DNA of 57,676 nucleotides from an uncultured Synechococcus sp. Its GTDB lineage: Bacteria > Cyanobacteriota > Cyanobacteriia > PCC-6307 > Cyanobiaceae. Both the position numbers and the translations under genes were made by a program. Under the pieces are notes generated by a model. It was not told where the DNA came from. It saw nothing but the letters and a program-made list of their open reading frames with translations, and did not search any database. Positions 1 to 57,676 of the stretch are shown one piece after another; positions within the stretch are counted from its first letter, which is position 1, and the number at the start of each line of letters is the position of its first letter. The stretch spans positions 1 through 57,676 of the forward strand of contig CAJWZW010000004.1 in assembly GCA_913050565.1 (NCBI GenBank), read 5' to 3'.

Positions 1-1843
<1,843 letters not shown>

Positions 1844-1936
1844 AGGAATTCTCCGGGGGTGAGGCGTGAAAAAGCGGGTGAGACTCTACAAGCCAGCTGA
1901 GAACAATCACGGTGTCCTCAGCTGACCTGCCGGAGA

Positions 1937-2407
1937 TCAGTAGCGGTAGTGGGCGAAAGCCTTGTTGGCTTCAGCCATTTTGTGGGTTTCTTCTCGCTTG
2001 CGAACTGCGCTGCCTGCCTCGTTGGCGGCATCCATCAGTTCACCGGCAAGCTTCTGAGCCATGCTGCGTCCGTTGCGAGCGCGCGAGAAGCTCACGAGCC
2101 AGCGAAGGGCCATGGCGGTGCCACGTTCCTGACGAACCTCCATGGGCACCTGGTAGGTGGCACCACCGACACGGCGAGCACGCACCTCAACGAGGGGAGT
2201 GGCGTTTTTCACCGCAGTCTCGAACAGCTCGAGGGGGTCTCCGCCGGTGCGCTCATTGATCAGTCCGAAAGCGTCGGACAGGATGCGCTGAGCTGTCGAT
2301 TTCTTGCCGTGCTGCATCAGACGGGCCACCATCATCGTGGCCAGTCGGCTGTTGAACTGCGGATCAGGAAGAATCGGGCGCTTTTCAGCGGCATTGCGGC
2401 GGGACAT
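1937..2407 (-). CDS. rpsG: 30S ribosomal protein S7
   Basis: 156 aa [43 protein letters not shown]...; str operon position. Confidence 0.98.
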
Positions 2408-2463
2408 CGGGGCTCAGTTCGTTGAAATCGGGACAGGGTGTTGAACGTTGATTCGGGAAGGAC

Positions 2464-2838
2464 TCAATCCTTCGGGGTTTTCGCGCCGTACTTGGAACGG
2501 GATTGACGACGATCTTTCACGCCTGCCGTATCCAGCGTTCCGCGGATGATGTGATAGCGGACCCCGGGAAGATCCTTCACGCGGCCACCGCGAAGCAGAA
2601 CGACCGAGTGTTCCTGAAGGTTGTGACCAATACCACCGATGTAGGCCGTCACCTCAAAACCTGAGGTGAGACGCACACGTGCCACCTTGCGCAGCGCCGA
2701 ATTGGGTTTCTTCGGTGTGGAGGTGTAAACGCGGGTGCAGACACCGCGACGCTCGGGACAAGCTTTCAGGGCCGGGGATTTCGTTTTGGCCTTGAGGCGC
2801 GAGCGCTCAGTGCGGATCAGCTGTTGGATGGTTGGCAT
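2464..2838 (-). CDS. rpsL: 30S ribosomal protein S12
   Basis: [57 protein letters not shown]...; true start is internal to the ORF-track call (2889). Confidence 0.98.
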
Positions 2839-2966
2839 CGAGGGTCGGTGAGCGGTCGGACGCTCCGACCAGATTCGACAATTCGCCACGATACCGGTTG
2901 ACGGTCCTGCTATGGACCAATCGACTGAACTTCCAAAAAGGGGATGCGACTCAGCGCGACTCGGAT

Positions 2967-4634
2967 TCAGAGGGGAATCAGGCCCAGACCGTTGTGAATC
3001 CGCGGTGGGCCGCCGCGACCATTCATCACGGTGCTCCCCCCGGCGACAACGGTGGTTGAGCTTCCGCCATCCAGGTTCAGAGCGTCCCGTAAACCCAGCT
3101 GCTTCGCGGCAAGGGCTGTTTCCAGCAACGTCGGGCCACCGCCACCGATGCCGCGCATGGTCAAAAGCCAGGTGCCGCCCTGACCTTGCCCAACAACGGT
3201 TCGTGACGCTGCCAGGGCCAGAAAGCCTGAGCTGAAACCTTCAGCTCGACCATTCAGCACGATCCTGCCGTTCTGCAGAAGCAGGGGCCCACCCCCCAGC
3301 ACGTTCTGCATCTGGTCCAGCCCAGACCGGCTGCCACTGGTGATTCGAATCCGATCGCCTGGTTTCGCCGGCAGGGGTGCGCCGCCACGCGACACCACCA
3401 GATCGGTCTGATCGGGGATCACAACACCCCGTTTCAGGCGTTCGTGCGCAAAGTGAGCTTTCACAACGCCTCCAACGATCAGCAGGGCCTCCTCCTGGCC
3501 GCTGAGTGGGCGATACGTCGGCCCCCAGGCGCGGGTGTAGCGACTCAGTCCGCGTTTCACATAGCCGCTGTTGAGCTGATCGAGCCTGTGCCGTCGCCCG
3601 GAACTGGTCCGCAGGGTCTGCTGCAGCTGCAGACGACCGAAGCGCAACCTGCGGGCGTTGTCCCAGGCGACCACACCGCGGTTGAGAATCGGGCCAGACA
3701 GCCAGCGGCTGTTGAGGCGCAGCGCGCCAAGAGGCATTTCGTTGATGCGATTGAAGAAACCGCCATTCACGGCCACAACGGCTTGCGCCGGCTGGGCGAG
3801 CTGAGGCAGGAATCGAAGGCCCGTCTGACTGTTGGCCATGGTGAGTGGCCGCAGCGCCAGGCCGATCGCCGGCAGGTCTCCCCCCGCGCGCACGAGTTCG
3901 AGGGGCTTGACCCCCACCTTGACCAGGCGGCGCTCCAGAACAAGGCCACGGCGCAACCAGGCTGCGACGGTGGGACTGTGGAGTGTCCGCTGCATCGCTG
4001 TTGCAGAGGCAACAGGGTTGACACCGTCGAGCACCACCCGCCAAGGGTCGGCAAGGCTCAGGCTCCTCAGGCGCGTTGCCTGGCCCTGCAACACCAAGCC
4101 ATTGGGCTGCAGCTGAGGACGGAGCCCAAGCTTGTCCAGGGTGTGACGCTGCGCAGGGTTGAACTGAAGATTCAGGTGAAGGTCATTGCCGAGCCGTTGA
4201 ACCAGAACGGGGGCATCGAGATCCAGCACCAGCCGGTCCGCCGTTGCTCCCCTGCCGCGGCGCAGTTTCTGAAGCCGGGCACGGGGGAGGGTGAGCTCCA
4301 GCACATCACCGTTGCGGCGCAGACTCACCCCAGTGCTCAAAAGCCATTCAGCCACCTCCAGCCCAACCTCGTCCCCCAGGGTGATCCGGGGTATCTCGAC
4401 CAGAGCCCGGCTGCGCCCGAACCACTCCAGCTTCTGATCGATGCGGCGGAACCCAAGCTGCGACTCCAGCAGATCGAGAGGAAGCCAGAGCTGTGTCGGT
4501 CGAACACGGTTGTTTCCCCGCCAGCTCCAGGAGGAGCGAAGCTTCCGCCCGCCGATGAAGACCTGCTCCCCACGGACGGAAGGTCCCAGGCGCAGCTCCG
4601 GCAAGGGCTCGGGCAGCGGTGGGAGGGGAAGCAT
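2967..4634 (-). CDS. Phosphodiester glycosidase (NAGPA domain) family protein
   Basis: C-terminal [10 protein letters not shown]...VLGGGPLLL...[13 protein letters not shown] pattern typical of NAGPA-like domains; 555 aa. Confidence 0.8.
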
Positions 4635-4732
4635 GAAGAGCTTTGGGAGGTGGTCGTCTGCCTAGGATTGCTCGCGTAGATGGTTTCTGCAGAGCTCGAC
4701 GCTGCAAACCATGTGAACGACTGGAACGCCCT

Positions 4733-7700
4733 ATGTCAGACCTGCTTCGCCCCGCTGCCTGGCCCTACAGCGACAGTGCTGCGCCTGAGGCTGTGGCTGG
4801 CGAAAAGGATGCCTGTGGCGTGGGTTTTGTGGCACAACTGCACGGGCAGACCAGCCACTGGGTGCTCGAGCAGGCTCTCAGGGGCCTTGGCTGCATGGAG
4901 CACCGCGGTGGATGCGGCGGTGATGGTGATTCCGGCGATGGCGCTGGTGTGCTCTGCCAGATCCCCTGGGATTATCTGAGAGAGATTTGGCCTGAAGCGG
5001 CTTCAGCCAAGGGGCTCGGCATGATGTTCATGCCGAAGGATGCTGGCTGTCGGGAGGATGTCCGCCTCCTTTGTGACGAGGAAGCCACGACACTCGGGCT
5101 GCGTTCCCTTGGGTGGCGAACCGTGCCGGTGGATCCTGGGGTGCTTGGCCCCATGGCCCGGGAGACAGCCCCGGTGATTGAGCAGTGGGTGCTTGATGGC
5201 CATGCCGAAGACAGCGACTTTGAAGGTCTGTTGATGCGCTTGCGTCGCCGGATCGGGGCACGAATTCGCGCTGCCTTCGAGGCCGATGGTGAGCACGACC
5301 TCTACGTCGCTTCCCTGAGCAGCCGCACCGTTGTTTACAAGGGCATGGTGCGCTCCGAGGTGCTGGCGCAGTACTACGCCGACCTTCGCGATCCACGCTT
5401 TGCTGTGAGTTTTGCGGTTTACCACCGCCGTTTCAGCACCAACACGCTGCCTCGTTGGCCCCTGGCCCAGCCGATGCGCCTGTTGGGTCACAACGGTGAG
5501 ATCAACACGCTGCTGGGCAATCTCAACTGGGCGAAGGCATCGGAGGCCACCCTCGACAATGTCTGGGGTGATGCCGCTGATGACCTCATCCCCGTCGTCA
5601 ATCCCGCGTTCAGCGATTCGGCCAACCTCGATGCCACGCTTGAACTGATGGTCCGGAGCGGCCGCACCATCACCGACAGCCTGATCACTCTGGTTCCGGA
5701 AGCGTTTCGCAACCAGCCCGATCTCGACAGCCGTCCTGAGGTGACGGCCATGTACGAATTCAATGCCGGGATCCAGGAGCCATGGGATGGCCCTGCCCTT
5801 CTGGTGTTTGCCGATGGCAGGCGTGTGGGCGCCACCCTCGACCGCAACGGTCTGCGTCCGGCGCGCTGGTGCACCACCGAGGACGGCTTTGTGATCATGG
5901 GATCGGAGACCGGCGTGGTGGATCTCAGCGACAAAACCGTCGTGCAGAAGGGGCGGCTCGGCCCTGGGCAGATGCTCGCCGTTGATCTGGAAACGGGCCA
6001 ATTGTTCGACAACTGGTCCGTGAAGGAAGACGCTGCCGCCCGCTTCCCTTACAGCCAGTGGCTTCAGCAGCATCGCCGCGATGTTGATCCACAGCCCTGG
6101 ACCCAGGACCGTCAGGTGGGTGAGTTGGATCTGCTGCGTTTGCAGACCGCGATGGGCTTCACCGCAGAGGACTTCGACATGATCATCGAGGACATGGCGG
6201 CTCTCGGCAAAGAGCCGACCTACTGCATGGGAGACGACATTCCGCTGGCGGTTCTCTCCGACAAGCCACATCTTCTTTACGACTACTTCAAGCAGCGCTT
6301 CGCCCAGGTCACCAACCCGCCGATTGATCCACTGCGCGAAAAGCTCGTCATGAGCCTCGAGATGCATCTGGGAGAGCGTCGTCCGGCTCTGAAGCCTCAG
6401 GCTGAGGCTGCGGCGGTGATTCATCTCGAGACTCCGGTCCTGAATGAGAGCGAGCTGGTCGCGATCTCTCAGCAGGGTCTTCCGGTGACGACCCTGTCCA
6501 CCCAGGTGGCCGTTCAAGCCTGCACCGGAGGGCTCAAGGCGTCCCTGGATGCCCTCTGTCAAGCAGCCGAGAAGGCCGTGCGCGACGGCGCTCAGGTGCT
6601 TGTGCTCTCTGATCGGGTCGATGCCTCAGGGGCTGCGGCCCACCTCAATGCCACCACGGCGGCGATGCCCGCCCTGCTCGCCGTCGGCGCGGTTCATCAC
6701 CACCTGTTGCGCCAGAAGCTTCGGCTGCGTTGTTCTCTCGTTGCGGATACCGCTCAGTGCTGGAGCACCCATCACATCGCCTGTCTGATCGGTTACGGCG
6801 CCAGTGCGGTCTGCCCCTGGCTCACCTGGGAGACCACCCGCCATTGGCTTGAGCACCCCAAGACCCGGAAGCGGATCGATCAGGGCAAGCTGCCTTCGCT
6901 GGATGCGGAACGGGTCCAGGCCAATGTTCGGATTTCCCTGGAGAACGGACTCCGCAAGATCCTCTCCAAGATCGGCATCTCGCTGCTCGCCAGCTACCAC
7001 GGTGCTCAGATCTTTGAAGCCATCGGTCTGGGAGCCGATGTGATCGAGACGGCCTTCACCGGCACCACCAGCCGAGTGGCGGGCATGACGCTTGCGGAGC
7101 TCGCCAACGAGACCCTGTCGATGCATGCCAAAGCCTTCCCTGAGCTCGATCGCAGCAAACTCGAATTCCTCGGCTTCGTGCGCTACCGCAGTGGCGCTGA
7201 ATATCACCGCAACAACCCTGAACTGTCCAAGGCCCTGCACAAGGCGGTGGCCCAGGGTCCTGGTTACGACCACTTCTCCACGTATCAGGCGCTGTTGAAG
7301 AACCGTCCGGTGATGGCTCTACGCGATCTGGTGGAGTTCAAGCTTGCGCCAACACCGGTTCCCCTGGATCAGGTGGAGAGTGTGGAGAGCATCTGCAAGC
7401 GCTTCTGCACGGGTGGCATGAGCCTTGGTGCTCTCTCCCGTGAGGCCCATGAGGTTCTCGCAGTGGCGATGAACCGCATCGGCGGAAAGAGCAACAGTGG
7501 AGAGGGTGGCGAAGATCCGGCCCGATTCCAGGTGCTGAGCGATGTGGATCAGGATGGACGCTCCGCCTCGTTCCCCAGCATCGGCGGCCTGCGCAACGGC
7601 GATACCGCATGCTCAGCCATCAAACAGATCGCTTCGGGTCGTTTCGGCGTCACCGCGGAATATCTGCGCAGCGGCAAGCAGCTTGAAATCAAGGTGGCCC

Positions 7701-9334
7701 AGGGCGCCAAGCCAGGAGAGGGTGGCCAGTTGCCTGGGCCGAAGGTGGATTCGTACATCGCCTGGTTGCGCAACAGCAAGCCCGGGGTGGCTCTGATCTC
7801 ACCGCCGCCCCATCACGACATTTATTCGATCGAGGATCTGGCTCAGCTGATTCATGATCTGCATCAGGTGCACCCCACGGCGCCGGTGAGCGTGAAGCTG
7901 GTGGCCGAGATCGGCATCGGCACGATCGCGGCCGGTGTTGCCAAGGCCAATGCCGATGTGATTCAGATTTCCGGTCATGACGGCGGCACCGGAGCTTCTC
8001 CACTCAGTTCGATCAAGCACGCGGGGGGGCCATGGGAACTGGGTCTCACGGAAGTGCATCGATCGCTGCTGGAGAACGGTCTTCGCGACCGTGTGCTGCT
8101 GCGGGCTGACGGGGGTCTCAAAACCGGATGGGATGTGGTGATCGCAGCGCTGCTGGGGGCTGAGGAATACGGCTTCGGATCCATTGCGATGATTGCCGAA
8201 GGCTGCGTGATGGCCCGCGTCTGTCATCTCAACAGCTGCCCCGTCGGAGTGGCAACACAGAAGGAGAACCTGCGCCAACGCTTCACCGGTTTGCCTGAGC
8301 ACGTGGTCAATTTCTTCTGGTATGTCGCTGAAGAGGTGCGTCAGCTGATGAGCCTGTTGGGGGTTACACGACTTGAGGAGCTGATCGGCCGTGCCGACCT
8401 GCTCAAGCCCCGGGATGTGGAGCTGGCCAAAACCCGCTGCGTGGACCTTTCAAGCCTGCTGGCGCCCATCAAAGGCTCCGACGACCGCAGCTGGCTGCAG
8501 CACAGTGCGGAGGCCCATGGCAACGGCCCAATCCTCGAGGATCAGCTGCTGGCCGACGCGGAGCTGATGGCAGCGATCGACAGCCATGGCAGCGTCAGCC
8601 GGACGATCGACATCATCAACACCGATCGCAGCGTCTGTGCCCGTCTCGCGGGCGAGATCGCCCAGCGTCATGGCAACCGCGGTTTTGAGGGCCAGCTCGA
8701 TCTCACGTTCCGCGGTGCCGCCGGTCAGAGTTTCGGGGCCCTCCTGGTTCAAGGCCAGAACATCCGTCTGGAGGGAGAAGCCAACGACTATGTGGGCAAG
8801 TGCATGAACAGCGGACGCATCACCCTGGTGCCCGCTGATGCGACGGAGAGTCCTGGCGATCAGGTGATCCTTGGGAATACATGCCTTTACGGGGCCACCG
8901 GAGGTGAGCTGTTCGCCCATGGCAGGGCCGGTGAACGCTTCGGCGTGCGCAACAGTGGCGCTCGAACCGTTGTGGAAGGCGCTGGAGACCACTGCTGTGA
9001 GTACATGACCGGTGGCGTGGTGGTGGTGTTGGGCAGCACGGGCCGCAATGTTGGCGCCGGTATGACCGGTGGCGTCACATTCCTGCTGGACGACGGTGAT
9101 CGTGTGACGCCTCGTGTGAATCCGGAGATTGTGGAGGTGTGCAGCCTCACGACCCCAGAGCAGGCGACCATGCTCAAGGGTCTGCTTGAGAAGCACCTGG
9201 CTGCCACAGGCAGCATCAAAGCTGCGGCGCTCCTGGCGGACTGGGCTGCTGCCACCACGCAATTCAAGGTGCTGATTCCCCCGAGTGAGCGGGAGGCCAT
9301 GGGTTTGGTGAACAAGCAGGCGGTCGCCGCCTGA
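4733..9334 (+). CDS. gltS/glsF: Ferredoxin-dependent glutamate synthase
   Basis: MSDLLRPAAWPYSDSAAPEAVAGEKDACGVGFVAQLHG (class II amidotransferase Cys), FMN-binding and GXGXG C-terminal repeats; about 1533 aa; start placed at 4733. Confidence 0.95.
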   Translation: MSDLLRPAAWPYSDSAAPEAVAGEKDACGVGFVAQLHGQTSHWVLEQALRGLGCMEHRGGCGGDGDSGDGAGVLCQIPWDYLREIWPEAASAKGLGMMFMPKDAGCREDVRLLCDEEATTLGLRSLGWRTVPVDPGVLGPMARETAPVIEQWVLDGHAEDSDFEGLLMRLRRRIGARIRAAFEADGEHDLYVASLSSRTVVYKGMVRSEVLAQYYADLRDPRFAVSFAVYHRRFSTNTLPRWPLAQPMRLLGHNGEINTLLGNLNWAKASEATLDNVWGDAADDLIPVVNPAFSDSANLDATLELMVRSGRTITDSLITLVPEAFRNQPDLDSRPEVTAMYEFNAGIQEPWDGPALLVFADGRRVGATLDRNGLRPARWCTTEDGFVIMGSETGVVDLSDKTVVQKGRLGPGQMLAVDLETGQLFDNWSVKEDAAARFPYSQWLQQHRRDVDPQPWTQDRQVGELDLLRLQTAMGFTAEDFDMIIEDMAALGKEPTYCMGDDIPLAVLSDKPHLLYDYFKQRFAQVTNPPIDPLREKLVMSLEMHLGERRPALKPQAEAAAVIHLETPVLNESELVAISQQGLPVTTLSTQVAVQACTGGLKASLDALCQAAEKAVRDGAQVLVLSDRVDASGAAAHLNATTAAMPALLAVGAVHHHLLRQKLRLRCSLVADTAQCWSTHHIACLIGYGASAVCPWLTWETTRHWLEHPKTRKRIDQGKLPSLDAERVQANVRISLENGLRKILSKIGISLLASYHGAQIFEAIGLGADVIETAFTGTTSRVAGMTLAELANETLSMHAKAFPELDRSKLEFLGFVRYRSGAEYHRNNPELSKALHKAVAQGPGYDHFSTYQALLKNRPVMALRDLVEFKLAPTPVPLDQVESVESICKRFCTGGMSLGALSREAHEVLAVAMNRIGGKSNSGEGGEDPARFQVLSDVDQDGRSASFPSIGGLRNGDTACSAIKQIASGRFGVTAEYLRSGKQLEIKVAQGAKPGEGGQLPGPKVDSYIAWLRNSKPGVALISPPPHHDIYSIEDLAQLIHDLHQVHPTAPVSVKLVAEIGIGTIAAGVAKANADVIQISGHDGGTGASPLSSIKHAGGPWELGLTEVHRSLLENGLRDRVLLRADGGLKTGWDVVIAALLGAEEYGFGSIAMIAEGCVMARVCHLNSCPVGVATQKENLRQRFTGLPEHVVNFFWYVAEEVRQLMSLLGVTRLEELIGRADLLKPRDVELAKTRCVDLSSLLAPIKGSDDRSWLQHSAEAHGNGPILEDQLLADAELMAAIDSHGSVSRTIDIINTDRSVCARLAGEIAQRHGNRGFEGQLDLTFRGAAGQSFGALLVQGQNIRLEGEANDYVGKCMNSGRITLVPADATESPGDQVILGNTCLYGATGGELFAHGRAGERFGVRNSGARTVVEGAGDHCCEYMTGGVVVVLGSTGRNVGAGMTGGVTFLLDDGDRVTPRVNPEIVEVCSLTTPEQATMLKGLLEKHLAATGSIKAAALLADWAAATTQFKVLIPPSEREAMGLVNKQAVAA

Positions 9335-9349
9335 TCCGCCTTCAACGCT

Positions 9350-9658
9350 TTGCCCTGGTTCGTCAAGACCGAGACCTTCACCGCTTCAACAGCCGCCCTG
9401 CCGATTGAGCAGAGGCGGCCGTTGCTCAAGGCCCATCAGCTGTGGATTGAAGAGGAATCCGCTCGAGGCCAGATCATCCGCAGTGGCTTCCTGGTTGATC
9501 AGAATCAACGTCCAGGGGGCGGTGGTCTGCTGATTTTCGAAGCAGCCTCCTATGCCAAGGCCCTGGAATGGGTTCAAAACGACCCGATGATTCGCGCCGG
9601 TCTGGTGGAATGGAAGCTGCAGGAATGGATCCCCGTCAGCGGGGATGGCTGGCCATGA
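9350..9658 (+). CDS. YciI family protein (TTG start)
   Basis: [11 protein letters not shown]...[26 protein letters not shown]...[20 protein letters not shown]. Confidence 0.7.
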
Positions 9659-10505
9659 GCCGCTGCACTTCGCCGGCGTGATAACTGCTGCGGGAGAGCG
9701 GAGTGCTCACCACCTGCAGAAAGCCCAGCTCCTCCTCTCCAATGCGCCGGTAGTTCTCAAACTGCTCCGGCGTCACGAAGCGGTCCACCGCCAGATGTCT
9801 GGGCCCCGGGGAGAGGTACTGGCCGATCGTGACAATATCCACCCTGTGCTCCCGCAGATCACGCAGGGTGCCGATCACCTCCTCGTCGGTTTCGCCGAGA
9901 CCCACCATCAGGCCGGACTTGCTGTAGACCTTCCTCCAGCCTTCACGGACTCGCTGGAGCAGCTCAAGCGATCGTTCGTATTTCGCCTGTGGCCGTGCGC
10001 GTCGGTACATGCGTGGCACCGTCTCGATGTTGTGGTTCAGAACATCGGGACCGCCCTCCATCACGGCAGCAAGTGCGTCCCAGTTGCCGCAGAGATCAGG
10101 AATCAGCAGCTCGATTGTTGTGAAGGGTGATCGTCGGCGAACCTGCTTGATGCAAGCCACGAACTGAGACGCACCGCCATCAGCGAGATCGTCTCGATTC
10201 ACTGAGGTGATCACAACATGCTTCAGGCCAAGCCGGGCCACGGCCTCCCCCAGCCGCTCGGGTTCGGTGGGATCCAGTGCTCGAACACTCTTGTCAAAGT
10301 CGATGTCGCAATAGGGACATGCGCGGGTGCAGCCCGGCCCCATGATCAGAAATGTGGCCGTGCCGCCGGCGAAGCACTCGCCGATGTTCGGACAGCTGGC
10401 CTCCTGACAAACGGTGTTCAGCTTCAGATCAAGCAGCAGGTCGGAAACAGCACCGATCCGTTCCCGCTGCGGGGCTTTGACTCGCAACCACTCAGGTTTG
10501 AGCAC
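9636..10505 (-). CDS. lipA: Lipoyl synthase (GTG start)
   Basis: Radical SAM motif [12 protein letters not shown], upstream [12 protein letters not shown], and the [10 protein letters not shown] / [11 protein letters not shown] segments. Confidence 0.97.
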
Positions 10506-10587
10506 GGCTTACTACGGTCGATCCATACTTTAGACAGGCCCCTTCGTCGGGGTAATTCAGCCCAGCTTTCTTCTACAATTGGTGGGC

Positions 10588-10661
10588 CGGGATGTGGCGC
10601 AGTTTGGTAGCGCACTTCGTTCGGGACGAAGGGGCCGCAGGTTCGAATCCTGTCATCCCGA
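10588..10661 (+). tRNA. tRNA-Pro (anticodon CGG)
   Basis: CGGGATG/CATCCCG acceptor, CTTCG-TTCGGGA-CGAAG anticodon arm, GGTTCGAATCC T arm. Confidence 0.95.
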
Positions 10662-10714
10662 TTGGTATCGGCGATGGTTCGATTTCTCAATCATTGTCTG
10701 GAACTATTTATTAA

Positions 10715-12568
10715 CTATTGAAGCTGAGCTCCCGGATAGCCCCTCGGGGTAATCAGTCTTCCATCGCATTCCTTTGTACTGCTGTTGCCGATCAGCACCA
10801 GAGTCAACATGTCCACGGTTTCAGGATCCAGTGCTCCCAAAGTTGTGATCCTGAGATCCTCTTCGGCCCGACCCAATTGACGGGCCAGCAGCACCGGCGT
10901 CTGTAGCTGACGGTGTTTCAGAAGCAATTCCCGAGCACGACCCAGTTGCCAGTCGCGGTCCTGCGAACGCGGGTTGTACAGCGCGACAACGAAGTCGCCT
11001 GCCGCCGCCGCATTCAGCCTCCGCTCGATCACCGACCAGGGGGTGAGGCGATCACTGAGGCTCACGGTGCAGAAGTCATGCATCAACGGTGCCCCGGCGC
11101 GGGCGGCAGCCAGCTGCAAAGCGGAAATCCCAGGGTGCACCTGAAAAGCAGGTCGGTTCTGCTCTGGTTGCTGAAGCCAGAGGTCGAGGGCCAAACCAGC
11201 CATTCCGTAAATGCCGCTGTCTCCGGATGAAATCAGAGCAACTTTCGCCCCCTGCTGGGCCAGAGAAAGAGCCTCTGCGCAGCGATCCCATTCCCTGGTC
11301 AGCTGTCCTTCAAGACGCAGCTGATGGACCTCTCGCAAAGGTTCCAGGAGATCGAGATAAAGCCCGTATCCCACCCAGACCGTGCATCGGGCCAGTGCCG
11401 TTCTGGCATCGCCACTCAACAGTGCAGGATCGCCGGGGCCGCTGCCGATCAGGTGGAGTTCACCCCGCTGGGGTGCGAAGGGCTCAACAGCCTCTGCGAT
11501 GGCCACGGTGACCGCTCCTTTCTCATCACCCTCCGGTCCTTTGGCGCGTGCATGCACGATGCGCTTGGTCAGGCGAAGCTTTCCGCCCCGGCCTGCGGCC
11601 AGCAGAGCAGAGGCTTCCGCCACCGATGCGGTTCCCATCTCTCTCAACACCACGTCTGAAGGGCTGGGAACAGAAACGTCCTGCAGCGAGGCGGCGTCGT
11701 AGGTCCGGAACGGCCATCGACGGGTTTCCGTGAGCACCTGGAGGGCTGCCTCATCAGCTTTGCGATCGATGCTGGCCAGACCAGCCACCGCTTCCAAGGC
11801 CAGTCCGGCTTCCTCGAGTGCCTCCCGGATGGCGCGTTCCACAAGATTCAGACTGGTTCCACGCTCGCAGCCCACCCCCAGCCAGAGGCTGGCCGGATGC
11901 CAGGAACAGCCATTTCTCTGTTCCGATCCGATCCAGAGATCCGGCGGTGTCTCGGCCGCAACCGGTTCAATCCGGCTGTGCAGCGTCTGCCAGGCGCTCA
12001 GTCCCTGACTCTGATGAACAGTCACCTTGACGTTGCTGACCTGATGCTGCATCAGGAGACGCCAGGATTCGATGGACCCACTGCGTCGCCAGCCCCAGGC
12101 CTCTCCAAAGGCATCGAGGGCAAGGCGTCCCTCGCTGGCACATGCCCCTGTCAGGACGGCTGAACCCTGCAGCTCGGCAGCCAGCTCCCTGGCCCTCTGC
12201 TCCGCTCCACCGTGATGACCACCAAGCAAGGGGATGACCCAGTGACCACCGGGATCAAGAACCAGCACAGCTGGATCCCTGTCCTTTCCTTGAAGAAGCG
12301 GTGCGATCAATCGGGTGACCGCACCCACCGCACCCACCACCAGCAACGTTTCCCCGGCATGCCAGTGGAGCTTCAGAAGCTCTGCAGCACGACCCTCCGT
12401 TCTGGTGATGGCCGTCGCCTGTCCATGCAGTTTGAGGCGGTCCAGCAATGGTTGGCTGGCCGGGGACAGACCGAGTGCCAGGGACGCTGGTCCTGAACGA
12501 GGAGACAAAGAAGTCAGTTGATGGAGGTTGGTCAGGAACTCAGGGTTGTCGCAGACGTCCATCTGCAC
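10715..12568 (-). CDS. cobJ: Cobalamin biosynthesis fusion: CbiG domain plus precorrin-3B C17-methyltransferase (CobJ/CbiH)
   Basis: N-terminal LLVVGAVGAVTRLIAPLL..DPAVLVLDPGGHWVIPLLGGHHGGA and VGCERGTS (CbiG); C-terminal LHLIGSGPGDPALLSGDARTAL...SSGDSGIYGMAGL (methyltransferase). Confidence 0.93.
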   Translation of the reverse strand: MQMDVCDNPEFLTNLHQLTSLSPRSGPASLALGLSPASQPLLDRLKLHGQATAITRTEGRAAELLKLHWHAGETLLVVGAVGAVTRLIAPLLQGKDRDPAVLVLDPGGHWVIPLLGGHHGGAEQRARELAAELQGSAVLTGACASEGRLALDAFGEAWGWRRSGSIESWRLLMQHQVSNVKVTVHQSQGLSAWQTLHSRIEPVAAETPPDLWIGSEQRNGCSWHPASLWLGVGCERGTSLNLVERAIREALEEAGLALEAVAGLASIDRKADEAALQVLTETRRWPFRTYDAASLQDVSVPSPSDVVLREMGTASVAEASALLAAGRGGKLRLTKRIVHARAKGPEGDEKGAVTVAIAEAVEPFAPQRGELHLIGSGPGDPALLSGDARTALARCTVWVGYGLYLDLLEPLREVHQLRLEGQLTREWDRCAEALSLAQQGAKVALISSGDSGIYGMAGLALDLWLQQPEQNRPAFQVHPGISALQLAAARAGAPLMHDFCTVSLSDRLTPWSVIERRLNAAAAGDFVVALYNPRSQDRDWQLGRARELLLKHRQLQTPVLLARQLGRAEEDLRITTLGALDPETVDMLTLVLIGNSSTKECDGRLITPRGYPGAQLQ

Positions 12569-13976
12569 TCAGCTGCTCCCGAGCCGATCCTCCCAGGCTG
12601 GATCGCGGGCGCAACACTGGTTCGTCGGCCTTGAGCTCAGGGGCTGCAGGGGGATTCAGAGGTTGTTGCGGCGAGGGCGCTTCCGTGGCTGGTGGCTGTT
12701 CAGCAGGAGGCTGTTCGGCAAGAGGTTTTTCTGAAGGTGGTTGATCCGTCAACGATTGTTCCGTCAGTGGCTGTTTCCCTGGCGGGATGTCCGCAGGGGG
12801 TGGTTCCGAAAGATTTGGTTCTGTTTCAGTTTCTTCAGCAGTGATGGCTGGTGCCTGGGTCAGAGCCTGCTGGCCGAGCGGTCCACTGGAGTCACTCTCT
12901 CCTTCATCGGGCTTGGCTGCCTCAGGTTCAACTCGGATCGGATCAGCGTTGTCCTGGATGGGAAGAGCCGCGTCCGGTTCGACGTCGATCGGCAACGCAT
13001 CGTCTTCTGCGGGTTCTGCCTCCACAACCTCAGGATCTGGATCTCCACTCAGTCGCCGGAGGGTCTCCTCCGTCATGCGCTCCTTCAACCAGGCCGGTTG
13101 TCTGCCGCGGGCCGGCTCCAGTCGGATCAGGTGGTTGTTGAACACCGGTTGAAGGGGGTCCCCACGGCCATCGAGCAGTTCCATCTGCAGGATGGCTCCA
13201 CCACTGCCGCCGTTCCCCTTGAGCCAGAGAGCGTCCTGACGATCGGCCAGGAAGCTGTCGCCATCCAGGCTGATGCGAACCCTCCAGCGTGCATCGCCGT
13301 CCCGGAGGTTCTGCAGGGGCGCATTCCAGAGCATCCAGTCGAGCAGCAGCGGCTGATGATTGATCTGCTCTGCGTCGAGATTGGGAACCAGCCAGGGCTC
13401 ATCGGACCGGGGCTGGGTCCCTTCAAGCCGCTCCCATTGATGAAGTTGCCACTGCAGGGATGCTCCGGCGCTCTTGACGGCTTCTCCCCAGGGGTAAGCA
13501 GCCCAGGCCGCGAATCTGTGGCTTCCCGGGGTGAGGTCATCCAATCGAACCGTTAGGCGGTTGTTGATCACCTCGTCAATGCGGATCAGCGGTCGGTCAT
13601 CCACCTGGATCGCCACGTGGGGACCGATGCCCAGGCCTGGGTCACGGCTGACGGGCCAGTCCTCGATGGCCAGCGTCAGTTCAAGGCTGGATGCTTTGTT
13701 GATGCTGTCGTCCTTCGGGGTCAGCAGTCGCAGCTGCGGTCGCCGGTTGCTCAATCGCTGTTTGATCTCCTGCGTTCCACCCGGTGGAGCCACTTCCTGC
13801 AGCCGGCTTGAACTGGGAGGCGTGACCCGCAGCTCCTCCGACGTTTCACGGTTTCTGTTCATCCACCCTGGCAGCGCTGAAGCGGGGGACTGCGTGCCAA
13901 TGAACAGCAGGCCTGCGAGAAGGACCCCAAGCAGTGGCTTCAGGCCAGGGCGAGGCATGACAGGTGGGTACGGCAC
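12540..13976 (-). CDS. Conserved hypothetical exported protein with Pro/Glu-rich C-terminal region
   Basis: Signal-like N-terminus LLGVLLAGLLFIGTQSPASA; low-complexity PLTEQSLTDQPPSEKPLAEQPPAEQPPATEAP. Confidence 0.65.
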   Translation of the reverse strand: MPYPPVMPRPGLKPLLGVLLAGLLFIGTQSPASALPGWMNRNRETSEELRVTPPSSSRLQEVAPPGGTQEIKQRLSNRRPQLRLLTPKDDSINKASSLELTLAIEDWPVSRDPGLGIGPHVAIQVDDRPLIRIDEVINNRLTVRLDDLTPGSHRFAAWAAYPWGEAVKSAGASLQWQLHQWERLEGTQPRSDEPWLVPNLDAEQINHQPLLLDWMLWNAPLQNLRDGDARWRVRISLDGDSFLADRQDALWLKGNGGSGGAILQMELLDGRGDPLQPVFNNHLIRLEPARGRQPAWLKERMTEETLRRLSGDPDPEVVEAEPAEDDALPIDVEPDAALPIQDNADPIRVEPEAAKPDEGESDSSGPLGQQALTQAPAITAEETETEPNLSEPPPADIPPGKQPLTEQSLTDQPPSEKPLAEQPPAEQPPATEAPSPQQPLNPPAAPELKADEPVLRPRSSLGGSAREQLSADGRLRQP

Positions 13977-14367
13977 TCCGAATCATTGTGCCCAGAGCTG
14001 TGGAGGAAATCTGAATAAGTGACAAACAAGCCCTCTAAATAAAGAGATTTTTGTTGATTTGTGGCTGGATCTGAGCTGTTTTGGTTGATAACGAGCCTTG
14101 TGCAGACACCAGTGAGCGACAGGCCCTCAACGGGATTTAACCTTTGTAACTCGCCGACCGTTCTGCCCACGTCCCGCTCCTATGCTCTACGCAGCGGTCC
14201 CCTCTTTGGGGCCCTAGCCTCAGTGCAGCAAAGGAGTTCCGACTCTTACGCAGTGCTGTCGCCCGGATCATGCACCCTTGTGGAGCGTGGCCCGGGGCCC
14301 CAGCGGACCTCGGTTCGCTGGAGGGGTGGCCCTCCACCTCGAATCCCGTCCCTCGAGGAACGACTCG

Positions 14368-16671
14368 ATGACCATCAGCCCACCGGAGCGTGGGAGTGAC
14401 GCAAAAAGCCAGGTCGAGAAGGTTGACAATCCCGCAACCTTCGAGCTGTTCGGTAAGCCCGGACACTTTGACCGCGCTCTAGCGAAGGGTCCCAAAACCA
14501 CAACCTGGGTTTGGAACCTTCACGCCAACGCTCACGACTTCGACGCTCACACGAGTGACCTGCAAGAGGTCTCTCGGCGGATTTTCTCCGCACACTTCGG
14601 CCATCTGGCCGTGATCTTTATCTGGCTGAGCGGCGCCTTCTTCCACGGTGCCCGCTTCTCCAACTATTCCGGCTGGCTTGCTGATCCCACCCACGTCAAG
14701 CCAAGTGCTCAGCAGGTCTGGGCCATTTTCGGCCAGGAAATTCTCAACGGTGACATGGGTGCCGGATTCCAAGGCATCCAGATCACCTCAGGCCTGTTCC
14801 ACGTCTGGCGTGGATGGGGCATCACCAGCGAAACCCAGCTCATGGCTCTGGCCATCGGTGCGCTGGTGATGGCCGGGCTCATGCTCAACGCCGGTGTTTT
14901 CCACTACCACAAGGCAGCACCAAAGCTGGAGTGGTTCCAGAACGTTGAGTCGATGCTGAATCACCACCTGGCAGGTCTGCTGGGTCTTGGTTCACTCTCC
15001 TGGACAGGGCACCTGATTCATGTGTCTGTTCCCACCACAAAGTTGATGGATGCCATTGATGCCGGCGAGCCGCTGGTGCTGAATGGCAAAACCATCGCTT
15101 CCGTGGCGGATATTCCTCTCCCTCACGACTTCTTCAGTCAGGACCTGCTTGCGCAGCTCTACCCAGGCTTCAGTGCCGGTGTAGGAGCCTTCTTCTCAGG
15201 CAACTGGGCTGCGTACAGCGATTTCCTCACCTTCAAAGGTGGTCTGAATCCGGTGACCGGAAGTCTCTGGATGACCGACATCGCCCATCACCATCTGGCG
15301 ATCGCGGTTCTCTTCATCGTGGCCGGTCACATGTACCGCACGAACTGGGGGATCGGTCACTCCATCAAAGAGATCCTTGAAGGTCAGAAGGGCGATCCCC
15401 TTCTCTTCCCAGCCTCCAACGGTCACGACGGCCTTTACGAGTTCATGACGACCTCCTGGCATGCCCAGCTGGCCGTGAACCTGGCCCTTTTGGGCTCCCT
15501 GAGCATCATCGTTGCTCAGCACATGTATGCCATGCCTCCCTACGCATACATGGCGATCGACTACCCCACCCAGATTGGACTTTTCACCCACCACATCTGG
15601 ATCGGCGGTTTCCTGATCGTCGGAGCTGGCGCTCATGCCGCCATCGCGATGGTCCGTGATTACGACCCTGCCAAGCACATCGACAACGTGCTCGACAGAG
15701 TGCTGAAGGCAAGAGACGCCATCATCAGTCACCTCAACTGGGTCTGCATCTGGCTCGGAGCCCACAGCTTCGGTCTGTATATCCACAACGACACGATGCG
15801 TGCCCTGGGTCGCCCTCAGGACATGTTCAGCGACAAGGCGATCTCGATCCAGCCGATCTTTGCGCAGTGGATCCAGAACGTGCATGCCTCAGCAGCCGGC
15901 AGCACCGCTCCCAATGCCCTCGCCGGTGTGAGCGAAGTGTTCAACGGTTCAGTGGTTGCAGTCGGCGGCAAGGTCGCCGCCGCTCCCATGCCGCTCGGCA
16001 CCGCCGACTTCATGGTCCACCACATCCACGCCTTCACGATTCACGTGACGGTGCTGATCCTGCTGAAGGGCGTTCTCTACGCCCGCAGTTCACGACTGAT
16101 TCCAGACAAGGCAAATCTGGGTTTCCGTTTCTCTTGCGACGGCCCCGGTCGTGGTGGCACCTGCCAGGTGTCTGCCTGGGACCACGTGTTCCTCGGCCTG
16201 TTCTGGATGTACAACTCCCTTTCGGTTGTCATCTTCCACTTCTCCTGGAAGATGCAAAGCGATATCTGGGGGACGGTGAATGCCAACGGTTCAGTTGCGC
16301 ACATCACCAATGGCAACTTTGCCAACAGCGCCATCACCATCAATGGCTGGCTGCGTGACTTCCTGTGGGCTCAGGCCGTTCAGGTGATCAACAGCTATGG
16401 CTCGAACACGGCTGCCTACGGGATCATGTTCCTGGGTGCCCACTTCATCTTCGCCTTCAGCCTGATGTTCCTGTTCAGCGGCCGCGGCTACTGGCAGGAG
16501 CTGATTGAGTCCATCGTCTGGGCTCACAACAAGCTGAAGGTGGCTCCCGCCATCCAGCCCCGTGCTCTTTCCATCATCCAAGGCCGTGCCGTGGGTGTTG
16601 CCCATTACCTTTTGGGCGGAATTGCGACCACGTGGGCCTTCTTCCACGCCCACATTCTTGTGGTCGGCTGA
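14368..16671 (+). CDS. psaA: Photosystem I P700 apoprotein A1
   Basis: [62 protein letters not shown]...; [21 protein letters not shown] ligand loop; start at 14368. Confidence 0.99.
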
Positions 16672-16693
16672 CCTCACCTGACCTTCCCCTCTA

Positions 16694-18907
16694 ATGGCAA
16701 CGAAATTTCCTTCGTTCAGCCAGGGTCTGGCCCAGGACCCGACAACCCGCCGTATCTGGTACGGAATCGCCACGGCTCACGACTTCGAGAGCCATGACGG
16801 AATGACGGAGGAGCGCCTCTATCAGAAGCTCTTCTCCACCCATTTCGGTCACCTTGCGATCATCGGCCTGTGGGTGTCTGGAAACCTGTTCCACATCGCC
16901 TGGCAGGGCAACTTCGAGCAGTGGGTCGCCGACCCGTTGCACGTGCGCCCCATCGCTCACGCAATCTGGGATCCCCACTTCGGTGAAGGAGCCATCAAGG
17001 CCTTCACCCAGGCGGGTGCTTCCTCCCCGGTGAACATTGCATTCTCCGGTCTGTACCACTGGTGGTACACGATCGGCATGCGCACCAACACAGAGCTGTA
17101 TCAGGGTTCCATCTTCATGATGATCCTGTCGGCCTGGGCGCTGTTCGCCGGCTGGCTGCATCTTCAGCCCAAGTTCCGTCCTTCTCTGGCCTGGTTCAAA
17201 AACGCCGAGTCGCGACTGAACCACCACCTCGCGGTTCTTTTCGGATTCAGTTCGATCGCCTGGACCGGTCACCTGGTTCACGTCGCGATCCCCGAAGCCC
17301 GCGGTCAGCACGTCGGCTGGGACAACTTCCTCAATGTGCTGCCCCACCCTGCAGGTCTCGGTCCCTTCTTCACCGGTAACTGGGCTGTTTATGCCCAGAA
17401 CCCTGATTCCCTGACTCAGGCGTTCGGAAGTTCAGAGGGTGCCGGCACCGCAATCCTCACCTTCCTTGGTGGATTCCATCCCCAGAGTGAAGCGTTGTGG
17501 CTGACCGACATCGCTCACCACCACCTGGCCATCGGTTGCCTCTTCGTGATCGCCGGTCACATGTACCGGACCAACTTCGGGATCGGTCACTCCATCAAGG
17601 AGATTCTGGAAACCCACAACCCTCCGAAGGGCACTCCTGGTGACCTCGGTGCTGGTCACAGGGGTCTTTACGACACCATCAACAACAGTCTGCACTTCCA
17701 GCTTGGCCTCGCACTCGCCTCCCTTGGCGTTGTGACCAGCCTGGTTGCTCAGCACATGTACGCGATGCCGTCGTATGCCTTCATCGCGAAGGACTACACA
17801 ACCCAGGCAGCTCTTTACACCCACCACCAGTACATCGCCATCGCTCTGATGTGCGGTGCCTTTGCCCACGGTGCGATCTTCTTCATCCGTGACTACGACC
17901 CCGAGGCCAACAAGGACAATGTCCTGGCCCGGATGCTCGAGCACAAAGAAGCGATCATCAGCCACCTGAGCTGGGTCTCTCTGTTCCTTGGTTTCCATAC
18001 CCTCGGCCTCTACGTCCACAACGACGTGGTTGTCGCCTTCGGTACCCCTGAGAAACAGATCCTGGTGGAACCTGTCTTCGCGCAGTTCGTCCAGGCCGCT
18101 TCCGGTAAGGCGATCTACGGCTTTGATGTGCTCCTTTCCAACGCATCGAGCTCCGCCAGCCTTGCGTCCCAGAACATTCCCGGTGACCACTACTGGCTGG
18201 ATGCCATCAACGGCAACACAGACGTGTTCCTGCCGATCGGGCCCGGCGACTTCCTTGTTCACCATGCGATCGCTCTGGGCCTGCACACCACCACCCTCAT
18301 CCTTGTGAAGGGTGCGCTGGATGCCCGTGGTTCCAAGTTGATGCCTGACAAGAAGGACTTCGGCTACTCCTTCCCCTGCGATGGACCCGGACGAGGTGGC
18401 ACCTGCGATATCTCAGCCTGGGATGCCTTCTATCTGGCTGTCTTCTGGGCTTTGAACACAGTGGGTTGGCTCACCTTCTACTGGCACTGGAAACACCTGG
18501 CCATCTGGTCCGGCAACGTTGCTCAGTTCAATGAATCCAGCACCTATCTGATGGGCTGGTTCCGTGACTACCTCTGGCTTAATTCCTCCCAGCTGATTAA
18601 CGGTTACAACCCCTTCGGTAGTAACAACCTTGCAGTCTGGGCCTGGATGTTCCTCTTTGGTCACCTGGTCTGGGCAACCGGTTTCATGTTCCTGATCTCC
18701 TGGAGGGGGTACTGGCAGGAGCTGATTGAGACCATCGTCTGGGCTCATCAGCGCAGCCCCATCGCCAACATGATGGGTTACCGCGACAAGCCTGTTGCTC
18801 TCTCGATTGTCCAGGCACGTGTTGTTGGCCTCGCCCACTTCACCGTCGGCTATGTGTTGACTTATGCGGCATTCCTGATCGCATCGACTTCAGGAAAATT
18901 CGGCTGA
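16694..18907 (+). CDS. psaB: Photosystem I P700 apoprotein A2
   Basis: [40 protein letters not shown]...; [18 protein letters not shown]. Confidence 0.99.
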
Positions 18908-18953
18908 TCGTTTTCAGTCCTTTTCTTCCTGACGAATACGGCCTAATCAATGA

Positions 18954-18982
18954 CCCGTCCGGTTGACCGGACGGGTTTTTTT
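18954..18982 (+). terminator. Rho-independent terminator downstream of psaB
   Basis: CCCGTCCGGT-TG-ACCGGACGGG followed by a run of T. Confidence 0.92.
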
Positions 18983-19007
18983 ATGCTCTTGATGATCAGG
19001 AAAGTGC

Positions 19008-19775
19008 ATGTCGGATCAGTGGACCCGGTTTCAGCGGAACCTTGGTGTCTGGCAGGGACGGTTCAGCACTTTCGATCAACAACTACGGCTGAAACATGTT
19101 CAGCCGTCTGAACTGACGTTGTCCCTGGCGCCATCGGGTTCAAGTATTGATCTTGAACTGCTCTTCTGGCCAAAACAGGAGGAAGAGTGCCTTGCTGCAC
19201 CATCGGGTGATCCGGTGAAGCGGATCAGCCAAAGCTTCAGCAGCCTGCAACCTGAGCTGTGTTTTTTCCCCACCGGGAGTTTTTGCCGTGGGTCGTTGTT
19301 CATTGCGCCTTTTTCTCAGGCCTGGTCGCGTCCATTTGCGGAATTCGGGTTCCTTTTCCGGGACAGGCGTCATCGCCTTGTTCTGCTCTGGGATGGTTCG
19401 GGTCGTTTGGATCGAATCGTGTTGATCCGTGAGTTTCTTGCCGGCAGCGATGCTGTGGAGCTCCCTGGATTCAAGACTGAGATGCTTCTGGGTGACTGGT
19501 GTTCAGACCAGACCAGTCGGCTGTCCGGAGTTGCGGACGATCATTCCAACGCCATCCGTCGCGGGATGACCGTTGAAGCTGATATTCATCAGGCTCTGCT
19601 TCCACTCCCCGATGGTGGGGCTGTCCGAGCTCCATTGTCTCTGGCCGATTCCAGTGAACTGGTGATCGAGGCCTGGTGGTGCAGCCGCGCCGATCGAATT
19701 GAGCGAATTGTTCGGCGTTACGACAAACATGGCACCTGGGTCGGCGCCGATCAACAGCTGTTGACGCGTGAATGA
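19008..19775 (+). CDS. DUF3598-like (lipocalin/calycin-like) conserved cyanobacterial protein
   Basis: 255 aa MSDQWTRFQRNLGVWQGRFSTFD...; family recalled from N-terminal pattern and length, not searched. Confidence 0.55.
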   Translation: MSDQWTRFQRNLGVWQGRFSTFDQQLRLKHVQPSELTLSLAPSGSSIDLELLFWPKQEEECLAAPSGDPVKRISQSFSSLQPELCFFPTGSFCRGSLFIAPFSQAWSRPFAEFGFLFRDRRHRLVLLWDGSGRLDRIVLIREFLAGSDAVELPGFKTEMLLGDWCSDQTSRLSGVADDHSNAIRRGMTVEADIHQALLPLPDGGAVRAPLSLADSSELVIEAWWCSRADRIERIVRRYDKHGTWVGADQQLLTRE

Positions 19776-19790
19776 GCCGATTTCAACGGC

Positions 19791-20750
19791 TCAGGGATTG
19801 TTGGAATGACGGCCCTGGCCACCTGATCGGCTGAAGGCGATGTCCAAGGTCCGGAGATAGGTGTGCAGACCAGCGTCCTGAATCGGCAGCACATAGGCAT
19901 CGGCACCGGATTCATTGTGGTGTGAATGCCAGTATCCAGGTGGCGTCACGAAGGCGGCTCCCGCAACCCAGTCCTCGCGATGCCCGTTGCGGATCATCCC
20001 ATTGTCATCCAGTTCCGTACCGATCAGCGTGTAGCAACCGGGTTTGCAGGCCACCGCAAAATCCAGGGCGATCGACTGGTGCCGGTGTGGCCGTTGCACC
20101 TGACCTGCCGGCAGGATGCCGAGCATGGCCCATAAGGTGTGGGTCACGGTGCGCGTCTGAGGGAATGCATCGTTTCCGAGCAGCACACTGACTCGGTTCG
20201 CATTGGCCCCACGGGGATTTCGGGCGATGGCATCCAGTTCAGCCCGGGCGTCACGGTGGCTGTAGAAGCAGGGCTCAAACACCGGTTTCACCGTGCTGAC
20301 GCCCAGGTAACGCAGCAGAGGTGCGTCATGCACCCAATACAGACCCGCTGGTGCATCACTGCTGTGAATCGCTTCTCCCCCAGCAGGCAGTACGAAGATG
20401 TCGCCAGCTGCCCAATGGAAGGTCTGCCCGCATGCCTGTGTGCGGCCTGTGCCCCGTGCCACGAAAAACAGCTGGCTGGTGGCGTCGGCACTGGTTCTCA
20501 GGGACTCTCCATCCAGTCGAATGAAGTTTCCGCAGAGCGAGGGACCTGTAGCAGGACCTTCACAATTCAGTTCCTCACTTAGATCAAGTGGCCTGATCTC
20601 GCTGCCTGTCTGATCGAAGAAGCTGGCCGGAAAACACCGATAAGGGATGGTGCTGATCAACCCCTTCTGCAGTGGGTTGGCCGCCGAGCTGTAGTCGAAA
20701 AACTGGGCCTGGGAGCTTGTGGGAGTGCCCGCCTGCCTGGTTACCGTCAT
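19791..20750 (-). CDS. Double-cupin domain protein (gentisate dioxygenase-like cupin fold)
   Basis: MTVTRQAGTPTSSQAQFFDYSSAANPL...; cupin-like blocks FHWAAGDIFVLPAGGEAIHSS and QRPHRHQSIALDFAV; start taken at 20750. Confidence 0.65.
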   Translation of the reverse strand: MTVTRQAGTPTSSQAQFFDYSSAANPLQKGLISTIPYRCFPASFFDQTGSEIRPLDLSEELNCEGPATGPSLCGNFIRLDGESLRTSADATSQLFFVARGTGRTQACGQTFHWAAGDIFVLPAGGEAIHSSDAPAGLYWVHDAPLLRYLGVSTVKPVFEPCFYSHRDARAELDAIARNPRGANANRVSVLLGNDAFPQTRTVTHTLWAMLGILPAGQVQRPHRHQSIALDFAVACKPGCYTLIGTELDDNGMIRNGHREDWVAGAAFVTPPGYWHSHHNESGADAYVLPIQDAGLHTYLRTLDIAFSRSGGQGRHSNNP

Positions 20751-20856
20751 CGCGCTTCCGAGACAGCGTGTCTGCGGCGCTTCATGGGTGTGAACATTAA
20801 AGGGTGGTCTCTTTCGACTGTCGCCACAGCCGCTGCTGATCGTTGCGGTGAGGGCA

Positions 20857-23800
20857 TCATTCCGATGTCCCGCGCTTGAGCAGCAGATAAACCGGTGGGA
20901 CAACGAAGAGCGATAAACCCGAAGAGACCAGCAGACCACTGAACACCACAGTGCCGATGCTGATCCGACTGGCCGCTCCTGCTCCGCTTGCCAGGAGGAG
21001 CGGAAGGAATCCCGCCAATGAGGTGACCGCTGTCAACAGGATCGGACGGATTCGGTTCACGGCAGCATCAAGAATCGCGTCGTGCACCCTCATCCCAGCC
21101 GCCCGACGCTGGTTGGCGAATTCGACAATCAGGATGCCGTTTTTGGCCGCAAGACTCACCAGCACCAGCAGGCCCATCTGCCCGTAGACGTCCAGCGGTA
21201 AACCGCGCAACCACAGCCCGATCAAAGCTCCCATCAGCGCGATCGGAACAGTCAGCAGAATGATCAGCGGGTCGAGAAAACTTTCATAAAGCGCGGCCAG
21301 CAGCAGATAAACCACCACAACACCCAGGCCGAACAGCAGCCAGGTGACTCCCGCTGCCTTGCGCTCTTCCCGGGCCAGCCCAGTGAAGGCCAGGCCGATG
21401 TTCTGGCCTGCGACCTGCTCACCGGCACTGTTCAGAAGCCGAAGGGCTTCACTGCTGCTGACTCCCGCTGCAGGGACAGCGTTCACGCTGATCGCCCGCT
21501 TGAGTCCGTAGTGGCGGATGCTGTTGGCTCCCTCCGTTCGCTGAATGCTGGCGAAGCTGCTCACAGACAGCAGGTCCCCTTCGCGGTTGCGAACCATCAG
21601 CCCCGAGAGATCCTCCGGTCGACTTCGATCCCGGCCGTCAAGCTGAACAACGATGCTGCGGATCTGGCCGCCTTCAAAGGTGTCGTCGATGAAACGGCCA
21701 CCAATCGCTGTGCCCACATCACGCAGCGTGGCACCCACATCCAGATTCAGAGCCGCCATCTGGTCCCGGTCCAGCTTCAGCTTCCAGCGGGGTGCGCTGG
21801 CATCGAAGCGTGTGCTGACGCGTTCGAATCGTCCGCTGGCTTCAGCCACGCTGATGAAGCGTCGGGCCAGAGCTTCGAACTCCTGCAGGCTGAGCTGACC
21901 GCTGCTGCGGTCCATCAACTCAAGCTGCAGTCCGGCTTCGCTGCTGAAGCCGCGCACCGTCGGTGGAGTGGTCACCACCACTCTGGCGTTGTCGATGCGG
22001 TTGCTGAGTTTTGTTGCCAGACGGCGTTTCACTGCCTCACTGCTCTGATCGGAGCCGGTTCGCTGCTCCAGAGGTTGAAGCCGCAGATAAAACGAACCAC
22101 GGTCCTCACCGCTCTGGCCGAAGGAGTTGCCTGCGTAGAAGTTGCCGGTGCGCACCAGTGGTTCTTCCGCAATCACCTGGCGGATGCTGTCCATCACGGC
22201 AACGCTCCGCTCAAGGTTGGCTCCCTCCGGCAGTGTGAAATAGCCACGGATTTGCCCCTGGTCCTCATTCGGAATGAAGGACGTGGGCATCGCCGCTAGC
22301 CCGGCGCCCGTGACCAGCAGGCCTGTGACCAGCAGGCCGGCGACCGCGGGTCCGCGCCGCAACCAGTGCTTCAGCATTCGGCGGTACTTCCCCTGCAGGC
22401 TCTGCATCCCCTGCTGCAATCGCGAGCTGATTCGCCGCAGCGGGCCCGGCAGAGGACTGTTCTTCGGGCCCAGCACCCGGGCGCAGGCCATCGGCGTGAA
22501 TGACAGGGCATTCAAGGTGGAGAAGAGGATGGCCCCGCCAATGGCCAGGGCAATCGGTTGGTAGAGCCTCCCGATCGAGCCAGGGATCAGCAGCACCGGA
22601 ATGAAGACAGCGGCCAGCACCAGTGAGGTGGCCACCACGGCGCCGGCCAGCTCCGCCATGGCATCGTCCGCGGCCTGCCGTGGATTGGTGCCGCGCTCAA
22701 TCCTTCCGGCGATGTCTTCACTCACGACGATCGCGTCATCGACGACGATCCCTGTGGCGAGCACCAGGCCGAACAGGATCAAGCTGTTGAGGTTGCTGCC
22801 GCTCAGCCTCACCAGCGTGAGACTGCCAATCAGGGCGACTGGAACGGCGATGCCAGGGATCATTGCCAGCCTCCAGCGCCCGAGAATCAGCACGAGAACC
22901 GCCAGCACCAGCAGGACGGCATCACGCAGTGTGGTGGCGGTGCGCTCGAGGTTGTCCTGCACGGTGTCGGCGGCGTCCACGATCATCGACACCTCGATGC
23001 CGGGAGGGAAGCTCCGCTCCAGCCGCTTCAGCTCGCTTCGAACAGCCCGACTCACCTGGATGGCATTGGCGCCATCGCGTTGATACAGCCCGACGGCGAC
23101 AGATCGCTCACCGTTCAGGTTCATGGCCTGGCTGCCGTAGTTGCGTTGCCCCAGGGCGACACGTCCGACATCCTTCAGCCGCAGCAGGCCGCCGTTCTCA
23201 AGTCGGCGGAGCACCAGATTCTCCAGGTCACGGCGACTGCGCAGCCGACCTTCCGCTTCCACCGGGAGGCTGATCAGCTGTCCGCTATCGGCCGGTGCTG
23301 CGCCAAGACTGCCGATGGCAGCGAGCACGTTCTGCTCGGCCAGGGCCCGACTGACATCGGAGCTGGTGAGGTTGGCCTGCTCCAGTCGGTTTGGATCCAG
23401 CCACAAGCGGAAGGAGAGCGAACTGCTGCCGAACACCTGCACATCCCCAACTCCGGAGATGGTGAGCAGCGACTCCCGCACGGCCTCCCCCAGCCAGCCG
23501 CTGAGGAATGTTGATTCGTACTGACCCTCCGGGTGGCTGAACCCCAGGATCATGAGCAGATCGTCGGATGAGCGTCGCACCCGCAGACCTTCGCGACTCA
23601 CGGTTTGGGGGAGTCGGCGCGTTGCCAGGTTCACCTCGTTCTGAACCTTGATGGCATTCAGTTCGGGGTCGCCGCTGCTGAAGCGGAGGCTGATGCTGGC
23701 ACCGCCCTGGCGGCTGCTGGAGCTGATGCTTTCCAGTCCTTCGAGACCATTGAGCTGCTGTTCGAGCACGGCAGTCACGCTCTGTTCCACCACTTCGGGT

Positions 23801-23967
23801 GATGCAGCGGGAAAGCTGGCGCTCACGCTGACGCGCGTTGGAGCCAAAGGCGGGAGGTCTTCCAGTCCCAATCCCAGGAGGGCCACCAGGCCCCCCAGCA
23901 GTATCAGCAGGCTGCAGACGATGGTGAAAACCGGCCGCCGCAGAAACGGCTGGGAGATCGACCGCAC
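20857..23967 (-). CDS. RND family (AcrB/HAE1-like) efflux transporter permease
   Basis: 1036 aa, MRSISQPFLRRPVFTIVCSLLILLGGLVALLGL..., VDDAIVVSEDI, two repeated RND halves. Confidence 0.93.
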   Translation of the reverse strand: MRSISQPFLRRPVFTIVCSLLILLGGLVALLGLGLEDLPPLAPTRVSVSASFPAASPEVVEQSVTAVLEQQLNGLEGLESISSSSRQGGASISLRFSSGDPELNAIKVQNEVNLATRRLPQTVSREGLRVRRSSDDLLMILGFSHPEGQYESTFLSGWLGEAVRESLLTISGVGDVQVFGSSSLSFRLWLDPNRLEQANLTSSDVSRALAEQNVLAAIGSLGAAPADSGQLISLPVEAEGRLRSRRDLENLVLRRLENGGLLRLKDVGRVALGQRNYGSQAMNLNGERSVAVGLYQRDGANAIQVSRAVRSELKRLERSFPPGIEVSMIVDAADTVQDNLERTATTLRDAVLLVLAVLVLILGRWRLAMIPGIAVPVALIGSLTLVRLSGSNLNSLILFGLVLATGIVVDDAIVVSEDIAGRIERGTNPRQAADDAMAELAGAVVATSLVLAAVFIPVLLIPGSIGRLYQPIALAIGGAILFSTLNALSFTPMACARVLGPKNSPLPGPLRRISSRLQQGMQSLQGKYRRMLKHWLRRGPAVAGLLVTGLLVTGAGLAAMPTSFIPNEDQGQIRGYFTLPEGANLERSVAVMDSIRQVIAEEPLVRTGNFYAGNSFGQSGEDRGSFYLRLQPLEQRTGSDQSSEAVKRRLATKLSNRIDNARVVVTTPPTVRGFSSEAGLQLELMDRSSGQLSLQEFEALARRFISVAEASGRFERVSTRFDASAPRWKLKLDRDQMAALNLDVGATLRDVGTAIGGRFIDDTFEGGQIRSIVVQLDGRDRSRPEDLSGLMVRNREGDLLSVSSFASIQRTEGANSIRHYGLKRAISVNAVPAAGVSSSEALRLLNSAGEQVAGQNIGLAFTGLAREERKAAGVTWLLFGLGVVVVYLLLAALYESFLDPLIILLTVPIALMGALIGLWLRGLPLDVYGQMGLLVLVSLAAKNGILIVEFANQRRAAGMRVHDAILDAAVNRIRPILLTAVTSLAGFLPLLLASGAGAASRISIGTVVFSGLLVSSGLSLFVVPPVYLLLKRGTSE

Positions 23968-24005
23968 CGGGACGATTCATAGATGGGTGAATCCTGCCAG
24001 TGAAA

Positions 24006-24039
24006 AACCCCCCGGCGTGGATTCCACCACCGGGGGGTT
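24006..24039 (-). terminator. Terminator after psaL
   Basis: AACCCCCCGG...CCGGGGGGTT inverted repeat with a T run on the minus strand. Confidence 0.85.
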
Positions 24040-24065
24040 GAAGGGTTGTTTGATCGGTTGAAGAC

Positions 24066-24557
24066 TCAGCTCACGCTCCAGACACCGGCAGCGATCTTGA
24101 GCAGCTCCTGGACGTGCACGGTGTTGCAGAGGAACCAGGCAAAAACGGCACCACCGCAACCGCCCAACCAGAAACCACTGGTGTAATCGGACCAACCGGT
24201 TCGGGTGAAGAGGTCGGACGGGGGGACGTCCACAGTGGCGTCAGCGGGTGGAACATGAGGTTGTTTCCCTGGCTGGTTGTACAGCAGGAACAACAGGCAG
24301 AGGATGTGAACCGCACCGATGGCAGCAAGCAGGCCCGCTGTCTGCTGGTATTCGGTGGCGCGCAACGGACCACAGATGGTGAAGGGTCCGTAGAGGAGAT
24401 AGCCGAAGGCGGCTCCGGTTTCGAGACCACGGAAATTCGGAGAAATTCCAGGTCTGTAAAACGGCAGATTGCTGATCAGGGCCTTCATGAAATAGCCGCT
24501 GTTGACCGGCGTGGCGAGATTGCCGACGCAAGGGTCGGAAACGGGGGTGACAGTCAT
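24066..24557 (-). CDS. psaL: Photosystem I subunit XI
   Basis: [59 protein letters not shown]. Confidence 0.97.
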
Positions 24558-24599
24558 TGGAAACGAGGGCTGAGGGGTTGAACGTTCCGCAAACCGCGA

Positions 24600-24716
24600 T
24601 CACTCAGAGGCGGTAATCACGCGTCCGGTGAGAACGATGAACACGGCGGGAAAGACGATCCCCGTGATCGGAACGAAGATTGCCGGGAGCCAGGCAGCAG
24701 CGAATTCTCCAGTCAT
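24600..24716 (-). CDS. psaI: Photosystem I subunit VIII (38 aa)
   Basis: Manual translation MTGEFAAAWLPAIFVPITGIVFPAVFIVLTGRVITASE*; directly upstream of psaL; absent from ORF track. Confidence 0.92.
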   Translation of the reverse strand: MTGEFAAAWLPAIFVPITGIVFPAVFIVLTGRVITASE

Positions 24717-24806
24717 GGCGTGGCCAAAAGCTTCACGTTTACTTTAAGGAGGACCGTTCAAACGGCTTCCACCAGCCCTTGACGGCGACATAAAAATTCA
24801 ATCCGC

Positions 24807-25271
24807 ATGCAGAACGTTCTTCTTCCCGGTGCTGCCGCTGTTCTGGCTCTGGTGTTCTGGTTGCGTCGCAAGCGGCTCAAGCCGTTGTTCAGCAACGCCG
24901 ATCCCCGCGGAGTCGCTCAGCTCAATCGAGCTCAACTCGAGCTGGTTGTCAAACCATCCGATACCAGCGCTCCCAGGCTTGATCCTTTGAACGGGTGGGC
25001 TGCTCCGCGCACGGAGCAGGAGCGTCTGCTGGTGCAGCAACGGCTTCGCCAAGCCATGGCGGATGGGCCTGAGCAACGCCTGCTGGCGGTTCGTGAAGCT
25101 GCCCTATGGGGGCACCGTTCTGTTCTGCCCATCCTTCGCCAGGCTCTTCATGACAGCGACAGCAGGGTTGTTGAAGCGGCGGCGGATGCCATCGGACCGT
25201 TCCGCAGCGCGACGCGGAAGCAGGTGAATCAGTCCTCCCGACCTCCACGCAATGTGGCGCGTATGCGGTAG
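24807..25271 (+). CDS. Small membrane-anchored HEAT-repeat-like protein
   Basis: N-terminal TM-like VLLPGAAAVLALVFWLRRKR; C-terminal RLLAVREAALWGHRSVLPILRQALHDSDSRVVEAAADAIG. Confidence 0.65.
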   Translation: MQNVLLPGAAAVLALVFWLRRKRLKPLFSNADPRGVAQLNRAQLELVVKPSDTSAPRLDPLNGWAAPRTEQERLLVQQRLRQAMADGPEQRLLAVREAALWGHRSVLPILRQALHDSDSRVVEAAADAIGPFRSATRKQVNQSSRPPRNVARMR

Positions 25272-26191
25272 ATCGGGCGCCCCTGACTTTCGTGATAAGT
25301 GCGAATCAGCAGTTCACCCAACAGCCCGAAACAGAACAGCTGGATGCCGGCAAGGGCGAGAACAACCGCAAGGGTCAGCAACGGACGATTGCCGATATCC
25401 CCTCCCATCAGTTTCACCATCAGCAGATAGCTGCTTGTGATCGCACTGCCCGCGATGGCCAGCAATCCTCCAAAACCGAACACATACATCGGTCGGGTCA
25501 GGAATCGCTTCATGAACCACACCGTCAGCAGGTCCATCAGGACGCGGAAGGTGCGGTCGATGCCGTATTTGCTGGAGCCGAACTGGCGGGCCCGGTGGTT
25601 CACCTTCACTTCGGTGATGTGGGCCCCCTCGATGAACGCCAGTGCCGGAAGAAAGCGGTGCAGCTCTCCATAAAGACGCATGTCCGCCAGCACTTCACGG
25701 CGGTAGGCCTTGAGGGAGCAGCCGTAATCATGCAGGCGGACGCCGGTCACCTTCCCGATCAGCCGGTTGGCGATGCGTGAAGGCAGTTTGCGCTGCAGGG
25801 CGGCGTCCTGGCGCTGATACCGCCAGCCGCTCACCAGGTCGTATCCCTCCCTCAGCTTGTTCAGCAGCATTGGAATGTCGGCCGGGTCATTCTGAAGATC
25901 TCCGTCCAGGCTCACGATCACTTCCCCCTGCGCCACATCGAATCCTGCGGCCATGGCGGCGGTCTGGCCATAGTTCTTGCGCAGCAGCACAGCCACGAGT
26001 TCAGGCACCTCCTGACTCAGCCGCTCAAGCTCAGCGGCAGTGCCGTCGCTCGAGCCATCGTTCACAAGCACGAGCTCGAAGTGCTCACCACTGGGGCGCA
26101 GAGCAGCGAGCAACTGGTCCACCAGATGAGGCACGCTCTCGGCCTCGTTGTACAGCGGCACCACCACCGACAGGTTCAAGGGGGTGCTCAT
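25229..26191 (-). CDS. Family 2 glycosyltransferase (DPM/GtrB-like) with C-terminal TM helices
   Basis: LSVVVPLYNEAESVPHLVDQLLAAL...LVNDGSSDGT...SLDGDLQNDPADIPML. Confidence 0.93.
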   Translation of the reverse strand: MSTPLNLSVVVPLYNEAESVPHLVDQLLAALRPSGEHFELVLVNDGSSDGTAAELERLSQEVPELVAVLLRKNYGQTAAMAAGFDVAQGEVIVSLDGDLQNDPADIPMLLNKLREGYDLVSGWRYQRQDAALQRKLPSRIANRLIGKVTGVRLHDYGCSLKAYRREVLADMRLYGELHRFLPALAFIEGAHITEVKVNHRARQFGSSKYGIDRTFRVLMDLLTVWFMKRFLTRPMYVFGFGGLLAIAGSAITSSYLLMVKLMGGDIGNRPLLTLAVVLALAGIQLFCFGLLGELLIRTYHESQGRPIYRIRATLRGGRED

Positions 26192-26238
26192 GCCTGCGGT
26201 TCCACTGATGCGGGCAACTTAAGCGGCTGAAGCTGAGC

Positions 26239-26967
26239 TCAGGCCAGCGTGCTGCCGTCATGGCAGCGCACCACCCTTCCGGCTCCGCGCAGCTCTGCTC
26301 GGTAATGACGTCCCACGGGGTCGTCGTTGTCGGGATGAAGACTGTCGACACCGATGCCGTTGCGGCCATGCTCCTTGCCGGAGCTGTGTCGATAGAGCCC
26401 GTTGCCGAGATACAGCGCCACATGGCTGCAGCGCTCCGGGCTCCCGAAGAAGATCAGGTCCCCGGCCTGCAACAGCTGCAGTTGGCCCACCTGAGCTGCC
26501 ACCGGTTCACAGAATTGTTCCTGTTGATAGGCATCCCGAGGGATCCAGATGCCTTCGCTGGCGAAAGCCATCTGCATCAGGCCGGAGCAGTCCATGTCGG
26601 GTTCCGTGGTTCCGCCCCAGAGGTAGGTGTTGGGTTGCTGCTCAGCTCGTTCGCTCCAGTGCAGCACCGCCGGAAGCCGTTCTCGAATCTGACCCGTCGA
26701 GAGCAAAGTCGGTTCCCAGGAGATGCAGAGCGTGGCCCGCCCCAGAACGGCGACGCGATCGATCCAGCAGCGGTAGCCATCCTCCAGCAGCTGCACCCAG
26801 AGTCGTTCCCCATGGCTGTCCAGCAGCTGAAAACGGCGGCCTTTACAGGCCTGCGTCGTCAGCGCGCTGCCTTCCGGACCGCTGTAGCCATTGACATCCG
26901 TCAACAGCGTCCAGCGGCTGCTGGGAGTTAACAGGTCGGGAGCAAGCAGGGTGCTTAACGTCGCCAT
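26239..26967 (-). CDS. NlpC/P60 family cell-wall hydrolase
   Basis: Catalytic DMDCSGLMQMAF and CSHVALYLGNGLYRHSSG; LQAGDLIFFG. Confidence 0.88.
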   Translation of the reverse strand: MATLSTLLAPDLLTPSSRWTLLTDVNGYSGPEGSALTTQACKGRRFQLLDSHGERLWVQLLEDGYRCWIDRVAVLGRATLCISWEPTLLSTGQIRERLPAVLHWSERAEQQPNTYLWGGTTEPDMDCSGLMQMAFASEGIWIPRDAYQQEQFCEPVAAQVGQLQLLQAGDLIFFGSPERCSHVALYLGNGLYRHSSGKEHGRNGIGVDSLHPDNDDPVGRHYRAELRGAGRVVRCHDGSTLA

Positions 26968-27889
26968 GGCTGTTGCTGTTGCTTTGGCGTTCTACCGCCC
27001 CGATCCCGCCATGGCCTCGCGCCTTGATGCTGCTCTGGATCAGCTTGATGCTGAAGGTCGCCCCGGCCTGCGGAACAGCCTCTCGCTCACCTGGATCCGT
27101 TATTGCGAGACATCACCTGAGTGCGGTCAGGGATTCGGCGCGGGTTGGGGAGAAGAGCGCTGCGTTTACCCGGCCAGTGTGGTGAAACTTTTTTATGCCG
27201 TTGCGGTGGAGCAGTGGCTGCAGCGTGATCTCATCCCCGATGGCGATGAGCTGCAGCGAGCGCTGAGGGACATGATCGCCGATTCAAGCAATGACGCCAC
27301 CGGCCTGATTGTGGATCTGCTCAGTGGTACCAGCAGTGGCCCGGAGCTTCATGGGGAGCGGTGGTCGCTGTGGCAACGACAGCGGCGTCTGGTGAACGAC
27401 TGGCTGAGCGAGCTCAACTGGCCGGAGCTGGAGGGAATCAACTGTTGCCAGAAGACATGGGGCGATGGTCCCTACGGCCGCGAGCGTCGGTTTTACGGTG
27501 ATGACAACGCCAATCGCAATGCCCTCAGCACCGCCGCCACCGCCCGGATGCTGGAGGCTGTGATGACCGGTGCCGTGGTGTCTCCACCGGCGTGCCGGCG
27601 GTTGAGGGCACTTCTTGATCGGTCGCTGGATCCAGCCCAACGCCAGGCTGACCCCGAGAATCAGGTGGATGGTTTTCTGGGGGAAGGGTTGCCCGGAGAT
27701 TGCCAGCTGTGGAGCAAGGCCGGATGGATGAGCCAGGCGCGCCACGATGCCGCCTGGTTCCAACAGTTGGATCAGCCTCCGATGTTGTTGGTGGCGTTCT
27801 CAACCGGCACGGATCGTGCCAAGGATGAGCGGCTGCTTCCTGATCTGGCCCGCCTGCTCCATAAGGGGGCTGCCCAGGAAGCTGCCTGA
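26966..27889 (+). CDS. Serine hydrolase (class A beta-lactamase-like fold)
   Basis: SxxK in YPASVVKLFY, SSNDATG, KAG box; start inferred at 26966 or 27011. Confidence 0.8.
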   Translation: MAVAVALAFYRPDPAMASRLDAALDQLDAEGRPGLRNSLSLTWIRYCETSPECGQGFGAGWGEERCVYPASVVKLFYAVAVEQWLQRDLIPDGDELQRALRDMIADSSNDATGLIVDLLSGTSSGPELHGERWSLWQRQRRLVNDWLSELNWPELEGINCCQKTWGDGPYGRERRFYGDDNANRNALSTAATARMLEAVMTGAVVSPPACRRLRALLDRSLDPAQRQADPENQVDGFLGEGLPGDCQLWSKAGWMSQARHDAAWFQQLDQPPMLLVAFSTGTDRAKDERLLPDLARLLHKGAAQEAA

Positions 27890-27910
27890 TCAATCAGCGA
27901 TGGCTTGGAA

Positions 27911-27999
27911 CGGAGAGGGAGGGATTCGAACCCTCGACAGAAGTTGCCTCCTGTAACTCCTTAGCAGGGAGCCGCTTTCAACCACTCAGCCACCTCTCC
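27911..27999 (-). tRNA. tRNA-Ser (anticodon GCT)
   Basis: Reverse complement GGAGAGGTGGCTGAGTGGTTGAAAGCGGCTCCCTGCTAAGGAG...GGTTCGAATCCCTCCCTCTCC with long variable arm. Confidence 0.96.
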
Positions 28000-28036
28000 A
28001 GCGGCAGACACAGGATACCAAGCGCCAGGCGTTTGG

Positions 28037-29167
28037 TCAGACTTCAACACGGGGAAGACGCTTGCGGAACCCGCAGAGAATTTCCCAGGCGATTGAGTCG
28101 CAGTGGCGCGCCCACTCCTGGGGTTCAATGCTGGCTTCTCCATCGCGGCCCAGAAGCGTGACGGTGTCACCGATCCTGAGATCGAGGTCACCGCTGGCGT
28201 CCAGCACGATCTGATCCATGGTGATCGACCCCACCTGGGGCAGCGGCCTGCCCCGATGCAAGGCATGGATCCTGCCGCTGAGAGCGCGGATCACCCCATC
28301 GGCATAGCCGATCGCGACCACGGCCAGACGGCTCTCTGCCGCTGTGATGTGGCGATGGCCGTAACTCACTCCTGTTCCTGCAGGGACGTTCCGGATCAGG
28401 CTGACCCGGGCTCTCACCGCCAAGGCCGGTTGCAGTCGCAGTTCCGCGCCGAGATGCCGGGCAGGTCGCTGGCCGTAGAGCGCCAGGCCCACGCGAACCA
28501 TGTCCAGGTGAAGTTCCTGTCCGTGAAGAGTTCCGGCCGAGTTCGCCAGATGGCAGCACAGATCCCGTCCCTGATCAGGCAAGGCGTTGATGACGGCGTT
28601 CAGCCGCTCGTGCTGCAACCGTGTTGTCGCCTGGTCCTCAAGGTCTGCACAGGCCAGATGGCTGTAGAGCCCCACGAGCTGCAGATTGGGAAGGGTGCGG
28701 ATGCTCTGCACCAGTTCAGCGCCGATGCGCCAGTCCGCACCGAGCCGGCTCATCCCCGTATCAACCTTGAGCTGAACGGGGAATGGCTTTCCCCCTCGAT
28801 CCGCGCTGATCCGATCGCAGAGGCTGGCCTCTTCAAGACTGCTCAGGGTCGGCATCAGCACATGCGCATGGCAACAGGCCAGATCGTCCGCGCCGTGCAG
28901 GGCACTCAGCAGAAGGACCGGGGCAGAGATACCAGCGGCCCTGAGCTCCAGACCCTCCTGGAGAGTGGCGACACCCAGGCTGCTTGCACCACCCCTGAGA
29001 GCTGCTTTGGCCACGGTCACAGCTCCGTGTCCGTAGCCATCGGCTTTCACCACAGCCATCAGCTGAGTTCCAGGCTTCAGATGACGGAGCAGCGTGCGGG
29101 CATTGCTTTCGATCGCAGCTGGGCTCACCTCCACCCAGGCCCTCTGGAATGGACTCAGTTCCGACAT
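28037..29167 (-). CDS. alr: Alanine racemase
   Basis: AVVKADGYGHGAVTVAKAAL (PLP lysine motif), SYGHRHITA. Confidence 0.96.
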   Translation of the reverse strand: MSELSPFQRAWVEVSPAAIESNARTLLRHLKPGTQLMAVVKADGYGHGAVTVAKAALRGGASSLGVATLQEGLELRAAGISAPVLLLSALHGADDLACCHAHVLMPTLSSLEEASLCDRISADRGGKPFPVQLKVDTGMSRLGADWRIGAELVQSIRTLPNLQLVGLYSHLACADLEDQATTRLQHERLNAVINALPDQGRDLCCHLANSAGTLHGQELHLDMVRVGLALYGQRPARHLGAELRLQPALAVRARVSLIRNVPAGTGVSYGHRHITAAESRLAVVAIGYADGVIRALSGRIHALHRGRPLPQVGSITMDQIVLDASGDLDLRIGDTVTLLGRDGEASIEPQEWARHCDSIAWEILCGFRKRLPRVEV

Positions 29168-29241
29168 GACCGAGGAGTCTTCAGCGTGACCAGACCAGAC
29201 TTTGCGCGCTCGTTAGCATGCCGTGTATCTAGGGAGCTGGC

Positions 29242-29742
29242 ATGGGCCAGGTTCTCGTTCTCAATGCGTCCTATGAACCGTTGAACATCACCACCTGGCG
29301 CCGGGCCATGGTGATGATGATCAAGGGCAAGGCTGAAAGTCTCGAGCAGGACACCAGCCGGGAGATTCGTCGTGGCACGCATCTGCCCACGGTGATCAGG
29401 CTGAGGCAATACGTGCACGTGCCGTTCCGGCAGCTTCCTCTGACCCGCAGAAATCTGTTCCAACGCGATCAGCAAACCTGTCAGTACTGCGGATCACGCG
29501 ATCAACCTCTGTCCATCGATCATGTGGTGCCCAGAAGTCGAGGCGGTTCCGATACCTGGGAAAACGTGACCACTGCGTGTCTCAGCTGCAACGTGCGCAA
29601 GGGCAATCGCACGCCAAAGGAGGCATCCATGCCACTGCATCGGGCGCCGCACCGTCCCCTGAGCAGTTTCAGTTTTGAAGCCACCCGCCACATTCACTCA
29701 GGCCGTCACAGTGAGTGGGCCAAATACGTGATCGGGACCTGA
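29242..29742 (+). CDS. HNH endonuclease
   Basis: QYCGSRDQPLSIDHVVPRSRGGSDTWENVTTACLSCNVRKGNRTPKEA. Confidence 0.92.
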   Translation: MGQVLVLNASYEPLNITTWRRAMVMMIKGKAESLEQDTSREIRRGTHLPTVIRLRQYVHVPFRQLPLTRRNLFQRDQQTCQYCGSRDQPLSIDHVVPRSRGGSDTWENVTTACLSCNVRKGNRTPKEASMPLHRAPHRPLSSFSFEATRHIHSGRHSEWAKYVIGT

Positions 29743-29745
29743 TCC

Positions 29746-30843
29746 TCAGCTTTCATCCTGCCTGCTGAGAGCTTCGAGCTTGCAGCGTTGTTCCTCAGCG
29801 ACGCAGGCACCGATCAGGTCATCCAGCTGACCGTCGAGCACGGGCTCAAGCGAGAAATTGCGTCCCAGTCGGTGATCCGTCGTGCGGTTGTCCTTGTAGT
29901 TGTAAGTCCGGATCTTTTCCGAACGATCACCGCTTCCCACCTGGGCTTTGCGGTCGCTGCTCTCCCGCTCGGCAGCCTCCCGCTGCTCCCTCTCCAGCAG
30001 TTTTGCCCGCAGAATCTCCAGCGCCCGCTCGCGGTTCTGAAGCTGAGAGCGTTCCTGTGTACAGAAAACCCTGATTCCGCTTGGTTTATGCAGGAGATCA
30101 ACCGCGGTTTCCACCTTGTTGACGTTCTGTCCGCCAGCACCTCCGGAGCGGGCGGTGCTGATCTCAAGATCCTTGGGGTCCAGCTCCACTTCCACCGCAT
30201 CGGCCTCCGGCATCACCGCCACTGTGGCTGTTGAGGTGTGAACACGACCCTGGGATTCCGTGGCAGGAACTCGTTGCACCCGGTGGACCCCGGCTTCAAA
30301 TTTCAGCTGGCTGAACACGCTGTCGCCCTTCACGGAGAGGATCAGTTCCCTGAAGCCTCCGAGGTCTGCCTCATTGCTGCTGACGGGCTGAACGCTCCAA
30401 CCCAGTTTCTGGCTGTAGCGCTCATACATCCGTGCAAGATCGCCGGCCCATAGACATGCTTCATCGCCACCGGCACCGGCGCGTATCTCCAGCATCACGC
30501 TTCGCTCGTCCCGAGGATCGCGCGGCAACAGGGCCAAGGTGAGCTTCTGCACCAGTGCCTCTTGGCGCGAGGACAGGTCATCCAGCTCGTCCTGAGCCAG
30601 ACACTCCATCTCCGCGTCACCGCGGCTTTCCTTCAGCAGCTGTCGCGACTGGTCCAGTTCCCCTTCGACGGTCTGAAGGGCTTCGTAATCCAGAACCAGA
30701 GGCTCGAGTCGGGAACGCTCCCTCGCGATGGTCTCCAGTCGTTTCGGATCGGATGCAACATCGGGATCAGCCAGCTGCCGCTCGAGGTTGCGGAAGCTGG
30801 CTGTGGCGGTTTCGAGTCGCGCGATCAATGTCGAGGCGTCCAT
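29746..30843 (-). CDS. prfA: Peptide chain release factor 1
   Basis: GGQ motif [28 protein letters not shown]. Confidence 0.98.
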
Positions 30844-30857
30844 GCCCCGGCCTCAAC

Positions 30858-31103
30858 TCAGGATTTGGATTCGGCCTTGTCTTCGGCCGTCTTCGTGGTT
30901 CCCATGCCGTACTTCTTCATGAAGCGATCCACACGACCCTCTGTATCGAGAATCTTCTGGGTGCCTGTGAAGAAGGGGTGGTTACCGCTCCACACGTCAA
31001 CATGAATCTCCGGCTGGGTGGAGCCGGTGGTCATCACCACTTCACCGTTGCAGATGACCTTGGCATCGGGATACCAGGTGGGGTGGATGTCGGGTTTGGG
31101 CAT
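30858..31103 (-). CDS. rpmE: 50S ribosomal protein L31
   Basis: MPKPDIHPTWYPDAKVICNGEVVMTTGSTQPEIHVDVWSGNHPFFTG; start corrected to 31103. Confidence 0.97.
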   Translation of the reverse strand: MPKPDIHPTWYPDAKVICNGEVVMTTGSTQPEIHVDVWSGNHPFFTGTQKILDTEGRVDRFMKKYGMGTTKTAEDKAESKS

Positions 31104-31113
31104 CAGTAAAAAA

Positions 31114-31515
31114 TCAGCGCTTGGAGAACTGAGGAGCTTTACGGGCTTTCTTGAGACCGTACTTGCGCCTTTCCTTGGCGCGCGGGTCACGACTCAGATG
31201 CCCTTCGGTTTTCAACGGCTTGCGGTTGTCAGCAGACAGCTCACAGAGCGCGCGGGCTGCTCCCTGTTTGATTGCGCCGGACTGGCCGGTCAGGCCACCA
31301 CCGTGCACATTCACCAGAATGTCGTACTCACTGCCCAGACCAAGGGTCTCAAGGGGTGATTTGACCGCTGCGATGTAAGCGGGGTTGTAGTTCAGGTAGT
31401 TGTCACCTGGACGGCCGTTAATGGTGATCGTTCCATTACCGGGTACCAGACGAACACGGGCCACGGAGGTTTTGCGGCGGCCGGTGCCCCAGTAGACGAC
31501 GGAGTTGCTGCTCAT
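31114..31515 (-). CDS. rpsI: 30S ribosomal protein S9
   Basis: [26 protein letters not shown]...[18 protein letters not shown]. Confidence 0.98.
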
Positions 31516-31964
31516 TGGGCGGAAGCGGAGGAGGAGAGCTCGAGGGCCTGGGGCTTCTGGGCGGAGTGGGGATGCTCGCTGCCTTTGTACACCTTCAGCT
31601 TGCGGAACATCTGACGTCCCAGAGCGTTGTGAGGAAGCATTCCCTTGATCGCCTTTTCAACGATGCGCTCGGGGATGCGTTCCTGCAGAGCCTGGAAGGT
31701 CTCGGTTTTCATGCCACCGGGGCGACCGGAGTGACGGCGATACAGCTTCTGGGTTGACTTGTTGCCAGTCACCCGAATCTTGTCGGCGTTCACCACCACG
31801 ACGAAATCGCCGGTGTCGAGGTGAGGCGTGAAGTTGGGATTGTTCTTGCCGCGAAGCACGGCGGCAACCTCGGTGGCCAGGCGGCCGAGGGTCTGATTCT
31901 CAGCGTCCACCAGATACCACTGGCGTTCAAGGGAATCGATCTGGGGAATGGAGGTCTTGTTCAT
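31512..31964 (-). CDS. rplM: 50S ribosomal protein L13
   Basis: [23 protein letters not shown]...[26 protein letters not shown]. Confidence 0.98.
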
Positions 31965-32104
31965 CTCGCCGGCAGGCCGGTTCGGAGGTGCCTCACCTGA
32001 AACGGCGAAGCTGGTCAGGAAATGTCTGGTCCGTTGACGGGATCAGACGAAAGCTCAAGTGTCGAGCCTACTCTTCAACGGGTTCCCCCTTGAGGGACAA
32101 CAGT

Positions 32105-33004
32105 TCAGAGATTGAGGCCGTTTGCTTCCGGCAACGGCGGAGGATCCGGAGGTGGATCACTCTCTGCCAGAAAAAACCGCGGTTGGCAATCGTACCAGCC
32201 AGCCCTGGTGAAGATCGTCTCCGGATAACCCGCCCGCAGCAGGCAGAGCCCATGCGCCGGTGCGGCTTCCCTGACCTCATGGCGGCGTCTCTCATGCCAG
32301 CGTCGTTCGAAAGCAGCCACGCTCAATCGGTGTTCCCCCACTGCCACCAGCTGGGACATCAGCAGACGCACCATCCCGTAAAGGAAACCGCTCGCCTGAA
32401 TTTCCACCTCAATGAGATCGCCTGCGCGATTCACCTGCACCTGCTGCACCGTGGTTCGAGCATGGGCTCGGCGGCTTCCCGCACGCATGAATGCGGTGAA
32501 GTCGTGCAGCCCCACCATTCCCTCCAGGGCGTCCCGCATGCGGGACTCGTTCAGGCGGAACTGATAGCGATGCCAGCTCCATGAACTCAGAAAGAGATTC
32601 GGCCGCCGTCCGTTATGGATCGTGTATCGATAGCGGCGATAACTGGCTGAGTAGCAGGCATGCCAAGCGGACGGTCTGAGCACGGACTCCCGCACCCTCA
32701 CGGTCTTGGGCAGGCGCCCGTTGAGGGCGGGCGCCCACTTGCCCGGCGGTATCCGATCGCTGCAATCGAAATGCACGACCTGTCCAGCCGCGTGAACGCC
32801 CGCATCGGTTCGTCCGGCCGCAAAAGTCTGGATCGGCCTGTGAGGGTCGAGCTGGCTGATCGCCGCCTCGAGCTCGGCCTGCACACTGTGGCCGTTGTTT
32901 TGCCGCTGCCAGCCACAAAAAGCCGAACCCTCGTACTGCAGGCTGAGGGCAATCCGCTGAACGGGCGGAGTCTCCGGAGCTGCGGACGAGGGTTCGGTGG
33001 TCAA
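32105..33004 (-). CDS. truA: tRNA pseudouridine synthase A
   Basis: [33 protein letters not shown]...[20 protein letters not shown]. Confidence 0.97.
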
Positions 33005-33044
33005 ACGTCAGAACTGACGTGGGTGGAATCTGTTCAGCTGGGGT

Positions 33045-33395
33045 TCAAACCAGTTCGATGATCGCCATCTCGGCGTTGTCGCCCCGGCGACGGACCGTGC
33101 GGGTGATCCGGGTGTAACCACCTTTCCGATCGCCGTAGCGGTCGGGTGCTTTGTCAAACAGAGCATGAACGAGCTGCTTGTCGTAGATGTAGCCCAGAGC
33201 ACGGCGTCGGGAGGACAGACTGCCGTCCTTCGCCAGGGTGATCATGCGCTCGGCTTCATCGCGAAGTGCCTTGGCACGAGCCTTTGTTGTGGTGACCCGA
33301 CCCTCGCGGATCAGTTGAGTGGTGAGCGCGCGAAGCATCGCTTTGCGTTGGTCAGCGGGGCGACCCAGCTGAGGGACTCGACATTGGTGACGCAT
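33045..33395 (-). CDS. rplQ: 50S ribosomal protein L17
   Basis: [29 protein letters not shown]. Confidence 0.98.
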
Positions 33396-33442
33396 GGTTC
33401 TGTCGGAGACGAAGTCGAAGAAATGGGTGTGAAAGGCCGGTC

Positions 33443-34381
33443 TCAGGCAGAGGTGCGGCTCTGGGGGATGGAGATGCCGATGCGCTCGAGAGCCTCGATC
33501 ACTTCGTCGGCGGACTTTGATCCGAAGTTCTTGATCTCCAGGAGATCCTCGTAGCTGAAGCCCATCAGGTCGGACACGGAGTTCACCTGGGCACGCTTGA
33601 GGCAGTTGTAGGCACGAACGGAGAGATTCAGTTCCTCGAGAGGAATCTGTGCTTCTGCGGACGGCTCCGGCTCTTCTGCCGTTTCCTCCACCAAAGTGAC
33701 GGTGGCGAGAGGCTGGAACAGTTCAATCAGCTGGTTTGCTGACTGTGCCAGTGCATCATCGGGAGTGATGGATCCGTCGGTGATCACTTCCATCCGAAGC
33801 CGTTCGCGGGCGGAACCACCCTCGGCGACGGCTGTTTCATCGATGGTGAAGTTCACCCGTGTCACCGGCATGAACACCGCATCGATCTGGAGGAGATCAA
33901 TGGCGTTCGTGTCCTCCTGGTGGCGGTCGACGGGGCGGTAGCCCACCCCCCTCTCAACATGAACCTCCAGTTCAAGACTGTGGCCATCGGCAACCGTGGC
34001 GATCGGCCGATCCGCGTCCACCACCTGAACCTGGGATGAGAACTGAAGGTCTCCAGCTTTCACTTCCGCGGGCCCGGAGACGACCAGACGTCCGATCTCC
34101 AGTTCGGCGGACCGACTGCTGACAGACAGCTGTTTGCAGTTCAGCAGGATGTCGAGCACGTCCTCACGGACACCTGGGATCGTGGCGTATTCGTGATTCA
34201 CGCCGGCGATCCGGATCGCGGTGACAGCACTGCCTTCAAGGCCGCCCATCAGGACGCGGCGCAGAGCATTGCCCAATGTCGTGGCCTGGCCACGTTCGAG
34301 GGGACCGATGAGGAACACACCCGTCTGGGCGCGGTCATCGGCAACCTGATGCTCGATGCGATCGATCTGGTATTGCAACAC
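33443..34381 (-). CDS. rpoA: RNA polymerase alpha subunit
   Basis: [61 protein letters not shown]. Confidence 0.99.
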
Positions 34382-34424
34382 GGCTGATGCGGGGTAGGGA
34401 GCGAAAACCGGGAAACGGCGCGAT

Positions 34425-34817
34425 TCAGACGCGTCGGCGCTTGGGCCGCCGGCAACCGTTATGCGGCAATGGGGTGACGTCGCGGATCAGGGTGATTTCC
34501 AGGCCGGCAACCTGCAGAGCCCGGATCGCTGTTTCACGACCTGAACCAGGACCTTTCACCAGGACCTCGATTTGGCGCATGCCCTGTTCCAGGGCCCGAC
34601 GTGCGGCAGCTTCGGCAGCGGTTTGTGCAGCGAAGGGCGTGCCTTTACGAGCACCCTTGAAGCCACTGGCTCCGGCAGACGACCAGGCGATGACTTCGCC
34701 TGCTGTGTCGGTGATCGACACGATCGTGTTGTTGAAGGTGCTCTGGATATGCGCAACTCCGTTGGGAACGTTGCGTTTGGCCTTCTTGGGGCCTGATTTT
34801 TTGGCGGTTTTGGCCAT
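34425..34817 (-). CDS. rpsK: 30S ribosomal protein S11
   Basis: [47 protein letters not shown]. Confidence 0.98.
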
Positions 34818-34853
34818 GGGCCGATGCAGCTCTGGTGAGGGACGAGGGAGGGA

Positions 34854-35219
34854 TTACTTCTTCTTGCCGGCCACGGTCTTGCGGGCGCCGCGCCGGGTCC
34901 GCGCATTCGTACGCGTCCGCTGGCCACGCACAGGCAGGCTCATGCGATGACGACGGCCCCGGAGGCAGCCAATGTCCTGGAGGCGCTTGAGGGCCATTCC
35001 CTCCTGACGGCGCAGATCACCTTCAACGGTGAAGGCATCGGCGGCACCACGCAGTTTCTGCAGGTCGGCGTCTTCGAGGTCCTTCACCCGTGTGTCCGGG
35101 TTCACACCGGTCTGCGCCAAAATTGTCTTGGCCCGGGTGGGTCCAATTCCGTAGATGTAGGTCAGAGACACTTCAACCCGCTTGTCGCGGGGAATGTCAA
35201 CGCCGGCGATCCGTGCCAC
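34854..35219 (-). CDS. rpsM: 30S ribosomal protein S13
   Basis: [34 protein letters not shown]. Confidence 0.98.
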
Positions 35220-35314
35220 GAAGATTCAATCGAGAGGGACATGAGCCTCCGTTGCACGGAGGCGGTGGTTGTTGGCCAGACAGAGAGTGAGGCCGGTGTT
35301 GCAGGGGCTGGGCT

Positions 35315-35431
35315 TCAGCCCTGACGCTGCTTGTTGCGGGGACGCTTCTTGTTGATCACGTAGATGCGACCCCTGCGCCGGACGATCTGATCGTCAGGGC
35401 TAATTTTTTTGACTGAGGAACGCACCTTCAT
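35315..35431 (-). CDS. rpmJ: 50S ribosomal protein L36, cysteine-free form (38 aa)
   Basis: Manual translation [38 protein letters not shown]; between adk and rpsM; absent from ORF track. Confidence 0.93.
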
Positions 35432-35477
35432 GGGGCGAAGCTCTCCCAATTTCCAAACGGCAACCGTATCACACGGG

Positions 35478-36029
35478 TCAACTCAGGGACTCACGAATTC
35501 TTTCCGTGATCACCTCCACGCTCCCGTGAGCCGGGACGGAGGTCAGAAGCCCTTTGTCGCGATAGAAATTGATGAGCGGGGCTGTTTTTTCGCGATAAAC
35601 CTCAAGTCGGTTCCGGATCACCGTTTCGTTGTCATCGGCACGACCCCGGGCCAGCAGACGCTCGATCAGCACGGCGTCATCAAGCTCCAGAAGAATCACG
35701 GCCTCGATCGACTGTTGCAGCTCCGCCAGCAGTGGTTCAAGTGCTTCGGCCTGGGGCACGGTGCGAGGAAAGCCATCGAGCAGCCAACCTTGTCCGCTCA
35801 GGTTTTTCATCTGGCTTTCGACGATGGCGAGCACAAGGGCATCACTCACCAGCTCGCCACGGTTCATCACGGCCTCAGCCTCCTTGCCGAGCTCCGTGCC
35901 AGCAGCCACCTCACTGCGCAGCAGATCTCCGGTGGAAAGATGCTTCATTCCACCGGATTCGCAGAGCATTGCGGCCTGGGTGCCTTTGCCGGCTCCGGGA
36001 GGGCCGAGGAAGAGAAGGCGGGTTTTCAT
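35478..36029 (-). CDS. adk: Adenylate kinase
   Basis: [21 protein letters not shown]...[15 protein letters not shown]. Confidence 0.98.
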
Positions 36030-36077
36030 CGTTCGCTTGGAAGTTCGAAATGGAAGGATGCGCTTCTGCGCAATGGA

Positions 36078-37397
36078 TCATTGGCGGACCAGACCTTCGT
36101 AGCGCTGAGAGATCACGTAGGTCTGCACCTGTTTGGCGGTGTCGATTGCCACCCCCACAAGAATCAGCAGGGAGGTGGCCCCAAGCCCCTGGAAGGTCTG
36201 CACATTGGTGGCCCGCTCAACGGCGGCAGGGATGATCGCAACGGCTCCCAGGAACAGGCCACCCAGGAGGGTCAGGCGGTTCTGGACTCCCGACAGATAC
36301 GTTGCGGTTGCGCTGCCCGGGCGAACTCCCGGGATGGCAACGCCCCCTTTCTTGAGGTTGGAGGCGATGTCGGTGGGATTCACCGTGAGCGAGGCGTAAA
36401 AGTAGGAGAAACCCAGAATCAGGCTGAAGAACATCAGCGTGTAGGGCCATGGGTTGGCAGCACCGGGGTTGAGGCTGCTGGCAGCGCGGATCAACCACTC
36501 ACTTTTGGTGACGTTGGCCAGGGTGACGGGGAGAATGAAAAGTGCCGACGCGAAGATGATCGGCATCACGCCACCGGCATTGAGCTTCAGGGGCAGGTAG
36601 CTCTGGCGCGTGGGGAGAACTCCGGCGCCACCGATCTGACGCTTGGCGCTCACGATGGGAATGCGGCGAGCACCCTCCTGCACAAAGATGATTCCGACAA
36701 TCGTTGCCAGGAAAACCAGCAGGAGGACAACGATCCCGAGAACCGTGTTTCTGTCACCTGTCTGAGCGGCTTCAATGGTCGCTCCCAGAGTTCTGGGCAA
36801 GGACGCAACGATGTTCAGAAAAATCACCAGGGAAGCTCCCTGGCCAATGCCGCGTTCGGTGATCACTTCGCTGATCCACATCACCACCATCGATCCCGTC
36901 ACGAGGCAGAGGGCCGTCTGAACGACGAACACCGACTGGCTGATCCCTTCCACCGCGTATTGGCGCAGGATCAGAGCGAAAATCACGCTCTGGATCAACC
37001 CCCAACCCAGTGAGACGTAGCGGGTGATCTGGGCGATTTTGCGGCGGCCTGCCTCGCCTTCGTTCTTCTGCAGATCCTCCAGTTGCGGGATCGCTCCCGT
37101 CAGAAGCTGGAGAATGATCGAGGCGTTGATGAACGGCAGGATTCCCAGGGCAAACACCCCGAGCGTCGAGATGCCTCCGCCCGTGAAAATGTCCAGGAAC
37201 CCCAGCAGTGAGCCGCCCTGTTCGATGAAGCTGGCGAAGGCGTCTCGATCAATCCCTGGAATGGGGATGTAGATCCCGAAACGAACCAGCAGCAACAGCC
37301 CCAGGGTGGTGAGGACCCGGTTGCGCAGGCCGGCATTGCCGATCAGTTGACTGATGACTTCAGCGGCGTTGGGGTTGCGTCCCCGACTGACAAGCAT
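36078..37397 (-). CDS. secY: Preprotein translocase subunit SecY
   Basis: 439 aa polytopic protein, LLLLVRFGIYIPIPGIDRDAF...QRYEGLVRQ; spc operon position. Confidence 0.98.
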   Translation of the reverse strand: MLVSRGRNPNAAEVISQLIGNAGLRNRVLTTLGLLLLVRFGIYIPIPGIDRDAFASFIEQGGSLLGFLDIFTGGGISTLGVFALGILPFINASIILQLLTGAIPQLEDLQKNEGEAGRRKIAQITRYVSLGWGLIQSVIFALILRQYAVEGISQSVFVVQTALCLVTGSMVVMWISEVITERGIGQGASLVIFLNIVASLPRTLGATIEAAQTGDRNTVLGIVVLLLVFLATIVGIIFVQEGARRIPIVSAKRQIGGAGVLPTRQSYLPLKLNAGGVMPIIFASALFILPVTLANVTKSEWLIRAASSLNPGAANPWPYTLMFFSLILGFSYFYASLTVNPTDIASNLKKGGVAIPGVRPGSATATYLSGVQNRLTLLGGLFLGAVAIIPAAVERATNVQTFQGLGATSLLILVGVAIDTAKQVQTYVISQRYEGLVRQ

Positions 37398-37501
37398 GGA
37401 CAGGAGGAATGGGGTGGGCTGGATGCAGCAAAGCCGCCCGTGGACCGAAGTCCAGCGGACGGCTCAGACCATAGAACTGACGGTGGTGTGACCCGATCCG
37501 T

Positions 37502-37954
37502 TCAGTCCAGGATTTCGCAGCTGCCGCCTGCGGCTTCGATCTTGGTCCGGGCTGAGGCTGTGAAAGCAGCGGCCTGAACCGTCAACTTCACGCCGAGATC
37601 GCCGTTGCCCAGAATCTTCAGCGGGTGCTTTGGACTGGTGACAATCCCAGCCTTCACCAGGGAGTCCAGATTCACTGTGCTGCCATCCTTGAGTGAGCTC
37701 AAGGCCGACACATTGAGCACCGTGAAGTGCTTCTGGTTCACCAGGGGGAAGTGCTTCAGCTTCGGGACCCGGCGGTAGAGAGGCATCTGACCACCCTCGA
37801 ATCCGGGGCGGGTGGGCCGACCGGAACGGGACTTCTGGCCACGCATGCCGAATCCACAGCTGGCTCCCTGCCCTGCCGCGATGCCACGGCCCTTGCGCAG
37901 TTTGCGACGGCGAGCGCCCTTGTTGGGCTTAAGAGAATCAAGTCGGAGAGTCAT
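37502..37954 (-). CDS. rplO: 50S ribosomal protein L15
   Basis: [45 protein letters not shown]. Confidence 0.98.
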
Positions 37955-37960
37955 CGCGAA

Positions 37961-38599
37961 TCAGGAGTAGATCTGCTCGAGGGAGATTCCCCGTTCCTTT
38001 GCTGTCTCTTTGTGAGTGCGCAGGAGAGACAGGGCCACCATGGCAGCCCGTGCGTTGTTCAGGGGTGTTTTGCTGCCCAGACGTTTGGCCAGGACATTCT
38101 TGATGCCGGCCAGTTCCAGAACGGTGCGGATGGAACCACCAGCGATCACGCCGGTACCGGGTGCAGCAGGACGGATCAGGACACTGGCCGCACCATCACG
38201 GCCGTTCGAGAGGGTCGGGATGGAGTTGTGCCGGGTCAGTGGCACCTTGACCATCTGCTTTTTGCCATCGGCGACGCCTTTGCGGACGGCACCGATGACA
38301 TCGCCGGCCTTGCCGACACCGACACCGACCTGACCTTTCTCGTTGCCGACGACAACGATGGCCCGGAAGCTCATCTTCTTGCCGCCTTTGACGGTCTTGG
38401 AGACACGGCGGATCTGAACCACGCGCTCCTGCCATTCTGAGTCGCGCTCCTGTCCGCGACGGCCACCGCGGCGGTCACCGCGACGGTCACCGCGACCACG
38501 GCGCTGTTCCTGCTGTTGTTGCTGGCCATCCGCTGCTGCAGGCACGTCGGCCGCGCCCGGCACGGCATTGGCGTTGGACTGGGGGGAGGAATCGGTCAT
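37961..38599 (-). CDS. rpsE: 30S ribosomal protein S5 with poly-Q/RGG-rich N-terminal extension
   Basis: [46 protein letters not shown]. Confidence 0.98.
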
Positions 38600-38612
38600 G
38601 GGTTAGCAGGAG

Positions 38613-38981
38613 TCAGAACTGAAGGCCCGCTTCCCGGGCGGCGTCGGCAAGGGCTTTCACCCGACCGTGGTACAGGTTGCCACCACGATCGAAGACCACC
38701 TGCTGGATGCCTTTGGCGATGGCTCGTTTGGCCACCAGTGCGCCAACGGCGACCGAAGCATCACAACTGCCGCCATTGGCCTTGAGGCCGGACCGCAGTT
38801 CCTTGTCGACGGTCGATGCAGAACACAGCGTGCTCTGGGCTGCATCGTCGATGAGCTGGGCGTAGATGTGATTGTTCGAGCGGAACACCGCCAGTCTTGG
38901 ACGATCGGAGGTTCCGCTGATGTGGCGACGCAGCCGCCGGTGGCGTTTTTGCGTCTGTTGTTTGCGTGAAAGTTTGGACAT
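38613..38981 (-). CDS. rplR: 50S ribosomal protein L18
   Basis: [32 protein letters not shown]. Confidence 0.98.
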
Positions 38982-39014
38982 GCTGAGGAGTGGGTGGGAC
39001 GGTCAGGACAAGGC

Positions 39015-39554
39015 TTATTTCTTGCCGGACTTGCCCGCCTTGCGCAGGATCCACTCGCCTTCGTAGCGGATGCCTTTGCCCTTGTAGGGCTCGGGAGGAC
39101 GAATGGCGCGGACCTTGGCGGCTTCGTTGCCCACCAGTTCCTTGTCGATGCCGGAGACGATCACCTTGGTGTTGTTCTCCACCTTGAAGGTGATTCCATC
39201 GGGCGGATTCACTTCCACCGGGTGGCTGTAGCCGGCGCTCACCACAAGAGTTTTGCCCTTGACCTGGGCCCTTGAGCCCACACCGATGATTTCAAGACTC
39301 TTGCTGTAGCCGTTGTTCACACCTTCGATCATGTTCGCCACGAGAGCCCGGCAGAGGCCGTGCCGCTCGCGGGAGAACCGCTTGGTGCTCGTTGGAGAAA
39401 CGACGATGAGGTTGTTCTCCTGACTGACGCTGACGCCTTCAGGAAGGGTGCGTTCCAGTTCGCCCTTGGGTCCTTTGACCTTGACGGTCAGACCATCAAG
39501 GGACACGGTCACCTTCTCGGGGACGGGAACGGGGTTTTTACCAATACGTGACAT
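39015..39554 (-). CDS. rplF: 50S ribosomal protein L6
   Basis: [33 protein letters not shown]. Confidence 0.98.
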
Positions 39555-39568
39555 GGTTCAGCTCCGGA

Positions 39569-39970
39569 TCAGTAGACGTAACAGAGCACTTCGCCACCAA
39601 CGCCTTCGCGTCGGGCATCGCGGTCGCTCATCACTCCCTTGGAGGTGGAGATGATGGCGACACCGAGTCCGCCAAGGACTTTGGGCAGGCCGCGGGTGTT
39701 CTTGTAGATGCGCAGGCCTGGCTTGCTGACCCGCTGCATCGAGCGAATGGTGGGGAGACGGTGCTTGCCGCTGTACTTGAGGGCGAGCACCAGTTCAGTG
39801 CGGACGCCTTCACCCTGTTCGCTGATCTCGGAGATGAAGCCCTCCTGCTGCAGCACCTTCGCGATGCTGCGGGTCATCCGCGAAGCGGGGATCTTGGTGG
39901 TCTCGTGACGCTTCTCACTCGCATTGCGAATGCGAGTGAGCATGTCGGAAATGGGATCGTGGTTGGCCAT
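39569..39970 (-). CDS. rpsH: 30S ribosomal protein S8
   Basis: [33 protein letters not shown]. Confidence 0.98.
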
Positions 39971-39989
39971 AGGTGTCGACAGGGAGGGC

Positions 39990-40529
39990 TCAGTTGCTCT
40001 GGAACGGCATTCCCATCTCGCGGAGGAGGGCCCGGCCCTCTTCGTCTGAACGGGCAGTGGTCACGATGGTGATGTCCATGCCTCTGATGGCATCGATTTT
40101 GTCGAAGGAGATCTCCGGGAAGATGATCTGCTCGCGCACCCCAAGGGTGTAGTTGCCACGCCCGTCGAAGCTCTTCGGGCTCACACCGCGGAAGTCGCGG
40201 ATGCGGGGCAGCGCCAGGTTGATCAGGCGCTCCAGGAAGGCGTACATCCGGTCACCGCGCAGGGTGACAGCACAGCCAATCGGCATGCCCTGGCGGATCT
40301 TGAAGCCAGCGATGGCCTTTTTGGCACGGGTCACAACGACCTTCTGGCCGGTGATCTGAGCCAGCTCGTTCACCGAGGCCTCAAGGGACTTGGCGTTGGC
40401 GGCGGCTTCTCCGAGTCCCCGGTTGACGGTGACTTTCACCACCTTGGGAACTTCGTGGATGTTGGTGAGGGAGAGATCTTTTTTCAGCTTGGGCTGAATG
40501 GTCTCCCGGTAGCGCTTCTTGAGTGACAT
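39990..40529 (-). CDS. rplE: 50S ribosomal protein L5
   Basis: [42 protein letters not shown]. Confidence 0.98.
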
Positions 40530-40569
40530 AACGGGGTGAGTTGCTTCTGGGCTTGGTCAGAAGTCAGGT

Positions 40570-40926
40570 TCAGTCGATGACTTCACCGGTTTTCTTCAGC
40601 CGGCGTTTTTTGGTGCCGTCCTTTTCAACGACGATTTCAACGCGGCTGGCCACCTTCTTGGCGGTCGAAAAAAGCATCACGTTCGAAGCATGCAGGGCAG
40701 CCTCTTCGGTGACGATCCTTCCGGATTCGCCTTCCTGGGTGGGTTTTTCGTGACGTGTGCGCATGTTCACGCCTTCCACGACCACGCGGTTCTCGTTGGG
40801 AAGGGTGCGCAGAACAGCACCGGTCTTGCCCTTGTCCTTTCCGGTGATCACCTGAACGGTGTCACCTTTGCGGATGCGCATCTTGATGCGATCACTGGCC
40901 TTGGCCTTGGTGGTTGCAGTCGCCAT
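40570..40926 (-). CDS. rplX: 50S ribosomal protein L24
   Basis: [48 protein letters not shown]. Confidence 0.98.
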
Positions 40927-40928
40927 GG

Positions 40929-41294
40929 TCAGATCACCTCCGGAGCGAGGGACACGATTTTGGTGAAGCTGCGCTCACGCAGTTCACGGGCAACCGGTCC
41001 GAAGACGCGAGTGCCTTTCGGGTTCTTGTCGTCGTTGATGATCACGGCGGCGTTGTCGTCAAACCGGATGGAATTACCGGTTTCACGACGCATGGTGGCT
41101 TTCGTGCGAACCACAACAGCCTTGACCACGTCGGACTTCTTCACTCCCATGTTGGGGGCGGCATCCTTGACGGCGGCAACGATCACGTCGCCCACGTGGG
41201 CGTAGCGACGGTTGGTGCCCAGCACCCGGATGCACTGGATGCGCTTGGCGCCACTGTTGTCGGCGACGCTCAGATAGGTCTCCTGCTGGATCAT
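40929..41294 (-). CDS. rplN: 50S ribosomal protein L14
   Basis: [26 protein letters not shown]. Confidence 0.98.
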
Positions 41295-41569
41295 GCTTTC
41301 ACCTCAGCTTCTTTGGCTTCACCCTTGGGGCTGTGGCTGAGAACTTCGGCGATGGCCCAGCGTTTGTGCCGGCTCATCGGACGGGTTTCAGTGATGCGCA
41401 CACGATCTCCGACGCGACAGGAGTTGTCTTCGTCGTGAGCCTTGTAGCGGGTGGTGCGGCTGACCGTCTTCTTGTAGATGGGATGGGGGAAGCGGCTTTC
41501 CACCGCGACCACCACCGTTTTTTCCATCTTGTCGCTGACGACGGTGCCGACCCTTTCCTTGACTGCCAT
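41291..41569 (-). CDS. rpsQ: 30S ribosomal protein S17
   Basis: [34 protein letters not shown]; 4-nt ATGA overlap with rplN. Confidence 0.98.
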
Positions 41570-41586
41570 GGTTACGGAGTGGGGGA

Positions 41587-41796
41587 TCAGGAGGCGGTGG
41601 AGCGCTGGCGCTCCGTCTGCACCGTCAGCATCTGGGCCAGCTTGATGCGGACCTCTTTGAAACGGTGCGTGTTGGCGAGTTGGCGTGTGGCCTGCTCGAA
41701 ACGGAGCTGGAACAGCTCACGGCGAAGGCCGTCGATCTGCTCGGTCAGTTCCGAATCGGAGAGGCTGCGCACATCGGCGGCGTTGGGACGGGCCAT
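41587..41796 (-). CDS. rpmC: 50S ribosomal protein L29
   Basis: [44 protein letters not shown]. Confidence 0.97.
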
Positions 41797-41798
41797 GG

Positions 41799-42275
41799 TC
41801 AGGACTCCACGGTGACGGCTTCAGAAGCTGCCGGGGCCTCGGCTCCAGCCTTCTGCTCCTGTTCATCCAGCTGGATGAACTTGGTCTTCACGGGCAGCTT
41901 GTACTGCGCAAGGCGCATGGCTTCCCGAGCAATTTCGGGGGTGATTTCATCACCACCCATCTCGAAAAGGATCCGCCCGGGCTTGATCACCGCAACCCAG
42001 AATTCCGGGTTGCCCTTACCGGAACCCATGCGGGTTTCAGCGGCTCTCATCGTCACGGACTTATCCGGGAAGATCCGAATCCAGATCTTTCCACCCCGCT
42101 TGACGTAGCGGGTCATGGCACGACGGCTGGCCTCGATCTGGCGCGAGGTGATCCAGCCGCATTCCTGTGCCTGCAGAGCGAACTGACCGAAGGCGATGGT
42201 GTTGCCACGAGTGGCGACACCGCGCATGCGGCCGCGTTGCTGCTTACGGAATTTGACGCGTTTTGGACTCAGCAT
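41799..42275 (-). CDS. rplP: 50S ribosomal protein L16
   Basis: [72 protein letters not shown]. Confidence 0.98.
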
Positions 42276-42291
42276 GGTTCAGGCCTCCTGT

Positions 42292-43023
42292 TCAACCCTC
42301 GTTGGAGCGGTCTTCGAACTGTTGGGGCCTGCGACCGGCCCGACGCCGCGGGGTTGCCCCCACTGGCAGCTGTTGCTGGGCTTCGTCGCCCAGCACTTCG
42401 CCTTTAAACACCCAGACCTTGATGCCGAGCACCCCATAGGTGGTGCTGGCGACCTTGGTGGCGTAGTCGATGTCAGCGCGAAGGGTGTGCAGAGGCACCC
42501 GACCTTCACGCGTCCACTCGGTACGAGCGATCTCAGCACCATTCAGGCGTCCTGAAACCTGGATTTTCAGGCCCAGAACACCCGCTCGCTGTGCTCGCTG
42601 CACGGCCATGCGGATCGTGCGACGGAATGCCACACGTTTCTCAAGTTGCTGAGCGATGTATTCGGCAAGTAGGAAAGCGTCGGCGTCGACACGCTCGACC
42701 TCGACCACATTGATCCGAACCTGACGGTTCAGATCACCGACGGTTTTCTGGATGCCGGAGCGCAGCTCTTCGATGCCACTGCCCTGGCGTCCAACCAACA
42801 CGCCGGGGCGTGCGGTTTTCAGCTCAACTTCGAGCTGATCGGCCTTGCGGGCGATCAGCACATCACTGATACCGGCGGAGCCGTATTTCTTGTGGATGAA
42901 CTTGCGAATCCGATCGTCCTCCTGAAGGAGGCTCGGATAACTCTTGCTGGGTGCGTACCAGCGTGACCGGTGCTCCTGGGTAATCCCCAGGCGTAAGCCG
43001 GTTGGATGGATTTTGTGTCCCAT
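42292..43023 (-). CDS. rpsC: 30S ribosomal protein S3
   Basis: [24 protein letters not shown]; start corrected to 43023. Confidence 0.98.
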
Positions 43024-43042
43024 CAGTCGGGGTGCTCGGGGG

Positions 43043-43408
43043 TCAGGAGTCGGTCTGGGGTGCCACAGCAATGCTGATGTGGCAGGTCTGCTTTTTGATC
43101 GCGAAAGCGCGACCTTGGGCACGGGGGCGGTAGCGCTTCATGGATGGACCCATGTCTGCGCTGGCCTGGGAGATCACCAGGGTTGAAGGGTCAAGTCCGA
43201 GGTTGTGCTCGGCATTGGCCACTGCAGAACGCAGAACCTTGGTGATGGGACCCGTGGAGCGGTAAGGCATGAACTCGAGCATGATCAGCGCATCGCGATA
43301 ACTGCGACCGCGGATCTGATCGAGAACCCGCCGGACCTTGGACACGGAGCCGCGGATGAAGCGACCGTGGGCTTGGGCGGTAGTTGCCGTTGGGGATGAC
43401 GTTGTCAT
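43043..43408 (-). CDS. rplV: 50S ribosomal protein L22
   Basis: [39 protein letters not shown]; start corrected to 43408. Confidence 0.97.
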
Positions 43409-43412
43409 GGTC

Positions 43413-43688
43413 TCAGCGGCCTCCTTTCTTGTCTTTGATGTGGCCTTTAAAGGTGCGGGTGGGGGCGAATTCGCCAAGCTTGTGGCCCACCATCTGTTCA
43501 GTCACGAAGACCGGCACGTGGGTGCGGCCGTTGTGAACCGCGATTGTGTGGCCGATCATCATCGGCAGGATCGTGGAAGCCCTTGACCACGTTTTGATCA
43601 CCGATTTGTCATCGGCGGCGTTTTGCTTTTCAACCTTGCGAAGCAGGCTGTCGGCAATGAAGGGGCCTTTTTTAAGTGAACGTCCCAT
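43413..43688 (-). CDS. rpsS: 30S ribosomal protein S19
   Basis: [54 protein letters not shown]. Confidence 0.98.
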
Positions 43689-43723
43689 GGCGGATTAAGC
43701 GAACGACAGAATGGTGAGCAGCA

Positions 43724-44587
43724 TCATGAGTCGCGTCCGCCACGGCTCCGCTTGGAGGTCTTGCGACGTTTGCGGAGGACGAACTTGTTACTCGGCTTGT
43801 TGCGCTTGCGGGTCTTGAGTCCCAGCGCAGGCTTGCCCCACGGGGTTACAGGACCGGAACGCCCGATCGGAGCTCGGCCTTCACCACCACCATGGGGGTG
43901 GTCGCAGGGATTCATCACACTGCCTCGCACCTGAGGTCGGCGTCCGAGCCAGCGCCGGCGCCCAGCCTTGCCAAGGCTGGTGTTGCGGATCTCCGAGTTG
44001 CCGACTTCGCCGATGGTGGCGTAGCACTCACGGCGCACCAGGCGAACCTCAGTGGATGGCAGTTTCAGGGCGACGTAATCGCCCTCCTTGGCCATCACCT
44101 GAGCGCTGGCTCCGGCAGTTCGGACCATTTGTCCACCGCGACCGGCGTAAAGCTCGACACAGTGAACGCTGGAACCGAGGGGAATGTCAGAGAGCGGCAT
44201 GGCGTTGCCGATCTCGATAGGAGATTCAGGTCCTGAGACCACTGTCTGACCGATGGTGACTCCTGCTGGAGCCAGGATGTATCTCTTCTCACCATCGGTG
44301 TAGAAGAGAAGGGCCAGCCGCGCATTGCGGTGCGGGTCGTAGTGAATGGCGGCCACCTTGGCGGGGACGCCGTGCTTGTTGCGTCGGAAATCGACGATGC
44401 GGTATTGCCGCTTGTGGCCACCGCCACGATGGCGACAGGTGATCACGCCGCGGTTGTTGCGTCCCTTGCGGCGGTGCTTGGACACCACAAGCGAACGCTC
44501 CGGCTTGCGGCCGGTGACTTCACTGAAGTCGGTGACGACCCGGGTGCGGGTACCGGGTGTGTAGGGGCGGAAGGTACGGATTGCCAT
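43724..44587 (-). CDS. rplB: 50S ribosomal protein L2
   Basis: [25 protein letters not shown]...[22 protein letters not shown]. Confidence 0.99.
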
Positions 44588-44602
44588 GACGTTTCAGACC
44601 CC

Positions 44603-44905
44603 TCAGGACTCAGGGAAGAGTTGGATGGAGTTGCCCTCAGCGAGGCGCACCACAGCCTTCTTCACCTGAGAGCGCTTGCCGGCAAATTTGCCGACCCGAC
44701 GACTGCGGCGGGGAGGATTCATGGTGCTCACGCCGGTGACCTTGACATCGAATAGCTGCTCAACAGCGGCTTTGATGTCGGGCTTGGCAGCTCGGTGGTC
44801 CACCTCAAAGGTGTACTGGTTCAGTTCCAGTGCTCGGGTGGCTTTTTCTGTGATGAGGGGCCTGCGGATCACATCCGCCAGGCGTCCTGTGAAGCGCTCA
44901 GTCAT
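44603..44905 (-). CDS. rplW: 50S ribosomal protein L23
   Basis: [36 protein letters not shown]; start corrected to 44905. Confidence 0.98.
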
Positions 44906-45533
44906 CTCCGTAGACCTCCTGGATGGTTGCGAGTGCCTCTTCGCCCAACACCAATGCATTGGCGTGGAGCAGATCGAAGACGTTGAGCTGGTCAGCAGTG
45001 ATCAGCTTGACCTTCTCGAGGTTGCGAACGGACCGTTTTACAACTTCGCTAGGGGCGGTGAGCACAATCAAAACCTTCGCGTCGGCAGCAACTCCGAGGC
45101 GCCCGAGTGCGTCAACGACTTCACGGGTTTTTGGCGCTTCGAGGGCTGCTCCGAAGTCCTTCACCACAATCACGTCGTCGATGCGGGCCATCAGCGCGGT
45201 GCGCAGGGCCAGACGACGCTCCTTGCGATTCATCGCAAGGTTGTAGGTGCGCGGCTTGGGACCAAACACGATGCCGCCGCCGGGACGCAGAGGCGTACGG
45301 ATCGATCCCTGACGGGCACGACCGGTTCCTTTCTGCTTGTAAGGCTTGCGTCCGCCACCTCGTACTTCGGCACGGGTGAGGGTGCTTGCAGTTCCCTGAC
45401 GGCTGTGGGCCTGCTGGCGCAGCACCGCACGGTGCATCAGGTCAACGGCAGTGGTTTCCTTGGCCACCTTCAGGTCAATGGAAGCCTTGCCGGTTTCCTT
45501 GCCCTGCCAGTCACGAACAACACAATTGGCCAT
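44898..45533 (-). CDS. rplD: 50S ribosomal protein L4
   Basis: [39 protein letters not shown]; start overlaps rplC stop. Confidence 0.98.
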
Positions 45534-46189
45534 CACTTACCTCCTTTGGTGGGCTTGGCACCCACACGATTGGCGGGCCGGATGTTCAGAAGAGATCCAG
45601 GCTTGCCAGGAACAGAGCCCTTGACCACGAGCAGGTTGCGGTCGCTGTCCACCTTGAGGATCGTGAGGGCCCTCGTGGTGATTTTCTTGCCGCCGTAGCG
45701 ACCAGCCATTCGCTTGCCGGGGTAGATCCGACCAGGTGTGGTGCCGGCGCCGGTTGAACCGGGCTCACGATGGTTCTTCGAGCCGTGGGTCATCGGACCT
45801 CGGCTGAAGCCATGACGCTTTTGATAACCGGCGAAGCCACGACCCATGGTGTCGCCGCTGACGTCAACCTTCTGGCCTGCCTCGAAATCACCCACGGTGA
45901 TTGCGCCACCCAGCTCGAGACCCTTCAGGTCGTCGACGCGATATTCACGCAGGTGGCGGAGGATCCCCTCGCCGGATTTGGCGAGGTGACCCTTGGCGGG
46001 CTTGTTGATCAGCTTTTCGCGTGTTTCGCCAAAACCGATCTGCACGGCTTCATAGCCGTCAGTTTCAGTGGTCTTGAGTTGGGTAATTCGGCAAGGCCCC
46101 GCCTCGATCAAAGTGACCGGGACGGCTTTGCCTTGCTCGTCGAAGAACTGGGACATACCCAGTTTCTTCCCAAGGATGCCGATGGACAT
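45533..46189 (-). CDS. rplC: 50S ribosomal protein L3
   Basis: [33 protein letters not shown]...; start corrected to 46189. Confidence 0.98.
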
Positions 46190-46586
46190 GGGAGGTAATG
46201 ACGCCAGCGTGGACAACCTCAGCTGTTGCAACTTGACGCTGCTGGAGCTGTGGCCTGAAGGGCGCTGATTGAGATGACGCAGTCATGGCCGAAAGCTTCA
46301 ACGGAAACCGCTGGGGCAATTCGGATTGGGGCTAGCGAGCGAATCAGCTGGCTGGGACTTAATCAACCGGTGAAGGTCGGTAGTTTCCCGGCAATGCAAC
46401 GAATGAAATCGCTGAATTGCACTGGCCTGAAGATCCGGCGCACACGCCGGACCTGCTCTTGGAACTGGAGGCCCGGCTAGCGGACGGGCACAGATCGGCA
46501 GAGCAAACAAAAACCCTACACCACTGCCTTCCGGCTTCCATTCATCCCTGATCAGCTGCCAGACTCATTCCATCTGGACTAATTCC

Positions 46587-47048
46587 ATGCCGCTGCTGCT
46601 TTCAGGTCGGGGTTTCCGCCGTGAACTGGAATCCGCAGGTGTCATGGCAGTCCATGCTCCCCTTGAGGGCGGCGCAGAGACGCGCCTGCTGAGGCGACTG
46701 CGTGCCGCTGGGTACCGCACTCAGATCACCTCAGCACGCGGTTTCGGAGATCCGGAGGTGTTTCTGTTGCAGAAACACGGCGTGCGCCCTCCACACCTTG
46801 GACATCAAAGCGTTGGACGTGGTGCGGCGGTTGGAGAGGTGCAGGAAGTCATGCCTCAGCTTGGAGAGATTCTGCTTGGAAACAAGCCGGTCGTTCTCTG
46901 GCTGATCGAGGGGCAGGTGCTGTCTCGATCGGAATTGCTGTCCCTCTGCGACCTTTGCCGGCGTGAGCCGCGCTTGAAGATTGTGGTGGAAATGGGTGGT
47001 GCGCGCAGCCTGCGCTGGCAGCCGATGACACGGCTGCTGGGAGCCTGA
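46587..47048 (+). CDS. ndhN: NAD(P)H-quinone oxidoreductase subunit N
   Basis: [43 protein letters not shown]...[22 protein letters not shown]. Confidence 0.92.
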
Positions 47049-48094
47049 CCACCTGTCTTCTGCCGGTCACCGGTTCACAGACCGCCGGTGATGAAGCCCT
47101 CGGGGAGGGGCGTTGGGTCAAATTGATCTGTGGGGCCAGTAATCAGGATTTGGCTGCGGTTGCAGACCTTTGTGCCCTGTATGCCGTGGCCGGCGTTCAG
47201 TGTGTCGACGTGGCAGCCGACGCCGCTGTCGTCAATGCTGCTCGCACCGGTCTCAGCTGGGCCCGGGAACGCACTGGTCACTCCCCCTGGTTGATGGTCA
47301 GCGTCAGCGATGGACGTGATGCCCATTTTCGTAAGGCTGTCTTTGACCCGTCCCGTTGCCCACCTGATTGCGCGCGCCCCTGCGAGAGGGTCTGCCCGGC
47401 TGATGCCATTCATGCCGGTCCTGGTGTCGACCCCAACCGTTGCTACGGCTGTGGGCGCTGTTTGCCGGCCTGCCCCCTTGGCCTGATTGAAACCTCCGAT
47501 CACCGAGTGGGGCTCGACAACCTCGCCCTTCTGCTGGCCGAGCTCCAACCCGATGCGATTGAGGTTCATACCGCACCTGGGCGTGAGCAGGACTTTGATC
47601 GCACGCTTGAGCAGGTTGCAGCTGCCTCGATTCCTCTGCGCAGGCTGGCGGTCAGCTGCGGTCTTGAGGGGCATGGTCTTCGCTCCGAAGATCTGGTCAC
47701 GGAGCTGTGGGGTCGCCATGAGGCCCTGCGCAAGCATGGTTTTCGACCTCTCTGGCAGCTGGATGGACGTCCGATGAGCGGCGATGTCGGTGCAGGCACG
47801 GCCCGTGCGGCACTGCGGCTCTGGCAGCAGGTGCGGACCAGCGCACCTCCGGGGCCGTTGCAGCTGGCGGGAGGCACCAATGGCGCGACGATTGGTTTGC
47901 TGGACGGCCTGGGGCTGCCGCGTTCCAGTGGTCCTGCAGGCGTCGCCTTTGGTGGCATGGCCCGTTCGATCGTGCAACCTCTTCTGCAGGAGGCGGAATG
48001 CCGCCGGACCACCCTGCGTGACTGGCCCTTCGGCTGGGAGCAGGCCCTGGCGCTGGCCCGTGATCTTGTCATCCCCTGGCTTTCACGCCCCTGA
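47045..48094 (+). CDS. ldpA: LdpA-like Fe-S protein (circadian input-type, 4Fe-4S motifs)
   Basis: Two ferredoxin-like Cys clusters ([32 protein letters not shown]); extended N-terminus ...[14 protein letters not shown]; start uncertain (CTG 47045 or TTG 47123). Confidence 0.78.
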
Positions 48095-48163
48095 CGGTCC
48101 CGATTGGGGACTCAATCCTGCTAGAAGGCGTTTAGGTCCTGATGAGCACTGGGAGCCTGGGCC

Positions 48164-49798
48164 ATGAGTACCGAGCGCATCACCGATGATCTGCAGCGGC
48201 TGCTCGCGTTGTTGCCCACCGCAGTTCAGGAAGCTCTTGCATCCGCTGAACGTCGTGATCAGCTGCTTGAGGTCGTGCTCGATCTCGGTCGGATTCCGGA
48301 AGCGCGCTATCCAGGTCGCTCGGTTGAACTTGGTGGCCGCTGCCTGGAGCGCAACGATCTCGAAGAGATGGTGAGCAGGATCGGCCAGTTCGGTGCTGAT
48401 AATCGTGCCGGCATCGAGCGAACACTCCATCGCATCAGCGCCGTCCGTAATCGCAGCGGTGATGTGGTCGGCCTCACCTGTCGCGTTGGACGCGCCGTTT
48501 TCGGAACAGTCGCCATCGTTCGTGATCTGCTCGACAGCGGTGAGTCACTGCTGCTGATGGGACGCCCCGGTGTGGGCAAGACCACAGCTCTTAGGGAAAT
48601 TGCCCGTGTGTTGGCCGATGATCTGCACAAGCGGGTCGTTGTGATCGACACCAGCAATGAAATCGCTGGTGATGGAGACATTCCACATCCTGCAATCGGT
48701 CGTGCCAGGCGCATGCAGGTGGCCAGGCCCGAACTTCAGCACCAGGTGATGATCGAGGCGGTTGAAAATCACATGCCCGAAGTCATCGTGATCGATGAGA
48801 TCGGCACTGAGCTGGAAGCTCAGGCGGCACGCACGATCGCCGAGAGGGGAGTGATGCTTGTGGCCACCGCCCACGGCAATGCACTCGCCAATCTGATCAA
48901 GAATCCGACACTGTGCGATCTGGTGGGGGGGATTGAGTCCGTCACCCTTGGCGACGATGAGGCACGCCGGCGCCGAACGCAGAAAACGGTTCTGGAGCGT
49001 GCTGCTGAACCCACCTTCCCGCTCGCTGTGGAGATGCACAGCCGCCATCGCTGGGCAGTTCACGACGATGTCGGGCGCACGGTGGATCTGTTGCTGCGTG
49101 GACAAAGCCCCAGGCCTCAGCAGCGCGAACTGATGGCGGACGGCGGCGTCAGGCTTGTCGACCCAGAGCCTTCAACGCCGCAGCCTCCTCAGCGGCGGCC
49201 TGCCCTGGCCGTTGTTCCTTTGCCCGATCCCAGGCGTTCCGTTCCCAGGGACGATGCTCCCGAAAAGTCCGCCGTTGATGAGTCACCGCGTGAGCTGAAG
49301 CTGCAGGTGCTCTGTTGTGGACTCAGTCAGCAGCGACTCGAAGAAGCTGTCCGCTGCCATGGTTGGCCTGTCAGTGCTGTTGACGATCTGGCGTGTGCGG
49401 ATGTGCTGCTGAGCGTGCGTCGAGGGTTAGGACGCCAGCCCGAGCTTCGCCGACAGGCAAGGGAGGCCGGGGTACCGATTCTTGTGATCAAGTCGGATTC
49501 TCTGGCCCAGGTGGAGCGAGCTCTTGAGCGACTGCTCAACCGCCAGCCTCTGCCCAGACAAGACCAGGAGTCTGAGAGGTCATTCGTTCATCCGGATCGA
49601 GGCGATGCCTTGGCGGCTCTCGAGGAATGCCGTCTTGCAGTCGAGCAGATTGTGATGCCGCAGGGGCGTCCGGTTGAACTTCTACCTCGCAACGAGAACG
49701 TTCTTCAGATGCAGGCAGATCTTGTGGCGCGTTACAGCCTTCAGAGCGATGTCTATGGATCCAGTGATCAGCGCCGGCTCAGGGTCTTCCCGCCATGA
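48164..49798 (+). CDS. Ycf45-like AAA ATPase with C-terminal R3H-like domain
   Basis: Walker A LLLMGRPGVGKTTALREIARVL, SpoIIIAA-like core, C-terminal RPVELLPRNENVLQMQADLVARYSLQSDVYG. Confidence 0.87.
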   Translation: MSTERITDDLQRLLALLPTAVQEALASAERRDQLLEVVLDLGRIPEARYPGRSVELGGRCLERNDLEEMVSRIGQFGADNRAGIERTLHRISAVRNRSGDVVGLTCRVGRAVFGTVAIVRDLLDSGESLLLMGRPGVGKTTALREIARVLADDLHKRVVVIDTSNEIAGDGDIPHPAIGRARRMQVARPELQHQVMIEAVENHMPEVIVIDEIGTELEAQAARTIAERGVMLVATAHGNALANLIKNPTLCDLVGGIESVTLGDDEARRRRTQKTVLERAAEPTFPLAVEMHSRHRWAVHDDVGRTVDLLLRGQSPRPQQRELMADGGVRLVDPEPSTPQPPQRRPALAVVPLPDPRRSVPRDDAPEKSAVDESPRELKLQVLCCGLSQQRLEEAVRCHGWPVSAVDDLACADVLLSVRRGLGRQPELRRQAREAGVPILVIKSDSLAQVERALERLLNRQPLPRQDQESERSFVHPDRGDALAALEECRLAVEQIVMPQGRPVELLPRNENVLQMQADLVARYSLQSDVYGSSDQRRLRVFPP

Positions 49799-49903
49799 TC
49801 TCGCACCTGGATGCTCGGATGGATTGACGAAGGTCACTCCGTTGTGAGTAACTATTTGAACCCCAGAGTTGACCTCCGTAGGGAGTTTCATCACTGGAAT
49901 CAA

Positions 49904-49975
49904 TGGGCCGTCGCCAAGCGGTAAGGCAGCGGGTTTTGGTCTCGCCATTCCTAGGTTCGAATCCTAGCGGCCCAG
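49904..49975 (+). tRNA. tRNA-Gln (anticodon TTG)
   Basis: TGGGCCG/CGGCCCA acceptor, anticodon loop TTTTGGT, GGTTCGAATCC T arm. Confidence 0.95.
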
Positions 49976-49991
49976 TTTTTCTTGATCCTCA

Positions 49992-50756
49992 GTGCGGTCA
50001 CCCAGTCTGCTGGTCTTCGATTTTGACGGCGTGATTGTGGATGGGATGAACGAGTACTGGTGGAGTGCTCGTCGTGCCTGCCTGCAGCTCAATCCCGCTG
50101 TCGATCTTCCTGAGTCCACACCGCCACAGTTCCGGCAGCTCAGGCCCTGGATTCATCACGGTTGGGAGATGGTGCTGAGCGCGGCATTGATTTCCGAGCA
50201 ACGCGGTCCTCTCGATCAGCTCGGGGTCCAGGCATTTGTGCACGACTACACGGCGCAATGCACAGCTGCCCTGGAGCGTTTCGGCTGGACTCCTGCCTTG
50301 CTGCAGCAGACCCTTGAGGTGGTGCGGGCCGATGCCGTGCGGACCGATCGGGACTCCTGGCTGGCTCTGCATCAGCCCTATCCGGGAGTGCCTGAGCGTT
50401 TGACTGCTTTTTCGGAAGAGAACATGGCCTGGGCGGTGCTCACCACCAAGGCACGGGATTTCACCGCTGAGCTGCTCGCCTCGATGGGGCTCAAGCCAGA
50501 ACGGCTGGATGGGCATGAGTCGGGATCCAAGCCTGAGGTGCTGCGCCGCCTGGCCTGCGACTGGACACTGGAGGGTTTTGTCGAGGACCGTCGCCCCACC
50601 TTGGAAACCGTTCGAACCACCCCAGGCCTCGAAACCCTGCCCTGCTGGCTGGTCAGCTGGGGCTACCTGAGACCCACGGATGTGACGGACCTCTCCAGTG
50701 GAATTCGCCTATTGAGGCCAGAGCAGTTCGCAGCCCCCTTGGCGGACTGGCCCTGA
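49992..50756 (+). CDS. HAD superfamily hydrolase (phosphatase-like)
   Basis: LLVFDFDGVIVDGMNEYWW nucleophile motif, AVLTTKARDFTAELL, VEDRRPTLE. Confidence 0.82.
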   Translation: MRSPSLLVFDFDGVIVDGMNEYWWSARRACLQLNPAVDLPESTPPQFRQLRPWIHHGWEMVLSAALISEQRGPLDQLGVQAFVHDYTAQCTAALERFGWTPALLQQTLEVVRADAVRTDRDSWLALHQPYPGVPERLTAFSEENMAWAVLTTKARDFTAELLASMGLKPERLDGHESGSKPEVLRRLACDWTLEGFVEDRRPTLETVRTTPGLETLPCWLVSWGYLRPTDVTDLSSGIRLLRPEQFAAPLADWP

Positions 50757-50765
50757 TTCGATAAC

Positions 50766-50777
50766 GTACATCTGTAC
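50766..50777. promoter_or_regulatory. Candidate LexA (SOS) box upstream of recA
   Basis: GTACATCTGTAC, close to the published cyanobacterial RGTACNNNDGTWCB consensus, 131 bp before the recA ATG. Confidence 0.6.
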
Positions 50778-50908
50778 TACGTGAGACGGATGGCCTGGAT
50801 CGGGGCACTGGATGATCTGTCCGGTCTCTGATCCCACCGAGGCGTCGGTTCATCCGCCGTCCCGATCAGCTGCCTGCGGCGTTCTTCTGCTCCTTAACTG
50901 TTTCAGCC

Positions 50909-52051
50909 ATGCCAGCCGACGTGAAAGCCTCCCAGTCCTCCGGCGGAGATGTCCGCCCCGGTGAGCGCGATAAAGCGCTCAATCTCGTGCTCGGTCAGAT
51001 CGAGCGCAACTTCGGCAAGGGTTCGATCATGCGTCTCGGGGACGCATCCAGGATGAGGGTGGAAACCATTTCCACTGGAGCTCTCACCCTTGATCTCGCC
51101 CTCGGTGGTGGGTATCCCAAGGGACGAGTCGTTGAGGTCTACGGGCCCGAAAGTTCCGGTAAGACCACGTTGACCTTGCATGCCATCGCCGAGGTTCAGC
51201 GCAATGGAGGCGTCGCGGCCTTTGTTGATGCCGAGCATGCACTCGACCCGGTTTATGCCGCATCGCTGGGAGTGGATGTGGAAAACCTGCTGGTTTCTCA
51301 GCCGGACACCGGCGAGATGGCGCTGGAAATCGTGGACCAGTTGGTCCGCTCTGCGGCTGTCGACATCGTGGTGGTTGACTCTGTCGCCGCTCTGACGCCC
51401 CGTGCTGAGATCGAAGGTGAGATGGGCGACCTTGCCGTGGGCAGTCAGGCCCGTCTGATGAGCCAGGCGATGCGCAAGATCACAGGCAATATCGGCAAGT
51501 CCGGTTGCACGGTGATTTTCCTCAACCAACTGCGTCTCAAGATTGGTGTCACCTACGGCAACCCAGAAACCACCACCGGTGGTAACGCTCTCAAGTTTTA
51601 CGCCTCGGTGCGTCTTGATATCCGCCGTATTCAGACGCTCAAGCGCGGTACTGAGGAATATGGCATCCGCGCCAAGGTGAAGGTGGCCAAAAACAAAGTG
51701 GCTCCTCCCTTCCGCATCGCGGAATTCGACATCCTCTTTGGTCGTGGGATCAGCACGCTGGGTTGTCTGCTTGATCTGGCGGAGGAGACGGGTGTCGTGA
51801 CTCGCAAGGGTGCCTGGTACAGCTATGAGGGCGACAACATCGGTCAGGGTCGTGACAACACCATTGGTTGGCTGGAGCAAAATTCGGAGGCCAAGGATGC
51901 CATTGAGGTTTTGGTGCGTCAGAAGCTGACGGAGGGTTCGGAAGTCACGTCCAACTCCATGCGTCCTCTTGCTGCTGCGGCACGCTCGGCTGCTGCCAAG
52001 CCTCTCGCCAAGTCCGCTGAGGTTGCTGCGCCGTCGAAGGACGCAGCCTGA
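50909..52051 (+). CDS. recA: Recombinase A
   Basis: [10 protein letters not shown]...[20 protein letters not shown]...[32 protein letters not shown]. Confidence 0.99.
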
Positions 52052-52396
52052 TTAGCCCTGCTTGAGCTGTGAGGAGCTGCATTCGCTGCGGCTTCTCTGC
52101 AGGTTCCCTGTGATGCGCTGAAGTTCCTGAATGGCTTCAGCGCCTTCGAATTTCACCAGTTCGCGGCCGTTGCGGGATTCGACCCAGCTGATGCCGAAGT
52201 CAGAGACCAGAAAGCGCACCATATGTTGCTCGCCAAGCTCGGCCATAAATGAGGCTCCACTTCCGTGCTGGCCGTCATCGCAGACGTAGCAGGTTGCTGT
52301 GATGCCCTGTTTGCTGAGATTTGTCGCCAGAGCCTGAAGGCTCATGACCAGATCTTGGACGACCGAGCGGTACTGCTCGGCAAGTCGGAGGAACAC
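52052..52396 (-). CDS. DUF1815 family protein (probable GTG start)
   Basis: VFLRLAEQYRSVVQDLVMSLQALATNLSKQGITATCYVCDDG. Confidence 0.75.
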   Translation of the reverse strand: MFLRLAEQYRSVVQDLVMSLQALATNLSKQGITATCYVCDDGQHGSGASFMAELGEQHMVRFLVSDFGISWVESRNGRELVKFEGAEAIQELQRITGNLQRSRSECSSSQLKQG

Positions 52397-52471
52397 GCAG
52401 AACACCACCCAGGTGCATATGAGCCTAAAGGTTTTCTTCCGAATTCAGGGCTGAGGTGAGCTTTCGCGGTT

Positions 52472-52711
52472 TTATGGGCTGTCGGCAAGTGTCCAGAATC
52501 CGGCGGCAGGCCCGATGAAGCGCACCACCACCCAGAACAGCACCAGGGCTGCGATGCCGATCCAGGCGCCTCGTGTGGTGATGGACACGAATTGCGTGGC
52601 CTGCGCTCGAGTCAGCGGTAACCAGGCGATAAATCGCTCAGCGTCCTTGGGATCGGGCTTGCTCTGGCGAGGTGGCAGTCCCTGACTGGCACGGCGTCGT
52701 GCTTCTCCCAT
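52472..52711 (-). CDS. DUF2839 family small membrane protein
   Basis: MGEARRRASQGLPPRQSKPDPKDAERFIAWLPLTRAQATQFVSITTRGAWIGIAALVLFWVVVRFIGPAAGFW. Confidence 0.75.
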   Translation of the reverse strand: MGEARRRASQGLPPRQSKPDPKDAERFIAWLPLTRAQATQFVSITTRGAWIGIAALVLFWVVVRFIGPAAGFWTLADSP

Positions 52712-52751
52712 CTCAGGCCTCACAAGCTGTTGGTCAGCCTAGAAGTGAATG

Positions 52752-54194
52752 TCAGTCTGGCCGAAGTCTCTGCAACGAGTCCCAGGGTTCCAGCGCACGC
52801 AGCACCTGCTCTCCCCAGCTGCGTCCTCGGACCCGTCCGTCAAGGATGGCCAGCCGACCACCGCTGCGTCTGAGCGAGGCAATAGCAGGGATCAAAATGG
52901 CCAGTGCTTCGGGGAGCAGAAGCGTGCGAAACCAATCACGCCTCTGGCGCTTCAGCAACTCCACACGGGCTGCGGTCAGAGGGTCCTCCAGGCTGGCGAT
53001 CGGCAGCATGGCTGCAATCAGCTGTTCCGGGTCCGGAAGCAGATGCTGATGACTCAACCACCAGTTCCAGCTGCAGCAGATCACTCCGTTTGACTCCGGT
53101 GCGGTGCTTTCCAACGTGACCCTGCTGCCGAATTCCGCTGCAAGCTCGCTGCAGAGACGCTGACGCATGCAGGGCGCATCCACCAGGACTGCGGTTAATC
53201 CCGTTCGGCCAAGGATCAGGCGTCGGCTCTGCTCCAGAAGATGGCCGGCGAAAATTTCAGTGTTTGGCAGTGGCTGACGCCTCGGCAGATAGATCGGCAA
53301 TGGCTCTCCACGCGGTGCATCGCGTAGATCGATTCGCAGCTCATCGCTGTCGATGCTCGGCTCTTCGCCATGACGTCGACAGCCTCCATCTGCGTGGATC
53401 AATGTCCAGGGATGCTTCAGGAAGAGCGATTCCAGCGTGATCAGTGGTTCAAGCGGTTGCAACTGCCAGCTCCACTGCAGGGTGTTCGAATCCACGCGAG
53501 CCCAGCTGGCCCAAGATGACCTGTCCATGGACATCAGCTGGCACCAGGGTTCTGGTGTTGAACCCAGCAGCTGCAGAAGATCGCGAACCCGGGTCAGAGC
53601 GCTCTCGGGCATGGCGAGGTCGCGGTTCGTTCCGCCACCAAGGGCGACAAGCTGGCGGCTCAGGCGTTCATGCAGATCCAGCAAACCCTCTCCTGCGGAG
53701 GGAAATGCTGCTCGCAGTTCCTCCCAGTGACAGGATTCGATGTTCACGGTCATGGCCCGTCGCAGACGGTCTTGAAGCCACTCCGCCTCGGGAACAACAA
53801 GATGATCGTCAGGACGGAGCTGTCCGCGGCGATGGACATCCAGAAGCTGTTGGGGTGTCAACAGCCAGATCTGGTCTCCAGGCGGGGGATCAAAGCCTGT
53901 CCAGCATCCCAGCTTTAATCCGCTCTCCAGCAGACGCGGCCGTTCAACATGCAGCAACCGCTGGTGTTGAGTCGGGTCGAGAACCAGCACGGTGTGATTG
54001 CTGCGCAGGCTGAGCGGCACCAGCAGGGCTAGCCACCAACGGTCGCTGCTGCCCGCAGACAGCTGGATTCTGGTTCGATCCTGGCGTCGCAGACTTCGGC
54101 CTACCAGGCGACTCAGGGTCAGTTGGTGCTCCCATTGGCCCGCTTCTCCCCGAAGCAGGTGCTTGAGCTGCTGATGGGCCTGGACTTCCAGCAT
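52752..54194 (-). CDS. DinG/Rad3-like helicase-related protein with degenerate catalytic motifs
   Basis: C-terminus DWFRTLLLPEALAILIPAIASLRRSGGRLAILDGRVRGRSWGEQVLRAL resembles DinG helicase C-domain; no Walker A, DEAH or QxxGR found. Confidence 0.6.
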   Translation of the reverse strand: MLEVQAHQQLKHLLRGEAGQWEHQLTLSRLVGRSLRRQDRTRIQLSAGSSDRWWLALLVPLSLRSNHTVLVLDPTQHQRLLHVERPRLLESGLKLGCWTGFDPPPGDQIWLLTPQQLLDVHRRGQLRPDDHLVVPEAEWLQDRLRRAMTVNIESCHWEELRAAFPSAGEGLLDLHERLSRQLVALGGGTNRDLAMPESALTRVRDLLQLLGSTPEPWCQLMSMDRSSWASWARVDSNTLQWSWQLQPLEPLITLESLFLKHPWTLIHADGGCRRHGEEPSIDSDELRIDLRDAPRGEPLPIYLPRRQPLPNTEIFAGHLLEQSRRLILGRTGLTAVLVDAPCMRQRLCSELAAEFGSRVTLESTAPESNGVICCSWNWWLSHQHLLPDPEQLIAAMLPIASLEDPLTAARVELLKRQRRDWFRTLLLPEALAILIPAIASLRRSGGRLAILDGRVRGRSWGEQVLRALEPWDSLQRLRPD

Positions 54195-54270
54195 TCAAAA
54201 AGCCTAAGAACCGCCGGGCCCCTCATCGGTTCAGGCTGAGCTGTTCCGATCCCTGCACAAGTCGAGCAAC

Positions 54271-55200
54271 ATGGGCTGGATGTGGACAGCAGTGATGGAT
54301 CAGGAGCGGATCGCAGAACTCGCTGGTGTCAGCAGGGTCGGTGTTGTGGGTCTTGGCCTGATCGGTGGCTCGATCGGGCTGGATCTGCGTGCTCTTGGGG
54401 TGAGCGTTCAGGGCCTCGTGCATCGCGACAGCACAGCGGAGCGTGCCCTTCAGCGCGGGCTTGTCGATACTGTCAGCTGCGACCCTGCCTGCCTCGCGGG
54501 ATGTGATCTTGTCGTGCTGGCATTGCCGCTCGAGGCCTTGCTGCAGCCGCAAGATGCGCTGCTTCAAGCCCTGCCGTCTGAGGCCGTCGTCACGGATGTG
54601 GGGTCGGTGAAGGGAGCCGTCCTCGATGTCTGGAGAGATCGCCATCCCCGCTTCGTGGCGTCTCACCCCATGGCAGGGACTGCGGAGTCAGGGGTGGACT
54701 CCGGTTGCCGTGGTCTGTTCAGAGGACGCGCCTGGGTTGGAACTCCAGAGGCTGAGACAGATCCCGAAGCTCTGACGCAGGTGAGAGCTTTGGCTTGCTC
54801 GCTCGGTGCGCACTGGATCAGTGCGGATCCGTTCATTCATGACCAGGCCGTTGCCCTGATCTCCCATCTGCCCGTGATGGTGAGCGCAGCACTGCTGCGC
54901 GTGCTCGGGGAGGAGCGAGACCCACGCGTGCGCGATCTTGCGCGTCAATTGGCGTCCAGTGGTTTCGCGGATACAACGCGGGTTGGTGGCGGCAATCCAG
55001 CGCTGGGAACGGCAATGGCTTGCCGCAATACCTCTGCATTGCTGAAGTCTCTTGCCGCCTATCGATGGAGCCTCGAACAGCTTGAAGAGGCAATCCTCAA
55101 CGGCCATTGGGCTCAATTGGAGCAGGAGTTGGAAAAGACTCGCGCCTTGCGTCCAGGGTTTCTGGAGCCCCCTTCTGATCCAGTTAGCCCGCAAGCCTGA
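54271..55200 (+). CDS. tyrA: Prephenate/arogenate dehydrogenase
   Basis: VGVVGLGLIGGSIGLDLRALGVSVQGLVHRD...HPMAGTAESG; start may be 54295. Confidence 0.9.
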   Translation: MGWMWTAVMDQERIAELAGVSRVGVVGLGLIGGSIGLDLRALGVSVQGLVHRDSTAERALQRGLVDTVSCDPACLAGCDLVVLALPLEALLQPQDALLQALPSEAVVTDVGSVKGAVLDVWRDRHPRFVASHPMAGTAESGVDSGCRGLFRGRAWVGTPEAETDPEALTQVRALACSLGAHWISADPFIHDQAVALISHLPVMVSAALLRVLGEERDPRVRDLARQLASSGFADTTRVGGGNPALGTAMACRNTSALLKSLAAYRWSLEQLEEAILNGHWAQLEQELEKTRALRPGFLEPPSDPVSPQA

Positions 55201-56698
55201 GGGGCAGACCTCGCGCAGCCATCAATTGCCTGCATGCCATCAGTGCGGACAGGCTGACGCCGGCGGTGCCCTCTCCGGGATGAATGGAATCACCGCACAG
55301 CCACAGCTGGGGAATCGGCGTGCGGCTGGCCAGTCCAAAGGGGCCGAAGCGATCTGGGCTCTGACCAAGACCACCCACCACGCCATCCGGACGACCGGTC
55401 CAGTGGGCGAATCCTCTAGGAGTTGCCAGCTCCTGATGCAGCCAGGCGTCATCCGGCAGTTTCAAAGCGGCGTTCACGTCTTGTCGAATGGAATCCCGAA
55501 GCTCCCGTTTGCGTTGCTGGTAAGCCTTCTCATCCATGTCATGCCAGCCCTCCGGCGAGGTGAAGACGCTGGCGATCACGGTGGCCTGGCCCTCCGGGGC
55601 TCGTCCGTCACCGTCGTGGCTGATCGACAAAAAGAGTGAACCGGGGGAGTTGCCGTCGCGCTGCAGGTGTCCAGGGCATTCGTCCGGCAGGTGATGCCGT
55701 TCCACAGCGCCGTAGAACACAATCGCTCCGCTCGGTGCTTTGAGGCTGTTCAGGTGCTTGCGGTACGTGTCGGGCATCTGTTCCCGATCCGGAATCAGGC
55801 CTGGCAGACACTGCGGCGGAAGGCTGCAGATGATCTCGCTGGCCTGCAGGCATCGTTGCGCTGTCCCAGGAGCTTCAACCGTGACCGACCATCCAGATTG
55901 ATCGCCATCGCGCTCCAGTTTCAGAGCACGATGGCGCAGAAACACACGTCCACCATCGCGTTCCAGGGCTGTCTCCAGCCGGTGGCTAAGGCTCTGCATC
56001 GATCCGTGCAGATGCCACAGACCGAGTGGGGCCTGGCACATCTGTAAGACCGTGGCGCCATAGAGAGCTGCTGTGCGGTCACTCGGTTGCTGTGAATACA
56101 GCCGTAGCTGGAGGTCGAGGAAGCGTCGCAGTCGCCGGTCTCCAGCGCATCCGCTGAGGGTCAGTAGATCAGACACCGTGAGCAGACTGAGTGGGGCACA
56201 AGCCAGATTTCCGGGGGTCAGGGCAGCCAGGGTGCGTCCGAAATCCCAGCCAGTGCGAATCGGCAGCACTGGATCAGCTGCAGCAAACTGCCAGTTCTGA
56301 CGATGAATCCAGCTGCACAGCTGCCAAAAGCGTTCGCTGCCAGGGAATTGCTGGTTGCGCTCCTGGCGCCAGCGCTGAGGATCGTGCCAGAGATGCACCG
56401 GTGGCGACCCGTCATTGAGGTCCACCACACATCCGGGGTCCAGCTGTTCGGCTTCAGGAGGTTGGATGTCCAGGTGCTGGAAGAGCCGTGCATGACTTCC
56501 TCCAGGTTCCAGTCCCGCAACCTGTGTTGCGCCCACATCAAAGGTGAACGGACCCCGTCGGAACGTTCCAGCACAACCGCCAAGCTGGTGGTGTGCCTCC
56601 AGCAGGGTGACGCCCAAACCCTCATGGGCCAGCAGGGCTGCGGCGGTGAGACCGGCAATGCCGCCACCGATCACGATCACGTCCTGGACTGGTTCCAT
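55184..56698 (-). CDS. Phytoene-desaturase/CrtD-like FAD-dependent oxidoreductase
   Basis: DVIVIGGGIAGLTAAALLAHEGLGVTLLEAHHQLGGCAGTFRRGPFTFDVG...LWLCGDSIHPGEGTAGVSLSALMACRQL. Confidence 0.82.
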   Translation of the reverse strand: MEPVQDVIVIGGGIAGLTAAALLAHEGLGVTLLEAHHQLGGCAGTFRRGPFTFDVGATQVAGLEPGGSHARLFQHLDIQPPEAEQLDPGCVVDLNDGSPPVHLWHDPQRWRQERNQQFPGSERFWQLCSWIHRQNWQFAAADPVLPIRTGWDFGRTLAALTPGNLACAPLSLLTVSDLLTLSGCAGDRRLRRFLDLQLRLYSQQPSDRTAALYGATVLQMCQAPLGLWHLHGSMQSLSHRLETALERDGGRVFLRHRALKLERDGDQSGWSVTVEAPGTAQRCLQASEIICSLPPQCLPGLIPDREQMPDTYRKHLNSLKAPSGAIVFYGAVERHHLPDECPGHLQRDGNSPGSLFLSISHDGDGRAPEGQATVIASVFTSPEGWHDMDEKAYQQRKRELRDSIRQDVNAALKLPDDAWLHQELATPRGFAHWTGRPDGVVGGLGQSPDRFGPFGLASRTPIPQLWLCGDSIHPGEGTAGVSLSALMACRQLMAARGLPLRLAG

Positions 56699-56733
56699 CG
56701 CGGCATGCTGGCAGCAGAGTTAGATCAGCGTGG

Positions 56734-57615
56734 ATGCGTGATCAGCTGGAACAGGCACTGGCGGCTGCCCCTGAGTTGCTTGAGGGACGACAGGTCGTTG
56801 ATGTGCTCAGTGTGGGCGGCAGCAGTGTGGGTTCCACGTGGCGGCTGAACCTGAACGATGGTGAGCAACTCTTCGTCAAGGTGGCCGAAACGGCCAACTT
56901 GCTTGCGGAACAGTCCGGTCTGCAGGCGTTACGTCACTGGGCAGATCCAGCCTTGATCGAAGTGCCTCAGGTGCTCGGCTGCTTGCCACTGCCTGAGAAC
57001 TCAGCCTTGGTGATGGCCTGGTGGGATGCCAGTAGCGGCGATCAGTTCTGTCTTGGCCGGGGACTGGCGCAGCTCCATCGTGCGTCGGCTGAGGCCGGAC
57101 CAGGTCGTTTCGGCTGGGATCGTGATGGCTTCATCGGTCTTGGTCCCCAGCCATCCGGATGGCGTGACAGCTGGGGCGATGCGTTCACCCAACTCAGACT
57201 TCAGCCCCAGCTGCGTCTGGCCTCTGAGTGGGGGCTAGCTGTGCAGGACTGGGAGCCAGTGCTTGAACCGATCGCTGCATGGCTGAATCGTCATGCCCCT
57301 GCACCCTGCCTGGTTCATGGCGATCTATGGGCTGGCAATGCAGCGGTGTTGGCTGATGGTCGTGGTCTCTTGATTGATCCCGCCAGTTGGTGGGCTGATC
57401 GCGAAGTGGATCTGGCCATGACCCATCTATTCGGTGGATTCTCTCGTCGCTTTATGGAGGGATACAGCCGTGAATGGCCACTGCCAGCGGGGGCAGAGCA
57501 GAGAATCGAGGCTCTCAATCTCTATCACCTGTTAAATCACGCCAACCTTTTTGGCGGTGGATACCAACAACAAAGCCGCAGGATCCTGAAGGATCTGCGG
57601 CTCGCCTTGCTCTGA
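56734..57615 (+). CDS. Fructosamine kinase/aminoglycoside phosphotransferase-like protein
   Basis: LVHGDLWAGNAAVLADGRGLLIDPASWWADREVDLAMTHLFGGFSRRFMEGY. Confidence 0.88.
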   Translation: MRDQLEQALAAAPELLEGRQVVDVLSVGGSSVGSTWRLNLNDGEQLFVKVAETANLLAEQSGLQALRHWADPALIEVPQVLGCLPLPENSALVMAWWDASSGDQFCLGRGLAQLHRASAEAGPGRFGWDRDGFIGLGPQPSGWRDSWGDAFTQLRLQPQLRLASEWGLAVQDWEPVLEPIAAWLNRHAPAPCLVHGDLWAGNAAVLADGRGLLIDPASWWADREVDLAMTHLFGGFSRRFMEGYSREWPLPAGAEQRIEALNLYHLLNHANLFGGGYQQQSRRILKDLRLALL

Positions 57616-57676
57616 AACGATCGTGAATGAACCTGATGGCTCATGCCAAGTGGCTTCAGCCCAAGTACTCCTTGCG

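Follow-up and report, generated by a model that had tools for sequence, protein, structure and literature searches.

The window, a 57,676-nucleotide stretch of DNA from an uncultured Synechococcus sp., encodes a 480-residue protein that is predicted to adopt the fold of a DinG/XPD helicase but has lost every motif of the ATPase motor. Since the ATP-burning parts are absent yet nearly all cyanobacteria keep the gene, it must serve something other than DNA unwinding. The gene is an uninterrupted reading frame with an ATG start on the minus strand, a strand left unstated in the original prediction, and its position, together with those of the retained and lost motifs and of the neighbouring genes, is given in Table 1.

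Table 1. Features of the sDinG locus, with positions numbered from the first letter of the window.
Feature	Position	Strand	Evidence
sDinG-type pseudohelicase gene, 480 aa	52752..54194	-	ORF; NCBIfam DinG/YoaA; AlphaFold2 and Foldseek; orthologues
Lost Walker A (motif I), residues 44-54 QLSAGSSDRWW, W53 at the Lys position	54033..54065	-	Alignment with 19 intact homologues; EcDinG K60 corresponds to W53
Lost motif II (DEAH), residues 133-140 VVPEAEWL	53775..53798	-	Alignment
Retained P motif of HD2, residues 397-405 LPIASLEDP	52980..53006	-	Aligned to EcDinG 614-AFPPID-619
Retained D-W-F, residues 420-422; F422 equivalent to EcDinG F638	52929..52937	-	Alignment conservation
Lost motif VI (arginine finger), residues 434-443 LIPAIASLRR	52866..52895	-	Alignment
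DUF2839 small protein, 28 nt downstream of the sDinG gene	52472..52723	-	Pfam PF10999, E 5.3e-28
DUF1815 small protein, third co-directional cluster gene in many cyanobacteria	52052..52408	-	Pfam PF08844, E 1.5e-47; neighbourhood scan
recA, convergent with the sDinG cluster	50909..52051	+	Pfam RecA, E 4e-132; neighbourhood scan
tyrA (prephenate dehydrogenase), divergent, upstream of the sDinG gene	54271..55200	+	Pfam PDH_N

Searched alone, the window protein matched the NCBIfam models for DinG (E = 1e-8) and YoaA (E = 2.5e-7) over its C-terminal part, the region in which a DinG/XPD pattern had first been recognised, while Pfam returned only a Helicase_C_2 match under the cut-off. The same NCBIfam YoaA and DinG models matched all 24 of 24 diverse cyanobacterial members, with a best E-value of 4.6e-32. 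A phmmer search of the PDB with the single window sequence gave chance matches such as Terfa, whereas the family profile instead found E. coli DinG (6fwr) at 5.6e-10, and profile–profile alignment with an intact DinG (hhalign) gave a probability of 98.2% and an E-value of 2.8e-14 over 366 columns. AlphaFold2 models of the window protein (pLDDT 87.3, pTM 0.83) and of a second family member, from family f23 (pLDDT 91.8), show two RecA-like lobes with a helical arch insert, for which the nearest solved folds are DinG and XPD. With the first model, Foldseek ranked DinG at the top (6fwr and 6fws; E = 5.9e-18 for 6fwr), followed by CasDinG and XPD; the second matched DinG 6fws at 1.2e-21. At the level of profiles and models, a DinG/XPD helicase fold and a relationship beyond chance are confirmed. 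The original prediction, which had read the protein as DinG-like, is borne out by NCBIfam, hhalign and AlphaFold2/Foldseek alike, and structure prediction returned the SF2 fold.

The catalytic motifs were located by alignment with 19 intact DinG and YoaA proteins, a reference set that comprised relatives outside the class but within the phylum, the DinG copies carried by Gloeobacter-like genomes and by genome G054, and the E. coli proteins DinG and YoaA. All three motif sites proposed earlier (LSAGSSDRWW for Walker A, PEAE for DEAH and the IPAIASLRR stretch for QxxGRxxR) proved correctly placed. The Walker A lysine is present in 19/19 intact proteins and in 0/82 family members, in which the position holds W (38), Y (32), H (11) or S (1), an aromatic W, Y or H having replaced the lysine in 81; the 82 include many near-related picocyanobacteria, and these counts are not numbers of independent events. 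The DEAH site of the window protein is P135-E-A-E138 in the alignment, and traces of motif II are seen in the Gloeobacter-like orthologues (DGAH, DCAH and DRAH). All 82 members have P, S or some other residue in place of the first arginine of QxxGRxxR, and the SAT motif is also absent from the 480-residue protein. The loss of three motifs that had been claimed therefore stands, and is larger than first thought: the iron–sulphur domain, overlooked at the time, is gone too. The four-cysteine 4Fe-4S domain of active YoaA and DinG is wholly absent from the family, whose aligned members are gapped across this segment. Relocation of the motifs elsewhere in the protein was ruled out by a pattern search of the members, which found neither [AG]x4GK[ST] (0/82) nor QxxGRxxR (0/82), and by a column check, which showed that the stray DE or SAT strings of a few members lie in other alignment columns and not at the motif sites; no family member has intact motifs aligned elsewhere. 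Because the Fe-S domain and every ATPase motif are lost, normal ATP binding and translocation are not expected of the protein. The systematic rather than random replacement of the lysine would suit an altered enzyme, in which a remodelled P-loop pocket (R-W-W or Y-R replacing G-K-S/T) serves another ligand or chemistry, but the length and sequence of the loop vary between clades, the mean conservation of HD1 is low and candidate catalytic residues were not seen, making this reading improbable.

Proteins of this kind have been described, if only barely. According to the review of Cheng (2025), short-type DinG (sDinG) comprises MD1, Arch and MD2 only, has no Fe-S or pseudo-Fe-S domain, lacks the ATP-binding residues and is described from the Nostocales, Chroococcidiopsidales and Pleurocapsales, no study of its function being reported (PMC11981726). 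The window protein has the same MD1-Arch-MD2 order, no Fe-S domain, no ATP-binding residues, a compact arch, a cyanobacterial origin and a doubtful ATPase, and because this architecture is the same we file it, on sequence and model, as a picocyanobacterial member of sDinG. Full-length members are also present in 3/3 genomes of family f23, which we take to be Nostocaceae. Where sDinG is reported to have an additional helix (a3a, between b1 and a3 of the ATP site; PMC11981726), both AlphaFold2 models here show coil, with a low pLDDT (about 67) at this point in the second model. Compared with E. coli DinG (6fwr/6fws), the fold, the domain order, the position of the HD2 P motif and F638 are common to the window protein, but the ATPase motifs and the Fe-S domain are missing and the arch is shorter. 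A similar comparison holds for YoaA, the HolC-binding XPD/Rad3 helicase of E. coli, which possesses Walker A, DEAH, an Fe-S domain and a C-terminus that binds HolC (PMC8378479): the lobe order and the P motif position are shared and the NCBIfam YoaA model recognises the family, but the catalytic parts are all absent from the window protein.

The original prediction had looked to picocyanobacterial orthologues for absence of the motifs across the clade; the family in which the Walker lysine is missing throughout extends far beyond them, across the class. Orthologues were found in 91 of the 98 sampled Cyanobacteriia genomes (about 93%), including streamlined genomes of Prochlorococcus size (about 1.7 Mb), and the gene is kept in genomes of 1.6-1.9 Mb from the window's own family that are probably Prochlorococcus. 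The seven genomes without it are all from family f24 (G057, G206, G216, G235, G243, G250 and G256), in which 7/7 lack the sDinG gene and DUF2839 is kept. A separate DinG-like match was detected in only six of the 98, five of them from families f14 and f50, called Gloeobacter-like here for their genome size and tree position, and the sixth being G054; those copies that were read have an intact Walker A, and the copy in G223 is a 587-residue fragment at a contig end. Gloeobacter-like genomes thus hold an intact DinG beside the dead protein, while most other Cyanobacteriia hold only the dead one, which is the only DinG-type protein detected in most cyanobacteria. DinG is not mentioned in a survey of DNA repair genes in cyanobacteria from 2016 (PMC5101192).

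In a maximum-likelihood tree, the bootstrap of which was not fully settled, all 40 dead members used are set apart by a branch that has 100/100 support, and the branch joining this clade to the Gloeobacter-like intact DinG proteins has support of only 82/32. Because the dead members fall together at the 100/100 branch, one old inactivation would suffice for the whole dead clade, and a single origin of the family from a DinG/YoaA-type helicase is the simplest account. Phage origin was rejected, as nothing matched among 50,697 phage records, and so were plasmid relatives, for which the search returned five weak matches (21-26% identity over about half of the query), four of them annotated as ATP-dependent helicases. 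Two genomes of Prochlorococcus size (1.6-1.7 Mb; loci L090 and L115) carry very divergent sDinG copies that are close relatives of each other, and the L090 protein sits on a terminal branch of length 2.0 and carries a net charge of +15 against the near-neutral values of the others. Within the window's own assembly (G000), contig C4, from which the window comes, and contig C1 (L003) each carry a recA-DUF1815-DUF2839-sDinG-tyrA-crtO locus, with recA 91% and sDinG 54% identical between the two. Contig C4 groups with the single-cell genomes AG-673-A03, AG-673-F03 and AG-679-A04 (95-96% for sDinG) and C1 with the genus. With the same locus present in two diverged copies, G000 is probably a mixed bin.

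Compared with four close relatives, the window gene has a Nei–Gojobori dN/dS of 0.06-0.14, which resembles the values for the neighbouring tyrA and crtO genes (0.04-0.17), with recA lower at 0.01-0.03; ten other close pairs within the family gave 0.04-0.18, and 30 alignment columns are invariant in 46 members. Purifying selection on the gene is supported by these sequence comparisons. A degraded relic retained by chance would account for the missing catalytic motifs, but it is at odds with the low dN/dS, with the invariant columns, with presence in 91 of 98 genomes, streamlined ones among them, and with a single old inactivation after which the reading frames diversified while staying intact, and we give this explanation virtually no credence. 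On the low dN/dS and the survival in streamlined genomes, decay is in practice excluded. The earlier view that motif loss reflects selection and not decay is accordingly upheld, and applies to a loss that spans the class.

The sDinG gene is separated from recA by two small genes, DUF2839 and DUF1815, as had been noted at the outset, along with the suggestion that the protein may be a DNA- or RecA-binding scaffold. The gene is indeed near recA in the picocyanobacterial family f1, but recA lies there on the opposite strand; because the two are convergent they are not co-transcribed. Outside f1, recA was found near the sDinG gene in 0/24 loci (L037-L061; flanks of about 5 kb, shorter where a contig ended), and a recA link beyond the picocyanobacteria was rejected on this neighbourhood scan. 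With no other tie between the two, a RecA scaffold is very unlikely. The DNA-binding half of that proposal may yet hold, the ssDNA features of HD2 being kept. Further upstream of recA lie genes for a ferredoxin-domain protein, which we take to resemble LdpA, and for what is presumably a SpoIIIAA/R3H-type ATPase (47123-48094 and 48164-49798); both are near recA in related loci too. On the other side, tyrA is the divergent neighbour in a minority of non-picocyanobacterial loci. A promoter and terminator scan was uninformative, its scores being at shuffle levels.

The small genes are better partner candidates than RecA. DUF2839 is encoded downstream on the same strand in 47/90 genomes from 15/29 families, with match-to-match distances of 44-310 nt, and outside f1 the linkage is seen in 39/82. 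It was not found in families f14, f50, f4, f6 and f17. Since these five are unlinked and f24 has DUF2839 without an sDinG gene, the linkage is widely kept but not obligatory. DUF2839 itself is present in 97/98 Cyanobacteriia genomes, and its single hydrophobic stretch near the C-terminus suggests a membrane protein. The literature searched gave passing mentions only of DUF1815 and DUF2839, with no function.

HD2 of E. coli DinG is contacted by 7/11 of the bound bases; key contacts come from the P motif (614-619) and from F615/F638, with F638 stacking on an ssDNA sugar and Y636 intercalating (PMC6300356). For Nostoc sDinG, AF3 placed ssDNA only on MD2 (PMC11981726). Several of the corresponding positions are kept in the dead family: Phe occupies the place of F638 (F422) in 82/82 members, the preceding W421 is found in 82/82 and D420 in 81/82, and the prolines of the P motif are present in 82/82 (P398) and 81/82 (P405). 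Mean column conservation is 0.64 in HD2 and 0.69 in the N-terminal segment, compared with 0.43-0.49 in HD1 and the arch. The N-terminal segment, which differs from that of intact relatives, has a very conserved E3-H7-W21-H23-R29-R33 set, of which E3, H7, W21 and R29 are essentially invariant.

Our best guess, held with a confidence slightly short of even, is that sDinG is a non-translocating pseudohelicase that binds ssDNA. With both RecA-like lobes and the compact arch kept and the motor lost, it would be a passive binder, in which HD2 grips single-stranded nucleic acid without ATP and the remaining regions, the conserved N-terminal segment among them, form a docking platform for a partner, DUF2839 being a candidate. 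Gripping by HD2 would be the likeliest mechanism since HD2 is the better conserved of the two lobes and has retained both the P motif and the Phe that stacks on the sugar. Against such a grip, the position of Y636 is occupied by Asp, as in most intact relatives, and that of F615 mostly by Ile or Leu; the residues conserved in HD2 may have a purely structural role; and the net charge of the family proteins, which is about neutral, is not that of an obvious nucleic-acid binder. The unlinked families, and the persistence of DUF2839 in f24, weigh against the proposed partner. They also weigh against a pure protein adaptor, in which the RecA-like lobes offer only a docking surface, perhaps with DUF2839 at the membrane, and no nucleic acid is bound. 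Loss of every ATP site and of the Fe-S domain, an N-terminal segment that is among the most conserved parts and unlike that of intact relatives, and the same-strand DUF2839 linkage would all suit an adaptor of this type, for which the retained P motif and D-W-F are not obviously needed; we regard it as possible, though rather unlikely. Extending the ssDNA-binding reading, cyanobacteria may early on have swapped DinG/YoaA for a motor-less version, now the only DinG/XPD-family protein in most of them, that acts with DUF2839 as a fixed clamp on ssDNA or R-loops, a scenario that we offer as speculative and hold to be doubtful.

RecC and the N-terminal part of AddB are inactivated SF1 helicases, in which the helicase fold has likewise been kept for a non-motor role after loss of the ATPase. 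Both are subunits of known complexes, whereas the window protein is of the SF2/XPD type. The sDinG kind itself was already known; new here are its near-universal range in the Cyanobacteriia, compared with the three orders reported before (PMC11981726), the systematic replacement of the Walker lysine by an aromatic residue, the finding that Gloeobacter-like genomes have an intact DinG as well, the estimates of selection and the linkage to DUF2839. Cyanobacteria do much of Earth's photosynthesis, and a motor-stripped helicase fold kept in about 93% of those sampled marks a conserved, unstudied function. For XPD-family biology, sDinG is a natural control that points to the parts of the fold worth keeping without ATP.
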